The notes under the pieces were generated by a model, which searched no databases, had not been told where the DNA came from, and saw nothing but the letters and a program-made list of their open reading frames with translations. Below, piece by piece: positions 1-64,000 of a DNA stretch of 64,000 nt. The stretch's first letter is position 1; each line of letters starts with the position of its first letter. The stretch is from positions 1 to 64,000 of the forward strand of contig NZ_BJNE01000015.1 in NCBI RefSeq assembly GCF_006539525.1, given 5' to 3'. The translations under genes were made by a program, and so were the position numbers. The stretch comes from Glutamicibacter nicotianae. GTDB lineage: Bacteria > Actinomycetota > Actinomycetes > Actinomycetales > Micrococcaceae.

Positions 1-1
1 T

Positions 2-187
2 AAGGCTGCTTCCGCATCTGATGCGGCCAAACCAGCTGAGGCGCCAGCAAAGGACCCGGCACCGGCTGCGGCCAAGCCAGCTTCTGCTCCGGCTAAGGCT
101 GCTTCCGCATCTGATGCGGCCAAACCAACTGAGGCGCCAGCAAAGGACACGGCACCGGCGGCGGCCAAGCCTGCTGCTGCACCGAAC
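2..187 (+). repeat. 93-bp in-frame tandem repeat (two units visible)
   Basis: Units 2-94 and 95-187 are near-identical and encode a 31-residue Ala/Pro/Lys-rich unit (begins KAASASDAAKP). The array probably continues to the left of the window. It looks like a disordered linker made by repeat expansion. Confidence 0.85.
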
Positions 188-1096
188 GCTGCACTAGCCA
201 AGGAAGCTGCAGATCCCAAGGGCCCAGCTGATGTGCTGGCACGGGCAGCTGACGCTGCCAAGGCGGCCGATGAGGCCACGCTAGTCAAGGCATCGGCAAA
301 GGATGCCGAGGACGACCGGACCTTTGACTCAGAAGCAACCCAGGATCCAGCGCAATACGAGCAGGAAGTTGTCTCGGAGGAACTCTCGCTTGCCGGGCAG
401 CTGCTCGGAGCCAGAGGTGCGGCAGAGACCGTTTACGATACCGGCCAGGGCGATGACCAGGACACGATTATCAAGTCCCGTCCGGCAGGTCCTGCCATCG
501 CTGGGCCTCCCGCCGAACCAGCTGACGACGAGCACACGATCATCCGCGGCTCCAGTGTTCCGAAATCCAGGCCTTCATCAGGGTTGGATGCCAAGGACGG
601 TACAGAAAGTTCGGTGTCCCTGAATGAATTCATCCTGGCGCGCTCTTGCTCCAAGCGGCACCCCAATCCACCCACCGCGTCGACGTGCAGGCAATGCGGC
701 GAGCGATTGACCGCCCAGGCGCAGCAGGTTCGCAAGCCTGCCATGGGCCGCATGATTGTCAGCGACCACGGCGGTACCCGCGAATACGCCCACGAGCTGA
801 ACCGCTCGGTGGTTCTCGGACGCCAGCCAAGCGCAGGAGCCGTCAAATCCGACAGCGAACCCCGCCTGCTGAAGGTTGAAAGCCCCAGCGGCGACATCTC
901 CCGTTCGCACCTGCACGTGCGTGTGGAGGGATGGCATGTGCAACTGGTGGACCTTGGTGCGACCAATGGCACCGTGCTGCTGCGCGAAGGGCAGCGGCCA
1001 CGGCGCCTGTCCCGCCACCAGGAGATCATGCTGATCAACGGCGACGTCGCTGACTTGGGTGATGGCGTCAGCATCCGCTTCGAGGATCTGCCGTGA
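2..1096 (+). CDS. FHA-domain protein with zinc ribbon, 5'-truncated
   Basis: The frame is open from the left edge, so the true start lies outside the window. Domains seen in order: an Ala/Pro/Lys-rich low-complexity region with a 31-residue tandem repeat (bases 2-187), an acidic linker, a short zinc ribbon (Cys codons at 647, 686 and 695, with a His after the first Cys, in the actinobacterial pattern C-x-x-x-H-x-NP...CxxCG), and a C-terminal FHA domain with VVLGRQP, SRSHLHV and DLGATNGT motifs. FHA domains bind phosphothreonine, so this is probably a substrate or adaptor of the kinase encoded next, whose GTG start overlaps this stop by 4 bases. The function beyond phosphopeptide binding is unknown. 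Confidence 0.85.
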   Translation, partial: KAASASDAAKPAEAPAKDPAPAAAKPASAPAKAASASDAAKPTEAPAKDTAPAAAKPAAAPNAALAKEAADPKGPADVLARAADAAKAADEATLVKASAKDAEDDRTFDSEATQDPAQYEQEVVSEELSLAGQLLGARGAAETVYDTGQGDDQDTIIKSRPAGPAIAGPPAEPADDEHTIIRGSSVPKSRPSSGLDAKDGTESSVSLNEFILARSCSKRHPNPPTASTCRQCGERLTAQAQQVRKPAMGRMIVSDHGGTREYAHELNRSVVLGRQPSAGAVKSDSEPRLLKVESPSGDISRSHLHVRVEGWHVQLVDLGATNGTVLLREGQRPRRLSRHQEIMLINGDVADLGDGVSIRFEDLP

Positions 1097-2643
1097 GTCC
1101 AAAGCGCGCGCCAGCTCCGGCACCGCAAATACCGGGATTCGCGTACGTCAAGCCACTGGGTACCGGCGGATTCTCCGATGTCTATCTTTACGAGCAGCAC
1201 CGGCCCAACCGCAAGGTGGCGGTCAAGGTGCTGCTGGCTGATGTCAGTGATGAGGAAGCCCGCCAACGTTTCGAGGCCGAGGCCAATTTGATGGCCCAGC
1301 TGTCCACCCATCCTTATATCGTCACGATCTACCAAGCGGAGATCACCGATGACGGACGTTCCTATCTGGCCATGGAGTATTGCTCCCGGCCTTCCTTGGA
1401 TGCCCGTTACCGCCGCGGTGTCTTGAGCATCGATGAAACGCTGACCTTGGCCATCCAATTGTGCTCAGCGGTCCATACCGCGCATCTAGCGGGCATCGTG
1501 CATCGAGACATCAAGCCGGGAAACGTGCTGACTACTGACTACAACCGGCCGGCCCTGACCGACTTCGGCATCTCGGGAACCATCGGATCGCACACCGCAG
1601 GGCTGTCGGTGCCATGGTCCGCCCCGGAAGCGTTCAGCGGCGACACGCCTCCGGGCGTGCGCATGGACGTATACTCGCTCGGTGCCACGATCTATACAGT
1701 TCTGGCAGGGCATTCGCCGTTCGTCCGGCCGGGACAGGATAATGCGCAGCCAGTGCTCATTGAGCGGATCTGCAATTCTCCATTGAAACCGTTGGAGCGG
1801 CTTGACGTTCCCGAGTCGCTGAACCAGGCGTTGTCGGTAGCCATGGCGAAGAACCCGGCTTCGCGATTCGGCTCGGCCGCCGAATTCGCCCGCTCCCTGC
1901 AGCGAATCCAGATCGAGTTGGGCTTCTCGGTCACTCCTTTTGAGGTTATCGAAGAACCTGCCGAAGCGGCTGAGGAGGAGGACGGTGAAAGCACTCGCGT
2001 CCGCAATGTCATTTCGATCAGCGACGTGCAGCGTCCGCTGCCTTCTGCACCGATGATTTCCTCCGTTCCCGGGCAACACGCACGGCGGGTACGACCGTCA
2101 GCGCCGATACCGCGGCTGCACATGCCGAAGGAACCTGCGCCGGCTCCGAACCCAGAAGATAACGCGCAAGACGAATCCGGAACGCCATCGGCCAAGCCGG
2201 CAGAGCCGAAGCAACGCCAGAGCCTGCCGAAGGTATTCATCGCGGTGGGCATAGTGCTGTTCATCTTGGTTGGCGGCGCCTTCATTGCAAACATGTTCTT
2301 GCCGGAGCAGGAAGCCGCGCAGCGTACCGGCCCGCCCATTACCGCCACGGACGGTCCCAAGGACGCATTAGTTGGCGGCACCGTCCCCAAGGTGGATAAT
2401 TTCGAGTACTCTACGGTGGGAGAAACGGTAACCTTCCGCTGGTCCAACCCGGAACCGAATAAGGATGACCATTACCGTTGGGCTCCCATTACCGCAACGG
2501 AAACGGGAGAGTTCAAGCAGACGAAGTCTCCCAGCGCGACTACCGACATCGGCGAAGGCGGGCAAACTTGTATCGAGGTCAAGCTCGTGCGCGATGATGG
2601 ACGTATCTCGGATGGAGCACGGTTCTGCACCGGAGCAGGTTAA
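1093..2643 (+). CDS. membrane Ser/Thr protein kinase (PknB-type) with extracytoplasmic domain
   Basis: 516 aa from a GTG that overlaps the upstream stop (GTGA), implying translational coupling. Kinase domain residues about 17-275: glycine loop GTGGFSDV, VAVKVL with catalytic Lys45, HRDIKPGN (Asp139) and DFG (157-159). The segment before APE reads SVPWSAPE rather than the common TPxYMAPE, and the activation loop is short. An acidic and then Pro-rich juxtamembrane linker leads to one membrane helix at about 381-403 and an outside domain of about 110 residues resembling an FN3 fold, with two Cys (QTCIEV, RFCTG) that could form a disulfide. It probably senses something outside and phosphorylates cytoplasmic targets, the flanking FHA proteins being likely partners. 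Confidence 0.93.
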   Translation: MSPKRAPAPAPQIPGFAYVKPLGTGGFSDVYLYEQHRPNRKVAVKVLLADVSDEEARQRFEAEANLMAQLSTHPYIVTIYQAEITDDGRSYLAMEYCSRPSLDARYRRGVLSIDETLTLAIQLCSAVHTAHLAGIVHRDIKPGNVLTTDYNRPALTDFGISGTIGSHTAGLSVPWSAPEAFSGDTPPGVRMDVYSLGATIYTVLAGHSPFVRPGQDNAQPVLIERICNSPLKPLERLDVPESLNQALSVAMAKNPASRFGSAAEFARSLQRIQIELGFSVTPFEVIEEPAEAAEEEDGESTRVRNVISISDVQRPLPSAPMISSVPGQHARRVRPSAPIPRLHMPKEPAPAPNPEDNAQDESGTPSAKPAEPKQRQSLPKVFIAVGIVLFILVGGAFIANMFLPEQEAAQRTGPPITATDGPKDALVGGTVPKVDNFEYSTVGETVTFRWSNPEPNKDDHYRWAPITATETGEFKQTKSPSATTDIGEGGQTCIEVKLVRDDGRISDGARFCTGAG

Positions 2644-2661
2644 GCAAGGTAGGCATAAGCG

Positions 2662-3363
2662 ATGAGTGAAGTAACTATCGAGTACTGCGGGCAGTACTAT
2701 CCTGTCCAGGACGGCACGCCCTTCACCATCGGACGTGAAGGCGACCTCGCAATCGACGACAATCCGTACTTGCACCGGCACTTCCTGACGATTAGCAAGC
2801 ACAGCGGGCTGTGGTGGCTCAACAACGTGGGCAGCCGGCTGACCGCGACCATTGCGGATCGAACCGGCGGCCTGCAAGCCTGGCTGTCGCCGGAGTCGAG
2901 CCTGCCGCTGGTGCTCAATCGGGTGGGCGTGGTGTTCACTGCCGGTCCCACCACCTATGAGCTGTCGATTCATGTCGCGCAGCCGGCATTCCGCCAGGAC
3001 TACCTGGAATACGATGCCTGCGGCGAAACCACCATTGGGCCGGTGCTGCTGACCAGTGCCCAGCGGGCGCTGGTTGTGGTCTTGGCTGAGCCGATGCTGC
3101 GCCGCGAAGGCACCGGGCTGAGCTCGATTCCCACCAGCGCGGCGGCTGCCGCACGGCTGGGGTGGGGAATTACGAAGTTCAATCGCAAACTCGATAACGT
3201 GTGCGACAAATTGGACAAGGCGGGCGTTGCCGGACTGCGCGGGGGACCGGGAAAACTGGCCACCAACCGTCGCGCTCGGCTGGTGGAGCACGCCGTGAGT
3301 TCGCATCTGGTCACCCGTGCCGATTTGGCCATCTTGGATGCCGAAGTACCCGACGAAGACTAG
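2662..3363 (+). CDS. N-terminal FHA-domain protein of unknown function
   Basis: 233 aa. Residues about 1-100 look like an FHA domain (PFTIGREGDL near the N-terminus, then HRHFLTI and NNVGS), although the usual TNGT turn is degenerate. The C-terminal half (about 120-233) has alternating helices and an Arg-rich end resembling a winged-helix or effector-like domain, but I cannot name a family. It follows the kinase by 18 bases with an AAGGTAGG-type ribosome site, so it is probably co-transcribed and reads the kinase's output. It ends convergently with the carboxylase genes. Confidence 0.8.
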   Translation: MSEVTIEYCGQYYPVQDGTPFTIGREGDLAIDDNPYLHRHFLTISKHSGLWWLNNVGSRLTATIADRTGGLQAWLSPESSLPLVLNRVGVVFTAGPTTYELSIHVAQPAFRQDYLEYDACGETTIGPVLLTSAQRALVVVLAEPMLRREGTGLSSIPTSAAAAARLGWGITKFNRKLDNVCDKLDKAGVAGLRGGPGKLATNRRARLVEHAVSSHLVTRADLAILDAEVPDED

Positions 3364-3379
3364 GTTCCCGGCTGGTACG

Positions 3380-3437
3380 CCAAAGGCCAATGGGCTGGAC
3401 GATTCCCTGCGGTATTGTTCAGCACATTGGCCTTTGG
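3380..3437. terminator. inverted repeat between convergent genes
   Basis: Arms CCAAAGGCCAATG (3380-3392) and CATTGGCCTTTGG (3425-3437) are perfect 13-bp complements separated by 32 nt. It lies between two convergent stop codons and could end transcription from both sides. The long loop and absence of a T-run make this uncertain. Confidence 0.45.
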
Positions 3438-3442
3438 AATGC

Positions 3443-3661
3443 TCAGCGGCGTCCGATGGTCCAGCCTAAACGCGGAACGAGTGCGCGGCGCCGGCGAATC
3501 CGATCTACGCGCTTCTTGGGCTCTGCGGCCTGCGGTGCAGGCGCGGGAGCGTTGCCCATGGCAGCGAGCAATGCGGTGACCACCGCCAATTCCTCGTCAC
3601 TCGGGTTTCCCTTGGTGACGCGGATCTGCGGGGCAACAGGCAAGGCGCTGTTCTGGTCCAT
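3443..3661 (-). CDS. accE: acyl-CoA carboxylase epsilon subunit
   Basis: 72 aa, starting at the ATG whose complement is 3659-3661. A GGAG ribosome site lies about 7 nt upstream (complement of ctcct at 3669-3673). Longer readings in this frame run into the carboxylase beta gene and are not plausible. The motif IRVTKGNPSDEELAVVTALL followed by an Ala/Pro linker and a basic Arg-rich C-terminus is characteristic of the small actinobacterial epsilon subunit, which stabilises the alpha-beta carboxylase complex. It lies 52 bases downstream of the beta subunit gene on the same strand. Confidence 0.85.
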   Translation of the reverse strand: MDQNSALPVAPQIRVTKGNPSDEELAVVTALLAAMGNAPAPAPQAAEPKKRVDRIRRRRALVPRLGWTIGRR

Positions 3662-3713
3662 CGGCGTGCTCCTTTGTGGTTCTGGTGGGTACTGGTCGGG
3701 CAGGATCTGCCGC

Positions 3714-5324
3714 TTACAGCGGAATGTTGCCGTGCTTCTTCGGAGGCAGGGTCGCATGCTTCTCGCGCAGCGCGCGCAGACCGCGAACCAGCTGGAAGCG
3801 GGTCTCGCTCGGGGCGATGACCGCATCCACGTAGCCCAGCTCAGCGGCCTGGTAGGGGTTGAGCAGTTCGGCCTCGTAGTTGTCGATGATCTGCTTGCGG
3901 CGGGCCTCGACGTCTCCGCCTTCGGCTTCCACCGCGGCCAGATCGCGGCGGTAGAGGATGTTCACCGCGCCCTGGGCACCCATCACGCCGATCTGCGCGG
4001 TAGGCCAAGCCAGATTCAGGTCTGCGCCCAGCTTCTTCGAGCCCATCACGATGTACGCTCCGCCGTAGGCCTTGCGGGTGATCACGGTCAGCTTCGGCAC
4101 GGTGGCCTCGGCGTAGGCGTAGAGCAGCTTTGCACCGCGGCGGATGATGCCCTGGAACTCCTGGTCCTTGCCCGGCAGGAAGCCCGGCACGTCCACGAAG
4201 GTGAGGATCGGGATGTTGAAGGCGTCGCAGTTGCGCACGAAGCGGGCGGCCTTTTCCGAGGCGGCAATGTCCAAGGTGCCGGCGAACTGCATTGGCTGGT
4301 TGGCGACAATGCCCACGGTGCGGCCTTCGATGCGGGCGTAGCCAATCATCACGTTGGGTGCGTAGAGCGACTGCATCTCGAAGAAGTGCTCATCATCGAC
4401 AACCGACTCGATCACGGTGCGCATGTCATAAGGCTGGTTTGCCGAATCCGGGATGAGCGTATCGAGCTCCAGGTCCTCGGCGGTGATATCCAGTTCTTCA
4501 TCGAATTCGGCAATCAGCGGATCCGAGAGGTTGGAGGACGGGAGGAAGTCCAGCAGTTCCTTGCAGAACTCCACAGCGTCTTCCTCATCGGAGGCAAGGT
4601 AGGTGGCGGTACCGGTATTGGCGTTGTGCTGGCGGGCGCCGCCCAGGGTTTCCATGTCGATTTCCTCGCCGGTCACCGTCTTGATGACGTCCGGGCCGGT
4701 GATGAACATGTGGCTGGTCTTGTCGACCATGATCACGTAGTCGGTCAGCGCGGGGGAGTAGGCGGCGCCGCCGGCCGATGGGCCCATGATCAGCGAGATC
4801 TGCGGGACAACGCCCGAGGCGTGGACATTGTTGCGGAAGATGTCAGCGAACATGGCCAGGGACGCGACGCCCTCCTGGATGCGGGCACCGCCGCCATCGA
4901 GGATGCCGACTACCGGGCAGCCGTTGCGCAGCGCGAATTCCTGGACCTTGACGATTTTCTCGCCGTTGACCTGGGACAGCGAGCCGCCGTAAACGGTGAA
5001 GTCCTGCGAGTAGACGGCCACCAGGCGGCCATCCACGGTGCCGTAGCCGGAGACCAGGCCATCGCCCAATGGCTTCTTCTTCTCCATGCCGAAGGCGGTG
5101 GAGCGGTGGACTGCAAGTGCGTCGAACTCGACGAAGGAGTCTTCGTCCATGAGCATTTCAATGCGTTCGCGGGCAGTGTGCTTGCCGCGGGAGTGCTGCT
5201 TTTCGATCGCCGCTTCGCCGCTTGGCGCTTCAGCGAGCTTCTGGCGGCGGCGGAACTCAGCAAGCTTTCCGGCGGTGGTGGACAGGTCGATTGACTCGGC
5301 TGCCTCAGTTCTGCCCTGCGTCAT
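3714..5324 (-). CDS. accD: acyl-CoA (propionyl/acetyl-CoA) carboxylase carboxyltransferase beta subunit
   Basis: 536 aa, full length for AccD/PccB. Two crotonase-like halves are visible: N-terminal ([28 protein letters not shown]) and C-terminal ([37 protein letters not shown]). The last motif builds the acyl-CoA/carboxybiotin site. It moves CO2 from carboxybiotin to acetyl- or propionyl-CoA for fatty acid or odd-chain metabolism; substrate preference cannot be read here. An AAGGGAG ribosome site precedes the ATG. The biotin-carrying alpha subunit is not in the window, but biotin ligase lies 1.1 kb away on the other strand. Confidence 0.95.
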
Positions 5325-5354
5325 GCCTTCGACTCCCTTGAGTTGTCTTCAATG

Positions 5355-5434
5355 TGTAGGAATGGCACAAGAAAAATGCCATCCAAGCCAGTCTAGCTGG
5401 GGAAACAGCTCTTTCGGTTGTAGGAATCTTACAA
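5355..5434. promoter_or_regulatory. paired operator-like repeats upstream of accD
   Basis: TGTAGGAATGGCACAA (5355-5370) and TGTAGGAATCTTACAA (5419-5434) share TGTAGGAAT-N3-ACAA and start 64 bp apart. The second is a near-palindrome (TGTA...TACA). An ATGGCA (5362-5367) / TGCCAT (5377-5382) inverted repeat overlaps the first. They sit in the divergent region between accD and the SDR gene and may bind a regulator. No known factor is assigned. Confidence 0.4.
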
Positions 5435-5506
5435 AATGGCCCGATATCTGGTGCGTGGCACGCCAGAATAAGTTACTGATCGGTAGCTTAGTGGCGGATC
5501 ATCGCG

Positions 5507-5512
5507 TAATCT
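5507..5512 (+). promoter_or_regulatory. -10 hexamer TAATCT, predicted leaderless SDR mRNA
   Basis: TAATCT ends 7 nt before the SDR start codon and no Shine-Dalgarno sequence is visible. This is the TAnnnT spacing expected for leaderless actinobacterial transcripts. Confidence 0.5.
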
Positions 5513-5519
5513 GTATCAC

Positions 5520-6377
5520 ATGACTACTGAATCGCGCACTCTTATCGCGCCCGTTCCCGGCAACCTGAAGAACCGTACCATCCTGATGAGCGGGGGCAGC
5601 CGCGGCATCGGCCTGGCCATCGCGTTGGCCGCAGCCCGGCAAGGGGCCAACGTGGTTCTGCTCTCCAAGACCGATACACCTCACCCGACGCTGGAAGGGA
5701 CCATCCATACCGCCGTTGCGCAGATTGAGGAAGCCGGCGGCCAGGGCTTGGCCGTTGTCGGCGATGTCCGCGTGGACGCCGACGTGCAGCGCGCCGTGGA
5801 GGAAGCGGTGGCAAAATTCGGCGGCATCGACATCGTGGTCAACAACGCCTCGGCCATCAACCTGGCCAAGACCGACCAGGTCGATATGAAGCGCTACGAC
5901 CTGATGCAGGACATCAACGTCCGAGGCACCTTCCTGCTGTCCAAGACCGCGCTCCTGTACCTGCGCGCCTCCGAGCATGCCCATATCCTGACCCTCTCCC
6001 CGCCACTGAACCTGGACCCCAAGTGGGCAGGGCAGCATCTGGCCTACACCATGGCCAAGTACGGGATGTCGCTGACCACCCTTGGGCTGGCTGAAGAGCT
6101 GAAGGAAGACAGCATCGGGGTGAACTCGCTCTGGCCTGAAACCCTGATCGACACCGCAGCAATCCGCAACCTGCCAGGCGGGCAGAAAATGGTCCAGGGC
6201 GCACGCGACGCTTCGGTCGTGGCAGACGCGGCCATGGCAATTCTTGCCAGCCCGCCCGCGGGCGTCAGCGGCAATTTCTTCACCGACGGCCAGGTGCTGA
6301 CCTTGGCCGGGGAAACGGATCTGGAGAAGTACACCCTGAACCCGCAGATCCCGCTGGTCCAGGACATCTTCTTGTAA
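5520..6377 (+). CDS. short-chain dehydrogenase/reductase (HSDL2-like)
   Basis: 285 aa. Rossmann cofactor motif SGGSRGIG at residues 24-31, NNASA after the fourth strand, and active-site Tyr/Lys as YTMAK in the stretch after TLSPPL, with Ser in the expected place. The pattern (PPLNLDPKWAGQHLAYTMAKYGMS) matches the SDR group containing HSDL2 and related bacterial oxidoreductases of unknown lipid or acyl substrates, usually using NADP(H). It is divergent from the acyl-CoA carboxylase genes, which hints at fatty acid metabolism, but the substrate is not readable. The start is supported by a -10 hexamer 7 nt upstream. Confidence 0.88.
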   Translation: MTTESRTLIAPVPGNLKNRTILMSGGSRGIGLAIALAAARQGANVVLLSKTDTPHPTLEGTIHTAVAQIEEAGGQGLAVVGDVRVDADVQRAVEEAVAKFGGIDIVVNNASAINLAKTDQVDMKRYDLMQDINVRGTFLLSKTALLYLRASEHAHILTLSPPLNLDPKWAGQHLAYTMAKYGMSLTTLGLAEELKEDSIGVNSLWPETLIDTAAIRNLPGGQKMVQGARDASVVADAAMAILASPPAGVSGNFFTDGQVLTLAGETDLEKYTLNPQIPLVQDIFL

Positions 6378-6422
6378 GCGGTCAAGCGGGGTAAAACAGG
6401 GAATAATGGGCGGCCGGTGCCA

Positions 6423-6428
6423 TAGGGT
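6423..6428 (+). promoter_or_regulatory. -10 hexamer TAGGGT, predicted leaderless birA mRNA
   Basis: TAGGGT ends 7 nt before the ATG at 6436. It favours that start over the in-frame ATG at 6406, which lies upstream of this hexamer. Confidence 0.45.
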
Positions 6429-6435
6429 TGGAGAT

Positions 6436-7302
6436 ATGGAAAACCCGTATGGCACCGACCGCGCTGTTCTCGATCCCCGGATCTTCAATGAGCTCACCGC
6501 CCCGTTGGATTTGGGGCTGGTCAATCTCAAGCCAACCTCCGGTTCTACGAATACCGAGCTGGCGCAACTGGCCAGCACCGGCGAGGCCGGACATCTCAGC
6601 GTGTACTACACCGAGCACCAGCAGGCCGGCAAGGGGCGCTTGGGCCGTGAATGGGTGACCCCGGCAGGATCTTCCCTCACCGTCAGCGTCCTGGCCGTGC
6701 CCGGACCTGGCTTCCCTCCCGAATCCCTCTCCTGGTACACCATGCTGGCGGCGCTGGCCTGGAGCCGGGCGGCCGAGAATACCTGCGGCGTTCCACTGGG
6801 CATCAAATGGCCCAACGACCTCTTGGCTGGCGAGCAGAAAGTCTGCGGCATCCTGGCGCAAATGGTTCCTGCCGGCAACGGCTATGGCGTGGTGGTCGGG
6901 ACCGGAATCAATGTGAACCAGAGCCGGGAGGAACTTCCGGTGGCTACCGCGACATCCCTGCGGCTGGCCGGTGCGAAGAACCTGAACCGCACCGAATTGC
7001 TGGCTGAGTACCTGAAGCAATTTGCGGCTTTGGACCGGGGATTCCGCCAAGTCGGCGGCATGGCGCAGATGCCGTTGCCTGGAAACAACGGGAAATCCTT
7101 GCACCAGCTGGTCAGCGCCAAGCTGGCCACGCTGGGACATGACGTGCGTGTGGAATTCCCTGACGGGTCCACGCTGGTGGGCACTGCCGTAGAGCTGGGC
7201 ACCGATGGCTCGCTGGTGCTGGAACACGGCACCGGGCAGCGTGAACATGTGCTGGCAGGCGACGTGCACCACGTGCGGCGCGCCGACGGAAAGTATGCCT
7301 AA
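6436..7302 (+). CDS. birA: biotin--[acetyl-CoA-carboxylase] ligase
   Basis: 288 aa from ATG 6436; an upstream in-frame ATG at 6406 would add ten residues. Motifs: SGSTNTEL, biotin/ATP loop GKGRLGREW, KWPNDLL, GVVVGTGINVN, and a C-terminal SH3-like domain (VEFPDGSTLVGTAVEL). It attaches biotin to the carrier domain of acyl-CoA and pyruvate carboxylases. There is no N-terminal winged helix, so this is a monofunctional ligase and not an E. coli-type BirA repressor. It follows the SDR gene by about 60 bases and is near accD/accE, its likely client pathway. Confidence 0.93.
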   Translation: MENPYGTDRAVLDPRIFNELTAPLDLGLVNLKPTSGSTNTELAQLASTGEAGHLSVYYTEHQQAGKGRLGREWVTPAGSSLTVSVLAVPGPGFPPESLSWYTMLAALAWSRAAENTCGVPLGIKWPNDLLAGEQKVCGILAQMVPAGNGYGVVVGTGINVNQSREELPVATATSLRLAGAKNLNRTELLAEYLKQFAALDRGFRQVGGMAQMPLPGNNGKSLHQLVSAKLATLGHDVRVEFPDGSTLVGTAVELGTDGSLVLEHGTGQREHVLAGDVHHVRRADGKYA

Positions 7303-7388
7303 CCCGGCTTGGGTATTGGCCCGGGACTAGTATTGGAAGAGACGACCGAAGCACTCAGCCGGGAACAGGAGGGACGAGGAACAACACG

Positions 7389-7937
7389 ATGAAGTTGCCG
7401 CTGCATGAAAGGGAACGAATGATCATCAAAACTCGTGAGCATTCCCGAGTGCTGCGCCAGCCCGTGGGGGCCTTCCTCGTCTTGACCGCACTATGCACGT
7501 TTTCGCTTGGCTATCTTTCCCGGGATGATCTGTCGGACTGGCTGGCTTCCAATGCAAATGTGTGGATGATCGTTGCGGTAGTCCTTTGGGCCGCGCTGGT
7601 GCTCATCTGGAGCGTGATTCCCTGGGCCCGGTGGCTGCGCAGCCGCATCGTGCTGACTACCGAGCGGATCATGTTCCGGCCGACGTATAACGACGGCAAG
7701 CTGCAATCTGTAGGATTATTTACAGTTCGCGACCTGGTCGCGCACAGCAAGGCGAAAAATGCCATGACGCGTGCGGGAACCTTGGATATCGTGCTGAACC
7801 AGGGATACGTGCGGCTCACGCATGTGCCCTCGGTACAGTATTTCCGTTCCCTGGCCATGGAGGCGATGGCGAACCTGCGCAGCAGCCAGAGTATGGCGCA
7901 CACCGAAACGACGAACAGTGAGGGCATGGGGGCATGA
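7389..7937 (+). CDS. bacterial PH-domain membrane protein
   Basis: 182 aa with two membrane helices in the N-terminal half (about 25-47 and 56-80, the second containing VWMIVAVVLWAALVLIW) followed by a bacterial PH-like domain (SRIVLTTERIMFRP... VGLFTVRDLVAHS... GTLDIVLNQGYVRLTHV). Family members are membrane-anchored proteins of mostly unknown role. A good AGGAGG-type site precedes the ATG. Its stop overlaps the adenylate cyclase start (ATGA), and the next gene is a PP2C phosphatase, so the three are probably one signalling operon. Confidence 0.82.
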   Translation: MKLPLHERERMIIKTREHSRVLRQPVGAFLVLTALCTFSLGYLSRDDLSDWLASNANVWMIVAVVLWAALVLIWSVIPWARWLRSRIVLTTERIMFRPTYNDGKLQSVGLFTVRDLVAHSKAKNAMTRAGTLDIVLNQGYVRLTHVPSVQYFRSLAMEAMANLRSSQSMAHTETTNSEGMGA

Positions 7938-9145
7938 GCACCGAGCACACCAACACACCTCGGGCAGACTCTCCGCAGTCCGCCGCCGAGGCTGTCCGTG
8001 GCGCCCGCCAGCACGCTCCCGCGGCAACCCCCGCCGAATCGGATCCAATTCTCGAACTTGCCGAGGCCATGGAAGGCCCGCTGCGCATTCCGGCCCACAC
8101 CCCCGAGGCTGTCCGCGACACCGTCGCCTCGCTGGAAAAACGGCTCATCGGCGGCCAGCGCGAATTCCGCCGCCGCGAAGTCGCCTCCGAGGCAGGGGTC
8201 TCCCTGCACTCGGCACGCAAGCTGTGGCGCGCCATGGGCTTCCCGGAACTCAGCGATGACGAAGTGTTCTTCACCGAGGCCGACAAGAAAGCCCTGGGCA
8301 CCATGGTGGGCATGGTCCGCGAAGGCACGCTGACCGAGGAAACCGCCATCTCGCTGATGCGTTCGGTGGGCCAGATGACCGACCGCATGGTGGTCTGGCA
8401 GATCGAGGCCCTGGTCGAAGACATGATCGCCAACCAGAACCTGTCCGACCGCCAGGCCCGCCGCCAGCTGTTCAGCCTGCTGCCTGAAATCATCCCCGCC
8501 ATCGAGGACCTGCTGCTCTACTCGTGGCGCCGCCAGCTGAACTCCGCCGTGCACCGCATGGCCTTGCGCGTGGAAACCGGCGTGGCCGCCTACAACCAGG
8601 ACCGCGGCGAGGACGATGGCGGCACCCCGTTGCCGCTGGCCCGTGCGGTGGGCTTCGCCGACCTGGTCTCCTACACCTCGCTGTCGCGGCGCATGAACGA
8701 GCGCACGCTGGCCCAGCTGGTCCAGCGTTTCGAGGCCAAGTGCGCGGAAATCATTTCCGTGGGCGGCGGCCGCCTGGTCAAGACCATCGGCGATGAAGTG
8801 CTCTACGTGGCAGAAACCCCGCAGGCCGGCGCGCAGATCGCGCTGTCCCTGTCGCGCGAGCTGGCCAAGGACGAGCTCTTCCCGCAAACCCGCGGAGCGG
8901 TGGTCTGGGGCCGGCTGCTCTCGCGCCTGGGCGATATCTACGGACCGACGGTGAACATGGCGGCCCGGCTGACCTCGCTGGCCGAGCCCGGCACCGTGCT
9001 GACCGATGCGATTACCGCGAATACGCTGCGCAATGATGTACGCTTCGTGCTCACCGCCCAGGAAATTACCGCGGTGCGCGGCTTCGGGGATATCCAACCC
9101 TACGAACTCTCGGCAGGCGAGGGAGCAGGACTGGTGATTGACTGA
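7934..9145 (+). CDS. class III adenylate cyclase with Rv1264-like N-terminal regulatory domain
   Basis: 403 aa. Residues about 40-225 are an all-helical regulatory region (FRRREVASEAGVSLHSARKLWRAMGFP and following helices) resembling the pH-sensing domain of mycobacterial Rv1264. Catalytic domain about 235-395: metal ligands Asp243 (GFADLVSYT) and Asp287 (IGDEVLY), Lys283 and Asp334 (GDIYG) for adenine choice, and the transition-state pair Asn341/Arg345 (NMAARL). All catalytic residues are present, so it should make cAMP as a homodimer. The start overlaps the PH-protein stop; the TGA overlaps the PP2C start by one base. Confidence 0.93.
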   Translation: MSTEHTNTPRADSPQSAAEAVRGARQHAPAATPAESDPILELAEAMEGPLRIPAHTPEAVRDTVASLEKRLIGGQREFRRREVASEAGVSLHSARKLWRAMGFPELSDDEVFFTEADKKALGTMVGMVREGTLTEETAISLMRSVGQMTDRMVVWQIEALVEDMIANQNLSDRQARRQLFSLLPEIIPAIEDLLLYSWRRQLNSAVHRMALRVETGVAAYNQDRGEDDGGTPLPLARAVGFADLVSYTSLSRRMNERTLAQLVQRFEAKCAEIISVGGGRLVKTIGDEVLYVAETPQAGAQIALSLSRELAKDELFPQTRGAVVWGRLLSRLGDIYGPTVNMAARLTSLAEPGTVLTDAITANTLRNDVRFVLTAQEITAVRGFGDIQPYELSAGEGAGLVID

Positions 9146-10101
9146 TGGCTAATGAACCAGCCCCGGTTCCCTTCATCCTCGCCGCGGCGGGCCTGACGGA
9201 CGTGGGACGCAAGCGCTCGCAGAACCAAGACCGTATCCTGATGCACGACATCGTGTACGCGGTTGCCGACGGCATGGGCGGGCATGAAGCCGGCGAGGTG
9301 GCCAGCCAGCTTGCGGTGGAAACCATGGAAGAAATCTGCACCTTCGCCAATAAGACCTCGGTGCGGAAACTGCCCTCGGTGCCGGATGTCCAGCGGCAGG
9401 TGCAGCTGGCCGATGACCGCATCCGCGAAGCGCTTGAATCGCGCGGCGGCACCACCCTGTGCGCCCTGGTGCAGATCAAGACCCCCAGCAAGGGCCGGGA
9501 CAGCGTGACCGCTCCGCTGGCCGCCGTGCCGCCGTGGACCTCCAGCTTCGCAATGACGCAGAATACCGACGTGATTTCCAAGATCACTCCGCAAATGCTG
9601 GAGAACCACCGCGCCAATTTGGCGCCGGCTACCGCGCCGCTGCCGGTGGCCACCGAGGAAGTCCCGAGCCTGCTGCTGGTCAACGTGGGAGATTCGCGCG
9701 GCTATCGGCTGCGCGACGGTGCGCTGCAGCAGCTGACCCGCGACCACTCGGCCGTGCAGGAAATGGTGGATGCCGGGCAGATCACCGAGCTGGAAGCGCG
9801 CAACCATCCGCACCGGAACCTGATTACCCGCGCCCTGGGCGCAGGCGCCGAAAGCCAGCCGGACGTCACCGTCCTGCAGCCACGCATCGGCGACCGCTAC
9901 ATGCTGTGCAGCGACGGGCTCTCCGGCGAATTGACCGAGGACATTTTGCAGACCCTGCTGGTGAACTACAAGGACCGCACCGAAGCGGCCCGGATTCTCA
10001 CTGCGGCTGCGCTGGAAGCCGGCGGCCGGGACAACATCGCAGTGATCGTGATTGACGTGCTGGCAGCCGAACCCGCACCAGCGGACGCACCTGGGAACTA
10101 G
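9145..10101 (+). CDS. PP2C-family Ser/Thr protein phosphatase, soluble
   Basis: 318 aa. PP2C metal-site motifs: SQNQDRI (Asp29), ADGMGGHEAG (Asp42/Gly43), GDSRGYRL, SDGLSGELT and GGRDNIAVIVID. There is no membrane helix, unlike PstP. About 70 residues that are Pro/Ala/Thr-rich are inserted between GGTTLCALV and LLLVNVGDSRG, which is longer than usual. It would dephosphorylate Ser/Thr-kinase targets, perhaps including those of the kinase at 1-2.6 kb. It is co-translated with the adenylate cyclase. Confidence 0.92.
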   Translation: MANEPAPVPFILAAAGLTDVGRKRSQNQDRILMHDIVYAVADGMGGHEAGEVASQLAVETMEEICTFANKTSVRKLPSVPDVQRQVQLADDRIREALESRGGTTLCALVQIKTPSKGRDSVTAPLAAVPPWTSSFAMTQNTDVISKITPQMLENHRANLAPATAPLPVATEEVPSLLLVNVGDSRGYRLRDGALQQLTRDHSAVQEMVDAGQITELEARNHPHRNLITRALGAGAESQPDVTVLQPRIGDRYMLCSDGLSGELTEDILQTLLVNYKDRTEAARILTAAALEAGGRDNIAVIVIDVLAAEPAPADAPGN

Positions 10102-10118
10102 GGCTCCAAGCCAGCTAA

Positions 10119-12425
<2,307 letters not shown>

Positions 12426-12427
12426 AT

Positions 12428-13228
12428 ATGGACCGCGCAGTAACCCACGATCCGCTGGTGATGGTGGCCCGCCGGGCTGCCGCCGCCGGCGCCGAAGTAC
12501 TTGGCCGCCGCGACGAATCGCAGTTCAACCTCACCGACAAGTCGGCGGCAGGGGACTGGGTCACCGACTTCGACCGCGCCGCCGAGGAAGCGATTCGCGA
12601 GGCCATTGTGACCTCCCGGCCCAACGACGAGTTGACCGGCGAAGAATATCCCAGCGCCAAGCCGGTGCATCCCAGCGGGCTGCGCTGGAGCATTGATCCG
12701 CTGGATGGCACCACGAACTTCGTGCGCAACATTGCCTACTACTGCTCTTCGGTGGGCGTCTGCCAGCGCAACGATGATGGCAGCGAGACCTGGCTGGCCG
12801 CGGCCATCGTCGCCCCTGCCTTGCAGGTGGAGTACTTTGCCGGCAAGGGATTAGGCGCATGGAAACTCGACCTGCGTTCCGGAAAGCTCACCCAGCTCAC
12901 CGGACCCGAGGAATCGGAAACCAGGATCCTGGCCACCGGCTTCGGCTATGATTCCGGGCGCCGGCAGTTCCAAGCCGAGGTGCTTGGGAAGATGCTTGAG
13001 GACTATGTGAATGTGCGCCGGCTCGGCTCGGCTGCGCTGGATTTGTGCCTCGTGGCCGAGGGGTCTTTGGACGCCTACGCCGAATACGGCACCCAGGAGT
13101 ATGACTGGGCCGCCGGCGCGCTGATTGCCGAGGAAGCAGGATGCCAGGTTGGCCGGCCCATCAGCAATCCGGGCTGGCAGTACGCCGGATTGGTGGACCC
13201 GGCTAAGCTCACGGAGCCTGGCGCTTAA
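12428..13228 (+). CDS. inositol monophosphatase family protein
   Basis: 266 aa from the ATG 2 bases after ligA. Motifs of the FIG superfamily: GEEYP (metal Glu), WSIDPLDGTTNFV (metal Asp residues) and YDWAAGALIAEEAG near the C-terminus. It probably dephosphorylates inositol-1-phosphate or a related sugar phosphate (histidinol phosphate and PAP are alternatives in this superfamily). Its TAA overlaps the stop codon of the opposing gene by two bases. Confidence 0.9.
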   Translation: MDRAVTHDPLVMVARRAAAAGAEVLGRRDESQFNLTDKSAAGDWVTDFDRAAEEAIREAIVTSRPNDELTGEEYPSAKPVHPSGLRWSIDPLDGTTNFVRNIAYYCSSVGVCQRNDDGSETWLAAAIVAPALQVEYFAGKGLGAWKLDLRSGKLTQLTGPEESETRILATGFGYDSGRRQFQAEVLGKMLEDYVNVRRLGSAALDLCLVAEGSLDAYAEYGTQEYDWAAGALIAEEAGCQVGRPISNPGWQYAGLVDPAKLTEPGA

Positions 13229-13845
13229 AGCAGAACGGCTGCCATCCACTCATGCGCGTAGTGGATGGCAATGCCCACGGCGACACCGCCACACACTTGT
13301 GTGGCGGTGTGCTGGAAACTGCGGATGCGTGCCCAGGACAGCACCGCAATGAAGAACACCACCAGCGGCATCAGCTCGTTCAACTGCCCGGCCACCTGCA
13401 AGATCACGTAGGTGCCCACGGCCAGGTGCACCGAGACCTTCCACCACATATTGATCACAGCGACGACTGCCAATCCCAGCAGGATGCTGAGCACTTCGAG
13501 GTACATCCGCGTCCCGGCGTCCATGAGCCGCAGTACGAGCAGGCCGCAGAGGATCAATCCGGCGGTATAGGCGTAGATCCAATGCCGCTGATGCCTTACG
13601 GTCACGTGCATGTCGGTGACCTTGCCACGCAGTTTCGCGCCGGCCAGGATCAGCCACGGAATAATCGTGGTGAACAGGGCCGCGGTGACCGACTCGCTGA
13701 AGCGCACCGAAGCATCCCGCCATGGAGTGGCCAGCAGCAGCACGGTAGCCAAGATGATAGGGGAGAGCAGGTGGGAAACCACCAGAGCGAATTTCCGCTC
13801 TGTGGTCGGGGCGTTGGCTTGCGAGGTCTGCTGCATTCGGGTCAT
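13225..13845 (-). CDS. PAP2-like phosphatase membrane protein
   Basis: 206 aa with about six hydrophobic helices. The segment KVSVHLAV followed by SWARIRSFQHTATQV matches the reduced catalytic motifs (K-x-S-x-H, then W-A/S-R...H-T-x-x-Q) of a small actinobacterial PAP2 group acting on lipid or isoprenoid phosphates at the membrane. The classical PSGH is not intact, so activity is inferred. It is convergent with the IMPase gene, and their stop codons share bases. Confidence 0.7.
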   Translation of the reverse strand: MTRMQQTSQANAPTTERKFALVVSHLLSPIILATVLLLATPWRDASVRFSESVTAALFTTIIPWLILAGAKLRGKVTDMHVTVRHQRHWIYAYTAGLILCGLLVLRLMDAGTRMYLEVLSILLGLAVVAVINMWWKVSVHLAVGTYVILQVAGQLNELMPLVVFFIAVLSWARIRSFQHTATQVCGGVAVGIAIHYAHEWMAAVLL

Positions 13846-13929
13846 TGGCCTTCATCTGGGTAGCGGGTTGCTGACGACTATGCGACTAGTCCACTGTACA
13901 AGCAGTTCCGGTGCTACCATTCTGCAGAG

Positions 13930-14379
13930 TCAGCTTTGCTCCGCGACCAGGTAGTCATTGCGGATCCGGATGAGCTTGGGCAGGTACCAGCCGAGGACGA
14001 GCCGTTCGGCCAGCCACCCCAATGGACCAAGCGGAGCACTGAATTGGATCTTGTCGACCATCAACGTCCCGTGGTCCATTGCATGGAATTCATGGACGTG
14101 GTGGAAGGATTTGAACGGTCCGCGCAGCTGCTGGTCGGTGAAGCTGCGCGGGGCATCCACGGCGGAAATCGTGGAGGTCATCCGGATGGGAATGCCAAAA
14201 TGCTTGGCCCGCCAGGTTACGTGCTGGCCCAGGCCAATGGTTCCGCTGGTCACCCCAGCCACTGCCTGCTCCTGCGAATCGGCCATCGAACCGGTATGCG
14301 CGTCGATGCTCAACGATTTCTCGAAGAGCTCAGCAGGGCTGAGGTTGGCTTGCGTAACGCATTCAAAGTAGACGGCCAT
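13930..14379 (-). CDS. SRPBCC (START-like) family protein
   Basis: 149 aa. The N-terminal FECVTQANLSPAELFEKSLSID, central ITLGQ/VTWRAKHFG and the C-terminal long helix GWLAERLVLGWYLPKLIRIRND are typical of polyketide-cyclase/dehydrase-like SRPBCC folds with a hydrophobic ligand cavity. The ligand is unknown. A CATACT hexamer lies 6 nt before the ATG (complement 14386-14391), suggesting a leaderless message. Confidence 0.75.
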   Translation of the reverse strand: MAVYFECVTQANLSPAELFEKSLSIDAHTGSMADSQEQAVAGVTSGTIGLGQHVTWRAKHFGIPIRMTSTISAVDAPRSFTDQQLRGPFKSFHHVHEFHAMDHGTLMVDKIQFSAPLGPLGWLAERLVLGWYLPKLIRIRNDYLVAEQS

Positions 14380-14408
14380 GGCTAAAGTATGCCACTGGCA
14401 AGGGAGTT

Positions 14409-15215
14409 TTAGCGGACGGTGAGGTCCAGAACGGTCAGATCTTCAGCCGCGTCGTCGTAGTAGTCACGCAGCTTCAGGCCCTTGGCCGCTGCCTCGTCAA
14501 CGACTACCACTGCGTCCTGGTGCAGCTGCAGGACAGATGCCGGGCAGGAAGCTGAGATCGGGCCTTCCACGGCAGCGGCAATTGCATCTGCCTTGCCGGA
14601 GCCCACGGCAACCAGGACCAGGCGGCCTGCGTCCAGGATCGTGCCGAGGCCCTGGGTGACGCAGTGGGTGGGAACATGCTCAATGCCGTCGAAGAAGCGC
14701 GCATTGTCTTCACGGGTATTCGCCGCCAAGCGCTTGATCCGGGTGCGGCTTCGCAGCGCGCTGCCCGGTTCGTTGAAGCCCAAGTGGCCGTTTGATCCGA
14801 TGCCCAGGATTTGCACATCGATGCCTCCGGCCTGTGCGATGGACGCATCGTACGCGCGGGCCGCTGCCTCAATGGCTTCAACCGAGGCTGCCATGCCCTG
14901 CGGAACATGCAATGAGTCCGCAGACAAGCCGATGACGTCGCAGACTTCGTTGAGCAGGGTCTGTCGGTAGGACTGTTCATGGGTGTCGGGGATCCCGATG
15001 TATTCATCGAGGGCGAATCCCTGTGCACGGCTGAAATCGGCGCGACCTTCCTGAACTGCGCGGGACAATTCACGATACAGTCCTAGCGGGGAGGAGCCCG
15101 TGGCAAGCCCTAGAACCGGTTCAGCGCCAGCGCTGTGGTGAGCCAGGCCGGCCAACACGTTGTCGGACGCGATCTTTGCGACTTCTTCCGGGGATGAACC
15201 AATGAGTACTCGCAT
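14409..15215 (-). CDS. nagB: glucosamine-6-phosphate deaminase
   Basis: 268 aa. Signature residues: LGLATGSSPLGLY (phosphate loop), FALDEYIGI (catalytic Asp), GIGSNGHLGFNEPGS with catalytic His, and HCVTQGLGTIL. It converts glucosamine-6-phosphate to fructose-6-phosphate and ammonia, the last step of GlcNAc/chitin sugar use. A GGAGAG ribosome site precedes the ATG. It lies 70 bases behind the ROK regulator on the same strand and is probably co-transcribed with it. nagA is not in the window. Confidence 0.95.
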   Translation of the reverse strand: MRVLIGSSPEEVAKIASDNVLAGLAHHSAGAEPVLGLATGSSPLGLYRELSRAVQEGRADFSRAQGFALDEYIGIPDTHEQSYRQTLLNEVCDVIGLSADSLHVPQGMAASVEAIEAAARAYDASIAQAGGIDVQILGIGSNGHLGFNEPGSALRSRTRIKRLAANTREDNARFFDGIEHVPTHCVTQGLGTILDAGRLVLVAVGSGKADAIAAAVEGPISASCPASVLQLHQDAVVVVDEAAAKGLKLRDYYDDAAEDLTVLDLTVR

Positions 15216-15285
15216 GGTGTGGACTCTCCGATCTTGGCATTGATGATTAGTGGAATAGCAGAAACAAGTGGGCGAAAAGGAGCCG

Positions 15286-16389
15286 CTAAGCGATCCCTAG
15301 TTCGTGGAACCGCACGTTCACGGCGCAACCCCGGAGCACCAGATGCTCTGGATCTTCGCTGAGTGAAAGTCTGAAGTTTTCGGAGCGAGCCGTATGCGAG
15401 CGCAGGGCCAGTGCTTCGCGCAACGCTTGTGCGAGAGGCTGATCTACGATGTCTGGGGTGCCGGTGAAAATGACGTTTCGAATGTCCAGAATTGAAAGAA
15501 GCGGAGCAACTGCGCCAGCAAGATAGGCCGCGACCCGCTGGTTCAATTGCCCTTTCTCTTCCCCTTCGGCCAAGGACTTCCAAATTGCAGGAACGGAAGC
15601 ATAGGCTTCCAGGCAGCCGATTTCTCCGCAGCTGCATAAGGCCGTGTCCTCTGCACGCTGGCGGACATGGCCCAGCTCGCCGGCGGCAAAATCCGAGCCG
15701 CGCACCAAAGTGTTGTGGGTGATGACGCCGCAACCTACACCGCGCCCGAGGCGCAGCAAGACCATGTGGTCGCTGCCTTGGCCAAACGTGTGCTCGGAGA
15801 GAATGGCGCAGTCGGCGTCATTGAGGATATGGGTGTTGATGCCGGTAGCCTGTTCGACTGCGGCGCCCAAGTCGAAGCCGCGCCAAACGAACTTTTCGGC
15901 AGCAATGACAATTCCCTTATCGGTCACTACCCCGGGGGAACCGATGCCGATGCCAAGAATCGGTGCGTCGCAGTGCCGTATCGCAGTGTCGATCAGTTCC
16001 AGGAGCTGGGCTACCGCCGCTTCCCTTGTTGCATCGCGCTTCGGGGAAGAAAAGCTCTGGAGAATGGCACCATCCAGATCCATGATCGCTGCGCGGAACG
16101 GGACAACGCCGGATAAATCCACACCGATGATCCTGAGCCCGGGACGATTCAAATCGAGGAGGGTTGAGGGTTTTCCCGGGCGTTTGCCTTCTTGCTGTCC
16201 GGTCTCGATAACGTGGGAACGATTGATCAATTCGGCGACAAGTTCTGAGATGGTGACACGTGTCAGACCGGTCGCGCGTGCCAGATCGGCACGGCTCATT
16301 TCGCCTTGGTCTGAAAGTGTTTGCAGAATCAGCGAGAGGTTGTGTTCCCTTCCATGGGACGGCAAAATGGCGCTGCCGTGGGACAGCAT
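15286..16389 (-). CDS. ROK-family transcriptional regulator
   Basis: 367 aa from the ATG whose complement is 16387-16389; an upstream in-frame ATG would extend through the operator and is unlikely. N-terminal winged helix (MSRADLARATGLTRVTISELV), then an ASKHA sugar-kinase-like ROK domain with the zinc motif around LCSCGEIGCLEAYAS and GIGIGSPGVVTDKG. ROK repressors respond to sugars or sugar phosphates. With nagB directly downstream, an amino-sugar ligand (GlcNAc-6-P or GlcN-6-P) is likely but unproved. An inverted repeat lies just upstream of its start, suggesting autoregulation. Confidence 0.88.
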   Translation of the reverse strand: MLSHGSAILPSHGREHNLSLILQTLSDQGEMSRADLARATGLTRVTISELVAELINRSHVIETGQQEGKRPGKPSTLLDLNRPGLRIIGVDLSGVVPFRAAIMDLDGAILQSFSSPKRDATREAAVAQLLELIDTAIRHCDAPILGIGIGSPGVVTDKGIVIAAEKFVWRGFDLGAAVEQATGINTHILNDADCAILSEHTFGQGSDHMVLLRLGRGVGCGVITHNTLVRGSDFAAGELGHVRQRAEDTALCSCGEIGCLEAYASVPAIWKSLAEGEEKGQLNQRVAAYLAGAVAPLLSILDIRNVIFTGTPDIVDQPLAQALREALALRSHTARSENFRLSLSEDPEHLVLRGCAVNVRFHELGIA

Positions 16390-16419
16390 ATTCCAATCCT
16401 TGCGCGGGGAAGTCACAAG

Positions 16420-16442
16420 GTTAGTTAACTCTATTAACAAAC
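16420..16442. promoter_or_regulatory. probable ROK operator (imperfect palindrome)
   Basis: GTTAGTTAA (16420-16428) - CTCTA - TTAACAAAC (16434-16442). The arms match at 8 of 9 positions as an inverted repeat. AT-rich TTAGTT/AACAAA half-sites resemble known ROK/NagC-type boxes. It lies 31 bp upstream of the ROK start codon. Confidence 0.6.
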
Positions 16443-16606
16443 TTTTGGGCAAGTCTTCTCCGGTACATTGCCTTGCAAGATCCATTACCGCCAATGGCTG
16501 CAGATCGGAGAATCGTCGGCGGCAACGGCTTGCAGCAATGCATTATTTCCGCAGCGGCCGCTGAACTGCGGCAGACCGCCAAAAGCCGTGGCACACTTGG
16601 AAGATC

Positions 16607-17137
16607 ATGACTGACGAGCAAACTTTTTCATACTGCAGTGGCGATCTGTCGATTGAACTAGCCACGCCGGCCGATTACCAGCGGGTGGGGGAGCTGACCG
16701 CTGAGTCCTACTTTGCCGCTGGGCATTTCAGCAGCCCGCAGGACGAATACCTGAACTTTGTCCGCAAGGTTGCCGAGCGGGCAACGCAGACCGAAGTCTA
16801 TGTGGTCCGCCGAGCCGGTGAAATTGTAGGTTCCATGACCTTGATCCGTGCGGGCAGCGACTATGCGGATATCGCCCGAGCCGACGAGCTGGAAATCCGC
16901 ATGCTCAGCGTTGATCCGGCCGCTCAGCGCGGCGGGATCGGGCGGGCCATGGTGCTGGCCGCCATTGATCGTGCCCGGCTTATTCCGGGAATCAACGCCG
17001 TCTCCTTGACCACCGGCAGCACGTGGGCTTCCGCCCGGGGTTTGTATGAAACCCTCGGATTCGCCCACCATCCAGAACGCGATTGGGTGGTGCCGAACAC
17101 CGATATCAAATTGGTGGTCTACGCCTACCGCCTCTAG
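16607..17137 (+). CDS. GNAT-family N-acetyltransferase
   Basis: 176 aa. GNAT core with motif A LSVDPAAQRGGIGRAMV (acetyl-CoA pyrophosphate loop) and the ASARGLYETLGF segment typical of the C-terminal strand. The acceptor substrate cannot be read. It is divergent from the ROK/nagB unit. A GGAAG sits close to the ATG. Confidence 0.85.
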   Translation: MTDEQTFSYCSGDLSIELATPADYQRVGELTAESYFAAGHFSSPQDEYLNFVRKVAERATQTEVYVVRRAGEIVGSMTLIRAGSDYADIARADELEIRMLSVDPAAQRGGIGRAMVLAAIDRARLIPGINAVSLTTGSTWASARGLYETLGFAHHPERDWVVPNTDIKLVVYAYRL

Positions 17138-17194
17138 CCACGGCGGATTCCTCCACACTCCAGCTGAACCGCCCATGACATAGGCAGACACGCA

Positions 17195-17224
17195 TTGTGG
17201 TCTGCCAAAGCGCATGAATAGAAT
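17195..17224 (+). promoter_or_regulatory. promoter of the PBP gene (-35 TTGTGG, -10 TAGAAT)
   Basis: TTGTGG (17195-17200), 18-nt spacer, TAGAAT (17219-17224), then 6 nt to the ATG at 17231. Good match to a housekeeping sigma-70-type promoter with a leaderless message. Confidence 0.6.
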
Positions 17225-17230
17225 GGCGCC

Positions 17231-19144
17231 ATGAGTGCTGTTCGCCGAAGTGTCACCGCCATGTCCGTCGCCGCTCTCGCCCTCGGGCCGCTGAGCGCCT
17301 GCAGCGCCGGCGCACCCGACCCGGCACCATCAGCCGATGCGCTGGTGGCCGCCATGAACAGCGGCGATTTCGCCGGCGTGCAATTTACCGGCACCAGCCC
17401 GCAGGACGCGGCGAAGGCCCAGGAAACAGCCTTTGGCACCATGGGCGAAATCAAGCACACGAGTACCGTCAGCTCGGTAGCAGAGGACGAAGAGGAACAA
17501 GACGGAGTCAAGACGGCCACCGCGAACATCACCACGGTGTGGGATGTCGACGCATCGGACAAGGACCTGAGCTATGACACCCGGGCCGTCTGGGAATACG
17601 ACAAGGAAGCCGAGGCCTGGAAACTGCGCTTCGACCCGTCAATCCTCGCCCCGGGATTCGAAAGCGGCGACTACCTCAAGGCGGCATTCGAGCCGGCAGC
17701 ACGCGGCAGCATCACCGATGCAGAAGGCCAGAACATTGTCGCTGACCGGCCGGTGATACGTGTCGGCATGGACAAGACCCATACCGGCAAGGAGAACTGG
17801 GAAAGCTCAGCGAAGAAGCTGGCCAAGCTGGTGGACATCGATGAGGACGCGTACGCGAAACGCGTGATGGCCGCAGGCGATAAGGCATGGGTGGAAGCCA
17901 TCGTCTTGCGCGATGACGCAACCCGTGAGGTTACCGACGAAGAAATCAAGGCCATCCCGGGAGCCAACTTCCAGAATGACGAGCTGCCATTGGCACCCAC
18001 CCGTTCCTTCGCCCGTCCGCTGCTGGGCAGCGTAGGAAAGGCCACTGCGGAAATCATCGAGAAGTCCGAGGGCAAGGTCAAGGCCGGCGACCAGGTAGGC
18101 AAATCGGGATTGCAGGCCGCCTACAATGACACCCTCTCGGGAACCGCCGGAGTCACGGTGTCGCAATACGATGCTGAGCATGAAGAGCTAGCGGAACTGT
18201 TCGCCAACGCCCCGGTGCCAGGCAAGGACCTGAAGACCACCCTTGATACCAGCCTGCAGCAAGCAGCGGATGAACTGCTGGAAGATGCCGAATCGAACTC
18301 GGCCATAGTGGTTATCCGGCCCTCGGACGGCAGCGTCCTGGCTGCGTCTTCCGGCCCGGTATCCTCCGGCTTGAACACCGCCCTGCAAGCGTCCTATGCG
18401 CCGGGCTCCTCCTTCAAGGTCATCAGCGCCTTGGTCATGCTGCGTGAAGGCGCCACCCCGGGCTCCGAGGTCAAATGCCCGGCAACCACGGTGGTGGACG
18501 GAAAGAGCTTCAAGAACTACGACGGCTACCCGGCGTCCGCGGTAGGCACCATCCCGCTCTCCGAGGCGATTGCCCAATCCTGCAACACGGTCTTCGTGAA
18601 CCAGGGGCAGGAGATCAGCGGCAAGAAGCTGGCCGAGGCCGCAACCTCGCTCGGCTTGCTGGCCGAGGACGGCACCGGCACCGGCGCCGTGTTCGGTTCG
18701 GTGCCCGAGGATTCGACAGGCACCACCCAGGCCGCGAACATGATTGGCCAGGGCGTGGTGGAAGCCTCGCCGCTGGGCATGGCCACCGTGATGGCATCTA
18801 TCCAGGCCAAATCCACCGTGCAACCCAAGCTGGTGCTCTCGCCTGAACCCGAGGCGGCTGCCAAGCCGGCCTCTACGCTCACCGAAAAGGAAGCCGAGCA
18901 GCTGTCGGCGATGATGGCCGAGGTCGTGGACCATGGAACCCTGAAGGATTTGAAGGGGACAGGCAGCGGCAAGATCATCGGCAAGAGCGGCACCGCAGAA
19001 TACGACAGCGAGAAGAACGCGCATGCCTGGGCCATCGCCGCCCAGGGCGATCTGGCCATTGCCGCATTCGTCGAGGACGGGGACGGCGGTGCCCAATCGG
19101 CCGGACCACTGGTGAAGTCCATGCTCCAGGAAGCTGCCAAGTAG
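17231..19144 (+). CDS. penicillin-binding lipoprotein transpeptidase (class B PBP)
   Basis: 637 aa. Signal peptide with lipobox LSACS (Cys about 24), so a lipid-anchored extracytoplasmic protein. An NTF2-like MecA_N domain (about 34-145) is followed by a PBP dimerisation region and a transpeptidase domain with SxxK (Ser393-Lys396), SxN (SCN, 450-452) and KSGT (585-588). It cross-links peptidoglycan stem peptides; the domain layout resembles PBP2a/PBP3-like enzymes of Gram-positives. All active-site motifs are intact. Whether it lowers beta-lactam affinity cannot be judged. Confidence 0.93.
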   Translation: MSAVRRSVTAMSVAALALGPLSACSAGAPDPAPSADALVAAMNSGDFAGVQFTGTSPQDAAKAQETAFGTMGEIKHTSTVSSVAEDEEEQDGVKTATANITTVWDVDASDKDLSYDTRAVWEYDKEAEAWKLRFDPSILAPGFESGDYLKAAFEPAARGSITDAEGQNIVADRPVIRVGMDKTHTGKENWESSAKKLAKLVDIDEDAYAKRVMAAGDKAWVEAIVLRDDATREVTDEEIKAIPGANFQNDELPLAPTRSFARPLLGSVGKATAEIIEKSEGKVKAGDQVGKSGLQAAYNDTLSGTAGVTVSQYDAEHEELAELFANAPVPGKDLKTTLDTSLQQAADELLEDAESNSAIVVIRPSDGSVLAASSGPVSSGLNTALQASYAPGSSFKVISALVMLREGATPGSEVKCPATTVVDGKSFKNYDGYPASAVGTIPLSEAIAQSCNTVFVNQGQEISGKKLAEAATSLGLLAEDGTGTGAVFGSVPEDSTGTTQAANMIGQGVVEASPLGMATVMASIQAKSTVQPKLVLSPEPEAAAKPASTLTEKEAEQLSAMMAEVVDHGTLKDLKGTGSGKIIGKSGTAEYDSEKNAHAWAIAAQGDLAIAAFVEDGDGGAQSAGPLVKSMLQEAAK

Positions 19145-19160
19145 CTTCGCGGGGTGCCGC

Positions 19161-19760
19161 TCAGCCTTGCTGGGCGAAATATTCTTCGGAGAGCAGGCTC
19201 AGCAGCACCTGGTCGTGGAATGCCCCGTCATGGAAGTGCACCTCGCGTTGGCGTCCTTCCTGGATGTACCCGGCGTTTTCATAGGCCTTGATGGCCCGCT
19301 GGTTGAAGGCGGCAACGCACAGGCTGATCCGGTGCAGCCCCAGCTCGCGGAAACCGTAGGCTGACATCAGCTTCGTGGCGCGGGTGCCGAAGCCCTGGCC
19401 GACAAAGTCCGGGCCAATCATCACCGCCAGCTCGGCCGCGCGATGCGGCAGCTGTCCGCCATGCAGCGTGATGTGGCCGATGAAGCTTCCGGTGCCGCGC
19501 TCAAAGATGCTGAAACCGGCATCGCCGCTATTCGGCTCGTTGCGGCTCCACTGGGCGAACATGTCCATGAGCCCAGTCTCGGGGCGCGGCTTGATGATCC
19601 GCTGCTGGAGCACCGCCCAAGCCGGGTCATTCCACCACCGGGCCATGGCCGCGAAGTCCTCCGGCTCGGACTCGCGAAGTTCAACGGCGGCATCGCGCAG
19701 CAGGCGCTCGCCGTACTGCTGCGCCTGCTGGAGATCATTCCACGGCTCATCGGTGTGCAT
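19161..19760 (-). CDS. RimJ/RimL-like GNAT acetyltransferase
   Basis: 199 aa from the ATG whose complement is 19758-19760. GNAT features: FIGHITLHG, AELAVMIGPDFVGQGFGTRATKLM, LGLHRISLCVAAFNQRAIKAYENAGY. This pattern is shared with ribosomal-protein and small-molecule acetyltransferases. The start is chosen because TACGAT (complement 19767-19772) stands exactly 6 nt upstream; longer in-frame starts exist up to 19847. It is convergent with the PBP gene. Confidence 0.85.
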   Translation of the reverse strand: MHTDEPWNDLQQAQQYGERLLRDAAVELRESEPEDFAAMARWWNDPAWAVLQQRIIKPRPETGLMDMFAQWSRNEPNSGDAGFSIFERGTGSFIGHITLHGGQLPHRAAELAVMIGPDFVGQGFGTRATKLMSAYGFRELGLHRISLCVAAFNQRAIKAYENAGYIQEGRQREVHFHDGAFHDQVLLSLLSEEYFAQQG

Positions 19761-19766
19761 GGATCT

Positions 19767-19772
19767 ATCGTA
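19767..19772 (-). promoter_or_regulatory. -10 hexamer TACGAT, predicted leaderless
   Basis: TACGAT on the minus strand, 6 nt before the ATG at 19760, supports that start. Confidence 0.45.
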
Positions 19773-19845
19773 GGAGCTTTTGCCCGGACCAAGAACCATT
19801 GCGCCAACACTTGTGCCTAATACGAGCTGTTGACAGACTATGCTC

Positions 19846-20397
19846 ATGGGAATCGTCTACAACACCACCATGTCTCCAACGAAGACCGAGCTGGTGACCG
19901 CCTGGCTGGCCAAGCAGGAGTTCTACACCGGCCAGGGCGCCCCGAAACTTGAGAACATCGGCGGATTCCGCCTCGAAGACCCGCAGGGCGAGGTCGGCAT
20001 CGAGCTGAGCTTCTACGCCGACCACGCCGACACCTCCGACGTGGTCTACCACGTTCCATTGACCTATCGAGATGCCCCTATCGAAGGCGCGGAGCAGCAC
20101 CTGCTGGGCACCAGCGAGCACGCGATCCTGGGCCTGCGCTACGTCTACGATGCCGCCGGCGATCCCGTCTTCCTCGCCCAGGCCCGCGAGCTGCTGGCCG
20201 GGAACGCGGTGCCGCAGCACCGCACCGAATCCTTCACCGACGATCCGCGGATCCGAGTCAGCGGGCAGACCGCCGGCAAGCAGGCGGTGATCATCCGCAA
20301 GCCGGTGGCCGGCGAACCAGCCGAAGCAGGGGTGATCGGGTTCTGGGAGAACGCCCTCGGGCAGGATCTGAGCGGTTTGGTATTGCGCACAGCATAA
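19846..20397 (+). CDS. maltokinase N-terminal cap-like protein (stand-alone)
   Basis: 183 aa from ATG 19846, giving MGIVYNTTMSPTKTEL, which matches the start of the maltokinase cap domain (typically M-A-I-x-H-x-T-x-x-P-T-K). IGGFRLEDPQGEVGIE and YADHADTSDVVYHVPLTYRDAP continue the fold, as does ALGLRYVYDAAGDPVFL. Such proteins are common in actinobacteria without the kinase domain and their role is not established. A CAGACT hexamer lies 6 nt before the start. Divergent from the neighbouring acetyltransferase. Confidence 0.75.
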   Translation: MGIVYNTTMSPTKTELVTAWLAKQEFYTGQGAPKLENIGGFRLEDPQGEVGIELSFYADHADTSDVVYHVPLTYRDAPIEGAEQHLLGTSEHAILGLRYVYDAAGDPVFLAQARELLAGNAVPQHRTESFTDDPRIRVSGQTAGKQAVIIRKPVAGEPAEAGVIGFWENALGQDLSGLVLRTA

Positions 20398-20438
20398 TGA
20401 AGGCCCCGGAATAATGCGTCGGGCCCGGCGCGCAAGGG

Positions 20439-20452
20439 ATAGACTTGTCTAT
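20439..20452. promoter_or_regulatory. short palindrome in gatC promoter region
   Basis: ATAGAC-TT-GTCTAT is a perfect 6+6 inverted repeat that contains a TAGACT -10-like hexamer 30 bp upstream of gatC. It may be just the promoter; operator function is speculative. Confidence 0.3.
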
Positions 20453-20481
20453 GAAACCCAACCGCCATTCTAGGGAGATAC

Positions 20482-20778
20482 ATGTCTGCCATCAGCCGTG
20501 AGGACGTTGTGCATCTGGCACACCTTGCCCACATCGAGATGAGCGACGCGGAGCTGGACAAAATGACCGGTGAACTCGACGCTATCGTCGGTGCCATCGC
20601 GTCCGTCAGCGAAGTCGCCGCCTCCGACGTCCCAGCCACCAGCCACCCGATCCCGCTGACCAACGTGTTGCGCGAAGATACGGTGGGGCAGACGCTGAGC
20701 ATCGAGGAAGTTCTGCTCAACGCGCCTGATTCGGACTCGGACCGCTTCAAGGTCCCGGCAATTCTGGATGGTGAATAA
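20482..20778 (+). CDS. gatC: Asp-tRNA(Asn)/Glu-tRNA(Gln) amidotransferase subunit C
   Basis: 98 aa, full length. [22 protein letters not shown] at the N-terminus and [10 protein letters not shown] at the C-terminus are family hallmarks. GatC holds GatA and GatB together in the complex that amidates misacylated Glu-tRNA(Gln) or Asp-tRNA(Asn). An AGGGAG ribosome site precedes the ATG. It is first in a gatCAB operon with 5-base gaps. Confidence 0.96.
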
Positions 20779-20783
20779 TCCCA

Positions 20784-22322
<1,539 letters not shown>

Positions 22323-22327
22323 GCACC

Positions 22328-23836
22328 ATGAGCAACTACACCGATGAACTGGTCGACTTCGATACGGCGCTGGACCGCTACGACCCGGTCCTGGGCTTCG
22401 AGGTCCACGTCGAGCTGAACACCAAGACCAAGATGTTCTCCGACGCCCCGAACGCCTTCGGCGACGAGCCGAACACCAACGTCACCCCGGTGGACCTGGG
22501 CCTGCCCGGCGTGCTGCCAGTGGTCAACAAGACCGCCGTGGAGTACTCCATCCTGATCGGCCTGGCATTGAATTGCCAGATTGCCGAGAAGTGCGGCTTC
22601 GCCCGGAAGAACTACTTCTACCCGGACACCCCGAAGAACTTCCAGACCTCGCAGTACGATGACCCGATCGCCCACGACGGCTGGCTGGATATCGAGCTGG
22701 AGGACGGCGAGGTCTTCCGCGTGGAGATCGAGCGCGCCCACATGGAGGAGGATGCCGGCAAGCTGACCCACATGGGTGGCGCTGCCGGGCGCATCCAGGG
22801 TGCGGACTACTCGCTGGTTGACTACAACCGTGCTGGTGTTCCGCTGGTGGAAATCGTCACCAAGCCGATCGTGGGCGCCGGCAAGCGCGCCCCGGAGCTG
22901 GCCCGCGCCTATGTGGCGGCGATCCGCGAGATCGTGAAGAACCTGGGCGTCTCGGATGCGAAGATGGAACGCGGCAACGTGCGCTGCGACGCCAACGTGT
23001 CGCTGATGCCAAAGGACGCGGACAAGTTCGGCACCCGTACCGAGACCAAGAACGTGAACTCCCTGCGCGCTGTGGAGCACGCCGTGCGTTTCGAGATCGA
23101 GCGCCACGCTGCCGTACTGGATTCCGGGGCGAAGATTGTCCAGGAAACCCGCCACTGGCATGAGGACACCCGCTCCACCACCTCGGGGCGCCCGAAGTCG
23201 GACGCCGATGACTACCGCTACTTCCCGGAGCCTGACCTGGTGCCGATCGTTACCACCGCCGAGTGGGTCGAAGAGCTGCGCTCACGCCTGCCGGAGCCTC
23301 CAGCCGAGCGCCGCAAGCGCCTGAAGGCCGAGTGGGGCTACGCGGACAAGGAATTCCGCGACGTGGTCAACGCGGGTGTGCTCGACGAGATCGAAGCCAC
23401 CGTGGCTGCCGGCGCAAGCGCTGCCGTGGCCCGCAAGTGGTGGATGGGCGAGATCGCGCGCCTGGCCAAGGCCGCGGACAAGGAGATCGCTGATCTGGGC
23501 GTCACCCCTCAAACCATCGTCGAGTTGAACTCGTTGATCGAGGGCAAGAAGATCAACGACAAGATCGCCCGCCAGGTGCTTGAATTCGTCATCGCCGGCG
23601 AAGGCACCCCAAGCGAAATCGTCGAGAAGCGCGGCTTGGCTGTGGTGAATGACGATGATGCCCTGGGCAAGGCAGTGGATGAGGCCATGGCCGCCATGCC
23701 TGATGTGGTCGAGAAGATCAAGGGCGGCAAGATGCAGGCCATCGGTGCGCTGATGGGCCCTGTCATGAAGGCCACCCGCGGACAGGCCGATGCCGGCCGC
23801 GTTCGCGAGATCGTGATGGAGAAGCTGGGCCTGTAA
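22328..23836 (+). CDS. gatB: Asp-tRNA(Asn)/Glu-tRNA(Gln) amidotransferase subunit B
   Basis: 502 aa. N-terminal cradle domain ([60 protein letters not shown]), then the helical and YqeY-like tail ([26 protein letters not shown]). It binds tRNA and activates the misacylated amino acid by phosphorylation before amidation. Last gene of the operon, followed by a strong hairpin. Its presence suggests that Gln and/or Asn are charged on tRNA indirectly in this organism. Confidence 0.97.
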
Positions 23837-24150
23837 GGTCCGCATTCTTGCAGCGGCGGCCCGTATTCCCGGTGGGGAGTACGGGCCGCCGCTGTCTCGT
23901 TTGGGCTTCTTCGTCATCGGCTCCCTGCTTGCACTGCATCGAAGCTGGCCGAAGGGCCGGCATCACGGCACTGCCGGGGCGCCGAGTGCTGGTTATCAAG
24001 CCGAATGCGGCTTGGCGGCTGCACGCGGATGGATTCGGAGAGGTCGAACCCGGACTCCGGGTTCGCTAGAGTATGCGTAAGCACATGCACAGGCCCCTCC
24101 GGGGGGGCTGGGTCGGATGCATTGAGCTGACCGAGGCTGAAGGAATCGCA
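23837..24150. other. gene-free stretch (314 bp)
   Basis: Contains the gatCAB terminator and then about 250 bp in which I see no convincing gene on either strand. The downstream acetyltransferase could formally start at 24073, but the ATG at 24151 has the ribosome site. Confidence 0.6.
23851..23894 (+). terminator. gatCAB terminator hairpin
   Basis: Perfect 15-bp stem CAGCGGCGGCCCGTA (23851-23865) / TACGGGCCGCCGCTG (23880-23894) with a 14-nt loop, 15 bp after the gatB stop. The downstream T-run is weak (tctcgttt). Confidence 0.8.
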
Positions 24151-24738
24151 ATGATCGAAATCAAACGGGTTGATGCACTGGCCGGATTTCAGCCATCGGA
24201 CATTGCCGCGGTGCTCGTCGGCGGTTTCGCCGAGGACTTCGCCTACTTTTCCAAGGATCAGGAAACGTTGGCGCGGGCGTTTGCCCACATGATCATCCCG
24301 GAACGTTTTTATGTGGCGTTGGTGGACGGGGTTCCCGCCGCCATCGCGAGCCTCACCGAAGCCGATCAGGAGTGCTTCACGCCGGACCGGAGCGAATTCC
24401 AGCGCCATCTCGGAACGTGGCACGGGCTGATCAGTTATTTCATCGTCCGCACGCAGTTCCTGGGAGCTTTCAAGGGGGCTCGGCCCGGACTGGCGGAAAT
24501 CGGATTCGTGACTACCGCACCCCAATACCAAGGCCGTGGGGTGGCCACGGAGTTGATGAAGCACCTGCTGGCCCTGCCGTTCGATGAATTCGTGCTCCGC
24601 GATATCAAGGACACCAATGTCGCTGCGTTGTCGTTGTACCGCAAGCTCGGTTTTAGCGAGTCGGATTCGCGCCCGGCCAGGTTCGCGAAACGTGCTGGCT
24701 TTTCGCGCTACGTTTCTATGAACAGGAAAGCCGCATAG
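24151..24738 (+). CDS. GNAT-family N-acetyltransferase
   Basis: 195 aa from ATG 24151, chosen for the AAGGA ribosome site 6 nt upstream. Acetyl-CoA motif IGFVTTAPQYQGRGVATELM followed by LRDIKDTNVAALSLYRKLGF. A plain small-molecule or protein acetyltransferase; substrate unknown. Starts an accessory-looking region. Confidence 0.85.
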   Translation: MIEIKRVDALAGFQPSDIAAVLVGGFAEDFAYFSKDQETLARAFAHMIIPERFYVALVDGVPAAIASLTEADQECFTPDRSEFQRHLGTWHGLISYFIVRTQFLGAFKGARPGLAEIGFVTTAPQYQGRGVATELMKHLLALPFDEFVLRDIKDTNVAALSLYRKLGFSESDSRPARFAKRAGFSRYVSMNRKAA

Positions 24739-24907
24739 CCATCCCTGTGCCGCTCCGGGTCCCCTGGCATCGAGCAATACGAAGTTGCCACGGTGGTCGG
24801 CCGAAGCATTGCATTTCTGGCGATTGCAGAAGCTGATCTGAAAAGGGACCGGGCCAAGAGCGTTGGCATTTGCAGCCATGGCTGCTCCAGCGGCAAGCCT
24901 CAATCCT

Positions 24908-25855
24908 CTACGGACGTTGCTGGCGGAAAACTGCCGCGTGGCCCGTTGGGGTAATTCCCAAGCGGGAAGTGAAATGCTTGCGCAATGGATCGTCCGAAGC
25001 AAAGCCGACCTGCTGGGCGACGGCGCCAACCGGCAGGTCACTCTGCTCAAGCAGGCGTTGGGCCTCGCGTACCCGAAGATCATTGAGCCACGTAATTGGG
25101 GTCGTCCCGACCGTGTCGGAGAACCAGCGGTGAAAAGTCCGCGTTGACATAGCACAGACTGCCGCGAGTTCCTTGACGCTCCAGTGCTGTTGGAGATCCC
25201 TGCTGACCTCCAATTGCAGTTTCTCCACTGATGGCGAGGATTTGGCAGGAAGATTTGTATCCGCGTACTGGGCTTGTGTGCCCGGCCTGAACACTGGGGT
25301 GACCATAGCCTTCGCTATGGTCTGTGCGGCGTCGGCACCCCAATCTTGGCGGACCAAATGCAAAAGGAGATCAATTCCGGCAGTAACTCCGGCTGAAGTC
25401 CACAGCTTGCCTTCACCGCAATATAAATCCCGGGCGCGGACGTCGACACTGGGGTAGCGGCGGGAAAGCTCATCGGCAAAACGCCAATGTGTCGTAGCCT
25501 GGCGCCCGTTGAGCAATCCAGCAGCGGCCAGGGTGAAGGCTCCGGTGCACAACGATGCCACGAGTACTCCAGCCGCTGCAGCGCGGGCCACGACCGCGAC
25601 TTCCTGACAGGATGGTTCCGAATGCGGATTGTCGCTTCCAGGCACCACAAGGATGTCGAGTTCTTCGACAGTGGAGAAGTCGTGGGTACGTCGTATTGAG
25701 TGCACGGGGTCAAGCACCGTGACGGCTTGGGCCGCGAGGAGGCGCACTGCAGGTCGGGGGAGTCCTCGATCCGAACGGTCATCGTACACCTCGCGTGCCA
25801 CGGAGATATCAAAAGCGCGGCGCTCCGGACCCACCAGAATTCCCACATTCGTCAT
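24908..25855 (-). CDS. GlxA-type transcriptional regulator (DJ-1/PfpI + AraC HTH)
   Basis: 315 aa. N-terminal DJ-1/PfpI-like ligand domain (LDILVVPGSDN, VASLCTGAFTLAAAGLLNGRQATTHWRF, TSAGVTAGIDLLLHLV) and C-terminal double AraC helix-turn-helix (WSVKELAAVCAMSTRTFHRWF, LPVGAVAQQVGFASDDPLRKHF). Members usually activate catabolic or stress genes; the ligand is unknown. It is divergent from the isochorismatase gene. A TAAGAT hexamer is 6 nt before its ATG. Confidence 0.9.
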   Translation of the reverse strand: MTNVGILVGPERRAFDISVAREVYDDRSDRGLPRPAVRLLAAQAVTVLDPVHSIRRTHDFSTVEELDILVVPGSDNPHSEPSCQEVAVVARAAAAGVLVASLCTGAFTLAAAGLLNGRQATTHWRFADELSRRYPSVDVRARDLYCGEGKLWTSAGVTAGIDLLLHLVRQDWGADAAQTIAKAMVTPVFRPGTQAQYADTNLPAKSSPSVEKLQLEVSRDLQQHWSVKELAAVCAMSTRTFHRWFSDTVGTTPITWLNDLRVREAQRLLEQSDLPVGAVAQQVGFASDDPLRKHFTSRLGITPTGHAAVFRQQRP

Positions 25856-25861
25856 GGCGCA

Positions 25862-25867
25862 ATCTTA
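25862..25867 (-). promoter_or_regulatory. -10 hexamer TAAGAT, predicted leaderless
   Basis: Minus-strand TAAGAT, 6 nt before the GlxA-type regulator ATG at 25855. Confidence 0.5.
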
Positions 25868-25925
25868 TCGGACTATGTCATTCATGCCACTGGCCCGGTC
25901 CCGCCAGCACTGATGAACTAGAGGC

Positions 25926-26501
25926 ATGATGAGAAATGACAAGACGGCATTGATCGTGGTTGACATGCAGAACGGCTTCTATGACGCTTGGTGGGGCAAC
26001 ACGGTCAATTACCCGGGATGCGAGAACAATGTCGAGCTGTTGCTGATGGCGTGGTCCGAACGGAAGATGCCCATAGTGATCGTCAGACACGATAGCATCA
26101 ATCCGAGCTCGCCGCTCTTCTCCGGTGGGCCAGGAAATGCGCTTCAAGAATCGGTGGGAGCGGTGCCCGCGGACCTGGTCGTGGCAAAGACGGTGAACTC
26201 CTCGTTCTATGGGACCCCGGATCTGGAACAGTGGCTGCGCTCTAGCAGAATTGAGCACATAGTCGTTTGCGGGATACAAACCAACATGTGCGTCGAGACG
26301 ACGGCACGCATGGGTGGCAACCTCGGGTTCGACGTCATTATTCCGCTCGATGCGACGCGCACCTTCGATCTGGCAGGACCTGATGGCACCGTCATTTCAG
26401 CAACAGCGCTGATGCAAGCCACGGCAGCAAATCTGCATGGCGGAGAATTTGCTCAGGTCCTATCCACTCAGGACGTTCTGGACTGGTTGGCGAATGCATG
26501 A
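25926..26501 (+). CDS. isochorismatase-family cysteine hydrolase
   Basis: 191 aa; a second ATG at 25929 is equally possible, with GAGG just upstream. Catalytic triad visible: Asp13 (VVDMQNGF), Lys88 (VVAKTVNSSF) and Cys122 (IQTNMCVETTAR), with the cis-peptide segment before the Cys. It could be an amidase such as nicotinamidase-like or a true isochorismatase; the substrate cannot be told. Divergent from the GlxA-type regulator, a plausible controller. Confidence 0.9.
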   Translation: MMRNDKTALIVVDMQNGFYDAWWGNTVNYPGCENNVELLLMAWSERKMPIVIVRHDSINPSSPLFSGGPGNALQESVGAVPADLVVAKTVNSSFYGTPDLEQWLRSSRIEHIVVCGIQTNMCVETTARMGGNLGFDVIIPLDATRTFDLAGPDGTVISATALMQATAANLHGGEFAQVLSTQDVLDWLANA

Positions 26502-26581
26502 AACTGGCCTGTATTCGCGCAATGGCCAACGCCTGCTTGGAGAATCCACCATCCTGCAAGCCATACCTCGGTCGAAGTGGA

Positions 26582-26587
26582 TAGGCT
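26582..26587 (+). promoter_or_regulatory. -10 hexamer TAGGCT, predicted leaderless
   Basis: TAGGCT ends 6 nt before the ATG at 26594; no Shine-Dalgarno sequence is seen. Confidence 0.45.
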
Positions 26588-26593
26588 TGGGCC

Positions 26594-27127
26594 ATGAATA
26601 TCTCGTTCACGCCGTTGGGTCCTGAAGACAGCGATGGCATCGTCGCATTTCTGCTCGGCAACAAGTTCCCCTTCCATGTCCGTCGAGACTGGACGCAGAC
26701 GGAGCTGCGGGCACTGGTTGATGGCGGAAGATATTGGAACAGCGAGAGCCAAGGTTTCTGGATCATGGGCAATGGCGATTGCCTGGGCATGGTTGTTCTT
26801 GAAGATCTGGAAGACGACACCCCGATGTTCGACCTCCGCCTTGCGGAGGCTTATCGGGGGCAAGGATTGGGTACGCGGATACTGAAGGAACTGTGCACCA
26901 AGGTCTTCAATGAGAACCCGGAGACTGTGCGCTTCGAAGGGCAAACCCGGGAAGACAACATTGCGATGCGCAAGGTGTTCCTGAAGTCCGGCTTCCTCAA
27001 GGAAGCTCACTACCGGATGGGCTGGCCAGCTGAAGACGGCTTACGATTGGCTTCGGTCGCCTACGCCATTCTCCGCCAGGACTGGGAGTCAGGAGAAACG
27101 ACCGCCTTCGACTGGAACGATGTGTAA
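26594..27127 (+). CDS. GNAT-family N-acetyltransferase
   Basis: 177 aa. Motif A is FDLRLAEAYRGQGLGTRILKEL, then FEGQTREDNIAMRKVFLKSGF and a C-terminal YRMGWPAEDGLRLASVAYAILRQDW. It resembles bacterial acetyltransferases that act on small amines or antibiotics, but no specific substrate is evident. Confidence 0.85.
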   Translation: MNISFTPLGPEDSDGIVAFLLGNKFPFHVRRDWTQTELRALVDGGRYWNSESQGFWIMGNGDCLGMVVLEDLEDDTPMFDLRLAEAYRGQGLGTRILKELCTKVFNENPETVRFEGQTREDNIAMRKVFLKSGFLKEAHYRMGWPAEDGLRLASVAYAILRQDWESGETTAFDWNDV

Positions 27128-27150
27128 ATCTGAGTTCTACGCCCAGGGTT

Positions 27151-27291
27151 TCAAGAAGCGGGGAGGACCAGCACGTCCCGGGTGATTTCCAGATGCCCCA
27201 AGTGCTGGTTGAATTCGATTTGCGCCTGACTCTGCGTGATTTTGGGCAGATCGGCCTGAAGAACAAGGTTGAGGCCTGCGAATGAGGACGA
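27151..27291 (-). pseudogene. orphan coding-like fragment without a good start
   Basis: This minus-strand frame is open for 46 codons to a TGA at 27151-27153 and reads like a real protein end (contains LVLQADLPKITQSQAQIEF and HLEITRDVLVLPAS). The only possible start inside it is a TTG. It may be the C-terminal remnant of a deleted gene; the family is not recognised and it may be chance. Confidence 0.3.
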
Positions 27292-27292
27292 T

Positions 27293-27298
27293 TACGAT
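27293..27298 (+). promoter_or_regulatory. -10 hexamer TACGAT, predicted leaderless
   Basis: TACGAT ends 6 nt before the ATG at 27305 and favours this start over the in-frame ATG at 27335. Confidence 0.45.
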
Positions 27299-27304
27299 TG
27301 AGCG

Positions 27305-28216
27305 ATGAACCTGCCACCGGCTAAGAAGACAGCCATGCCCGAGGCTGAAGTGTCCATTGATCTGGCATTGGTGCGCGAGTTGATTGCAGCACAAGCTCCG
27401 CAATGGGACCATGAAAAGATCAGTTACCTGGCTACCGGTTGGGATAACGAAGTCTATCGTCTCGGAGAATCCCTGCTGATTCGTTTGCCCCGGCGACAGC
27501 TGGGGGAGGACATCGGAGTCAAGGAGCGACGCTGGCTCCCTCAGCTGGCACACGACTCCGGGGTGGACATCGACCTGGCGATCTTTGAAGGCCGTCCCAC
27601 TTCCAGTTATCCCTTTACCTTTTCGATCTGCCCCTACGTTCCGGGCATAAGTGCAGCTCGGCTCAATCGGCAGGAACGCGATGAATACGTGCAGGAGTTT
27701 GCTCGTTTGCTGAGAGCCATCCATCAAATCGCAAACTCGACGGAACCACGAAGCGACTTCCGAGGCTGCGCATTGTCCCAAGTTGATGAGCGGACTCGAG
27801 TGCAAATCTCAACCTTGGACCCGTCGTTTCAGAGGGCGGCATTGGAACTTTGGCAGGAAGCGCTGGATGCGGAGGTGTACGAGGGCAGCCCAGTGTGGCT
27901 GCACGGAGATCCGCATCCATCCAACACTGTTGTAGACGGCGAAGAGCCATCCCTGACCGTTTCTCTGATTGACTACGGTGACTTATGCGTCGGCGACCCG
28001 GCATCAGATCTAGGCATGTGCTGGATGCATTTCAGTTCCGCGGGCATCGGCCAAGCCTTCGAGGCATACGGCATCGCAGTGGGAAGCCCAACGTGGAGGC
28101 GAGCGCGAGGCTGGGGTCTGCGCTACGCCATGATGACCGCAAATCTAGGCGCCGACGATCTTCTGGGCATAGTTGGGCGGGAGACCCTGAACTCACTCTT
28201 GGGTAGTTCCGTTTAG
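27305..28216 (+). CDS. aminoglycoside-phosphotransferase-family (APH) kinase
   Basis: 303 aa. APH/choline-kinase fold: TGWDNEVYRL and LLIRLPRR in the N-lobe, catalytic loop VWLHGDPHPSNTV (Asp and Asn) and metal motif IDYGDLCVGDPASDL. It phosphorylates a hydroxyl on a small molecule. The family includes antibiotic kinases and housekeeping sugar or amino-alcohol kinases, and the sequence alone does not establish resistance. Confidence 0.85.
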   Translation: MNLPPAKKTAMPEAEVSIDLALVRELIAAQAPQWDHEKISYLATGWDNEVYRLGESLLIRLPRRQLGEDIGVKERRWLPQLAHDSGVDIDLAIFEGRPTSSYPFTFSICPYVPGISAARLNRQERDEYVQEFARLLRAIHQIANSTEPRSDFRGCALSQVDERTRVQISTLDPSFQRAALELWQEALDAEVYEGSPVWLHGDPHPSNTVVDGEEPSLTVSLIDYGDLCVGDPASDLGMCWMHFSSAGIGQAFEAYGIAVGSPTWRRARGWGLRYAMMTANLGADDLLGIVGRETLNSLLGSSV

Positions 28217-28372
28217 GCGCACTCCAGATCCATCCGACCTGTCTCAGTCCGTCAGCTGAGTTCCAAATGACCTAAGGAATCCTGATCGGTCCTTTTGACG
28301 ATAGAACGATTTCAACGTCAATCGTAGGATTCATAATCGGAGGTCGTCGGTAACGCCGCAGGAGTGTTTCCT

Positions 28373-28378
28373 TAGACT
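28373..28378 (+). promoter_or_regulatory. -10 hexamer TAGACT, predicted leaderless
   Basis: TAGACT ends 6 nt before the ATG at 28385. It helps argue that the small hypothetical gene is real. Confidence 0.45.
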
Positions 28379-28384
28379 TGATTC

Positions 28385-28687
28385 ATGGAGACCAGCAAGC
28401 GCCAAAAGTACGTTGATTACTTGGTGGGTGAACACGGATATGACGCCCGGGTAACACCATGGGGTATCTATATTGAATACCCCAATTTCGACGACAACGG
28501 CACGGCCGTCGTGAATTGGCGGGTTACGGAACACGAACTTGCTGGTTTGAACGGCATTCGAATGCCGAGAGGGTTTACCGGTGGCCAACAGTACGCATTT
28601 TCGGAATTGACAGCAGCTCTTCATGCATTCACTGGTTCACGCGGGACCATGCACGGGGCAAGGATGAGGATAGAAATAGATAACTGA
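28385..28687 (+). CDS. hypothetical protein, 100 aa
   Basis: I do not recognise a family. The protein is soluble, with a charged helical start (METSKRQKYVDYLV), a central strand-rich part (WGIYIEYPNFDDNGTAVVNW) and an N/R-rich end (MRIEIDN). Support for being a gene is the predicted leaderless promoter and the sensible composition. GC looks lower than in the core genes, in keeping with the surrounding accessory segment. Confidence 0.55.
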   Translation: METSKRQKYVDYLVGEHGYDARVTPWGIYIEYPNFDDNGTAVVNWRVTEHELAGLNGIRMPRGFTGGQQYAFSELTAALHAFTGSRGTMHGARMRIEIDN

Positions 28688-28950
28688 CAACGGCTACAGA
28701 GCCAAACCTCGGTAGACCTGATTTTCCGTCCTGATTCGTACCAAAATTCGGCACGTATCCCCTTACAGCTGGCGAGCATCGACCGGTAGGATCAGCCAAG
28801 CCTTGACCAGTTATCAAGAACGTGATTTTGAGCCGAGTGCTCGATTCCGTTCGCGTGGTTGAGCTGGCGCTCGTGCCACAGCAACGACTTCGCTCGAGAA
28901 CCGTGGGGCTGGGTTGAAGTGATGTCCGGGTCTGGGAGGCATGAACTCAG

Positions 28951-29634
28951 TTAATTCTGGGTGAGAAGTCCTGGCAACTGAGCCATGTCCGTGAACACGG
29001 CGGTGGCCCCCGCGGCTAAGAGCTTTTCCTTGGTGCTGCTGATAGGTCCGCCTGGGCAGTAGCCGAAGACCGTAGCTCCGGCCGCGACGCCTGCAGTTAC
29101 GCCGGTGACAGTGTCCTCGATGACCGCTGCCTGGCTCGGATCGATTCCCAAGCCAGCAGCCGCTGCCAGATAGACATCCGGAGCAGGTTTGCTCTGCGCG
29201 CACTCCATGCCGCTGTAAACATGCTCGCCGAAGAATGGTGCCATCTTCGTCAGGGATAACTGCATCTCGACTTTTCCGCGGTCAGCGCCCGTAGCGCATG
29301 CAACTCTGCCGTTGTAGCTGGCAGAGATGTGCTTCACCGCATCCAGGGCACCAGGTATGGCCTGCAAGCCTTCACGTAGGGCAATATCTCGACGCTGCCT
29401 GAAGCCAGCGATCCACTGCTCATCAATTCGTACACCCGTATTAACAAAGATGGGTACCCACTGGTCTTTCAGGGCCTTGCCGATGAAGATGCTGATGCAT
29501 TCTTCCTGGCTGATGTTCCATCCCAACTCAATGAGCATTTCGCGGAGCACTGCGTTGGTGATGGATTCGGAATCGACCAACACGCCATCGCAATCGAACA
29601 GGGCGGCGGAGAATTTTGGACGCGACAAGGACAT
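28951..29634 (-). CDS. HAD-superfamily hydrolase (beta-phosphoglucomutase/phosphatase-like)
   Basis: 227 aa from the ATG at complement 29632-29634, with GGAAGAG 7 nt upstream; a TTG six codons earlier is less likely. HAD motifs: ALFDCDGVLVDSES (nucleophile Asp), VACATGADR, KPAPDVYLAAA and VIEDTVTGVTAG. The cap belongs to the helical type 1 class. Likely a sugar-phosphate phosphatase or mutase-like enzyme; substrate unknown. Confidence 0.88.
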   Translation of the reverse strand: MSLSRPKFSAALFDCDGVLVDSESITNAVLREMLIELGWNISQEECISIFIGKALKDQWVPIFVNTGVRIDEQWIAGFRQRRDIALREGLQAIPGALDAVKHISASYNGRVACATGADRGKVEMQLSLTKMAPFFGEHVYSGMECAQSKPAPDVYLAAAAGLGIDPSQAAVIEDTVTGVTAGVAAGATVFGYCPGGPISSTKEKLLAAGATAVFTDMAQLPGLLTQN

Positions 29635-29664
29635 GGCTGGCTCTTCCTTCAAATGTGCGATTCG

Positions 29665-30111
29665 CTAGACTGCGGAGAATTCATGAAGAATGCGGGCCAG
29701 CGGCGCCAGCTCAGGCTGTTCTTCGGCCTGTTTCAGTACGCGTTCCAACGTGGCATCGTGAATGGGCTTGGCTTTTTGATACAGCTCGTGGCCTGCGGGG
29801 GTCAGCTCGGTATAGATTCCACGGCGGTCATCGGCGCACAGAACTCGCGAAAGCAGGTTGCGGTCTTCGAGCCGGGTGACCAAGCGCGTGGTTGCACTCG
29901 GGCTCAAGGCGGTGGCGCGGGCGAGCTGAGCCATGCGCATATGCCACCCATCCTGCCGATTCAAGGCGTCCAATAATGTGTACTCGACCACAGAAAGGCC
30001 TACCTGGGCAGTCAGATCCTTTTCCAGTGCGGCATCGATTAATCCGTGCAATGACGCCAAAGTGCGCCATCCGCGAGCACGGATTTCGACAGCATCATCT
30101 GCGATTCCCAT
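29665..30111 (-). CDS. MarR-family transcriptional regulator
   Basis: 148 aa. Winged helix with MRMAQLARATALSPSATTRLVTRLEDRNLL and wing DDRRGIYTELTPAG, between dimerisation helices. GGAGG precedes the ATG. It is divergent from the MFS efflux gene, the classic layout for a repressor of a drug or stress transporter. The spacer contains repeats that may be its operators. Confidence 0.9.
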   Translation of the reverse strand: MGIADDAVEIRARGWRTLASLHGLIDAALEKDLTAQVGLSVVEYTLLDALNRQDGWHMRMAQLARATALSPSATTRLVTRLEDRNLLSRVLCADDRRGIYTELTPAGHELYQKAKPIHDATLERVLKQAEEQPELAPLARILHEFSAV

Positions 30112-30141
30112 GGTTCCTCCAAGAAATACTTGCTTGCGCCG

Positions 30142-30195
30142 GTTGCTTGCGTGTGCAACGATATTGGATATCGCGCAATAACAAGCGTGTGCAAC
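30142..30195. promoter_or_regulatory. putative MarR operator region
   Basis: GCGTGTGCAAC occurs at 30149-30159 and 30185-30195 (36 bp apart). The first copy is part of GTTGC-N8-GCAAC (30142-30159). Between the copies lies CGATAT-TGG-ATATCG (30159-30173), a perfect 6-bp inverted repeat. Confidence 0.5.
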
Positions 30196-30225
30196 TAATC
30201 TATCCAGTCTATCAGGAGTATCGCT

Positions 30226-31407
30226 ATGCCGCTCGGCCTTATTGCGTTAGCCATCGGTGCCTTCGGCATCGGGCTTACTGAATTTGTCATCATGGGCTTG
30301 TTGCCAGATGTGGCCGCCGACTTCGCCGTCAGCGAGGCAGCAGCTGGTTGGCTCATTTCCGGATACGCACTCAGCGTTGTGGTTGGTGCATTGGGGCTTA
30401 CAGCGGCAACCATCCGCTTGCCGCGCAAGCCGGTGCTTGTCGGCCTGCTGGTCTTGTTTATCGTTGGCAACTCGCTCACCGCAATCGCTTCAACTTATGA
30501 AGTGGCCATGCTCGGCAGGGTGATTGCCGCCTTGTGCCATGGTGCCTTCTTCGGCATCGGCTCGGTTGTAGCTGCCGACATGGTGCCGGCCAACAAGCAG
30601 GCCGGCGCCATTGCCATCATGTTCACTGGCCTGACCGCAGCCAACGTTTTGGGCGTACCCTTTGGAACCCTGCTCGGCCAGCACTCAGGGTGGCGTTCGA
30701 CCTTCTGGGCAATCTCCGGCATCGGCGTTCTGGCGCTCGTTGGGATTCTTGCACTGGTTCCGGCCATCAGGCACGTCGCCGAGGGAATCTCGCTGCGCCA
30801 GGAAATTGGCGCATTCACCTCGCTGCAGGTCTGGCTGTCCCTGGGCGTCACCATCCTGGGCTACGGCGGCATGTTCGGTGCCTTCACCTACATCGCCTAC
30901 ACCTTGACCGAAATTACCGGATTCAACGCAACCACCGTGCCTTGGCTGCTGATGCTCTTCGGAGTTGGCCTCTTCGCAGGCAACTGGATCGGCGGGCGCA
31001 TGGCCGATAAGAGCATCGACCGCACACTGCTCTTCTTCATCTCCGCGCTGCTGGTGGTGCTTGTCCTCTTCGGATTCTTTGCTGGCAATCAGGTCGCCAC
31101 CGTACTCGCTTTGCTGTTCATGGGCGGTTTCGGTTTCGGCACCGTTCCAGGACTGCAAAGCCGCATAATGCAGTACGCCGGCAATGCACCGACCCTGGCA
31201 TCCGGCGCCAATATCGGTGCATTCAATGTCGGCAATGCGCTGGGCGCATGGGCTGGCGGCCTGGGTATTGCGGCAGGCTTGGGCTACACCTCGCCGATCT
31301 GGATTGGTGCACTGATCACCCTCGTTGCGTTGCTCGTTATCGTTCTGGCCATGATCTTGGCCAAGAAGGCTTCAGTCGCATCGCCCCAGCTGGTCGCAGC
31401 CGGCTAA
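30226..31407 (+). CDS. MFS transporter, DHA1-type drug/sugar efflux family
   Basis: 393 aa with 12 predicted helices. The start MPLGLIALAIGAFGIGLTEFVIMGLLPDVA is typical of AraJ/Cmx-like DHA1 members; a degenerate GRxxDR-type loop and the motif C region (FTGLTAANVLGVPFGTLLGQ) follow. It probably exports small hydrophobic compounds by proton antiport. GGAG precedes the ATG. Divergent from marR and followed by an aldo-keto reductase 45 bases on, likely one regulated unit. Confidence 0.9.
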   Translation: MPLGLIALAIGAFGIGLTEFVIMGLLPDVAADFAVSEAAAGWLISGYALSVVVGALGLTAATIRLPRKPVLVGLLVLFIVGNSLTAIASTYEVAMLGRVIAALCHGAFFGIGSVVAADMVPANKQAGAIAIMFTGLTAANVLGVPFGTLLGQHSGWRSTFWAISGIGVLALVGILALVPAIRHVAEGISLRQEIGAFTSLQVWLSLGVTILGYGGMFGAFTYIAYTLTEITGFNATTVPWLLMLFGVGLFAGNWIGGRMADKSIDRTLLFFISALLVVLVLFGFFAGNQVATVLALLFMGGFGFGTVPGLQSRIMQYAGNAPTLASGANIGAFNVGNALGAWAGGLGIAAGLGYTSPIWIGALITLVALLVIVLAMILAKKASVASPQLVAAG

Positions 31408-31452
31408 TCCGCAGTTTTCCCCTCTCCCCCAACCAATTTTTAGGAGCTAGGC

Positions 31453-32283
31453 ATGGTTACCGCCATTCCAACCATCACCCTGAACAACGGCGTTGAAATG
31501 CCCCAAGTAGGATTTGGAGTCTTCCAGGTCCCCAACCAGGAAACCACCGACGCAGTGAGGTCGGCTCTCAAGGCTGGCTACCGCAGCATCGATACCGCCG
31601 CGATTTACGGCAACGAAGGGGGCGTCGGCAAGGCTTTGGCCGAGTCGGGCATTGCTCGCGAAGAACTGTTCATCACCTCCAAGGTCTGGATCGCCGACAT
31701 GGGGTACGAACAGACACTTGAAGCCTTTGACGCAAGCCTGCGGCGCTTGGGCCTCGACTACCTGGACCTGTTCTTGATCCATTGGCCAGCTCCCGAAAAG
31801 GACCTCTACGTTGAGACGTGGAAGGCCTTGGAAAAGCTGTACGCAGAGAACAAGGTCCGTGCCATTGGCGTGTCGAACTTCCAGCCGGATCACCTGGACA
31901 AGCTGATCGCCGAGGGAACTATCGTTCCTGCCGTGAACCAGGTGGAATTGCATCCGGCGTTGCAGAACCGCGAGGTGATTGCCGCCAACGGGCAGCACGG
32001 AATTGCCACCGAAGCCTGGAGCCCGCTCGCTCAGGGAGCGCTGCTCGCCGACGAGACCATCCTGGAGATCGCGCAGGCCCATCAGGTGACCGCCGCCCAG
32101 GTGATCCTGCGCTGGCACCTGCAGCAGGGCCGGGTGATCATCCCGAAGTCGGTGACCCCGTCACGCATCGCCGCGAACCTAGACCTGTTCGGCTTCGAGC
32201 TGTCCGCCGCGGAATTGGCATCAATTGACGCACTGGATAGCGAAGGGCGCACCGGCCCGCACCCGGAGACGTTCAACGGCTAG
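31453..32283 (+). CDS. aldo/keto reductase (2,5-diketo-D-gluconate reductase-like)
   Basis: 276 aa, a full-length AKR5-type enzyme. Catalytic tetrad residues are Asp47 (RSIDTAAIYGNE), Tyr, Lys (ITSKVW) and His (LFLIHWP), with NADP site IPKSVTPSRIAANL. A GGAG site precedes the ATG. The substrate range of this family is broad (ketogluconates, methylglyoxal, prostaglandin-like ketones). Co-location with the MarR/MFS pair hints at carbonyl detoxification. Confidence 0.92.
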   Translation: MVTAIPTITLNNGVEMPQVGFGVFQVPNQETTDAVRSALKAGYRSIDTAAIYGNEGGVGKALAESGIAREELFITSKVWIADMGYEQTLEAFDASLRRLGLDYLDLFLIHWPAPEKDLYVETWKALEKLYAENKVRAIGVSNFQPDHLDKLIAEGTIVPAVNQVELHPALQNREVIAANGQHGIATEAWSPLAQGALLADETILEIAQAHQVTAAQVILRWHLQQGRVIIPKSVTPSRIAANLDLFGFELSAAELASIDALDSEGRTGPHPETFNG

Positions 32284-32298
32284 CGGCAGTTTCCACCA

Positions 32299-32330
32299 GG
32301 CCGTCCGTCCTGCGCATGGGGCGGGCGGCC
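32299..32330 (+). terminator. hairpin after the aldo/keto reductase
   Basis: 12-bp GC-rich stem GGCCGTCCGTCC / GGGCGGGCGGCC (two G-U pairs) with an 8-nt loop, 15 bp after the stop, without a T-run. Confidence 0.5.
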
Positions 32331-32343
32331 GCACATGCTGCAT

Positions 32344-32920
32344 TCAGGGCCTGGAGGCAATGCGGCGATCCAGTTCGTTGCGCACCTGCGGCCATTCGGC
32401 TTTCAGAATTGAGAACACCACGGTGTCCCGCAGGGACCCGTCCGGCATCCGCGCATGGGCGCGCAGCACGCCGTCCTGCTTGTCACCCAAGCGGCTGACG
32501 GCCATGCGCGAACGGAGATTCATCCAGCGTTTCGAAGGCATGGCCCAGCAACAGGCGCTTGCTTTCGGCATTGGTGCCTGAACCGTGACTGCTGGCGGCG
32601 TTCCAGGTGTAGCCGATCTCCACCCGGGGCAGCACGCGGTCAATGCCGCAGTAGGTGGTCATCCCGATGATCCGGCCAGGCAGTCCGCTGACGGGATCAT
32701 TGAGCCGGGTGGTGAAGGCCAGCATCGACCCTTCCGCCTGCAACGCAAGGCGCCTGCGGATTTCTTCGCGCATGTTCTCAGTACGTGGCACCGAGGTGTA
32801 CCAGAGGTTCCACAACTCGCCGTCGCTGGCAGCCTGCACCAGACCGTCGTGGTGTTCCATGGACAACGGTTCAAGGGTGACATGGGCACCACGCAGGGTG
32901 AGTGGCTCAAGGGCATTCAT
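32344..32920 (-). pseudogene. disrupted RimJ/RimL-like GNAT acetyltransferase
   Basis: One frame from ATG 32920 gives a normal GNAT N-terminal part (LTLRGAHVTLEPLSMEHHDG ... RVEIGYTW ... ESKRLLLGHAFETLD) and then runs to an early stop at 32483. A second frame supplies the family C-terminus: NLRSRMAVSRLGDKQDGVL, then RMPDGSLRDTVVFSILKAEW, ending at 32344. About ten residues expected between HAFETL and NLRSRM are absent, so a small frame-changing deletion near 32515-32525 is the likely lesion. No rescue mechanism is apparent. Confidence 0.8.
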
Positions 32921-33012
32921 GCGAATACTGTACGCGCCGAAATACCATCGCGGCACCCCTGCGCTGCTGCCAGTTTCTGCGGTGGGATGGCATTGCAGGA
33001 TCCGGGAACCGA

Positions 33013-34200
33013 TTAGCCGGCGCTCTGCGGACGTTCCGCGGATGAAGCCGTGGAACGCATCATGCTGGCACCGCCTGCCGCCGCCACAGCGCAGGCAACA
33101 GCCAGTGCTCCCAGGCCCAGCGGCAGGGTAGCCGCACCGGCCACCAGACCCACGAGGATCGGTCCGCCGGCATCTCCCACTTCGCGTCCGAGCTCGGCGC
33201 TGCCCATGGTGCGGCCCATGCGCTCTGGAGGCGTGGTAGCGGCCAAGCGTGCGAATCCGAGCGGGGTAATCAGGCCGACTCCCACGCCGATTGCCGCCGC
33301 GCCCAGCAAGATCACCGGCAGTGACGGAACAGCCGCGAACAGCACCACCGCTGCAATCAGCAGGACCGCACCAGCCAGCATCAGGGTATTGGCCCGTTGC
33401 GGGGCGGCATCGTGGATCCGCCCGATCCGCGGCTGCACCACGGCCGAGATGACGGCCAGGATGCTGACGGCTCCCATGCCGAGGATCGGGTCGGCGCCGA
33501 GGCGGGCTGCGAGCAGCGGGATGAAGCCCACCGCGGCTCCCAGGATCGCGGTGGCAGCAGCCAACAGGAGCACCGGGCCAAGGAAGGCTGGTGCGGTGGA
33601 TTGCTTCACCACGTCAGCTAGCGTGGCACGCTGCTTGGGCAGGACCGGTATGGAAGGCATGTGCAGGGCGGTCCACAGCGCTGCGCCCAGCGAGAGCACT
33701 GCCAGAACCAGGAAGAGCGCTGGCAGGCCAGCCCAGGTGATGAGGGCCGCTCCCAGCAGCGGACCGCCGGCATACCCGAGCCCCTTCCAGGAACCATATT
33801 TGCCGAAGTAGCGTCCGGCCAAGGACGGCCCGACCATCCGGGCTACGGCCGAAGAGGAAGCGGGGGAGAAGCCTGCCGCTGCGGCTCCCTGAGCCAAACG
33901 CGCCATGGCGAGCAGCAGCGGGGAAGCAGCGAAGGCGCCGAGCAGCGAGGCCGCCGCAAATACCAGCAGCCCGCCCACGATTACCGGCTTCACCCCGATC
34001 CGGTCGCTCAGTGCGCCGAAGACCGGTTTCAAGATGACCTCGGCGATGTCGTAGGTCGCCAGGATGAGGCCAAGGGCGGCAAAAGTCAGGCCGAGATTAT
34101 CGGTTTCGGTGCCCAATGCCGCCGCGATGCCATGGGCGCCGAAAGCCGTCGTGAATCCTGCCAAGTACAGCGGACCCATGCCGCGTTTCTGATCAACCAC
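33013..34200 (-). CDS. MFS transporter
   Basis: 395 aa from GTG 34200; an ATG seven codons in is the alternative, but TAAACT stands 6 nt before the GTG. 12 hydrophobic helices; motif A variant GALSDRIGVKP, and LAQGAAAAGFSPASSSAVARMVGP in the drug-resistance position. Very Ala/Gly-rich, typical of actinobacterial exporters. Substrate unknown. Shares the strand with the LysR gene upstream, 146 bp away. Confidence 0.88.
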   Translation of the reverse strand: MVDQKRGMGPLYLAGFTTAFGAHGIAAALGTETDNLGLTFAALGLILATYDIAEVILKPVFGALSDRIGVKPVIVGGLLVFAAASLLGAFAASPLLLAMARLAQGAAAAGFSPASSSAVARMVGPSLAGRYFGKYGSWKGLGYAGGPLLGAALITWAGLPALFLVLAVLSLGAALWTALHMPSIPVLPKQRATLADVVKQSTAPAFLGPVLLLAAATAILGAAVGFIPLLAARLGADPILGMGAVSILAVISAVVQPRIGRIHDAAPQRANTLMLAGAVLLIAAVVLFAAVPSLPVILLGAAAIGVGVGLITPLGFARLAATTPPERMGRTMGSAELGREVGDAGGPILVGLVAGAATLPLGLGALAVACAVAAAGGASMMRSTASSAERPQSAG

Positions 34201-34206
34201 GCCCCC

Positions 34207-34212
34207 AGTTTA
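34207..34212 (-). promoter_or_regulatory. -10 hexamer TAAACT, predicted leaderless
   Basis: Minus-strand TAAACT, 6 nt before the GTG at 34200. Confidence 0.45.
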
Positions 34213-34346
34213 ACTGCGAGACTCGTGGAGATGGCCATTCGGCGTGCATATTTCGGAGGTTGGCTCCGGTACGCGTTCCTTGCAGATTCTCAGGCAGCCA
34301 GGATTGATTCAGTGGCGGCTTCGGTGCGTAGGCAGGAAGTTAACGG

Positions 34347-35252
34347 CTAGGCGCCGACAAGCCCCCGGATGGTCTGCCGTATCGCCTCGATGACGTCCAT
34401 GACTGGTTCTCGGTGGAGGTGCTCCGCACGAACCAGAACGTCGATTTGTCGACCGGCTGAGAGGCCTTTGATTGGTCGTAAAGTCACCGTGTTGTCCAGT
34501 GACTTCCGTGCTGTATAGCGAGGCAGGATCCCGAGGCAGCCGCTGGCTTCAACCAGGGCTCCGGCGGTGGCGTAGTCATTGACCCGGTGCTCGATTCGCG
34601 GAGCTTGGCCGGCCAGTGCAGCGATGGTTTCAAGGACGTCGGCCGGGGAGTAGCCGGAGCGCGAAACGACCCAGGGCTCGTCGATGACCTGCTCGGGGGA
34701 GAGCTGCTCGAATTCGGCCAGCGGATGGTCCCGGTGGATTGCGACGTCCAGCGGTTCGAAAGCCAGTGGTATGACGCTGATCCGGTCTTCTGGCCACGGG
34801 GCCGTGTGCGGCATCCGGTGTGCCAATACCAAGTCGTATGTCGAGGTCAGGGCAGGGAAATCCTGCTGCGAGACGTCCTCGTCGGAAAAGCGCAACGGGG
34901 GCAACTGGCCTTCCGGGTAGGTCAGCAGCGGGGCGAAGATGGTCTGCCCGATGGAGTGGAATCCGGCGATCCGGATGGGGGTGTCCCGTTCCTGTTCCTG
35001 GGTGCGGATTCTCGCTGAGACCTCTGCCAGGGTCGAAGCGACCGAGGCCGCTGCGGAGGCCAGCAGTTTTCCCTCTGCAGTCAGCACCAGCCTGCGTCCG
35101 TCCTTCTGGGTCAGGGGCGCAGGGAAGTTGCGTTGCAATTGCGCCAAATGCTGCGAGACCGCCGAAGGCGAGACGAAAAGGGCCTTGGCTACAGCATTAA
35201 CGCTGCCCAGATCCGCGAGTTCACGCAGAATCCTCAACTGATGCAATTCCAT
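34347..35252 (-). CDS. LysR-family transcriptional regulator
   Basis: 301 aa. N-terminal HTH (LHQLRILRELADLGSVNAVAKAL, VSPSAVSQHLAQL) and a two-lobed effector domain. It is divergent from tdh-kbl with 134 bp between, so it probably controls threonine breakdown. The inducer is not known. Its start has TAGTAT 7 nt upstream, and the proximal inverted repeat overlaps where its -35 would be, suggesting autoregulation. Confidence 0.9.
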   Translation of the reverse strand: MELHQLRILRELADLGSVNAVAKALFVSPSAVSQHLAQLQRNFPAPLTQKDGRRLVLTAEGKLLASAAASVASTLAEVSARIRTQEQERDTPIRIAGFHSIGQTIFAPLLTYPEGQLPPLRFSDEDVSQQDFPALTSTYDLVLAHRMPHTAPWPEDRISVIPLAFEPLDVAIHRDHPLAEFEQLSPEQVIDEPWVVSRSGYSPADVLETIAALAGQAPRIEHRVNDYATAGALVEASGCLGILPRYTARKSLDNTVTLRPIKGLSAGRQIDVLVRAEHLHREPVMDVIEAIRQTIRGLVGA

Positions 35253-35259
35253 GAAGTAA

Positions 35260-35265
35260 ATACTA
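35260..35265 (-). promoter_or_regulatory. -10 hexamer TAGTAT, predicted leaderless lysR mRNA
   Basis: Minus-strand TAGTAT, 7 nt before the LysR ATG at 35252. Confidence 0.5.
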
Positions 35266-35273
35266 AATCGTTG

Positions 35274-35292
35274 GATCAGTAAATCAGTGATC
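35274..35292. promoter_or_regulatory. putative LysR binding site
   Basis: GATCA-N9-TGATC inverted repeat in the lysR-tdh divergent region. Spacing and AT-rich centre fit a LysR-type box. Confidence 0.45.
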
Positions 35293-35386
35293 TTCTAAGG
35301 TGTTACCTCGAGCTGTTGGGTGCGACACTTGAAGCGACCCCATGTCTGTCTTGCGCACAGCAGGTGCCCAATCCTAAGGAACCAGC

Positions 35387-36439
35387 ATGAAAGCACTGTA
35401 CAAGTCCGGCCCGCACGCGGGACTGGAACTCGTTGATCGCCCAGAACCGGAAACCGGCGCGCACGACGTGAAGATCCGCGTCATGACCGCTGGCATCTGC
35501 GGCACCGACCTGCACATCGAAGCCTACGACGATGCCGCCAAGGCCATGATCAACACCCCGCTGGTTCCCGGACACGAATTCTATGGCGAGGTCGTGGAGG
35601 TCGGCAGCTTCGTCCACGGTGTCAAGGTCGGCGACCGCGTCTCCGGCGAAGGGCATGTCGTGTGCGGGCTGTGCCGCAACTGCCGCGCCGGCCGCAAGCA
35701 GATGTGCATCAACGTCGACTCGGTCGGTGTCCAGCGCGATGGCGCCTTCGCCGAATACGTGGTCATCCCCGAAAGCAACGTCTACATCCACCGCGACGAG
35801 CGCATCACCCCGCTGCTCGGCGCCATCTTCGACCCTTTCGGCAATGCCGTGCACACCGCGCTGCAATTCCCGATGGTCGGCGAGGATGTGCTGATCACCG
35901 GTGCAGGCCCCATCGGCCTGATGGCCGCGGCAGTGGCCCGCCACGTCGGCGCCCGCAACATCGCCATCACCGATGTCTCCGAGCAGCGCCTGGAACTGGC
36001 CCAGAGCATGGGCATCGACCTGGCCGTGAACGTCGCGAACACCCGCATCAGGGAAGCGCAGCAGCAGCTGGGCATGGTCGAAGGCTTCGACTACGGCATG
36101 GAAATGTCCGGGCATAAGACCGCCTTGCCGGAAATGATCGAGAACATGAACCACGGCGGCAAGATCTGCATGCTCGGGCTGCCCAGCACCTCCATCGATA
36201 TCAACTGGGGCAAGGTGGTCACCCACATGCTGACCCTGCGCGGCATCTACGGCCGCGAGATGTTCGAGACCTGGTACGCCATGAGCGCCATGCTCACCTC
36301 CTCGGAAGTGATGCGCGAGCGCATTGCCTCGGTGGTGACCGACTTCCTGCCGGCCACCGAATGGCAGCAGGGCTTCGAAGCTGCCCGCAGCGGCCACGGC
36401 GGCAAGGTCGTGCTCGACTGGACCGTTTTCCCAGGCTAA
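35387..36439 (+). CDS. tdh: L-threonine 3-dehydrogenase (zinc, MDR family)
   Basis: 350 aa. Catalytic zinc motif GICGTDLHI and [13 protein letters not shown], structural zinc cysteines in [18 protein letters not shown] fold [15 protein letters not shown]. It oxidises L-threonine to 2-amino-3-oxobutanoate. AAGGAA lies upstream of the ATG. It is followed 31 bases later by kbl, the partner that cleaves the product. Confidence 0.95.
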
Positions 36440-36470
36440 GAATTTCCCGGATCAACAAGGAGTATTTGCA

Positions 36471-37670
36471 ATGTACACGGATCTCAAAGACCAGCTTGCC
36501 GCCGAACTGGACGAGCTGAAGTCCTCCGGCCTGTTCAAGGCAGAACGCCACATCGACTCGGCCCAGTCCGCGTCCATCCTGGCAGGCTCGCTGGGTGACG
36601 ATGCACGGAAGGTGCTGAATTTCTGCGCCAACAACTACCTGGGGCTGGCCGATAACCAGCAGATCATCGACGCCGCCAAGTCCGCCATGGACGAGCGCGG
36701 CTTCGGCATGGCCTCGGTCCGCTTCATCTGCGGCACCCAGGACCTGCACCTGGAATTGGAATCCCGGCTCTCGAAGTTCCTGGGCACCGACGACACCATC
36801 CTGTTCTCCAGCTGCTTCGATGCCAACGGCGGCGTTTTCGAGTCGCTGTTCGGCAAGGAAGACGCCATCATCTCCGATGCGCTGAACCACGCATCGATCA
36901 TCGACGGCATCCGCCTGTCCAAGGCCGCGCGCTTCCGCTATGCCAACCAGGACATGGCCGATTTGGAAACCCAACTGCAGGCCGCCGCGCAGCTCAACGA
37001 CGGGGCGGGTGCACGCCGCACCATCATCGTCACCGACGGCGTCTTCTCCATGGACGGCTACCTGGCACCGCTCGAAGCCATCTGCGATTTGGCCGACAAG
37101 TACAACGCGCTGGTCATGGTCGATGATTCCCATGCGGTAGGCTTCATGGGCGCCACCGGCGCCGGCACCCCCGAGCATGCAGGGGTCTCGGACCGCGTGG
37201 ACATCTACACCGGCACCTTCGGCAAGGCCCTGGGTGGCGCCTCGGGCGGCTATGTTTCCGGCCGCGGCGATATCGTCGCGATGCTGCGCCAGAAGGCCCG
37301 CCCGTACCTGTTCTCCAACTCGCTGGCCCCGTCGATTGTCGCCGCAACCCTCAAGGCGCTGGACCTCGTGGTGGATTCCGGGGACTTGCGCGAGAAGCTC
37401 TTCGAGAACGCCGCGCATTTCCGCCGCCGCATGACCGAAGAGGGCTTCGAGCTGCTCGACGGCGAGCACGCCATCATCCCTGTGATGTTCGGCGACGCGG
37501 TCAAGGCCGCAGAGGTGGCAGGCAAGATGCTGGAACAGGGCGTCTTCGTGACCGCCTTCAGCTTCCCGGTGGTGCCCAAGGGCGCCGCGCGCATCCGCGT
37601 GCAGCTCTCCGCCGCGCATTCGGCCGAGGACATCGAGGCTTGCGTGCAGGCCTTCGTTGCCAGCCGCTGA
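36471..37670 (+). CDS. kbl: glycine C-acetyltransferase (2-amino-3-ketobutyrate CoA ligase)
   Basis: 399 aa. Alpha-oxoamine synthase of the PLP fold: [53 protein letters not shown] and PLP Lys in [13 protein letters not shown]. It converts 2-amino-3-oxobutanoate and CoA to glycine and acetyl-CoA, completing threonine catabolism begun by Tdh. AAGGAG lies upstream of the ATG. Confidence 0.96.
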
Positions 37671-37740
37671 CCAGCTCGGTTGGCCCGGCGCCGTGTTTCA
37701 ATAGGGATGACGAATTGGCATAACCAAAGGCGGAGGACTC

Positions 37741-38757
37741 ATGGCTACCAGGGATGATGTGGCGCGCTTGGCCGGTGTATCTCCCAGTACCGTGTCCTAC
37801 GTGATCAGCGGCCGGCGCAGCATTTCCGAGGCGACCAAGGCCAGGGTCCTGGCGGCCATGCGGGAGCTGAACTACACCCCGGATGCCTTTGCCCAGGGCC
37901 TGGCCGGATCCCGCCGGGGGATCCTTGCCCTGCACTTTCCCACCAGCGTGGACGGCTATTCCTCCACCGAGTTCGAATACGTCACCGCCGCAATGGAGCG
38001 TGCCCGCGCGCTGGGCTACCACATGCTCTTATGGTCCAATCCGATGACCGATGTCATGGGATTGGAAAGCCTGGTCGGGCAGAAGTTGGTGGCCGGGGTG
38101 CTGCTGATGGAAGTATCGATCAATGACCCGCGCTTCGATGTCCTGCGGCGCGCGGGCATACCTTTCGCTTCCATTGGCCGTCCCGATGACAATGCCGACC
38201 TGTCCTATGTCGATAATGATTTCGCCCAGGCCGGGCGCATCGCGGTGGACTACCTGGCGGACCTCGGCCACCAATCCATCATGTACATCAACGTCTCCGT
38301 GGAAGACCAGGAGGCCGGTAACGGTCCGGCTATCCGCACGACCCGCGCCATCTCTGAAGCCGTGCGCCTCCGCGGCATGTCGATGCAGGAAGTCCCGGTG
38401 GAAAACAACGCGCGCGGCGGACGGACGGCGTTGGATGCCTACCGGGACCTGCACCCCCGCCCCACGGCGGTGCTGGCGCTCAAGGAATTCGCCACTGCCG
38501 GTTTCGTCAACGCCGCTGGCATGGCGTCGTTGCGCATCCCAGAAGACCTCTCGGTAATTGCATTGGGTGTCGGCGATCGCTCGGCCGAAATGGTAGCCCC
38601 GGCACTGACCACGGTCGCCCCACCGGGCGAGGCGGTCTCCCATGCGGCGGTGGACGCACTGGTGCAGAAAATCGAAGGCCGTTCCCAGGGTGCCATGCAG
38701 CAGCTTATCGCGCCGCTGATGACGGTTCGCGACAGCACCGGCCCGGCTCCGCGCTGA
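37741..38757 (+). CDS. LacI-family transcriptional regulator
   Basis: 338 aa. N-terminal LacI helix-turn-helix TRDDVARLAGVSPSTVSYVISG plus hinge, then a periplasmic-binding-protein-like sugar domain (LSYVDNDFAQAGRIAVDYLADLGH). GGAGG lies before the ATG. It stands just upstream of the alpha-glucoside-type ABC genes on the same strand and probably represses them, with a palindrome overlapping their promoter. Confidence 0.93.
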   Translation: MATRDDVARLAGVSPSTVSYVISGRRSISEATKARVLAAMRELNYTPDAFAQGLAGSRRGILALHFPTSVDGYSSTEFEYVTAAMERARALGYHMLLWSNPMTDVMGLESLVGQKLVAGVLLMEVSINDPRFDVLRRAGIPFASIGRPDDNADLSYVDNDFAQAGRIAVDYLADLGHQSIMYINVSVEDQEAGNGPAIRTTRAISEAVRLRGMSMQEVPVENNARGGRTALDAYRDLHPRPTAVLALKEFATAGFVNAAGMASLRIPEDLSVIALGVGDRSAEMVAPALTTVAPPGEAVSHAAVDALVQKIEGRSQGAMQQLIAPLMTVRDSTGPAPR

Positions 38758-38798
38758 GCATCCCACGACAATCTCTGGACGATCGTCTTCCATAGGTG

Positions 38799-38828
38799 TT
38801 GACGCGCGTCGATGATCTACGTCACTAT
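38799..38828 (+). promoter_or_regulatory. promoter of the sugar ABC operon with LacI-like operator
   Basis: -35 TTGACG (38799-38804), 18-nt spacer, -10 CACTAT (38823-38828). The perfect palindrome GACGCGCGTC (38801-38810), with the central CG common for LacI members, overlaps the -35. Confidence 0.5.
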
Positions 38829-38891
38829 AGAGGGGATCATTCGTGCCAGGCCGCTTCACTCGGCAAGGTACTAGTCAACGTGGAGGGCATC

Positions 38892-40250
38892 ATGAAGAAA
38901 GCACAACGCAGGCTGAAGCTCGCGCCGGTTATCTCGATGGCAGCTATCGGCATGCTCCTGGCCGGCTGCTCGGGCGGGGCAGACCCCAATGACCCCAACG
39001 CCTCCGGAGGCGGCACAGCCCAGGTGGGCGAAGCCGACGGTGTCGTGGACATCTATGGCCCGGTCACCGGCATCGAGGCGGAACTGCTGGAAAAGTCGTG
39101 GGCCAAGTGGTCCGAGGAGAACGGCATCAAGATCCGCTACACCGGAGACAAGAACTTCGAATCCCAGATCGGGATCAAGGTCCAGGGCGGCGACACCCCG
39201 GATTTGGCAGTCTTCCCGCAGCCCGGCCTGCTGCACGCCACCGTGGCCCAGGGCAAGGTGCAGCAGCTGCCCGAAGCAGTGCAGGCCCAGCTGCAGAGCA
39301 ACTGGTCCGAGGACTGGCAGAACTACGGCAAGGTCGATGGCGTGCAGTACGGGGTGCCGCTGATGGCCAGCGTCAAGGGCTACATCTGGTATTCGCCCAA
39401 GCAGTTCGAGCAGTGGGGCGTGAGCGTGCCTGAAACCTGGGATGAGATGATCGCCCTGGGCACCGAAATCTCGAAGAAGACCGATGAACCGGCCTGGTGT
39501 GCCGGATTCGCATCAGGCGAGGCATCGGGGTGGCCGGGCACCGACTGGATCGAGGACGCGGTGCTGCGCCAGTCCGGGCCCGAGGCCTACGACAAGTGGG
39601 TTTCCGGCGACCTGGAATTCACCTCGCCGGAAATCACCAGCGCCTTCGAGTCCGTCGGGAAGATCCTGCTCGACCCCGAACAAGTCAACGCCGGATATGG
39701 CGATGTGAAGTCGATCAACGCCACCGCCTTCGGCGATGTCGGTACGGCAGTGGCCAAGGGAACCTGCCCGCTGACCCACCAGGCCTCCTTCCTGGAAGGC
39801 TATGTCCTCGATTCCAAGAATGCCGATGGCGAGAAGGCCACCGTGGCACCTGACGGAGATGTCTGGGCCTTCGTCGCACCTCCAGCCAAGGCCGATGACC
39901 CGGTATCCATCGTCGGCGGCGGCGAATTCGTCGCAGCTTTCTCCAACGATGAAGAGACCGCCAAGGTCCAGGAATACCTGGCCAGCGCGGATTGGGCCAA
40001 TAGCCGGGTCTCGCTCGGCGGCGTGATCTCGGCCAACTCCGGGCTCGATCCAGCGAACGCCAGCAGCGACCTGCTGCGCTCCGCCGTTGAACTGCTGCAG
40101 GATCCGAACACCACCTTCCGCTTCGACGGGTCTGATCTGATGCCCAAGAGCGTGGGTTCCGACTCCTTCTGGAAGGGACTGGTGGACTGGATCGACGGCA
40201 AGCCGACCGAGGAAGTGCTGGAGAACATCCAGTCCGGTTATGACTCCTAG
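38892..40250 (+). CDS. sugar ABC transporter substrate-binding lipoprotein (AglE-like)
   Basis: 452 aa from ATG 38892 with GGAGG upstream; longer in-frame starts overlap the promoter. Lipobox LAGCSGG places the acylated Cys near residue 25. Family 1 solute-binding protein; the text IYGPVTGIEAELLEKSW, GGDTPDLAVFPQPGLL and AKGTCPLTHQASFLEG resembles alpha-glucoside binding proteins of the AglE group. It would capture maltose-, sucrose- or trehalose-like sugars outside the cell. The exact sugar is inferred. No ATPase gene is nearby. Confidence 0.9.
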   Translation: MKKAQRRLKLAPVISMAAIGMLLAGCSGGADPNDPNASGGGTAQVGEADGVVDIYGPVTGIEAELLEKSWAKWSEENGIKIRYTGDKNFESQIGIKVQGGDTPDLAVFPQPGLLHATVAQGKVQQLPEAVQAQLQSNWSEDWQNYGKVDGVQYGVPLMASVKGYIWYSPKQFEQWGVSVPETWDEMIALGTEISKKTDEPAWCAGFASGEASGWPGTDWIEDAVLRQSGPEAYDKWVSGDLEFTSPEITSAFESVGKILLDPEQVNAGYGDVKSINATAFGDVGTAVAKGTCPLTHQASFLEGYVLDSKNADGEKATVAPDGDVWAFVAPPAKADDPVSIVGGGEFVAAFSNDEETAKVQEYLASADWANSRVSLGGVISANSGLDPANASSDLLRSAVELLQDPNTTFRFDGSDLMPKSVGSDSFWKGLVDWIDGKPTEEVLENIQSGYDS

Positions 40251-40318
40251 CCACCAACTTGCAAGCCGCCAACGGCCGGGAATCCCGGCCGTTGGCGAGA
40301 TGACAGGAGCCTGAGACC

Positions 40319-41458
40319 ATGACCGAATTCTTCCAATGGCTTGCCGGCGTCCCGCCGCTGATCCAGGTGCCGGTGGTGCTGCTTGCCTTCGCGATCCTGA
40401 TCGCGGCGATCCTCGGCTTTGTCGAGATAGCAACCAATGGCGGACGCGCATTCGCCGTGGTGCGCTTCCTCGCCGCGGTCGTGGTTCCGGCAGCGATCCT
40501 GCTGGTCCTGGGGCTGTACAACTCGGTGATGTGGGTGGCCGCGCTGGCCGCCGTGCTCGGCGCGGTGCTGTTCTTCGCGGACCGGCGCTCGCGGCACGGT
40601 GCCGGCTCGCTGCTGCAGCTGACAGGGTTCCTGGCTCCGGCCATGCTGCTGCTCGCCATCGGGTTGATCTACCCGACGATCCGCACCGCCATCAGCGCCT
40701 TCATGGCCAATGACGGGTCGGGCTTCGTGGGCCTAGGGAACTTCCGCTGGGTATTCACCAGCCCCGATGGCCTGACAGCCCTGCTCAACACCCTGGTCTG
40801 GGTTCTGGTGGCGCCGGTGGTTTCCACCATCATCGGCTTGGCCTATGCGGTGTTCATCGACAAGAGCCGCGGCGAGAAGTTCTTCAAGCTGCTCGTGTTC
40901 ATGCCCATGGCGATTTCCTTCGTGGGCGCATCGATCATCTTCAAATTCTTCTACGACATTCGCCAAGGCGACCAGATCGGCGTGCTCAATGCGATCATCA
41001 CGGCATTCGGCGCCAAGCCGGTCGACTGGCTCGGGCTCGAACCGTGGAACACGTTATTCCTGGTGGTCATCCTGATCTGGACACAGGCAGGATTCGCCAT
41101 GGTGATCCTGTCCGCGGCCATCAAGGGCGTGCCGGCAGAGCAGCTGGAGGCGGCGGCCCTGGACGGAGCCAGCCCATGGCAGCGCTTCGCCAATGTCACC
41201 CTGCCGGGGATCCGCTCCACGGTCATCGTTGTCTTGACCACGATTTCCATTGCCTCGCTCAAGGTCTTCGACATCGTCTCATCGATGACCGGCGGACGCT
41301 CGGATACGACGGTCCTGGCCTACGAAATGGTGCGCCAGTTCCAGCTTGGGGCCCGCACCGGCTACAGCTCGGCCCTGGCCGTCATCCTGTTCATCCTGGT
41401 GCTGCCGATCATCATCTACAACGTCAGGCAGCATAAGAAGCAGGGGGTCATGCGATGA
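40319..41458 (+). CDS. sugar ABC transporter permease (AglF-like)
   Basis: 379 aa, longer than typical because of an N-terminal extension with three extra helices before the usual six (starting near GFLAPAMLLLAIGLIYPTIR). EAA loop: EQLEAAALDGASPWQRFANVTLPGI, intact. GGAG precedes the ATG. Its stop overlaps the ATG of the second permease (ATGA), so the two are co-translated. Confidence 0.92.
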   Translation: MTEFFQWLAGVPPLIQVPVVLLAFAILIAAILGFVEIATNGGRAFAVVRFLAAVVVPAAILLVLGLYNSVMWVAALAAVLGAVLFFADRRSRHGAGSLLQLTGFLAPAMLLLAIGLIYPTIRTAISAFMANDGSGFVGLGNFRWVFTSPDGLTALLNTLVWVLVAPVVSTIIGLAYAVFIDKSRGEKFFKLLVFMPMAISFVGASIIFKFFYDIRQGDQIGVLNAIITAFGAKPVDWLGLEPWNTLFLVVILIWTQAGFAMVILSAAIKGVPAEQLEAAALDGASPWQRFANVTLPGIRSTVIVVLTTISIASLKVFDIVSSMTGGRSDTTVLAYEMVRQFQLGARTGYSSALAVILFILVLPIIIYNVRQHKKQGVMR

Positions 41459-42403
41459 GCACCGTCGGCGAATCCACTCGGCGCCTGATGGCGGCCACCG
41501 AGAAATCCAGCGGGAAACTGCGCAAGGCCACGACCTCCCGCGGCGCAACCATTGCGGCGTTCATCATTGCCGCAGTGTGGACCATCCCCACCTTCGGGTT
41601 GTTCGTCTCCTCCTTCAGGCAGGCTGATGACATCAAGACCACGGGCTGGTGGACGGCCCTGTCCAACCCGTCGTTCACGCTGGACAACTATGTGCAGGCC
41701 TTCGCCTCCGGCGACAGCCTTCCGCTGTCCAAGGCCTTCCTGAATTCGCTGGTCATCACCATTCCGGCGGCGATTGTGCCGATCCTGATTGCCAGCTTGG
41801 CTGCCTACGCGTTCGCCTGGATCAACTTCAAGGGACGCAATACGCTCTTCGTGCTCATTTTCGCCCTGCAGATCGTTCCGATCCAGATGGCGCTGGTGCC
41901 GCTGCTCCAGCTCTTCTCGGACGGGGTGAAAATTGGCGGGCTGTATATCCTGCCAGGCTTGGGCGTCAACGGATTGGATGGCGCCTACGCCAAGGTCTGG
42001 ATTGCGCACACGATCTTCGCCTTGCCCTTGGCGATCTTCATGCTGCACAACTTCATTTCGGAGATCCCGGATGAGGTCATCTGAGGCCGCGCGCGTTGAC
42101 GGAGCCGGGCACGGGAAGATCTTCTCGAAAATCGTCCTGCCCTTGTCGATGCCGGCCATTGCTTCCTTCGGAATCTTCCAGTTCCTCTGGGTGTGGAATG
42201 ACCTGCTGGTGGCAACCGTCTTCACCTCGGGTGGGGAATTGCCGATTACCAAGGCGCTCCAGGACCTCTCAGGTACCTATGGGCAATCTTGGGAGCTGCT
42301 TACCGCAGGGGCGTTCATCTCGATGATCATTCCGCTGGCGGTGTTCTTCGCGCTGCAGCGGTTCTTCGTGCGCGGCTTGCTGGCAGGCGCCACCAAGGGA
42401 TAA
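41455..42403 (+). pseudogene. sugar ABC transporter permease (AglG-like), frameshifted at the EAA loop
   Basis: The first frame (41455-42084) encodes five helices and ends ...NFISEIPDEVI then TGA. The next frame continues perfectly with EAARVDGAGHGKIFSKIVLP to 42403. One extra T at about 42082 (atc-T-gag) explains the break: removing it restores DEVIEAARVDGA. It may be a real mutation, which would disable import, or a sequencing error. However, an ATG at 42071, preceded by GGAG (42060-42063) at 7 nt, could restart translation and give a separate 110-aa C-terminal half. The gene is intact elsewhere. Confidence 0.85.
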
Positions 42404-42425
42404 ACCTGCCCTGAAACAAGGCACA

Positions 42426-42464
42426 AGGGTGCCCGTCTGAAATTTCAGACGGGCACCCTCTTGT
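42426..42464 (+). terminator. terminator of the sugar ABC operon
   Basis: Perfect 34-bp palindrome at 42426-42459 (AGGGTGCCCGTCTGAAA and its complement), then cttgtttt. A strong intrinsic terminator before hutI. Confidence 0.9.
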
Positions 42465-42538
42465 TTTGCCCCGCAGGCGGCAAGCCATAGGTAGGCTCGT
42501 GCCTGAAGGATTGGAATTACCACGAAGGCGGAGCGCTC

Positions 42539-43738
42539 ATGGCAACCTTGTTGCTTACCAACATCGGACAGCTGACGACGGTTGACGCGAAAGGCAGCGT
42601 GCTGGAAGACGCCGCGGTGCTAATCGAAGATGGCCTGGTTGCATGGGTCGGCCACATGGCGCAGGCACCAGCAACGGCGCACGAGATCGATTTGGGCGGC
42701 CGTGCGGTGCTGCCCGGCTGGGTTGATTCCCACAGCCATCTGATTTTCGGCGGCGACCGCGCCGAAGAATTCGTGGCCCGCATGGCAGGCCAGACCTACG
42801 CCGCCGGAGGCATCGCGGTCACCACGTCGGCCACCGGGCAGCTCTCCGACACGGAGCTCGCAGGAATTGTGGCTGAACGCCGCCGTGAAGCCCTGGCCAT
42901 GGGCACCACCTGGATGGAAACCAAGACCGGCTACGGGTTGACACTGGAAGAAGAGACCCGGCATTCCGTGCTCGGCAAGCCGCTGGTGGATTCACTGACC
43001 TTCCTTGGCGCCCACCTGGTTCCGGCAGGTTGGGATGCCGAGGCCTATACGGATTTGGTCACCGGACCGATGCTTGATGCGGTGGCAGGCAACGTCGACT
43101 TCGTCGACGTCTTCTGCGAACGCGGTGCATTCACCGAGGATCAATCGCGCCGGGTTCTGGAAGCCGCGCAGCGCAAAGGGCTGGCGACCAAGGTCCATGG
43201 AAACCAGTTGGGCCCCGGCCCGGGAGTGAAGCTGGCCGTAGAATTCGGCAGCCATTCGGTAGATCACGTGAATTACCTGGATGAAGAGGACTTCAAGGCG
43301 CTCGCCGACAGCTGGGCCGGTTGGGATGCCTCGGCGCGTTCGGGCAAGCCGGGCACGGTAGCTACCTGCTTGCCCGCCTGCGACCTGTCCACCCGGCAGC
43401 CGCTTGCGCCGGGTCGCGAACTGCTTGATGCAGGGGTGCGAATCGCGCTGGCGAGCAACTGCAATCCGGGGACCAGCTATACGAGCAACATGAACTTCTG
43501 CGTTGCTACGGCGGTGCTCCAGATGAACCTGTCCCTGGCTGAAGCCATCGAGGCGGCAACCTACGGAGGGGCGCTTGCACTCGGGGTTGCCGACCAGGTG
43601 GGATCCATCGAGGTCGGCAAGCGCGCAGATCTGCATGTGCTTGACGCTCCGGTTGCGGCGCATCTGGCGTACCGCCCCGGAATGAACCTGACGCATAGCG
43701 TGTATCGGGCGGGCGAACTAGTTGATCGACTTACGTGA
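42539..43738 (+). CDS. hutI: imidazolonepropionase
   Basis: 399 aa. Amidohydrolase fold with metal site DSHSHLIFGGDR, then TTWMETKTGYGLTLE, ATKVHGNQLG, SVDHVNYL and ALASNCNPGTSYTSNM, all matching HutI. It opens imidazolone propionate to formiminoglutamate, the third step of histidine breakdown. Other hut genes are not adjacent. GGAG precedes the ATG. Confidence 0.93.
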   Translation: MATLLLTNIGQLTTVDAKGSVLEDAAVLIEDGLVAWVGHMAQAPATAHEIDLGGRAVLPGWVDSHSHLIFGGDRAEEFVARMAGQTYAAGGIAVTTSATGQLSDTELAGIVAERRREALAMGTTWMETKTGYGLTLEEETRHSVLGKPLVDSLTFLGAHLVPAGWDAEAYTDLVTGPMLDAVAGNVDFVDVFCERGAFTEDQSRRVLEAAQRKGLATKVHGNQLGPGPGVKLAVEFGSHSVDHVNYLDEEDFKALADSWAGWDASARSGKPGTVATCLPACDLSTRQPLAPGRELLDAGVRIALASNCNPGTSYTSNMNFCVATAVLQMNLSLAEAIEAATYGGALALGVADQVGSIEVGKRADLHVLDAPVAAHLAYRPGMNLTHSVYRAGELVDRLT

Positions 43739-43918
43739 TTCCTCGGAAGCTGTTCTTCCAAAGGAGACATGATCCAGCCACCGGTGGGATAGAGCGATCA
43801 TCTCGATTTTTAATGTAGTTGGCTACGAAGTACCGTTCGATTCCAGGAAACGATTTCCGGAGTTGCAGAGCTTGTGCCCAATCCGGTAGCGGCTAGAGTT
43901 TCGAAGGGAATTACGACA

Positions 43919-44545
43919 TTAGGAAGGCAAGACGAATATTCCGTCAGGCATCCCGAACCCGGACCGTTGCGCAGTCCGCGCATACACACTCACGGACCAC
44001 AGAGAGTCTGAACCGTAGGGGCCTAAATGCCAGTCCGCAAATCGGTGTACGAGCTGCAGCGAGGTTCCTTTGAGAATATCGGTCTGGTCCGTGGGGCCGC
44101 CATGGGCGTTGCTGGTGGTCCCAACGATGAGTACTCCATTTGAACGGATCACCCGATCGGCAAAATCGAATACGCTTCGCAGTTCGCCACGTGAAATGAA
44201 GGCAGGCACATTTCCGGTCATCAATATGGCGTCGTACTGTTCCGGCAGCGAATGCTCGTTGAGTGTACCCAAGCTCAGCTGGTCGGCTGATAACTGTCTG
44301 AACCAGCTTCCATCGAATAGGTCTTTTGCTACATCCAGAACTTGGGGCGTTGGATCTACGCCATAGGCATCATGTCCGCAGCGACGCAACGCATTGACGG
44401 TATTGCCAATTCCGCAACCGATATCGAGAATTCGTGAATTACGAGGACAGAGCATGTCCGCGAAACGGGCAACTACGTCCAGATCAATCCCGTCCATTGT
44501 TTGAGCACGCATTTTCGCCGCGTATGAATCGTAGTTGGGGCCCAT
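43919..44545 (-). CDS. class I SAM-dependent methyltransferase
   Basis: 208 aa from ATG 44545; GTG 44551 gives two more residues. Motif I ILDIGCGIGNTVNAL, then GVDPTPQVLDVAK and YDAILMTGNVPAFI, define the Rossmann SAM fold. The substrate is unknown. AAAACT lies 6 nt before the ATG. The gene and the 180 bp behind it are visibly less GC-rich than neighbours, compatible with acquisition. Confidence 0.8.
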   Translation of the reverse strand: MGPNYDSYAAKMRAQTMDGIDLDVVARFADMLCPRNSRILDIGCGIGNTVNALRRCGHDAYGVDPTPQVLDVAKDLFDGSWFRQLSADQLSLGTLNEHSLPEQYDAILMTGNVPAFISRGELRSVFDFADRVIRSNGVLIVGTTSNAHGGPTDQTDILKGTSLQLVHRFADWHLGPYGSDSLWSVSVYARTAQRSGFGMPDGIFVLPS

Positions 44546-44643
44546 GTCCACAGTTTTGCATGGATGCAGTGTCTGAACGACTTGTTTGCGCTAGTAGGCT
44601 GAAAATATAGCTCCGAATTAGGCATTCATGATAGACAAGACCT

Positions 44644-45141
44644 ATGGCTAATACTGCTTTCAAGGGAACCCCTGTACAGACTATTGGTGATCTGCCGGCC
44701 GTTGGCTCGCAGGCTCCAGCTTTCACTCTCACCGACACCGGCCTTGCAGATGTCACCAGCGAATCGCTGGCTGGCCGTCGCGTTGTCCTGAACATTTTCC
44801 CGTCGGTTGATACCGGCGTTTGCGCTGCCAGCGTGCGTCGCTTCAACGAACTGGCTGCCGGCCTGGAGAACACCACCGTCGTGTGCGTTTCTGCTGACCT
44901 GCCATTCGCACTGGGCCGCTTCTGCGGTGCCGAAGGCATCGAGAATGTTACCGCTGGTTCGGTCTTCCGTTCCGACTTCGGTTCGGACTACGGTGTCACC
45001 CAGGTCGACGGACCACTGGCTGGCCTGCTGGCCCGTTCGGTTGTTGTGCTGGATGAGGACGGGAAGGTTGTTTACAACCAGATCGTCCCGGAGATCACCA
45101 CCGAGCCTGACTACGATGCAGCTATCGCAGCCTTGAGCTAA
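44644..45141 (+). CDS. tpx: thiol peroxidase
   Basis: 165 aa. Atypical 2-Cys peroxiredoxin: peroxidatic Cys60 ([11 protein letters not shown]) and resolving Cys94 (LGRFCGAEG), with [11 protein letters not shown] at the front. It reduces hydrogen and alkyl peroxides with thioredoxin. A hairpin terminator follows. Confidence 0.95.
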
Positions 45142-45171
45142 GCAAGCATTGCACCCGATACGGTGCATGAG

Positions 45172-45203
45172 AGCCCGCCTGACAACATTCAGGCGGGCTT
45201 TCT
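45172..45203 (+). terminator. tpx terminator
   Basis: 11-bp stem AGCCCGCCTGA (45172-45182) / TCAGGCGGGCT (45189-45199), 6-nt loop, followed by ttctttac. Probably also serves the convergent kinase-like gene. Confidence 0.88.
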
Positions 45204-45251
45204 TTACGCTCCAGATGGCTTGCTCATCGGCGGGTCAGGCCAAATCGCTTC

Positions 45252-46097
45252 CTACCCATTGATTGATTGCGCTGCAGTGAGGATGCGCGGACCAATCTTG
45301 CGCATGAGCTTGCCCATCTTCGGGTTGTCCGAGCGCGAGAGCGTATCCGATAACCGTTCAAGGCTCATGAGACCCAACCAGATTTTGGCCCGGTGCGCTT
45401 CCTCAGAGTTGGGAGCAATCAAATCCACCATTTCCAAACCATGCCACAGGCTCAGGTACGCGGTGTTCAAGGCAGGGTCCCACGCTGCTGCGAGGTCCCA
45501 ATCCAAGATGCCAATCAGCTTCTCGTCAATCCAGTGCATGTTGTGGCCAGCCAAATCACCATGCACCAGTCCCGCTGGAACCTGCGCCAGAATATCGAGC
45601 TGATCCCAAAGTGCGGTTGCAGGAGCTCGAAGTTCCTCGGGCAGCGCATCGAAGCATTGCTGCTGCCGGGCTTGGGTCCATTCGCCACGGAATGAAAACG
45701 GTTTGGCCAGATGAGCGCTGATCTGTTCCAGCGGCACCTCGGCCAATTCCTTCACCAGCTGGCCCAGCACCTTTGGATCCCCGTAATGAGGCTCATGCGC
45801 GCTTCCGGGGATGAAGGACATGGCAACTGAGCTGAGCCCGTCGACATGCAGGATCTCGGAGACCGCCACCGGGATCTGATAGTTGAGCTGGCTTTCCAGC
45901 AAAGACAGCAGCTCGACGGTTCGCGGCATCTGTTCGGTCGCCGCTGGCGTGCGCGCCATGCGAATCACCGCCTGCGGATTGCCAATGACCACCTTGTGGA
46001 ATTGTCCGCCTTCATTCACGGCCGCATCTTCCCACGAAAGATCGGGGCAGAGCTGGCGGGCGATTTGCAGTTCTCCACTGGTGGCAGGACGACTCAT
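45252..46097 (-). CDS. APH-family phosphotransferase
   Basis: 281 aa. Catalytic loop GLVHGDLAGHNMHW (Asp and Asn) and metal motif GILDWDLAAAWDPALN; the N-lobe has FHKVVIG and AVIRMAR in place of the ATP-binding Lys strand. It belongs to the phosphotransferase-enzyme superfamily that includes macrolide and aminoglycoside kinases and sugar kinases. Function unassigned. AAGGG precedes the ATG. Confidence 0.85.
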   Translation of the reverse strand: MSRPATSGELQIARQLCPDLSWEDAAVNEGGQFHKVVIGNPQAVIRMARTPAATEQMPRTVELLSLLESQLNYQIPVAVSEILHVDGLSSVAMSFIPGSAHEPHYGDPKVLGQLVKELAEVPLEQISAHLAKPFSFRGEWTQARQQQCFDALPEELRAPATALWDQLDILAQVPAGLVHGDLAGHNMHWIDEKLIGILDWDLAAAWDPALNTAYLSLWHGLEMVDLIAPNSEEAHRAKIWLGLMSLERLSDTLSRSDNPKMGKLMRKIGPRILTAAQSING

Positions 46098-46192
46098 CCG
46101 TACCCTTCTCTTTCAGCTCGCTGGTGGTCTCACCTTCAGGCTATCGCAGGTTTGCCACGTGGCTACTCAGTACGCGCACAGCCAGATCGGCC

Positions 46193-46198
46193 TATGAT
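46193..46198 (+). promoter_or_regulatory. -10 hexamer TATGAT, predicted leaderless
   Basis: TATGAT ends 7 nt before GTG 46206. The ATG inside it would be in frame, but it is better explained as promoter. Confidence 0.5.
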
Positions 46199-46205
46199 CG
46201 AGAAC

Positions 46206-46976
46206 GTGAACGCTGAACAAATTGAGCCGACGGCAACCCGCAGAACCCTCAGGTTCGAGATCATTTTGGTTCTCGCCCTGTCCTTGGGGCAGAGCGCGGT
46301 CTACTCGCTGCTGAGCTTTGCGGATAAAGTCACCAGGGCACCGTTGCGTGATCAGACGACATCGCTGAACAACCCGCTGAGCACACGCGAGTTCTTTGAT
46401 TTCACCTACCAGCTTCTGGACATTGTCTTCGCGCTGGTGCCCGTGGTGCTGGCACTCTACCTGATGAAGCGCACGACCGGCCGAACCATCCGTGACATCG
46501 GCTTCGACATGCGACGTCCGGGCAAGGACACGATGCTCGGGGCGGGGCTGTTCCTGGCCATGGGCGTGGGGACGCTGGGCGTCTATGCTGCCGGACGGGC
46601 ACTGGGCGTCACCACAGCACTGTCAGCAGCCAATCTCGGTGATTATTGGTGGAGCGTCCCCGTGCTGCTGCTGTCGGCTGTACGCCATGCAGTGCTCGAA
46701 GAAGTGCTGATGCTCGGCTTCCTGTTCACCTATGCCAAGAAGCTGAAGCTGGGACTGTGGAGCACCATTATCGGTTCTGCAGTGCTCCGCGGCAGCTACC
46801 ACCTCTACCAGGGCGTGGGGCCGATGATCGGCAATATGCTCATGGGCATCGTCTTCGGCTGGGTGTACCAGAAGTACGGCCGGGTGATGCCGCTGGTCAT
46901 CGCCCACTTCCTGCTCGATGCTATCGGCTTCGTCGGCTACGCGCTGATTGGGCCTGCCATCGGAATCGGCCAGTAG
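46206..46976 (+). CDS. CPBP-family intramembrane metalloprotease-like protein
   Basis: 256 aa from GTG 46206; in-frame ATG 46194 is the alternative. About eight helices. The Abi/CPBP motifs are present: HAVLEEVLMLGFLF (paired Glu), RGSYHLYQGVGPMIGN (His) and IAHFLLDAIGF (His/Asp). CPBP proteins are membrane proteases of the Rce1 type or bacteriocin-immunity-like proteins; the substrate is unknown. It is not in an obvious operon. Confidence 0.85.
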   Translation: MNAEQIEPTATRRTLRFEIILVLALSLGQSAVYSLLSFADKVTRAPLRDQTTSLNNPLSTREFFDFTYQLLDIVFALVPVVLALYLMKRTTGRTIRDIGFDMRRPGKDTMLGAGLFLAMGVGTLGVYAAGRALGVTTALSAANLGDYWWSVPVLLLSAVRHAVLEEVLMLGFLFTYAKKLKLGLWSTIIGSAVLRGSYHLYQGVGPMIGNMLMGIVFGWVYQKYGRVMPLVIAHFLLDAIGFVGYALIGPAIGIGQ

Positions 46977-47016
46977 TGCCCGAAGGCCTGCGCCAGCGAC
47001 TGAAACGCCATTAACG

Positions 47017-47054
47017 AAAAAGGTAGGTGGGGACGCCATTGTCCCCGCCTACCT
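47017..47054 (-). terminator. hairpin between convergent genes
   Basis: AGGTAGGTGGGGAC (47021-47034) pairs with GTCCCCGCCTACCT (47041-47054), with one G-U pair and a 6-nt loop. The T-run is on the minus strand (AAAAA at 47017-47021), so it ends the glyoxalase-like gene best. Confidence 0.8.
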
Positions 47055-47073
47055 GCGTTCGTTTCCGAGTTTC

Positions 47074-47718
47074 CTACAGCACCACGGTGCCGGACTCGGT
47101 TTCAAAGGTTACCGACATGATGCCCGGAGTGCCATTCGGCGCTTCATATTGCATGGTGACGGCGCCCAAATTGACGTTCTGCGGCTGGCCCAGCCAATCC
47201 AGCACCCGATCGCGTGAGCCGGCGATGGAGATCTGGCTGATCTCGCCGACAGGCTCCAGCGCCTTGGACGGATGCAACGGCTCGGAGCCTTCATCCCAGG
47301 AAATCAGGTACGGGACCTGCGGATCAGCGATCAGGCCCTTGATGCCGATTTGCTGCCAGGTAAGTTCGCGGCCATCCGGGAACTTGCGGTTCCCCGGCAC
47401 GGACTTGCGGCCCAAGCGGTCTTCGGCACTGGATAGATCCTCCACCGAGACGCACCATCCCATCCATCCGCCGCCGAGCTCCGAGCGGGCGCGCACGGCC
47501 TGGCCGAAGGGAGCCTTGTCGCTGGCCGGGTGGTTCAGGACTTCAACCACTTCCAGGTACTGGCCATGCTTGAGCGGGAAGATGACATTGCGTGTTCCGA
47601 ATCGTGGATGCACGCCGCCCTTGACGAATTCCAGTCCCAGGGACTCGGAGATTCTTTCAGCGGTTGGCAGCAGCCCGTCCGGGCCGCATGCATAACTTAC
47701 GTGATCTAGCCTCATCAT
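47074..47718 (-). CDS. glyoxalase-like (VOC superfamily) protein
   Basis: 214 aa. Starts with LDHVSYACGPDGLLPTAERISE and continues FVKGGVHPRFGTRNVIFPLKHGQYLEVVEVL, the pattern of the glyoxalase-like domain found in many actinobacterial proteins. Two beta-alpha-beta-beta-beta halves are apparent. Ligand or reaction unknown. CATGAT lies 6 nt before the ATG. Confidence 0.8.
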   Translation of the reverse strand: MMRLDHVSYACGPDGLLPTAERISESLGLEFVKGGVHPRFGTRNVIFPLKHGQYLEVVEVLNHPASDKAPFGQAVRARSELGGGWMGWCVSVEDLSSAEDRLGRKSVPGNRKFPDGRELTWQQIGIKGLIADPQVPYLISWDEGSEPLHPSKALEPVGEISQISIAGSRDRVLDWLGQPQNVNLGAVTMQYEAPNGTPGIMSVTFETESGTVVL

Positions 47719-48102
47719 GTGCCCATCATGGCAACATGTGATGCGAGTCTCTACTTAGGCTCCCCTAAGTGCGATGATGTTATCGAATACCCTGCGGAAA
47801 ATCTGCGGAATTCGCGAAATATGACCGATTGAGTCCAATCCTGGTCCACTGCGTTGCAAAGATCTTCGGTTTTCGGGCAAACTGATAGCAGGTCATGAGT
47901 TCCAGTAACAAGCCCCGGCTTACTGGGCGGCAACCCTCCAACCGCGGTGGGGTGCCCCGGGTGAAGACCTGGCCCTTGAATGCACAAGGCATCAAGGACA
48001 AGCGCGGGTTACCCCCTGGAAGTCGTTTCGATACGGTGCTTCCTGTCGGTGTCTTTTCAGCGGCGTACCCCCATAGTCATGAAACGCTATTTGGAGGAAA
48101 CC
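47719..48102. other. metY leader region (384 bp)
   Basis: Holds the SAM-IV riboswitch at about 47890-48000 and about 100 nt of expression platform before metY. I see no coding gene here; a short frame open from 47980 into metY is best read as leader. Confidence 0.7.
47890..48000 (+). promoter_or_regulatory. SAM-IV riboswitch
   Basis: P1 arms AGGTC (47890-47894) and GACCT (47966-47970) enclose a core that matches the conserved SAM-IV sequence: ATGAG, AAGCCCCGGCTTACTGG, CGGCAACCCTCCA, ACCGCGGTGGGGTGCCCCGG. The extra 3' hairpin (CCTTG/CAAGG at 47974-47988), which is characteristic of SAM-IV, follows P1. It binds S-adenosylmethionine and should lower metY-metX expression when SAM is plentiful. 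End position approximate. Confidence 0.88.
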
Positions 48103-49446
48103 ATGAGCAACAACTGGTCATTTGAAACCCGTCAGATCCATTCCGGCCAGACCCCGGATCCGACGACCGGAGCGCGAGCTCTCCCGATTTTCCAAACCAC
48201 TTCCTTTGTCTTCCCGAGCGCCGAGAGTGCCGCTGCCCGTTTCGCGTTGCAGGAACTGGAACCGATCTACACCCGTATCGGCAACCCGACCACCGACGCC
48301 GTGGAAACCCGCATCGCTGATCTGGAAGGCGGCGTTGGCGCGCTGCTGCTGTCCTCGGGACAGGCCGCCACCACCTTCGCCATCCTGAACCTGGCCGAAG
48401 CCGGCGACCATCTGGTAGCCAGCCCGAGCCTGTACGGCGGAACCCAGAACCTGCTCAAGCACACGCTCAAGCGCTTGGGCATCGAAGTCAGCTTCGTCTC
48501 CGACCCGGACAACCTGGACGAATGGCGTGCCGCGGTGCGCCCGAACACCAAGGCCTTCTTCGGCGAAAGCATCTCCAATCCTCGGCAGGACGTGCTGGAT
48601 ATCGAGGGCATCTCGGAGATCGCCCACGAAGCCGGCGTGCCGCTGCTGGTGGACAACACCCTGGCCACGCCATACCTGATCCGCCCCATCGAGTGGGGCG
48701 CCGATATCGTGATCCATTCGGCCACCAAGTTCCTTGGCGGCCACGGCAATGCCATCGCCGGGGTCATCGTGGACTCGGGCAACTTCGACTTCGCCAAGGA
48801 CGCCGAACGCTTCCCGGGATTCAACACCCCGGACGAGTCCTACAACGGCCTGGTCTTCGCCCGCGACCTGGGCATCAACGGCATCCTCGGCGCGAATCTG
48901 GCCTACATCCTCAAGGCACGCGTGCAGCTGCTGCGCGATCTGGGTTCATCAGTGGCGCCGTTCAATGCGTTCTTGATCGCCCAGGGCCTGGAAACCCTGT
49001 CGCTGCGCATTGAGCGCCACGGCCAGAACGCAGTGGAAGTTGCCAACTGGCTCGAAGCCCGCGAGGAAGTGCAGAAGGTCGCCTACGCCGGCCTGCAGTC
49101 CTCTCCGTGGCATGAGCGCGCGCAGAAGTACAGCGATCACGGCGCTGGCTCGATCATCGCCTTCGAGCTGGAGGGCGGCGCGGAAGCCGGACAGGCTTTC
49201 GTGGACGCACTGGTCTTGCACTCCAACGTCGCGAACATCGGCGACGTGCGCTCGCTGGTCATCCATCCGGCCTCCACCACCCACGCCCAGCTCTCCGAAG
49301 CGGAGCAGATTGCCGCCGGTGTGAGCCCGGGACTGGTGCGGCTGAGCGTCGGGCTGGAAAACATCAAGGACATCCTGGCCGATCTTGAGCTGGGCTTCGA
49401 AGCTGTTGCGGACCTTGAAAACAAGGAATTGCAGGAAACCCTCTAG
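48103..49446 (+). CDS. metY: O-acetylhomoserine aminocarboxypropyltransferase (sulfhydrylase)
   Basis: 447 aa from ATG 48103 with GGAGG at 48093. Cys/Met-metabolism PLP enzyme: FETRQIHSGQTPDPTTGARA at the front, TRIGNPTTDAVE, SSGQAATTFAI, VDNTLATPYL and PLP Lys in IHSATKFLGGHG. It makes homocysteine from O-acetylhomoserine and sulfide. Controlled by the upstream riboswitch and followed 2 bases later by metX, which supplies its substrate. Confidence 0.96.
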   Translation: MSNNWSFETRQIHSGQTPDPTTGARALPIFQTTSFVFPSAESAAARFALQELEPIYTRIGNPTTDAVETRIADLEGGVGALLLSSGQAATTFAILNLAEAGDHLVASPSLYGGTQNLLKHTLKRLGIEVSFVSDPDNLDEWRAAVRPNTKAFFGESISNPRQDVLDIEGISEIAHEAGVPLLVDNTLATPYLIRPIEWGADIVIHSATKFLGGHGNAIAGVIVDSGNFDFAKDAERFPGFNTPDESYNGLVFARDLGINGILGANLAYILKARVQLLRDLGSSVAPFNAFLIAQGLETLSLRIERHGQNAVEVANWLEAREEVQKVAYAGLQSSPWHERAQKYSDHGAGSIIAFELEGGAEAGQAFVDALVLHSNVANIGDVRSLVIHPASTTHAQLSEAEQIAAGVSPGLVRLSVGLENIKDILADLELGFEAVADLENKELQETL

Positions 49447-49448
49447 GC

Positions 49449-50594
49449 ATGCCATCCATTGTGACTACTGAAGATACTCTGCGCGCCGAAGAGCTCGCTG
49501 GCGGACAAGACGGCATTTTGCGCCGTAGTTCCGTGGGGGAGTACCACTTTGAATTCGGTGGATACCTTCCCGACGTGGTGCTGGCCTACGAGACGTGGGG
49601 GAAGCTAGCAGCTGATGGCTCCAACGCGGTGCTGGTGATGCATGCACTCACCGGTGACGCCCACGTCGCGCAAGGCGATTCGCACAGCGCCGGCTGGTGG
49701 GAAGGCTTCGTTGGCCCCGGCGCCACGGTTGACACCAATGAGTACTTTGTCGTGTCCATCAACATGGTGGGTGGTTGCAATGGATCCACCGGCCCCTCGT
49801 CCTTGGACGAGCAGGACCTGCCTTACGGCTCCAGATTCCCTTTCGTCACCATCAAGGACTCGGTGCGCCTCGAGGCGCGGCTGGCCAAGCAGCTGGGAAT
49901 CGAATCCTGGCATGCGGTCATCGGCGGTTCGATGGGCGGTGCCCGCGCGCTGGAATACGCTGTCGAGTTCCCCGAGCAGGTCAAGAACCTGGTCGTGATG
50001 GCCTCTAGCGCCCAGGCGACTGCCGAGCAAATTGCCTTTGCGCAGGTGCAAACCCAATCCATCCGCTTGGATCCGCACTTCTGCAATGGCGATTACTACG
50101 GCAACGATGCCCGTCCTGACGCCGGTCTCGGCCTGGCTCGCCGCCTGGCCCACATCACCTACCGTTCCGAGGCCGAGCTGGAAACCCGTTTCTCGCGCAA
50201 TCCGCAGGATGGCGAGAAGCCGACGGGCCAGCTGGACGGGCCGCGCGGGCGATACCAGGTGGAAAGCTACCTCGACCATCAGGCCAGCAAGCTGGTGAAT
50301 CGTTTCGACGCGAACAGCTATCTGGTGCTGACCGAGGCGCTGATGAGCCACGATGTTGCTCGTGGCCATGAATCCCTGGAGGCAGCCCTGGCGCGCCTGG
50401 AGAAGGTCAACGTGGTGGTTGCCGCGGTTACCACCGACCGCTTGTACTTCCCCGAGCAGTCGGTGAAGCTTGCCTCGTCGCTGGCCAAGCCGAAGCCGGT
50501 GCACTACATCGATTCGCCGATTGGCCATGACGGATTCTTGACCGATGCGACGCAGCTGGATGGGGTGCTTCGGACCTTGGTCTTCGGAGACTAG
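49449..50594 (+). CDS. metX: homoserine O-acetyltransferase
   Basis: 381 aa. Alpha/beta hydrolase: ETWGKL, HALTGDAHV, nucleophile Ser in VIGGSMGGARALEYA and catalytic Asp/His near the C-terminus (TTDRLYFP, SPIGHDGFL). It makes O-acetylhomoserine for MetY, with MetX confirming acetyl rather than succinyl activation. Strong bidirectional hairpin after the stop. Confidence 0.96.
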   Translation: MPSIVTTEDTLRAEELAGGQDGILRRSSVGEYHFEFGGYLPDVVLAYETWGKLAADGSNAVLVMHALTGDAHVAQGDSHSAGWWEGFVGPGATVDTNEYFVVSINMVGGCNGSTGPSSLDEQDLPYGSRFPFVTIKDSVRLEARLAKQLGIESWHAVIGGSMGGARALEYAVEFPEQVKNLVVMASSAQATAEQIAFAQVQTQSIRLDPHFCNGDYYGNDARPDAGLGLARRLAHITYRSEAELETRFSRNPQDGEKPTGQLDGPRGRYQVESYLDHQASKLVNRFDANSYLVLTEALMSHDVARGHESLEAALARLEKVNVVVAAVTTDRLYFPEQSVKLASSLAKPKPVHYIDSPIGHDGFLTDATQLDGVLRTLVFGD

Positions 50595-50621
50595 AATCTG
50601 GGCGAAGTTTGGCAAGCCTTT

Positions 50622-50670
50622 AAAGCCTGAAGCGGTTCCGCCAGTAATCGGCGGAACCGCTTCAGGCTTT
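50622..50670. terminator. bidirectional terminator between metX and SGNH hydrolase
   Basis: Perfect 21-bp stem AAAGCCTGAAGCGGTTCCGCC (50622-50642) and its complement (50650-50670), 7-nt loop agtaatc. The ends provide AAA and TTTC on the two strands. Confidence 0.92.
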
Positions 50671-50674
50671 CTTG

Positions 50675-51532
50675 CTACTTGGCGCTGTCTCCGGCACCGA
50701 GCGAGTCGTTGGGCTTGGCATCGGCGAACGGCGTAGCCGAAGGCCGTTTCGGGGTGATGCCGTCGCCGGAGGACTGGTGGCGCAGGCGGCGCAGCACCCA
50801 GGGCGCCAGATGCTCGCGGGCCCACTGCAGATCCTCCTTGCGCGCTTCGCGCCAGCTGCGCTCATCCACGACCGGAACGATGTCGGTATCCAGCTGATGC
50901 GGGACGTTCAGCGAGTCGAGTGCCATGGCGGCAATGCGCTGGTGGCCGATGGGGGAGAAGTGCAGGCGGTCAGGCGCCCACATCTGGGACTGGTGCAATT
51001 CCTGCAATGCCCACATGTCGGCAACGATGGCGTCATGCCGGGCAGCGACGGTGCGCACGTTCTCGTTGTAGATCGCCACCTTGCCGCGGATGCTTCCAAG
51101 GACCGGGGTATCGCGGATATCGGGCCCGGTGAAGAGCAGGAGCGTGGCACCGGTGGCGGTGAGCTTGGCTACCGCGTCGTCGAGGATGTCCGCAATCTTG
51201 TCTGGATCGCCGCCCGGGCGCAGCACATCGTTGCCGCCCGCGCACAGCGAGATCAGATCCGGCTTCAGGTCGATGCAGGGATCGAGCTGTTCGGCAACGA
51301 TCTGGCCGATGAGCCGGCCGCGGATGGCCAGGTTGGCATAGGAGAAGTCCGGGACGGTGCGGCTGAGCTCCTGAGCCAAGCGGTCGGCCCAGCCTAGGTG
51401 CCGTCCTGCGCTCGATGGATCGGGGTCGCCGATGCCTTCGGTGAACGAGTCCCCGATGGCTACATAGCGGCGCCATGGGTGGAGCGGGGAGTCGGCGGTG
51501 TTTGACGGTTCAGAAGCAATATTGTTGGGCAC
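50675..51532 (-). CDS. SGNH/GDSL-type esterase
   Basis: 285 aa from GTG 51532. Block I YVAIGDSFTEG (catalytic Ser), block II NLAIRGRL, block III CAGGNDVLRPG (Asn), block V APDRLHFSPIGHQ (Asp-x-x-His). No signal peptide, so probably cytoplasmic. The esterase substrate is unknown. AACAAT lies 6 nt before the GTG, and a GTTACC/GGTAAC repeat (51542-51557) is just upstream. Confidence 0.9.
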   Translation of the reverse strand: MPNNIASEPSNTADSPLHPWRRYVAIGDSFTEGIGDPDPSSAGRHLGWADRLAQELSRTVPDFSYANLAIRGRLIGQIVAEQLDPCIDLKPDLISLCAGGNDVLRPGGDPDKIADILDDAVAKLTATGATLLLFTGPDIRDTPVLGSIRGKVAIYNENVRTVAARHDAIVADMWALQELHQSQMWAPDRLHFSPIGHQRIAAMALDSLNVPHQLDTDIVPVVDERSWREARKEDLQWAREHLAPWVLRRLRHQSSGDGITPKRPSATPFADAKPNDSLGAGDSAK

Positions 51533-51599
51533 GAATCCATTGTTACCAAAGGGTAACTTCTAGTCAATCATTCCAGAGGATGATTCGGTGGGCGGCACT

Positions 51600-51998
51600 C
51601 TACCCGCCCAGGGCATCCCTGCGTGCTTGCAGGTACTCGTCGCGGGTAATGACTCCACGCGAGTGCAGTGAGTCGAGTTCGGACAGCTTGTCTTCAATCG
51701 ATTTCTTCGGCGCCAGCAAAGCTGAATTCGCCGCTCTGGCCATCAGGTCGGTTTCCATGGTCAACGGATCGAAGCCGGCGCTCTTGGCTTTGCGGAAGTT
51801 GCGCACAATGACGAAGATGATGAGTCCGGCAAAGGCGATGAAAAGCACGGAGAACAGGGGAAGGCTGAATGAAAACATCGTGTCGACGGTATCGAAGAAC
51901 GACGACGAGGTGCCGGGATCCAAATCGACGTAGTCGAGTTCAGCAAGATCCTCGGGTGCCAGTCCTGAAATTTCCTCGCTGTATTCGATTTCGCCCAT
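51600..51998 (-). CDS. small membrane protein with SHOCT-like tail
   Basis: 132 aa: acidic N-terminal segment (about 1-38), one membrane helix (FSLPLFSVLFIAFAGLIIFVIV), a basic stretch, then a C-terminal SHOCT-type helical hairpin IEDKLSELDSLHSRGVITRDEYLQARRDALGG (given only as key features: LxxLxxL, GxIT, EF/EYxxxR). SHOCT domains mediate oligomerisation. Function unknown. GACAAT lies 6 nt before the ATG. Confidence 0.7.
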   Translation of the reverse strand: MGEIEYSEEISGLAPEDLAELDYVDLDPGTSSSFFDTVDTMFSFSLPLFSVLFIAFAGLIIFVIVRNFRKAKSAGFDPLTMETDLMARAANSALLAPKKSIEDKLSELDSLHSRGVITRDEYLQARRDALGG

Positions 51999-52331
51999 GG
52001 TGCCATTGTCCTTTGCCGGTTGGAGCTTCTACCGGTGGGATCCCCAAGTCAGGTGGCCGTGAAGCAGTGAATCCAGTTGAACACGAAAAGCGCTTGAATG
52101 CCTAAGATAATTTTGGAGTTTTATTATCTTGTTACATGCCATGCGGATTTATGGAAGTGGAGAAACTGGTTTTCCATGCCGTTGGCACCGCTCCATCGGC
52201 CCGCCCGTCGGCCAAACACCGGACTTTCACCTGCATCCTGGCGCTGCGGATCGCGATACCCGGGGAAACGATGGCAGGGCTTTGCGGAACCGCCGAATCG
52301 GCGCGGCGCTGTTCGATAGTCTTGGGGAACT
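51999..52331. other. gene-free stretch (333 bp) with AT-rich repeat
   Basis: No gene is convincing. The segment around 52090-52135 is much richer in AT than its surroundings and carries a perfect inverted repeat listed separately. Open frames on both strands read like shadows. Confidence 0.6.
52104..52130. promoter_or_regulatory. AT-rich inverted repeat, operator-like
   Basis: AAGATAAT (52104-52111) and ATTATCTT (52123-52130) are perfect 8-bp complements 11 nt apart, in a local AT-rich pocket. It could be an operator or promoter element for the esterase gene 200 bp downstream or an unseen transcript. Confidence 0.4.
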
Positions 52332-52982
52332 ATGACATACCAAGACCAGGCTCCGGTAGCCATCATCTCCCGCAACGACGAATCCCGCCTAGGAACTCCG
52401 CTGCTGGTGTTCCTGCACGGCTACGGCTCCAACGAGCAAGACCTCATGGGGCTCTCGCAGCACCTGCCCGAAGAATTCACCTACCTCTCCGTGCGCGCAC
52501 CGCTGCCGGCAGGCCCGGGATACAGCTGGTTCCCGCTGACCCAGGAAATCGACTACTCCATCGAGTCGGTGGCACACAGCGTCGAAGCGCTGTGGGCACT
52601 GCTGGAACCGCTGTCCCAGCAGCACTCGTCGATCACCCTGCTCGGTTTCTCCCAGGGCATGGCCATGGCCACCTCGCTGGCCCGCTACCAGCGCGATGCC
52701 ATTGAAGCAGTCGTGGGTCTCTCCGGGTTTGCCGTGGATCCCAAGACCTTGGACATCTTCGATGATGCGAAGCTGGCGGACAAGCCGCTGCCGATGTTCT
52801 GGGGCCGCGACCTGGCTGACCCGGTGATCACCCGGGACAAGATCGAATACACCTTGGGCTGGGTCCCGGGGCATACCGTGTTGACCAGCGAAACCTACCC
52901 GCAGATCGGCCACTCGGTGTGCATGGAAGAAATCCAGGACGTTGCCGGCTTCCTCACCAAGGTCGTCCTGAAGAAGGGCTAG
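52332..52982 (+). CDS. alpha/beta hydrolase (phospholipase/carboxylesterase family)
   Basis: 216 aa. Oxyanion strand LLVFLHGYGSNEQDL, nucleophile GFSQGMAMA and C-terminal His in YPQIGHSVCMEE, all in family order; the Asp triad member is in DLADPVIT. A likely small-ester or lysophospholipid hydrolase. GGGGAA lies just upstream of the ATG. Convergent with the S4 gene, stops adjacent. Confidence 0.9.
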   Translation: MTYQDQAPVAIISRNDESRLGTPLLVFLHGYGSNEQDLMGLSQHLPEEFTYLSVRAPLPAGPGYSWFPLTQEIDYSIESVAHSVEALWALLEPLSQQHSSITLLGFSQGMAMATSLARYQRDAIEAVVGLSGFAVDPKTLDIFDDAKLADKPLPMFWGRDLADPVITRDKIEYTLGWVPGHTVLTSETYPQIGHSVCMEEIQDVAGFLTKVVLKKG

Positions 52983-53213
52983 CTACGGCTGGGCGGTGAC
53001 GCGCACGCATTCGCCGTTCACGCACACCACGTCGCCGGGGCGGATCTGCGCCCCGCGGCGGGTGTCCACCTCGCCGTTGACGGTGACAATTCCCTCGGAA
53101 ATCATTTCCTTGGCGTGGATGCCGTCCTCTGCCAGCGAGGCGAGCTTGAGCAGCTGGCCCAAGCGGATGGATTCGTCACGGATTTCTAGGTCAAAAGCTT
53201 CATTGGCACTCAT
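52983..53213 (-). CDS. YbcJ-like S4-domain RNA-binding protein
   Basis: 76 aa from ATG 53213 (another ATG three codons upstream at 53222 is possible). FDLEIRDESIRLGQLLKLAS, then GIHAKEMISEGIVTVNGEVDTRRGAQI and GDVV form a single S4 domain that binds structured RNA. Members of this family are small ribosome- or tRNA-associated proteins of unclear role. Confidence 0.85.
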   Translation of the reverse strand: MSANEAFDLEIRDESIRLGQLLKLASLAEDGIHAKEMISEGIVTVNGEVDTRRGAQIRPGDVVCVNGECVRVTAQP

Positions 53214-53393
53214 GGCTTCCATTCTTCCCTATATAACCGGCCTGCACCGTGGATATGGCCCAAAGGCGTGGAAGTTCACGCCAGCGTTACCTGATTCGGC
53301 TTCGTGCGCAGGGCGTTGAAACGATACCCTTGAAATGTATGTATTTTTCTACGGACCGCAACCAGCGGCCTCGTAAGTCCCATTGGAGTTGAT

Positions 53394-54779
53394 ATGGCGC
53401 CACAGTCCAAGCTAGACCAGGTTATTTCCCTCGCAAAGCGTCGAGGATTCGTTTTCCAGGCCGGTGAGATCTACGGTGGTTCCCGTTCCGCGTGGGATTA
53501 CGGACCCCTGGGCACCGAACTGAAGGAAAACATCAAGCGCGAGTGGTGGCAGAACTTCGTTCGCGGCCGCGAGGACATGGTGGGCCTGGACTCCTCGATC
53601 ATCCTGCCCAAGGCCGTCTGGGAAGCATCGGGCCACGTAGCCACCTTCACCGACCCGCTGGTCGAATGCATCCAGTGCCACAAGCGCCACCGCCAGGACC
53701 ACCTGATCGAGGCCTTCGAAGCCAAGAAGGGCCGTGCGCCCAAGGACGGCATGAGCGAGATCGCCTGCCCCGACTGCGGCACCAAGGGCCAGTTCACCGA
53801 GCCGCAGATGTTCTCCGGGTTGATGAAGACCTTCCTGGGCCCAGTTGATTCCGAAGCCGGCCTGGCCTACATGCGTCCGGAAACCGCGCAGGGCATCTTC
53901 GTGAACTTCGCCAACGTGCTCACCGCCAGCCGCAAGAAGCCGCCATTCGGCATCGGCCAGATCGGCAAGGCCTTCCGCAACGAAATCACCCCGGGCAACT
54001 TCATCTTCCGCACTCGCGAGTTCGAGCAGATGGAAATCGAGTTCTTCACTGCACCGGAAGACGCACCGAAGTTCTTCGACCAGTGGGTCAAGGATTGCTG
54101 GGCATGGTTCATCGACCTGGGCATCAAGGAAGAGAACCTGCGCCAGTTCGACGTGCCCGAAGACGAACGCGCCCACTACTCGGCAGGCACCATCGACTTC
54201 GAATACCGCTTCGGTTTCGCCGGCTCGGAGTGGGGCGAGCTGATGGGCGTCGCCAACCGCACCGACTACGACCTGTCCAGCCACGCCAAGGCTTCGGGCT
54301 CCGAGCTGTCCTACTTCAACCAGGCCACCGGGGAACGCTACACCCCGTACGTGATCGAGCCGTCCTTCGGCCTGACTCGTTCGATGATGGCGTTCCTGGT
54401 CGATGCCTACACCGAGGACGAGGCACCGAACACCAAGGGCGGGGTGGACAAGCGCACCGTGCTCAAGCTCGATCCGCGCCTGGCCCCGGTCAAGGCCGCC
54501 GTGCTGCCGCTGAGCCGCAACGAGAACCTCTCGCCGAAGGCAAAGGACCTGGCCAACGAGCTGCGCAAGCGCTGGAACATCGACTTCGACGATGCCGGCG
54601 CCATCGGCCGCCGCTACCGCCGCCAGGACGAGATCGGCACCCCGTTCTGCATCACCGTGGACTTTGACACCCTCGAAGACCAGGCAGTGACGATCCGCGA
54701 ACGCGACACCATGTCCCAGGAACGCGTGTCCCTGGACCAGGTCACCGCCTACCTGTCCGAGCGCCTGAACGGAGCCTAG
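53394..54779 (+). CDS. glyQS: glycyl-tRNA synthetase (homodimeric type)
   Basis: 461 aa, the eukaryal/archaeal-like dimer form usual in actinobacteria. Class II motifs: [17 protein letters not shown] near the start, [14 protein letters not shown], motif 2 [24 protein letters not shown], motif 3 [15 protein letters not shown], and an anticodon-binding domain ([16 protein letters not shown]). A zinc-type Cys set (CIQCHK, CPDCG) lies near 90-130. Charges tRNA(Gly). GGAG precedes the ATG. Confidence 0.97.
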
Positions 54780-54785
54780 AGCCCG

Positions 54786-55715
54786 ATGAACGAACTGGAA
54801 TTCCGTCCCTGGCGTTCCGGCGACGACCTGGAGCTGCTGCAGATCTTCGGGGACCCGCGTTCGCCGCAGGCCCACCAGGACCGCACCATGCTGCGCGAGA
54901 ACAGCGATGCGCCGTTCTCCCGCACGCTGGTGGCCACGGTTGACGGTGTGGCCATCGGCGCTGGCGTGGTATTCGCCTCCTCGCTGCATCCGCAGCGCCT
55001 CTGGCTCTATGTCGAGGTGGCTGCCGAGCAGCGCCGTTCCGGCGTGGGCACCGCGCTGGTGCATCAGCTGCGCCAGCAGATCCCGGCAGGACAGGCGCAG
55101 GAGCTCAAGGCCCGCTACACCGTGACGGCCGGAGATCCGGCCACCGCGGCGGCCGGCTTCTGCCAGTCGCTGGGCCTGGGCGAAATCCAGGTCTCGCGCG
55201 ATGTCGTGCTGGAACCGGGAGCGCTGGCCGAGCCGGTGTTCGACACCAACGACCGGGTGATCGAGGACTTGTCCACCGGCAGCGTCGAGCTGACCAAGCT
55301 GGTGATGGACTTCTACAATGCGGTGCACACCGATTGGGATCCGGCCAAGATGACCGTAGGCTCGGCGCAGCGCATGCTGCTCGATGAGCACACCGGCGCG
55401 CAGGGCGCACTGGTGCTGCGCGACAAGCCCAAGCGCGAGGGCGGCGTGCCGCTGGCCTTCGCGGTGAGCTACGTGCCGGCCCGCGAGAACGCCCCGACCG
55501 ACGTGCTGGTGGGCCATAATCCGGCCTTCAGCGATGACGAGGTGGCCGAAGCGGTGCGCGACATGGTCGCCATGCTGATCCACCAGTACCCGGTGAAGCT
55601 GGAAGTCGACTCGTCGATGTTTGTCCTCTCCTCGCTGATCGACGCGTTGGCAGCGGTTGAGCAGGCCACCGTCATTTCCACGACGCATATCCTCGCCAGC
55701 GACGCGGCGAAGTAA
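54786..55715 (+). CDS. GNAT acetyltransferase, two-domain (309 aa)
   Basis: N-terminal GNAT domain with VAAEQRRSGVGTALVHQL and a C-terminal second fold containing GGVPLAFAVSYVPAR and the acyl-CoA-like strand, i.e. a tandem or fused GNAT. It begins 6 bases after glyQS and is probably co-transcribed, which might suggest a link with translation, but the substrate is not known. Followed by a strong terminator. Confidence 0.78.
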   Translation: MNELEFRPWRSGDDLELLQIFGDPRSPQAHQDRTMLRENSDAPFSRTLVATVDGVAIGAGVVFASSLHPQRLWLYVEVAAEQRRSGVGTALVHQLRQQIPAGQAQELKARYTVTAGDPATAAAGFCQSLGLGEIQVSRDVVLEPGALAEPVFDTNDRVIEDLSTGSVELTKLVMDFYNAVHTDWDPAKMTVGSAQRMLLDEHTGAQGALVLRDKPKREGGVPLAFAVSYVPARENAPTDVLVGHNPAFSDDEVAEAVRDMVAMLIHQYPVKLEVDSSMFVLSSLIDALAAVEQATVISTTHILASDAAK

Positions 55716-55723
55716 TGCCAGAC

Positions 55724-55754
55724 AGAACGGGACCCGCCAGGCGGGTCCCGTTCT
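55724..55754 (+). terminator. terminator of the glyQS operon
   Basis: 15-bp stem AGAACGGGACCCGCC (55724-55738) / GGCGGGTCCCGTTCT (55740-55754), then tgcgtt. The innermost pairs must open to form a loop. Confidence 0.85.
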
Positions 55755-55810
55755 TGCGTTGCCGAGCCATCCTCCAGATCCCTGAAAGAACCCCGTTGAC
55801 CACCAGCACC

Positions 55811-56809
55811 ATGCCCGCCACGCCGGTCCGCACCGGCGGAAAGCTCCTGTTCATCCTGCTTGCCATCGCTTCGGGCCTGCTGCTGTGCGTGCAGTCGCGC
55901 ATCAACGGGGCGCTGGGCGCGAAGCTGGGAGATGCCATGGCGGCATCAACCATCAGCTTCGGCGTCGGCTTGGCGGCATTGATCCTGCTGGCGATCGCCG
56001 TCCCCCGGGTGCGCAACACGGTGCGGCAGGTGCCGCGCGCACTGGCCCGGGGCAGTTTCCCGCGGTGGTACCTGGTGGCCGGCGCGGTGGGCGCACTGGT
56101 GGTCTTCAGCCAGGCCGCCGCGGTGCCGCTCATCGGCGTGGCGCTGTTCACCGTCTGCCTGGTGACCGGGCAGGCAATCGGTTCCATGCTCATGGACCGG
56201 GTGGGCTTTGGCAGGGCCGAACCGCGCAAGATCAATGCCCTGCGCATCCTCGGCGTGGTGCTGACCATTGCCGGAGTGATCTGGGCGGTCAGCCCGCGCG
56301 GCGCGGATGCGCAGCTCGCATCGCTGCTGGTGCCGATGGCGCTCTCGGCAGCCGTCGGCATGCTCATGGGCTTCCAAGCCGCCGCCAACGGCGTGCAAGC
56401 GGCAGCCTATGGCGGCGCCACGGCGGCAACCCTGGTGAACTTCTCCGTCGGGTTCCTGGTACTGGCGGCGGTGATGCTGGTGCGGCTGCCGGCCGGCGCG
56501 AAGCTGCATCCGCTGCCCGGCCAGTGGTGGTACTACATCGGCGGGCTGCTCGGCTGCCTGTTCGTGGGCATCACCGCGCTGGTGGTCAAGCGGCTCGGAG
56601 TGCTGGTCACCAGCCTCGCGGCGGTGGGCGGACAGCTGGCCGGCTCGCTGCTCATGGATGTGCTTTTCCCAGCCCAGGGTTCCTCCGTCACCGCGGCCAC
56701 CGTCATGGGTACCGTGCTGACGCTGCTCGCCGTTGGCCTGGCCTCGATCTCCGGGGCGCGCAGCGCACAGGAATCCAGCGGACGCAGGCCGCTGGAAGTG
56801 CGCGAATAG
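55811..56809 (+). CDS. DMT-family transporter (DUF606/YdcZ-type)
   Basis: 332 aa from ATG 55811. TTG 55796 is possible, and starts further upstream would run through the terminator hairpin. Two DUF606 halves, each of about five helices, repeat the pattern GLLLCVQSRINGALGAKLG...GVGLAALILLA and AAVGMLMGFQAAANGVQA...FSVGFLVLAAVML. Single DUF606 proteins usually work as pairs, and this one is a fused version. Substrate unknown. Confidence 0.8.
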   Translation: MPATPVRTGGKLLFILLAIASGLLLCVQSRINGALGAKLGDAMAASTISFGVGLAALILLAIAVPRVRNTVRQVPRALARGSFPRWYLVAGAVGALVVFSQAAAVPLIGVALFTVCLVTGQAIGSMLMDRVGFGRAEPRKINALRILGVVLTIAGVIWAVSPRGADAQLASLLVPMALSAAVGMLMGFQAAANGVQAAAYGGATAATLVNFSVGFLVLAAVMLVRLPAGAKLHPLPGQWWYYIGGLLGCLFVGITALVVKRLGVLVTSLAAVGGQLAGSLLMDVLFPAQGSSVTAATVMGTVLTLLAVGLASISGARSAQESSGRRPLEVRE

Positions 56810-56853
56810 CGTGCCGGGCGGTGGGTGTTCACCGTCCGTTTCCATTCTCCGCC

Positions 56854-56859
56854 TATGCT
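56854..56859 (+). promoter_or_regulatory. -10 hexamer TATGCT, predicted leaderless
   Basis: TATGCT ends 7 nt before ATG 56867 and supports that start over ATG 56855, which lies inside the hexamer. Confidence 0.45.
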
Positions 56860-56866
56860 GGAATCC

Positions 56867-58072
56867 ATGGAATCACAGCAGCTGGACAAGGGATCGGCGG
56901 GCGAAGTCTTCAAGGTCTTCCTCAAGCTCGGCCTTACTTCTTTCGGCGGTCCCATCGCCCACTTGGGATACTTCCGCACCGAACTGGTGGACCGGCGCCG
57001 CTGGCTCGATGACCAGCAATACGCCCAGCTGGTTGCACTGGGCCAGTTCCTGCCCGGCCCGGCCTCCAGCCAGGTAGGTTTCGGCCTCGGCCTGCACCGC
57101 GCCGGCCTGCGCGGAGCCTTGGCGGCATTCCTCGCCTTCACCCTTCCCTCAGCGGTTCTGCTCGCAGTCTTCGCATTCGGCGCGTCGCTGTTTACCGGCC
57201 CTGCCGGAACCGGGCTGCTGACCGGCCTGAAAATCGTTGCGGTCGCCATCATCGCCCAGGCGGTGTCCGGCATGGCCAGGAACCTGGCACCGGACCGGAC
57301 CCGTGCAGCCATCGCCGTGGCGGCCGCGGCCTCTGCACTGCTCTTGGCGGGATCCTTCGGGCAGCTGCTGGCCATTGCATTCGGCGCCGCGGCAGGGTAC
57401 TTCTGGTGCCGTGATGCGGATTCGGGTCCAGCGTCGGCCCTGCGGTTCCCGGTCTCGCGGACCTTGGGGATCAGTTGCCTGGCGCTGTTCGCCCTCATGC
57501 TTGTCGGGTTGCCGCTGGCTGCCTGGGCTACCGGCTGGGATCTGCTGGCGTTCATCGATGCGTTCTACCGCTCCGGCGCATTGGTCTTCGGCGGCGGCCA
57601 TGTGGTGCTGCCGCTGCTCCAAAGCGCAGTCGTGGATCCCGGGCTGATCAGCTCGCAGGATTTCCTCACCGGCTACGGCGCCGCCCAGGCAGTCCCCGGA
57701 CCGCTGTTCACCTTTGCCGCCTACCTCGGCGTCCTCGTTGAATCAGGCCCCGGCGGTGTGCTCGGCTCGGCCATTGCCTTGCTGGCCATCTTCCTTCCGG
57801 GATTCCTGCTGTTGCTGGGCGTGCTGCCATTCTGGAACCGGGTGAGCCACTGGCCGGCGGCACGTGCCATCCTGCGCGGCGCCAACGCGGCAGTGGTCGG
57901 CGTGCTGGCCGCCGCCCTCTACGATCCGGTCTTCACCTCGGCGATTACTTCCGCTCCCGCGTTCGTGCTGGCGTTGCTCTGCTTCGTCCTGCTGACCGCC
58001 TGGAAGATGGCACCATGGATCGTGGTTGCCATCTCGGGGCTCGGGGGAGTGCTGCTGGGCCTTTTGGCCTAG
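56867..58072 (+). CDS. chrA: chromate transporter family protein
   Basis: 401 aa with the two homologous CHR halves: FLKLGLTSFGGPIAHLGYFR...QFLPGPASSQVGFGLG and YRSGALVFGGGHVVLPLLQ...AAQAVPGPLFTFAAYLG. The paired FGG and PGP motifs are the family signature. About ten to twelve helices. It may export chromate in exchange for sulfate or protons; many homologues are untested. It ends 4 bases into the DUF5671 stop region. Confidence 0.92.
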   Translation: MESQQLDKGSAGEVFKVFLKLGLTSFGGPIAHLGYFRTELVDRRRWLDDQQYAQLVALGQFLPGPASSQVGFGLGLHRAGLRGALAAFLAFTLPSAVLLAVFAFGASLFTGPAGTGLLTGLKIVAVAIIAQAVSGMARNLAPDRTRAAIAVAAAASALLLAGSFGQLLAIAFGAAAGYFWCRDADSGPASALRFPVSRTLGISCLALFALMLVGLPLAAWATGWDLLAFIDAFYRSGALVFGGGHVVLPLLQSAVVDPGLISSQDFLTGYGAAQAVPGPLFTFAAYLGVLVESGPGGVLGSAIALLAIFLPGFLLLLGVLPFWNRVSHWPAARAILRGANAAVVGVLAAALYDPVFTSAITSAPAFVLALLCFVLLTAWKMAPWIVVAISGLGGVLLGLLA

Positions 58073-59718
58073 GCCAGATCGGTGAACTGCACGGTGCCAT
58101 CGTCGTTGGCGATGGCCAGCAACGGCCCGGACTCGCAGTCCAGATATTCTTCGATTCTCGCCAGCACCGACACCTCGGCCCGGTCGTCCAAGGCCGGACC
58201 GGCCGAAGCAACCCACGTCACCGACAGTTCGGGCCGCGCTACGAGCTGCGCGGCCATCGGCTCTGAAGCAGCTGGGCCAACGATGATCACGGCACGGCGC
58301 GTCACCGAGCTGTGGTCCACCGCGGATACGCCGGAAGCCTCGGCCTTGGACTGCTTGTCCGCACGCCACAGCACGAAGTGGTAGCCAGCCACGGCAGCGG
58401 TTGCGACCAGCCAGCCCAGCGGGGCCCGCACGGTGTCCAGGAGGGAATCAAGGCGAGCCTCGGATCCCAGGTAGTATTCGAAAATCCGGTATCCGAGGAC
58501 CAGCATGGAAATCAGGGCGACCACGGAACTGGCTCCGAAGAACAAGACCAGGTAGACGCCGCGGGAATCCGCCGGCGAAGGCTTGAACGGCTTGAAATAC
58601 GCTAGCCACACCGCCGCCCCGAGGATGAGCAGTCCCAGGCCATGGCCCAGCAATCCCGCCGAGTATTCCACCGTGACGCTGGCGGCGATTGCCGCGAAGA
58701 GCGCATTGACCACCATGCCCAAGCCGGTGGCCAGCACCGCCAGGCCGAGTCCGCCAAGCACCAGGCGTGCCGCGTTCACTATGGAAGTCGAGCGCAACCC
58801 GGAACGCAATTGCAATTGGTGGTAGATCCAGATCACCGCGGCCGCCACCACGATGGCCAGCAGCTCTGGACCGCCGGCGAGGAACAGCTCGGCGCGTTCC
58901 TGTGAGGTCCACGCTTGCGGCCACACCCAGGAAAGCAGTGTGGCGCCCGAGAGCAGGAGCGCCAGTGCCGGTGCGGCCAGTCCCAGAGCGATCAACAGGA
59001 TGTCGTTGAAGGGATCGGACATTTTCTGCACGCGGCGCAATTTCCAATGCCAGAACCACAGTGCCGTGGCGCCAGCCAGCCAGATCACCGCAACCAGCAG
59101 ATGCCGCATGCCGGTAGGACCTGCCAATGTGTTGTCCGGACGGACCAGGATTTCCAGTGCGGCCTTGAGCGTGGCCACTAGCGAGAGCGCGACGAGCACC
59201 ATGCTGAAGTAGTTCCCCACCGCCGCGGCCAGATGCGCGAATTGCCGTGGCGCGGTCCGCGCAGCCACGATCTGGCGGTGCTGCCAGGCGCACACCGCGC
59301 CCCAACCCACAGCCGTGCCCAGGGTTGGCTGCCACGCCCCCTGAATGGAAGGGGCGACCAGTCCGGAGAGCACCGCCAACGCGGCGCAGCTGCTGGCAGC
59401 CAGTGTCGCAAGATACGCGGCCGAGGCTTGCAAGGACCAGATCGCCGAATCGAAGGCCGTCGGGTGGGCCAGCCGTTTGCGGATGGAGCGCCACAGCAAC
59501 CAGGCCAACGGGATACCGACCAAGCTGAACGCCCAGGCCATTGCCAGATGCTCGGTGCTGACCTGCTGCGCATCGAACCCATCGAACACCGCGGTGAGCA
59601 AGGCGGCCAGGCCGGTGGCCACGACCATCAGCAAGATGAACAGCAGTCCGTGGAGGATCACCGGACGCAGCACGCTGCCGCTTCGCGACAGCGGCGCTGG
59701 AGCAGTAGTGGTAGCCAT
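58069..59718 (-). CDS. DUF5671-domain polytopic membrane protein
   Basis: 549 aa from ATG 59718. About 12-13 hydrophobic helices arranged in repeated units of roughly 110-130 residues ending in W..WHW-like or ..YHFVLWR signatures (ALWFWHWKLRR, GYHFVLWRAD), as in DUF5671 proteins. A soluble 85-residue C-terminal domain with a Rossmann-like feel (RAVIIVGPAAS) follows. Function unknown. Its ATG overlaps the upstream gene's stop by 4 bases. Confidence 0.8.
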   Translation of the reverse strand: MATTTAPAPLSRSGSVLRPVILHGLLFILLMVVATGLAALLTAVFDGFDAQQVSTEHLAMAWAFSLVGIPLAWLLWRSIRKRLAHPTAFDSAIWSLQASAAYLATLAASSCAALAVLSGLVAPSIQGAWQPTLGTAVGWGAVCAWQHRQIVAARTAPRQFAHLAAAVGNYFSMVLVALSLVATLKAALEILVRPDNTLAGPTGMRHLLVAVIWLAGATALWFWHWKLRRVQKMSDPFNDILLIALGLAAPALALLLSGATLLSWVWPQAWTSQERAELFLAGGPELLAIVVAAAVIWIYHQLQLRSGLRSTSIVNAARLVLGGLGLAVLATGLGMVVNALFAAIAASVTVEYSAGLLGHGLGLLILGAAVWLAYFKPFKPSPADSRGVYLVLFFGASSVVALISMLVLGYRIFEYYLGSEARLDSLLDTVRAPLGWLVATAAVAGYHFVLWRADKQSKAEASGVSAVDHSSVTRRAVIIVGPAASEPMAAQLVARPELSVTWVASAGPALDDRAEVSVLARIEEYLDCESGPLLAIANDDGTVQFTDLA

Positions 59719-60182
59719 CAGTAGCCCATCTCCTCGGCGGTGCACAGTCCGACCTGCCATGGCATGCGGTCGATCAGCCAGGTCCCGTTGACCTTGCGCA
59801 GCTCGAAGGCATCCTCGTAGGAGGACAGATCCGGCCAGGGCAGGAATCTGGCATCCCCGGAATCGAACCTCGTGTGGACGGTAGCGCTCGCAGTGCCCAC
59901 GGTGCTGCTGAGCAGCTGCACGTCCAGCGGCTGCGTGGCATAGGGCTCCGGATTGCACAGCGTCCTGGATTCGCCCTCCATGACATAGCCTTGCATGGCA
60001 GGCAAATCCTCGGCTTCGAAGGCCATCAGATACCGCTGCACGACCCCTTCGGGGGTGTTCTCCGCGTGGGCCTGTGGTGCCGGACGCAGCGAAACCACGA
60101 GCAGCGCGGCTATTACCAAAGCCACAATGACGGCGGCCAAGGCGAGCAGAACCACTCGCGCCGCCGAAAATTTACTTGTCAT
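59718..60182 (-). CDS. single-pass membrane-anchored protein, unknown
   Basis: 154 aa. One N-terminal membrane helix (VVLLALAAVIVALVIAALLVVSL) and an external domain with two Cys (TLCNPE, GLCTAEE). The pattern NTPEGVVQRYLMAFEAEDLPAMQGYV is like NTF2-like/DUF lumen domains used as sensors. Partner of the DUF5671 protein by overlapping reading frames. CAAAAT lies 6 nt before the ATG. Confidence 0.7.
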   Translation of the reverse strand: MTSKFSAARVVLLALAAVIVALVIAALLVVSLRPAPQAHAENTPEGVVQRYLMAFEAEDLPAMQGYVMEGESRTLCNPEPYATQPLDVQLLSSTVGTASATVHTRFDSGDARFLPWPDLSSYEDAFELRKVNGTWLIDRMPWQVGLCTAEEMGY

Positions 60183-60273
60183 TGCACCATTTTGGTTGAC
60201 AACGAGGCAATAAGCCAGCGTCTGCGGAACACAGTTTGATCAAGATCTCAGTTCCCGATTTGCGTTAATGCGA

Positions 60274-60279
60274 GACAAT
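60274..60279 (+). promoter_or_regulatory. -10-like hexamer GACAAT before dusB
   Basis: nAnnnT element 6 nt before GTG 60286. An upstream in-frame ATG (60268) lies on the promoter side, so the GTG is preferred. Confidence 0.35.
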
Positions 60280-60285
60280 GGACGG

Positions 60286-61470
60286 GTGACGACCCTGACT
60301 GATGCGCCAACCAACACTCCGACCCTCAAGCTGCCACCGCTGCAGCTGGGCAAGCTGACCATTGATACTCCGGTGGTCCTTGCTCCGATGGCTGGCGTGA
60401 CCAACCGCGCCTTCCGCCGCCTCTGCCGTGAATACGGCGGCGGGCTGTACGTGACCGAAATGGTCACCGCCCGCGCGCTGGTGGAACGCAACCCCGAATC
60501 CCTGCGCATCATTTCGCACGACCCCGACGAAGAGATCCGCTCCATCCAGATCTACGGCGTGGATCCGGCAACCGTGCGTGCCGCCGTGCGCATGGTGGTT
60601 GACGAGAACCTGGCGGACCACGTCGATTTGAACTTCGGCTGCCCGGTCCCCAAGGTCACCCGCAAGGGCGGAGGCTCGGCGCTGCCCTGGAAAACCGACC
60701 TCTACACCTCGATCATCGAGGCTGCGACGTCGGAGGCCGCCAAGGGCGATATCCCGCTGACCGTGAAGATGCGCATCGGCATCGACAAGGACCACGTGAC
60801 CTATCTGGAGTCCGCCAAGATCGCCCGCGACCACGGCGCCGCCGCGGTGACCCTGCATGCGCGCACCGCTGGCCAGTACTATGCCGGCCACTCCGACTGG
60901 TCGGCCATCGCCACCCTGCGCGAGGCCATGGACGACATGCCGGTGCTGGGCAACGGCGACATCTTCAGCGCCGAGGACGCCATCGAGATGGTGGAGCAGA
61001 CCGGTGCCGCCGGCATCATGGTGGGCCGCGGCTGCCAGGGCCGCCCATGGATCTTCGGCGACCTGCAGGCTGCCTTCGAGGGCCGCGAGGACCGTTTCCG
61101 TCCCGGGGTGCGCAAGGTGGCTGACACCGTGTACCGCCACGGCGAGTTGCTCACCGAGTTCTTCGAGGATGAGGGCAAGGGCATGCGCGATATCCGCAAG
61201 CACATCGCCTGGTATTTCAAGGGCTACCCGGTCGGCGGCGAGATCCGCTCGCAGCTGGCCCAGGTGCCATCCCTGGCCCGCCTGCGCGAACTGCTGGACC
61301 AGCTGGATCTGGACCTGCCGTACCCGGGCGAGGGCGCTGAGGGCACCCGTGGCCGCGCCGGCCACCCGAAGAAGACCCACGTGCCCGACGGCTGGCTGGA
61401 TAACCGCGTGATGAGCGACGCCCACCGCGAAATGATCAAGGCCGCCGAACTGGATATTTCCGGCGGCTAG
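60286..61470 (+). CDS. dusB: tRNA-dihydrouridine synthase
   Basis: 394 aa from GTG 60286. FMN TIM barrel: VVLAPMAGVTNRAFRRLC, LNFGCPVPKVTRKGGGSAL (catalytic Cys), VKMRIGIDKDH, TLHARTAGQYYAGHSDW, GNGDIFSAEDA and MVGRGCQGRPWIF. It reduces uridines in tRNA D-loops with NADPH. It is followed by dgt and dnaG on the same strand. Confidence 0.95.
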   Translation: MTTLTDAPTNTPTLKLPPLQLGKLTIDTPVVLAPMAGVTNRAFRRLCREYGGGLYVTEMVTARALVERNPESLRIISHDPDEEIRSIQIYGVDPATVRAAVRMVVDENLADHVDLNFGCPVPKVTRKGGGSALPWKTDLYTSIIEAATSEAAKGDIPLTVKMRIGIDKDHVTYLESAKIARDHGAAAVTLHARTAGQYYAGHSDWSAIATLREAMDDMPVLGNGDIFSAEDAIEMVEQTGAAGIMVGRGCQGRPWIFGDLQAAFEGREDRFRPGVRKVADTVYRHGELLTEFFEDEGKGMRDIRKHIAWYFKGYPVGGEIRSQLAQVPSLARLRELLDQLDLDLPYPGEGAEGTRGRAGHPKKTHVPDGWLDNRVMSDAHREMIKAAELDISGG

Positions 61471-61534
61471 GTCCCATTCGCTGGCCACGGCTACGCCACT
61501 AGTGGATAACTCCGAAATGCAGGCAATCACTCAC

Positions 61535-61540
61535 TAGACT
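61535..61540 (+). promoter_or_regulatory. -10 hexamer TAGACT, predicted leaderless dgt mRNA
   Basis: TAGACT ends 7 nt before ATG 61548; no Shine-Dalgarno sequence lies between. Confidence 0.5.
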
Positions 61541-61547
61541 GGGAACC

Positions 61548-62831
61548 ATGACTCAGATCCCCGGATATACCGAAGCCGACCAGCAACGGTGGGTGCCTGA
61601 ACCAGCAAAGAAGTCGTACCGCACCGCGTTTGAGCGGGACCGTGCCCGCGTGCTGCATTCCTCTGCATTGCGCCGTTTGAGTGCCAAGACCCAGGTTGTG
61701 GCACCGAACCAGAACGACTTCGTACGCAATCGGCTGACGCACTCATTGGAAGTGGCCCAAGTGGGCCGCGAGCTCGGTGCAGCCCTGGGTTGCGATCCGG
61801 ATGTCGTTGATACCGCCTGCTTGGCACACGATCTGGGCCATCCGCCCTTCGGCCACAATGGGGAAAAAGCCCTGGACAAGGTCGCCAAGGACATCGGCGG
61901 GTTTGAGGGCAACGCGCAGACGCTGCGCTTGCTGACCCGCCTGGAAACGAAGACCTTCAGGCACAATGGGCATTCGGCCGGGCTGAATCTCTCGCGCGCT
62001 TCGCTGGACGCGGCATGCAAGTACCCGTGGTTGAAGGCTGATGCCCCCGAAGTCAACGGCAAGAAGACCAAGAAGTTCGGCGTCTATGAAGATGACGCGA
62101 CGATTTTCGCGTGGCTGCGCAATGTTCCGGAGGCCACCGCGGGAGCAGTCTGCATGGAAGGCCAGGTCATGGACCTGGCTGACGACATTTCCTACTCCGT
62201 GCATGATGTGGAAGACGCAATTGTCGGCGGCAAGCTGCAGCTGCGTTGGCTCAAGCAGGACCTGCAGCGCGAGCGTGCGCTGCAGGTGACCAAGGACTGG
62301 TACCTGCCGATGACCGACGAGGCCGATATCGATGCTGCGCTGCGCCGCCTGGAAGCCAGCGAGGAGTGGGTTGCCCACTTTGACGGCTCGCGGCGTTCCA
62401 TGGCCGCGCTGAAGGACATGACCAGCCAGTTCATTGGCCGTTTCGCCGCCGCCGCCATGGATGCCACCCGTGCTCGCTACGGGGACGGCAAGCTCACCCG
62501 CTACAACGCGAGCCTGATCGTGCCCGAGGAAACCGAGCATGAGATTGCCGTGATGAAGGGCATCGCCGCCAGCTACGTGATGACCTCCGAGGTGCGCCAG
62601 CCGCTCTACGAGGACCAGCGCACGCTGCTGGCCGAACTGGTTCAGCTGCTCTTCGAGACCGGCCGGGACAACCTGGAGCCGATCTTCGCAGCCGACTGGG
62701 AGGACGCCGCTGATGAGGCCGCGCAGTTGCGCGTGGTGATTGACCAGGTCGCCTCGCTCACCGACCTGTCGGCCACCGAGTGGCACTCGTATCTGGTCAA
62801 GGGCGAAGCCCCTGACGCAAAGTTGTTCTAG
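61548..62831 (+). CDS. dgt: deoxyguanosinetriphosphate triphosphohydrolase-like protein
   Basis: 427 aa. HD-domain phosphohydrolase: LRRLSAKTQV, NRLTHSLEVAQVG (His), CLAHDLGHPPFGHNGE (His-Asp pair) and VMDLADDISYSVHDVED (last Asp). It splits dNTPs into deoxynucleoside and triphosphate, tuning pools. Located just before dnaG, a common actinobacterial order, with a 9-base gap. Confidence 0.94.
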   Translation: MTQIPGYTEADQQRWVPEPAKKSYRTAFERDRARVLHSSALRRLSAKTQVVAPNQNDFVRNRLTHSLEVAQVGRELGAALGCDPDVVDTACLAHDLGHPPFGHNGEKALDKVAKDIGGFEGNAQTLRLLTRLETKTFRHNGHSAGLNLSRASLDAACKYPWLKADAPEVNGKKTKKFGVYEDDATIFAWLRNVPEATAGAVCMEGQVMDLADDISYSVHDVEDAIVGGKLQLRWLKQDLQRERALQVTKDWYLPMTDEADIDAALRRLEASEEWVAHFDGSRRSMAALKDMTSQFIGRFAAAAMDATRARYGDGKLTRYNASLIVPEETEHEIAVMKGIAASYVMTSEVRQPLYEDQRTLLAELVQLLFETGRDNLEPIFAADWEDAADEAAQLRVVIDQVASLTDLSATEWHSYLVKGEAPDAKLF

Positions 62832-62840
62832 AAGGGAATC

Positions 62841-64000
62841 ATGGCAGGGCTGATCAAGCGTGAAGATATCGACGAGGTGCGCAACCGCACCGACCTCCGT
62901 GAGGTTGTCGAATCCTATGTCACGCTCAAATCCGCGGGCATCGGCTCGTACAAGGGCCTGTGCCCTTTCCACGACGAACGCAGCCCGTCCTTCCATATCC
63001 GCCCGCAGCTGGGCACCTTCCATTGCTTCGGCTGCGGCGAGTCCGGCGATGTCATCGCCTTCATCCAGAAAATGGACCACTCCTCGTTCACCGAAACCGT
63101 GGAACTGCTCGCAGCCCGGATCAACTACGAGCTGCACTACGAAGACGGGGGACCGGGGCCGCGCCGCGAGGACTACGGCAAGCGCCAGCGCCTGGTCGAC
63201 GCGCACAAGGTCGCCGAGGAATTCTTCCGCGCGCAGCTGGCTAGTGATGAAGGGGCCGCGGGCCGCGAGTTCCTCGCCGGCCGCGGCTTCGACGCGGAAG
63301 TCGCAGCCCAATTCTCCGTAGGCTATGCGCCCAAGGGCTGGGATTCGCTGCTCAAGCACCTGCGTTCCAAGGGCTTCGTCGATGACGAGCTGAAGCTCAC
63401 CGGCATGTTTTCCGAAGGCAACCGCGGCATCTACGACCGGTTCCGCGGACGGGTCATGTGGCCGATCCGCGACCTGTCGGGGGCAACCATCGGCTTCGGT
63501 GCGCGCAAGCTCTACGAGGACGACCAGGGGCCAAAGTACCTGAACACCCCGGAGACCCAGCTCTACAAGAAGTCCCAGGTGCTTTACGGCATCGACCTGG
63601 CCAAGAAGCAGATCTCCAAGAGCCGGCAGATTGTCGTGGTGGAAGGCTACACCGACGTGATGGCCTGCCATCTGGCTGGCATCACCACTGCGGTGGCCAC
63701 CTGCGGTACCGCGTTTGGCACCGACCACATCAAGATTGCCCGCCGCCTGCTGCAGGATGACGGCACCGGAGGCGAAGTGGTCTTCACCTTTGACGGCGAC
63801 GCCGCGGGGCAGAAGGCCGCGCTGCGCGCGTTCGAAGAAGACCAGCGGTTCATCGCCCAGACCTATGTGTGCGTTGAGCCAACCGGTGCCGACCCCTGCG
63901 ATCTGCGCTTGCACCGCGGCGATGAAGCGGTACGCGAGCTCATTGAGCTCAAGCGTCCGCTGTTCGAATTCGCCATCCGTGCGGAACTGAAGAAATTCAA
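62841..64000 (+). CDS. dnaG: DNA primase, 3'-truncated by the window edge
   Basis: 386 codons are present and the gene continues past the window. ATG 62841 is preceded by GAAGGG. N-terminal zinc-binding domain GLCPFHDERSPSFHI... FHCFGCGESGDVIAFI (Cys-His-Cys-Cys), then the catalytic core with RFRGRVMWPIRDLSGATIGFGAR, toprim Glu in VVVEGYTDVMA, GTAFG and FDGDAAGQKAA. Synthesises RNA primers for replication. Confidence 0.96.
   Translation, partial: MAGLIKREDIDEVRNRTDLREVVESYVTLKSAGIGSYKGLCPFHDERSPSFHIRPQLGTFHCFGCGESGDVIAFIQKMDHSSFTETVELLAARINYELHYEDGGPGPRREDYGKRQRLVDAHKVAEEFFRAQLASDEGAAGREFLAGRGFDAEVAAQFSVGYAPKGWDSLLKHLRSKGFVDDELKLTGMFSEGNRGIYDRFRGRVMWPIRDLSGATIGFGARKLYEDDQGPKYLNTPETQLYKKSQVLYGIDLAKKQISKSRQIVVVEGYTDVMACHLAGITTAVATCGTAFGTDHIKIARRLLQDDGTGGEVVFTFDGDAAGQKAALRAFEEDQRFIAQTYVCVEPTGADPCDLRLHRGDEAVRELIELKRPLFEFAIRAELKKF

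Follow-up and report, generated by a model that had tools for sequence, protein, structure and literature searches.

A predicted PH-fold gene paired with an adenylate cyclase behind birA in Glutamicibacter nicotianae, and the later addition of a PP2C phosphatase

We begin by considering what has been described for the closest systems. Bacterial cAMP was first reported in 1963 from the culture filtrate of Brevibacterium liquefaciens, as related in a passage of PMC3938503, and the titles of Lynch 1975 and Peters 1991, as cited in PMC2447327, name a pyruvate-stimulated adenylate cyclase from this bacterium. Taxonomic listings give Brevibacterium liquefaciens as another name of Glutamicibacter nicotianae, and the organism of the first bacterial cAMP report now falls in the genus Glutamicibacter. 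For Streptomyces coelicolor, the part of PMC7674942 that treats the cyclase gene cya (SCO4928) states that its deletion abolished antibiotic production. The section of PMC5775200 on the cAMP output of an Arthrobacter strain reports no significant adenylate cyclase regulation under high oxygen, a result that has no bearing on the locus considered here. The bifidobacterial PFNA cluster is given, in an extract of PMC8430577, as pkb2, fn3, aaa-atp, duf58 and tgm, with prpC and fha in some species. The trio that concerns us, a gene for a PH-fold membrane protein followed by an adenylate cyclase gene and a PP2C phosphatase gene, was not found described in our literature search, most subscription papers lying outside its coverage.

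The trio lies in a stretch of 64,000 nucleotides from a soil bacterium (positions 1 to 64,000 of the forward strand of contig NZ_BJNE01000015.1, assembly GCF_006539525.1), which we call the window. The features of the locus are collected in Table 1. An earlier note on this DNA had taken the three genes as coupled through stop-to-start overlaps of 4 bases and then 1 base. Its coordinates and overlaps are exact, and with both overlaps present the coupling is supported. On the outer sides, 86 bases separate the end of birA from the PH start and 47 bases separate the PP2C stop from the ligA frame. Upstream of PH, the element ACTAGTAT is a possible promoter element of the operon; outside Glutamicibacter it gives weak look-alikes in two loci only (L115 and L117). 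A scan for sigma-70 promoters from 5200 to 12700 found none, and 3 terminators were counted against 5.8 expected, with none between the trio and ligA. CRP-type sites in the window amount to 8 near-matches against 18.8 expected, none of them adjoining PH.

Table 1. Features of the PH-cyclase-PP2C locus and its flanks, in window coordinates.
Feature	Position	Strand	Basis or remark
Ser/Thr kinase of PFNA-like cluster, upstream of accD	1093..2640	+	PF00069; matches kinase in a relative's PFNA-like cluster
accD-type carboxyltransferase, older neighbour	3714..5324	-	PF01039; synteny
Short-chain dehydrogenase, found at many family loci	5520..6377	+	PF00106
birA, biotin protein ligase, older neighbour of the PH-cyclase pair	6406..7302	+	TIGR00121; synteny
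ACTAGTAT, possible -10 region	7326..7333	+	Upstream of PH; kept in the Glutamicibacter loci examined
Predicted PH-fold membrane protein, bPH_2-like	7389..7937	+	ATG 7389, stop 7937, read from ORFs
ATGA, cyclase start over PH stop (4-base overlap)	7934..7937	+	From sequence
Class III adenylate cyclase, 403 aa	7934..9145	+	ATG 7934, stop 9145; PF16701 + PF00211
Cyclase helical regulatory domain, about aa 68-201	8135-8536	+	PF16701
Cyclase catalytic domain, from about aa 236	8639-9142	+	PF00211
TGATG, PP2C start over cyclase stop (1-base overlap)	at 9145	+	From sequence
Soluble PP2C (PPM) Ser/Thr phosphatase, 318 aa	9145..10101	+	ATG 9145, stop 10101; PF13672
PP2C insert, about 60 residues, about aa 113-172	9481..9660	+	Alignment
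ligA, NAD-dependent DNA ligase, flanking gene	10149..12425	+	NF005932

We turn our attention to the same genes in the relatives. Within the family Micrococcaceae the cyclase is found in 119 of 120 genomes (32 genera), the exception being an 85% complete genome, while some PP2C is present in all 120 and a direct PH match in 112. Two sets of family loci are compared: 40 loci chosen by hand over all 32 genera, and at least 80 named loci from one scan, which overlap the first set. The PH gene sits directly upstream of the cyclase at 39 of 39 assessable loci in the first set and at 79 of 79 assessable loci of 80 named loci among the matches listed; the remaining locus in each case meets a contig end. 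The PH profile behind these counts was partly built from the 40-locus set, and for members not picked up by BLAST the interval from birA to the cyclase was inspected by eye. A PP2C directly follows the cyclase at 19 of the 40 loci and at 41 of 74 assessable named loci among the matches listed. PFNA-type genes follow it at 16 of the 40 (L034, L035, L037, L038, L040, L048-L051, L054-L056, L059, L061, L062 and L070) and at 32 named loci among the matches listed, and neither kind is found there at 5 of the 40 and at 4 named loci among the matches listed. The objection that the genes are rarely adjacent in relatives therefore fails for PH and cyclase and is half borne out for the PP2C. Packing within the PH-cyclase pair is also tighter than chance: at 90 of 118 family loci (overlapping sets, among the matches listed) no more than 60 bases separate the PH stop from the earliest possible cyclase start, and true starts may differ. 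Two labels in these data deserve mention. A contig labelled Sporosarcina beigongshangi (L138) carries an Arthrobacter-like birA/PH/cyclase/Fn3 locus, probably through contamination or a wrong label, and one Glutamicibacter member (L113) is filed as Arthrobacter sp. MYb229.

Twenty loci from the order, outside the family, have accD in 17 cases, birA in 19 (16 by a stricter test), PH in three and an adjacent PP2C in none. The cyclase does not need PH everywhere, since 17 of these 20 loci are without it and in most the cyclase keeps its place after birA. A response regulator and a histidine kinase, often with purK, come after the cyclase in several order families (L091, L092, L094, L102, L108, L109); they stand where the window has the PP2C and ligA. 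A search of the class with the PH protein of an order locus (L107) gives a match in 153 of 197 genomes. At 20 class PH loci, chosen by hand for long contigs and family spread, birA ends about 320 bases or less ahead of PH in 16, and in 9 the gene directly after PH is the cyclase, with one further cyclase about 1.8 kb downstream; no PP2C match was obtained at these 20 loci. In one family of the class with genomes of 7-10 Mb (f37, probably Streptomyces), the cyclase directly follows birA, without PH, in 5 of 5 genomes, one of which (G443) has a second cyclase without birA. We conclude that accD-birA-PH-cyclase is an old block, present also in other orders of the class, from which PH is missing in several lines. 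Mycobacterium tuberculosis presumably keeps accD5-birA-PH (Rv3280, Rv3279c, Rv3278c).

Conserved adjacency can persist through history alone. One may ask whether these are three separate useful genes, kept between birA and ligA by history, with a coupling of transcription and translation only. Such an account fits the order loci, 17 without PH and all 20 without the PP2C, as well as the several origins of the PP2C at this site (see below) and the five of 40 family loci where the cyclase is followed by no PP2C and no PFNA gene. It does not fit well, however, with a PH-cyclase pairing that is without exception in 118 assessable family loci (among the matches listed), that recurs at nine of the 20 loci from other orders, and that in 90 of the 118 (again among the matches listed) brings the end of PH close to the earliest cyclase start or across it. 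We consider three independent genes unlikely, though by no means far-fetched, and take the PH-cyclase pair as a real unit within a metabolic neighbourhood.

The first member of this pair matches no family in a Pfam search with the window protein, while bPH_2 (PF03703) is matched by 29 of the 39 members of alignment A1, which joins the window protein with 35 other Micrococcaceae loci and 3 order loci. An AlphaFold2 model built from 60 sequences (pLDDT 89.3, pTM 0.73) predicts two long helices, at about residues 19-43 and 56-84, which read as hydrophobic in the sequence, then PH-type strands within residues 87-146 and a C-terminal helix. With this model as the query, PH and PH-like chains top the lists of both Foldseek (best E 1.4e-3, none at or below 0.001) and VIA (best Z 9.6), scores that we regard as moderate; a sequence search of solved structures returned nothing up to E 1. 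The membrane PH fold proposed in the earlier note is supported by the predicted model, the fold lists and the two hydrophobic-looking helices.

The cyclase has clearer relatives. Pfam finds PF00211 at 41.2 bits and the regulatory domain Ad_Cy_reg (PF16701) at 29.8 bits, where the cut-off is 28.6. The residues that mark class III, D243, K283, D287, D334, N341 and R345, are invariant in 19 of 19 aligned rows; among them we assume the two metal aspartates, the ATP-type lysine and aspartate, and the transition-state asparagine and arginine. The closest solved structure is Rv1264 (1y10), at E 1.3e-20 by sequence and 8.5e-34 by a profile alignment over both domains. The N-terminal helical domain homologous to that of Rv1264 is therefore present as the earlier note had it, with PF16701 above its cut-off and the profile alignment spanning both domains.

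The same note went further and proposed, from the combination of the three genes, a pH or stress signal at the membrane that links cAMP to protein dephosphorylation; as a model this calls for a pH switch of the Rv1264 type. The rank of Rv1264 as the top solved structure across both domains, and a PF16701 score above the cut-off, would agree with such a switch, but the PF16701 match barely passes, pyruvate is the known effector in the genus (from the titles cited in PMC2447327), and the PP2C is an inconstant member of the trio. The histidines of the window cyclase are 5, 27, 55, 92 and 207 only, leaving the catalytic domain with none, and no conserved histidine was found in the alignment, where histidine reaches at most 32% of the 19 rows in any column. 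This absence argues against Rv1264-like pH control in terms of the aligned residues, although other groups could still serve. Sensing through conserved histidines was dropped as a candidate, such residues being absent from the 19-row alignment. The pH-sensor label is weak, unsupported by the histidines and set against the origin of the pyruvate-stimulated enzyme in this genus, and we regard the pH-switch reading as quite improbable.

The next question is which described enzyme the window cyclase corresponds to. Each of 18 Glutamicibacter genomes (18/18) has one PF00211 match (E at most 0.001); many of these are weak, about 26 bits, so that a divergent second cyclase could be missed. Because B. 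liquefaciens is G. nicotianae by synonymy and each genome gives a single match, the window cyclase is very probably the orthologue of the pyruvate-stimulated enzyme of B. liquefaciens. Our literature search found no account of how that enzyme is controlled in the cell. The steady presence of the PH gene at its side suggests that the cyclase responds to more than pH, with carbon and lipid metabolism as the input.

We now consider the third gene. The window PP2C scores 202.5 bits against the Stp1 model, below its cut-off of 230, and its structural model aligns with PstP (2cm1) at Z 29.4 over 224 residues. Asp42, Asp183, Asp257 and Asp296, which we take to form the metal site, are invariant in 33 rows, as is expected of the PPM fold, and by its model the phosphatase core is ordinary. 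The earlier note had also pointed to an atypical insert of about 70 residues; it is real, and at about 60 residues close to that length. In the model the insert is poorly ordered (block pLDDT 43 to 73, residues 121-170), with two short helices only, at 143-146 and 149-159. Among the aligned sequences it occurs only in Glutamicibacter and Paeniglutamicibacter, being longer in the latter, and it is absent at that place from the aligned PFNA, PstP and other adjacent PP2Cs. A TDV motif is kept in 9 of 9 complete insert-bearing proteins (one alignment). Within the window, positions 9565-9600 encode this TDV followed by ITPxML, the latter conserved in Glutamicibacter, amid an otherwise variable loop. 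TDV/ITPxML may be a docking or phosphorylation motif.

The source genome has three PP2Cs. Besides the one adjacent to the cyclase there are PstP and a third that belongs to a PFNA-like cluster on contig C27. Where a PFNA-like cluster occupies the post-cyclase site in other genomes, it runs Fn3-MoxR-DUF58-transglutaminase-PP2C-kinase. This site has undergone repeated loss or gain of the large PFNA cluster, with the PP2C often left behind. In the source genome, positions 1093-3360 of the window hold a kinase and an FHA-like gene (so called by reading, as it has no Pfam match) whose counterparts lie in a relative's PFNA-like cluster, so the cluster seems to be split by a contig break. Its parts would be the C27 end (L087, G000) and window positions 2-3360, in the order Fn3/Ig protein, MoxR, DUF58, transglutaminase, RDD-FHA and PP2C, then kinase and FHA-like gene. 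One other genome (G075) has the whole PFNA-like cluster just upstream of accD (L086).

A tree was built from 65 of 94 PP2C rows, 28 loci having been dropped (five long branches and 23 by thinning). In it the clade that contains the window PP2C is made up of Glutamicibacter and Paeniglutamicibacter sequences alone (99/99), the remainder being held together at 99/96, and PFNA PP2Cs are interspersed with the adjacent ones from Arthrobacter-like genera. A single clade of all cyclase-adjacent PP2Cs is rejected (p-AU 1.07e-10, or 3.89e-58 when the Sinomonas rows L177 and L183 are counted as cyclase-adjacent). A quick tree of all 94 rows likewise scatters the adjacent PP2Cs, with 13 changes, 7 of them forced by starred branches. 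As judged from these trees, the cyclase-adjacent PP2Cs have more than one origin.

It is conceivable, in this situation, that the window PP2C is what remains of the PFNA prpC or a sister to it, working with Ser/Thr kinases and unrelated to cAMP. The nesting of the Arthrobacter-like adjacent PP2Cs among PFNA PP2Cs, the rejection of a single clade, and the presence in the source genome of a PFNA-like cluster with its own PP2C all lend weight to this. The Glutamicibacter/Paeniglutamicibacter clade, however, stands apart from the PFNA set, and the window-type PP2C persists where the PFNA transglutaminase is missing. With the PFNA-type transglutaminase as a proxy, matches above 250 bits are found in 7 of 32 genomes searched, including two chosen as positives, and only weak ones (under 81 bits) in ten more. 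Two of six Glutamicibacter genomes have it; G023, G051 and G095 lack it and G112 gives a 48-bit match only. The adjacent PP2C is there by coordinates in all six, with or without that gene. We rate a PFNA sister as a serious possibility, somewhat short of even. The narrower idea of a PFNA relic is rejected for the window PP2C, whose clade in the tree is separate, though the length of its branch calls for caution; because that clade is well supported outside the PFNA set, the gene is not a recent relic. Beside the PH-cyclase pair, then, the PP2C is a later, patchy and lineage-specific addition, and the notion of the trio as one system is unsupported, the PP2C having been gained or kept separately and the adjacent PP2Cs not forming one clade. 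The first reading of the locus was in sum partly right: coupling, PH fold, helical domain and insert stand, whereas the pH sensor and the single three-gene system are unsupported.

Our preferred explanation, which we put at about an even chance, takes accD-birA-PH-cyclase as an old actinobacterial block for metabolic signalling, with the PP2C added in this lineage, pyruvate-type control of the cyclase and PH as its partner. In this view metabolites of central carbon metabolism, such as pyruvate for the nearest enzyme studied, would act on the helical N-terminal domain of the soluble cyclase and so bring about cAMP synthesis. Translational coupling would place the synthesis of the two-helix PH-fold protein immediately ahead of that of the cyclase, for which it would serve as partner or anchor at the membrane, and the cAMP formed would work by way of the usual CRP. 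For the PP2C, the probable role is to undo what the Ser/Thr kinases of the cell have phosphorylated, either on the PH-cyclase pair or nearby, without dependence on a PFNA-type cluster. The pyruvate control, the PH-cyclase contact, the CRP step and the PP2C substrates are what we infer here. A more specific form, in which PH is a dedicated partner that gates or anchors a pyruvate-responsive cyclase, the ancient module reports carbon entry to lipid synthesis (AccD, BirA) as membrane-located cAMP, and a PP2C with a TDV loop, recruited in Glutamicibacter and Paeniglutamicibacter, resets it by removing phosphate, is rather unlikely. Lying beside the cyclase at every assessable family locus and recurring in other orders, the PH gene is a testable candidate regulator.

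We close by setting the locus against the known systems. The fold of PstP-type PP2Cs is that of the window PP2C, and D42, D183, D257 and D296 are kept; the PstP frames of the relatives are, however, at least 464 residues long against 318, they sit on another branch of the tree, and the window protein has the 60-residue loop. The bifidobacterial PFNA cluster agrees in its gene types and its PP2C with the cluster found in the same region of many Micrococcaceae, but the window PP2C forms its own clade and, unlike the PFNA prpC, lies after the cyclase, outside the fn3-aaa-duf58-tgm cluster and outside the PFNA-like cluster of its own genome. SCO4928 of S. coelicolor is likewise a cAMP cyclase, and the order birA-cyclase is seen in f37, probably Streptomyces; f37 differs in having no PH between the two, and the likeness lies in the gene order of f37. 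Rv1264 of M. tuberculosis (1y10/1y11, 2ev1) aligns with the window cyclase over both domains and agrees in the catalytic pattern, yet it is distant, the regulatory-domain match of the window protein is near threshold, and histidine is unconserved in the window cyclase family. The B. liquefaciens cyclase shares its genus with the window cyclase, and a single class III match recurs across the 18 genomes; its length presumably agrees with the 403 residues of the window protein.
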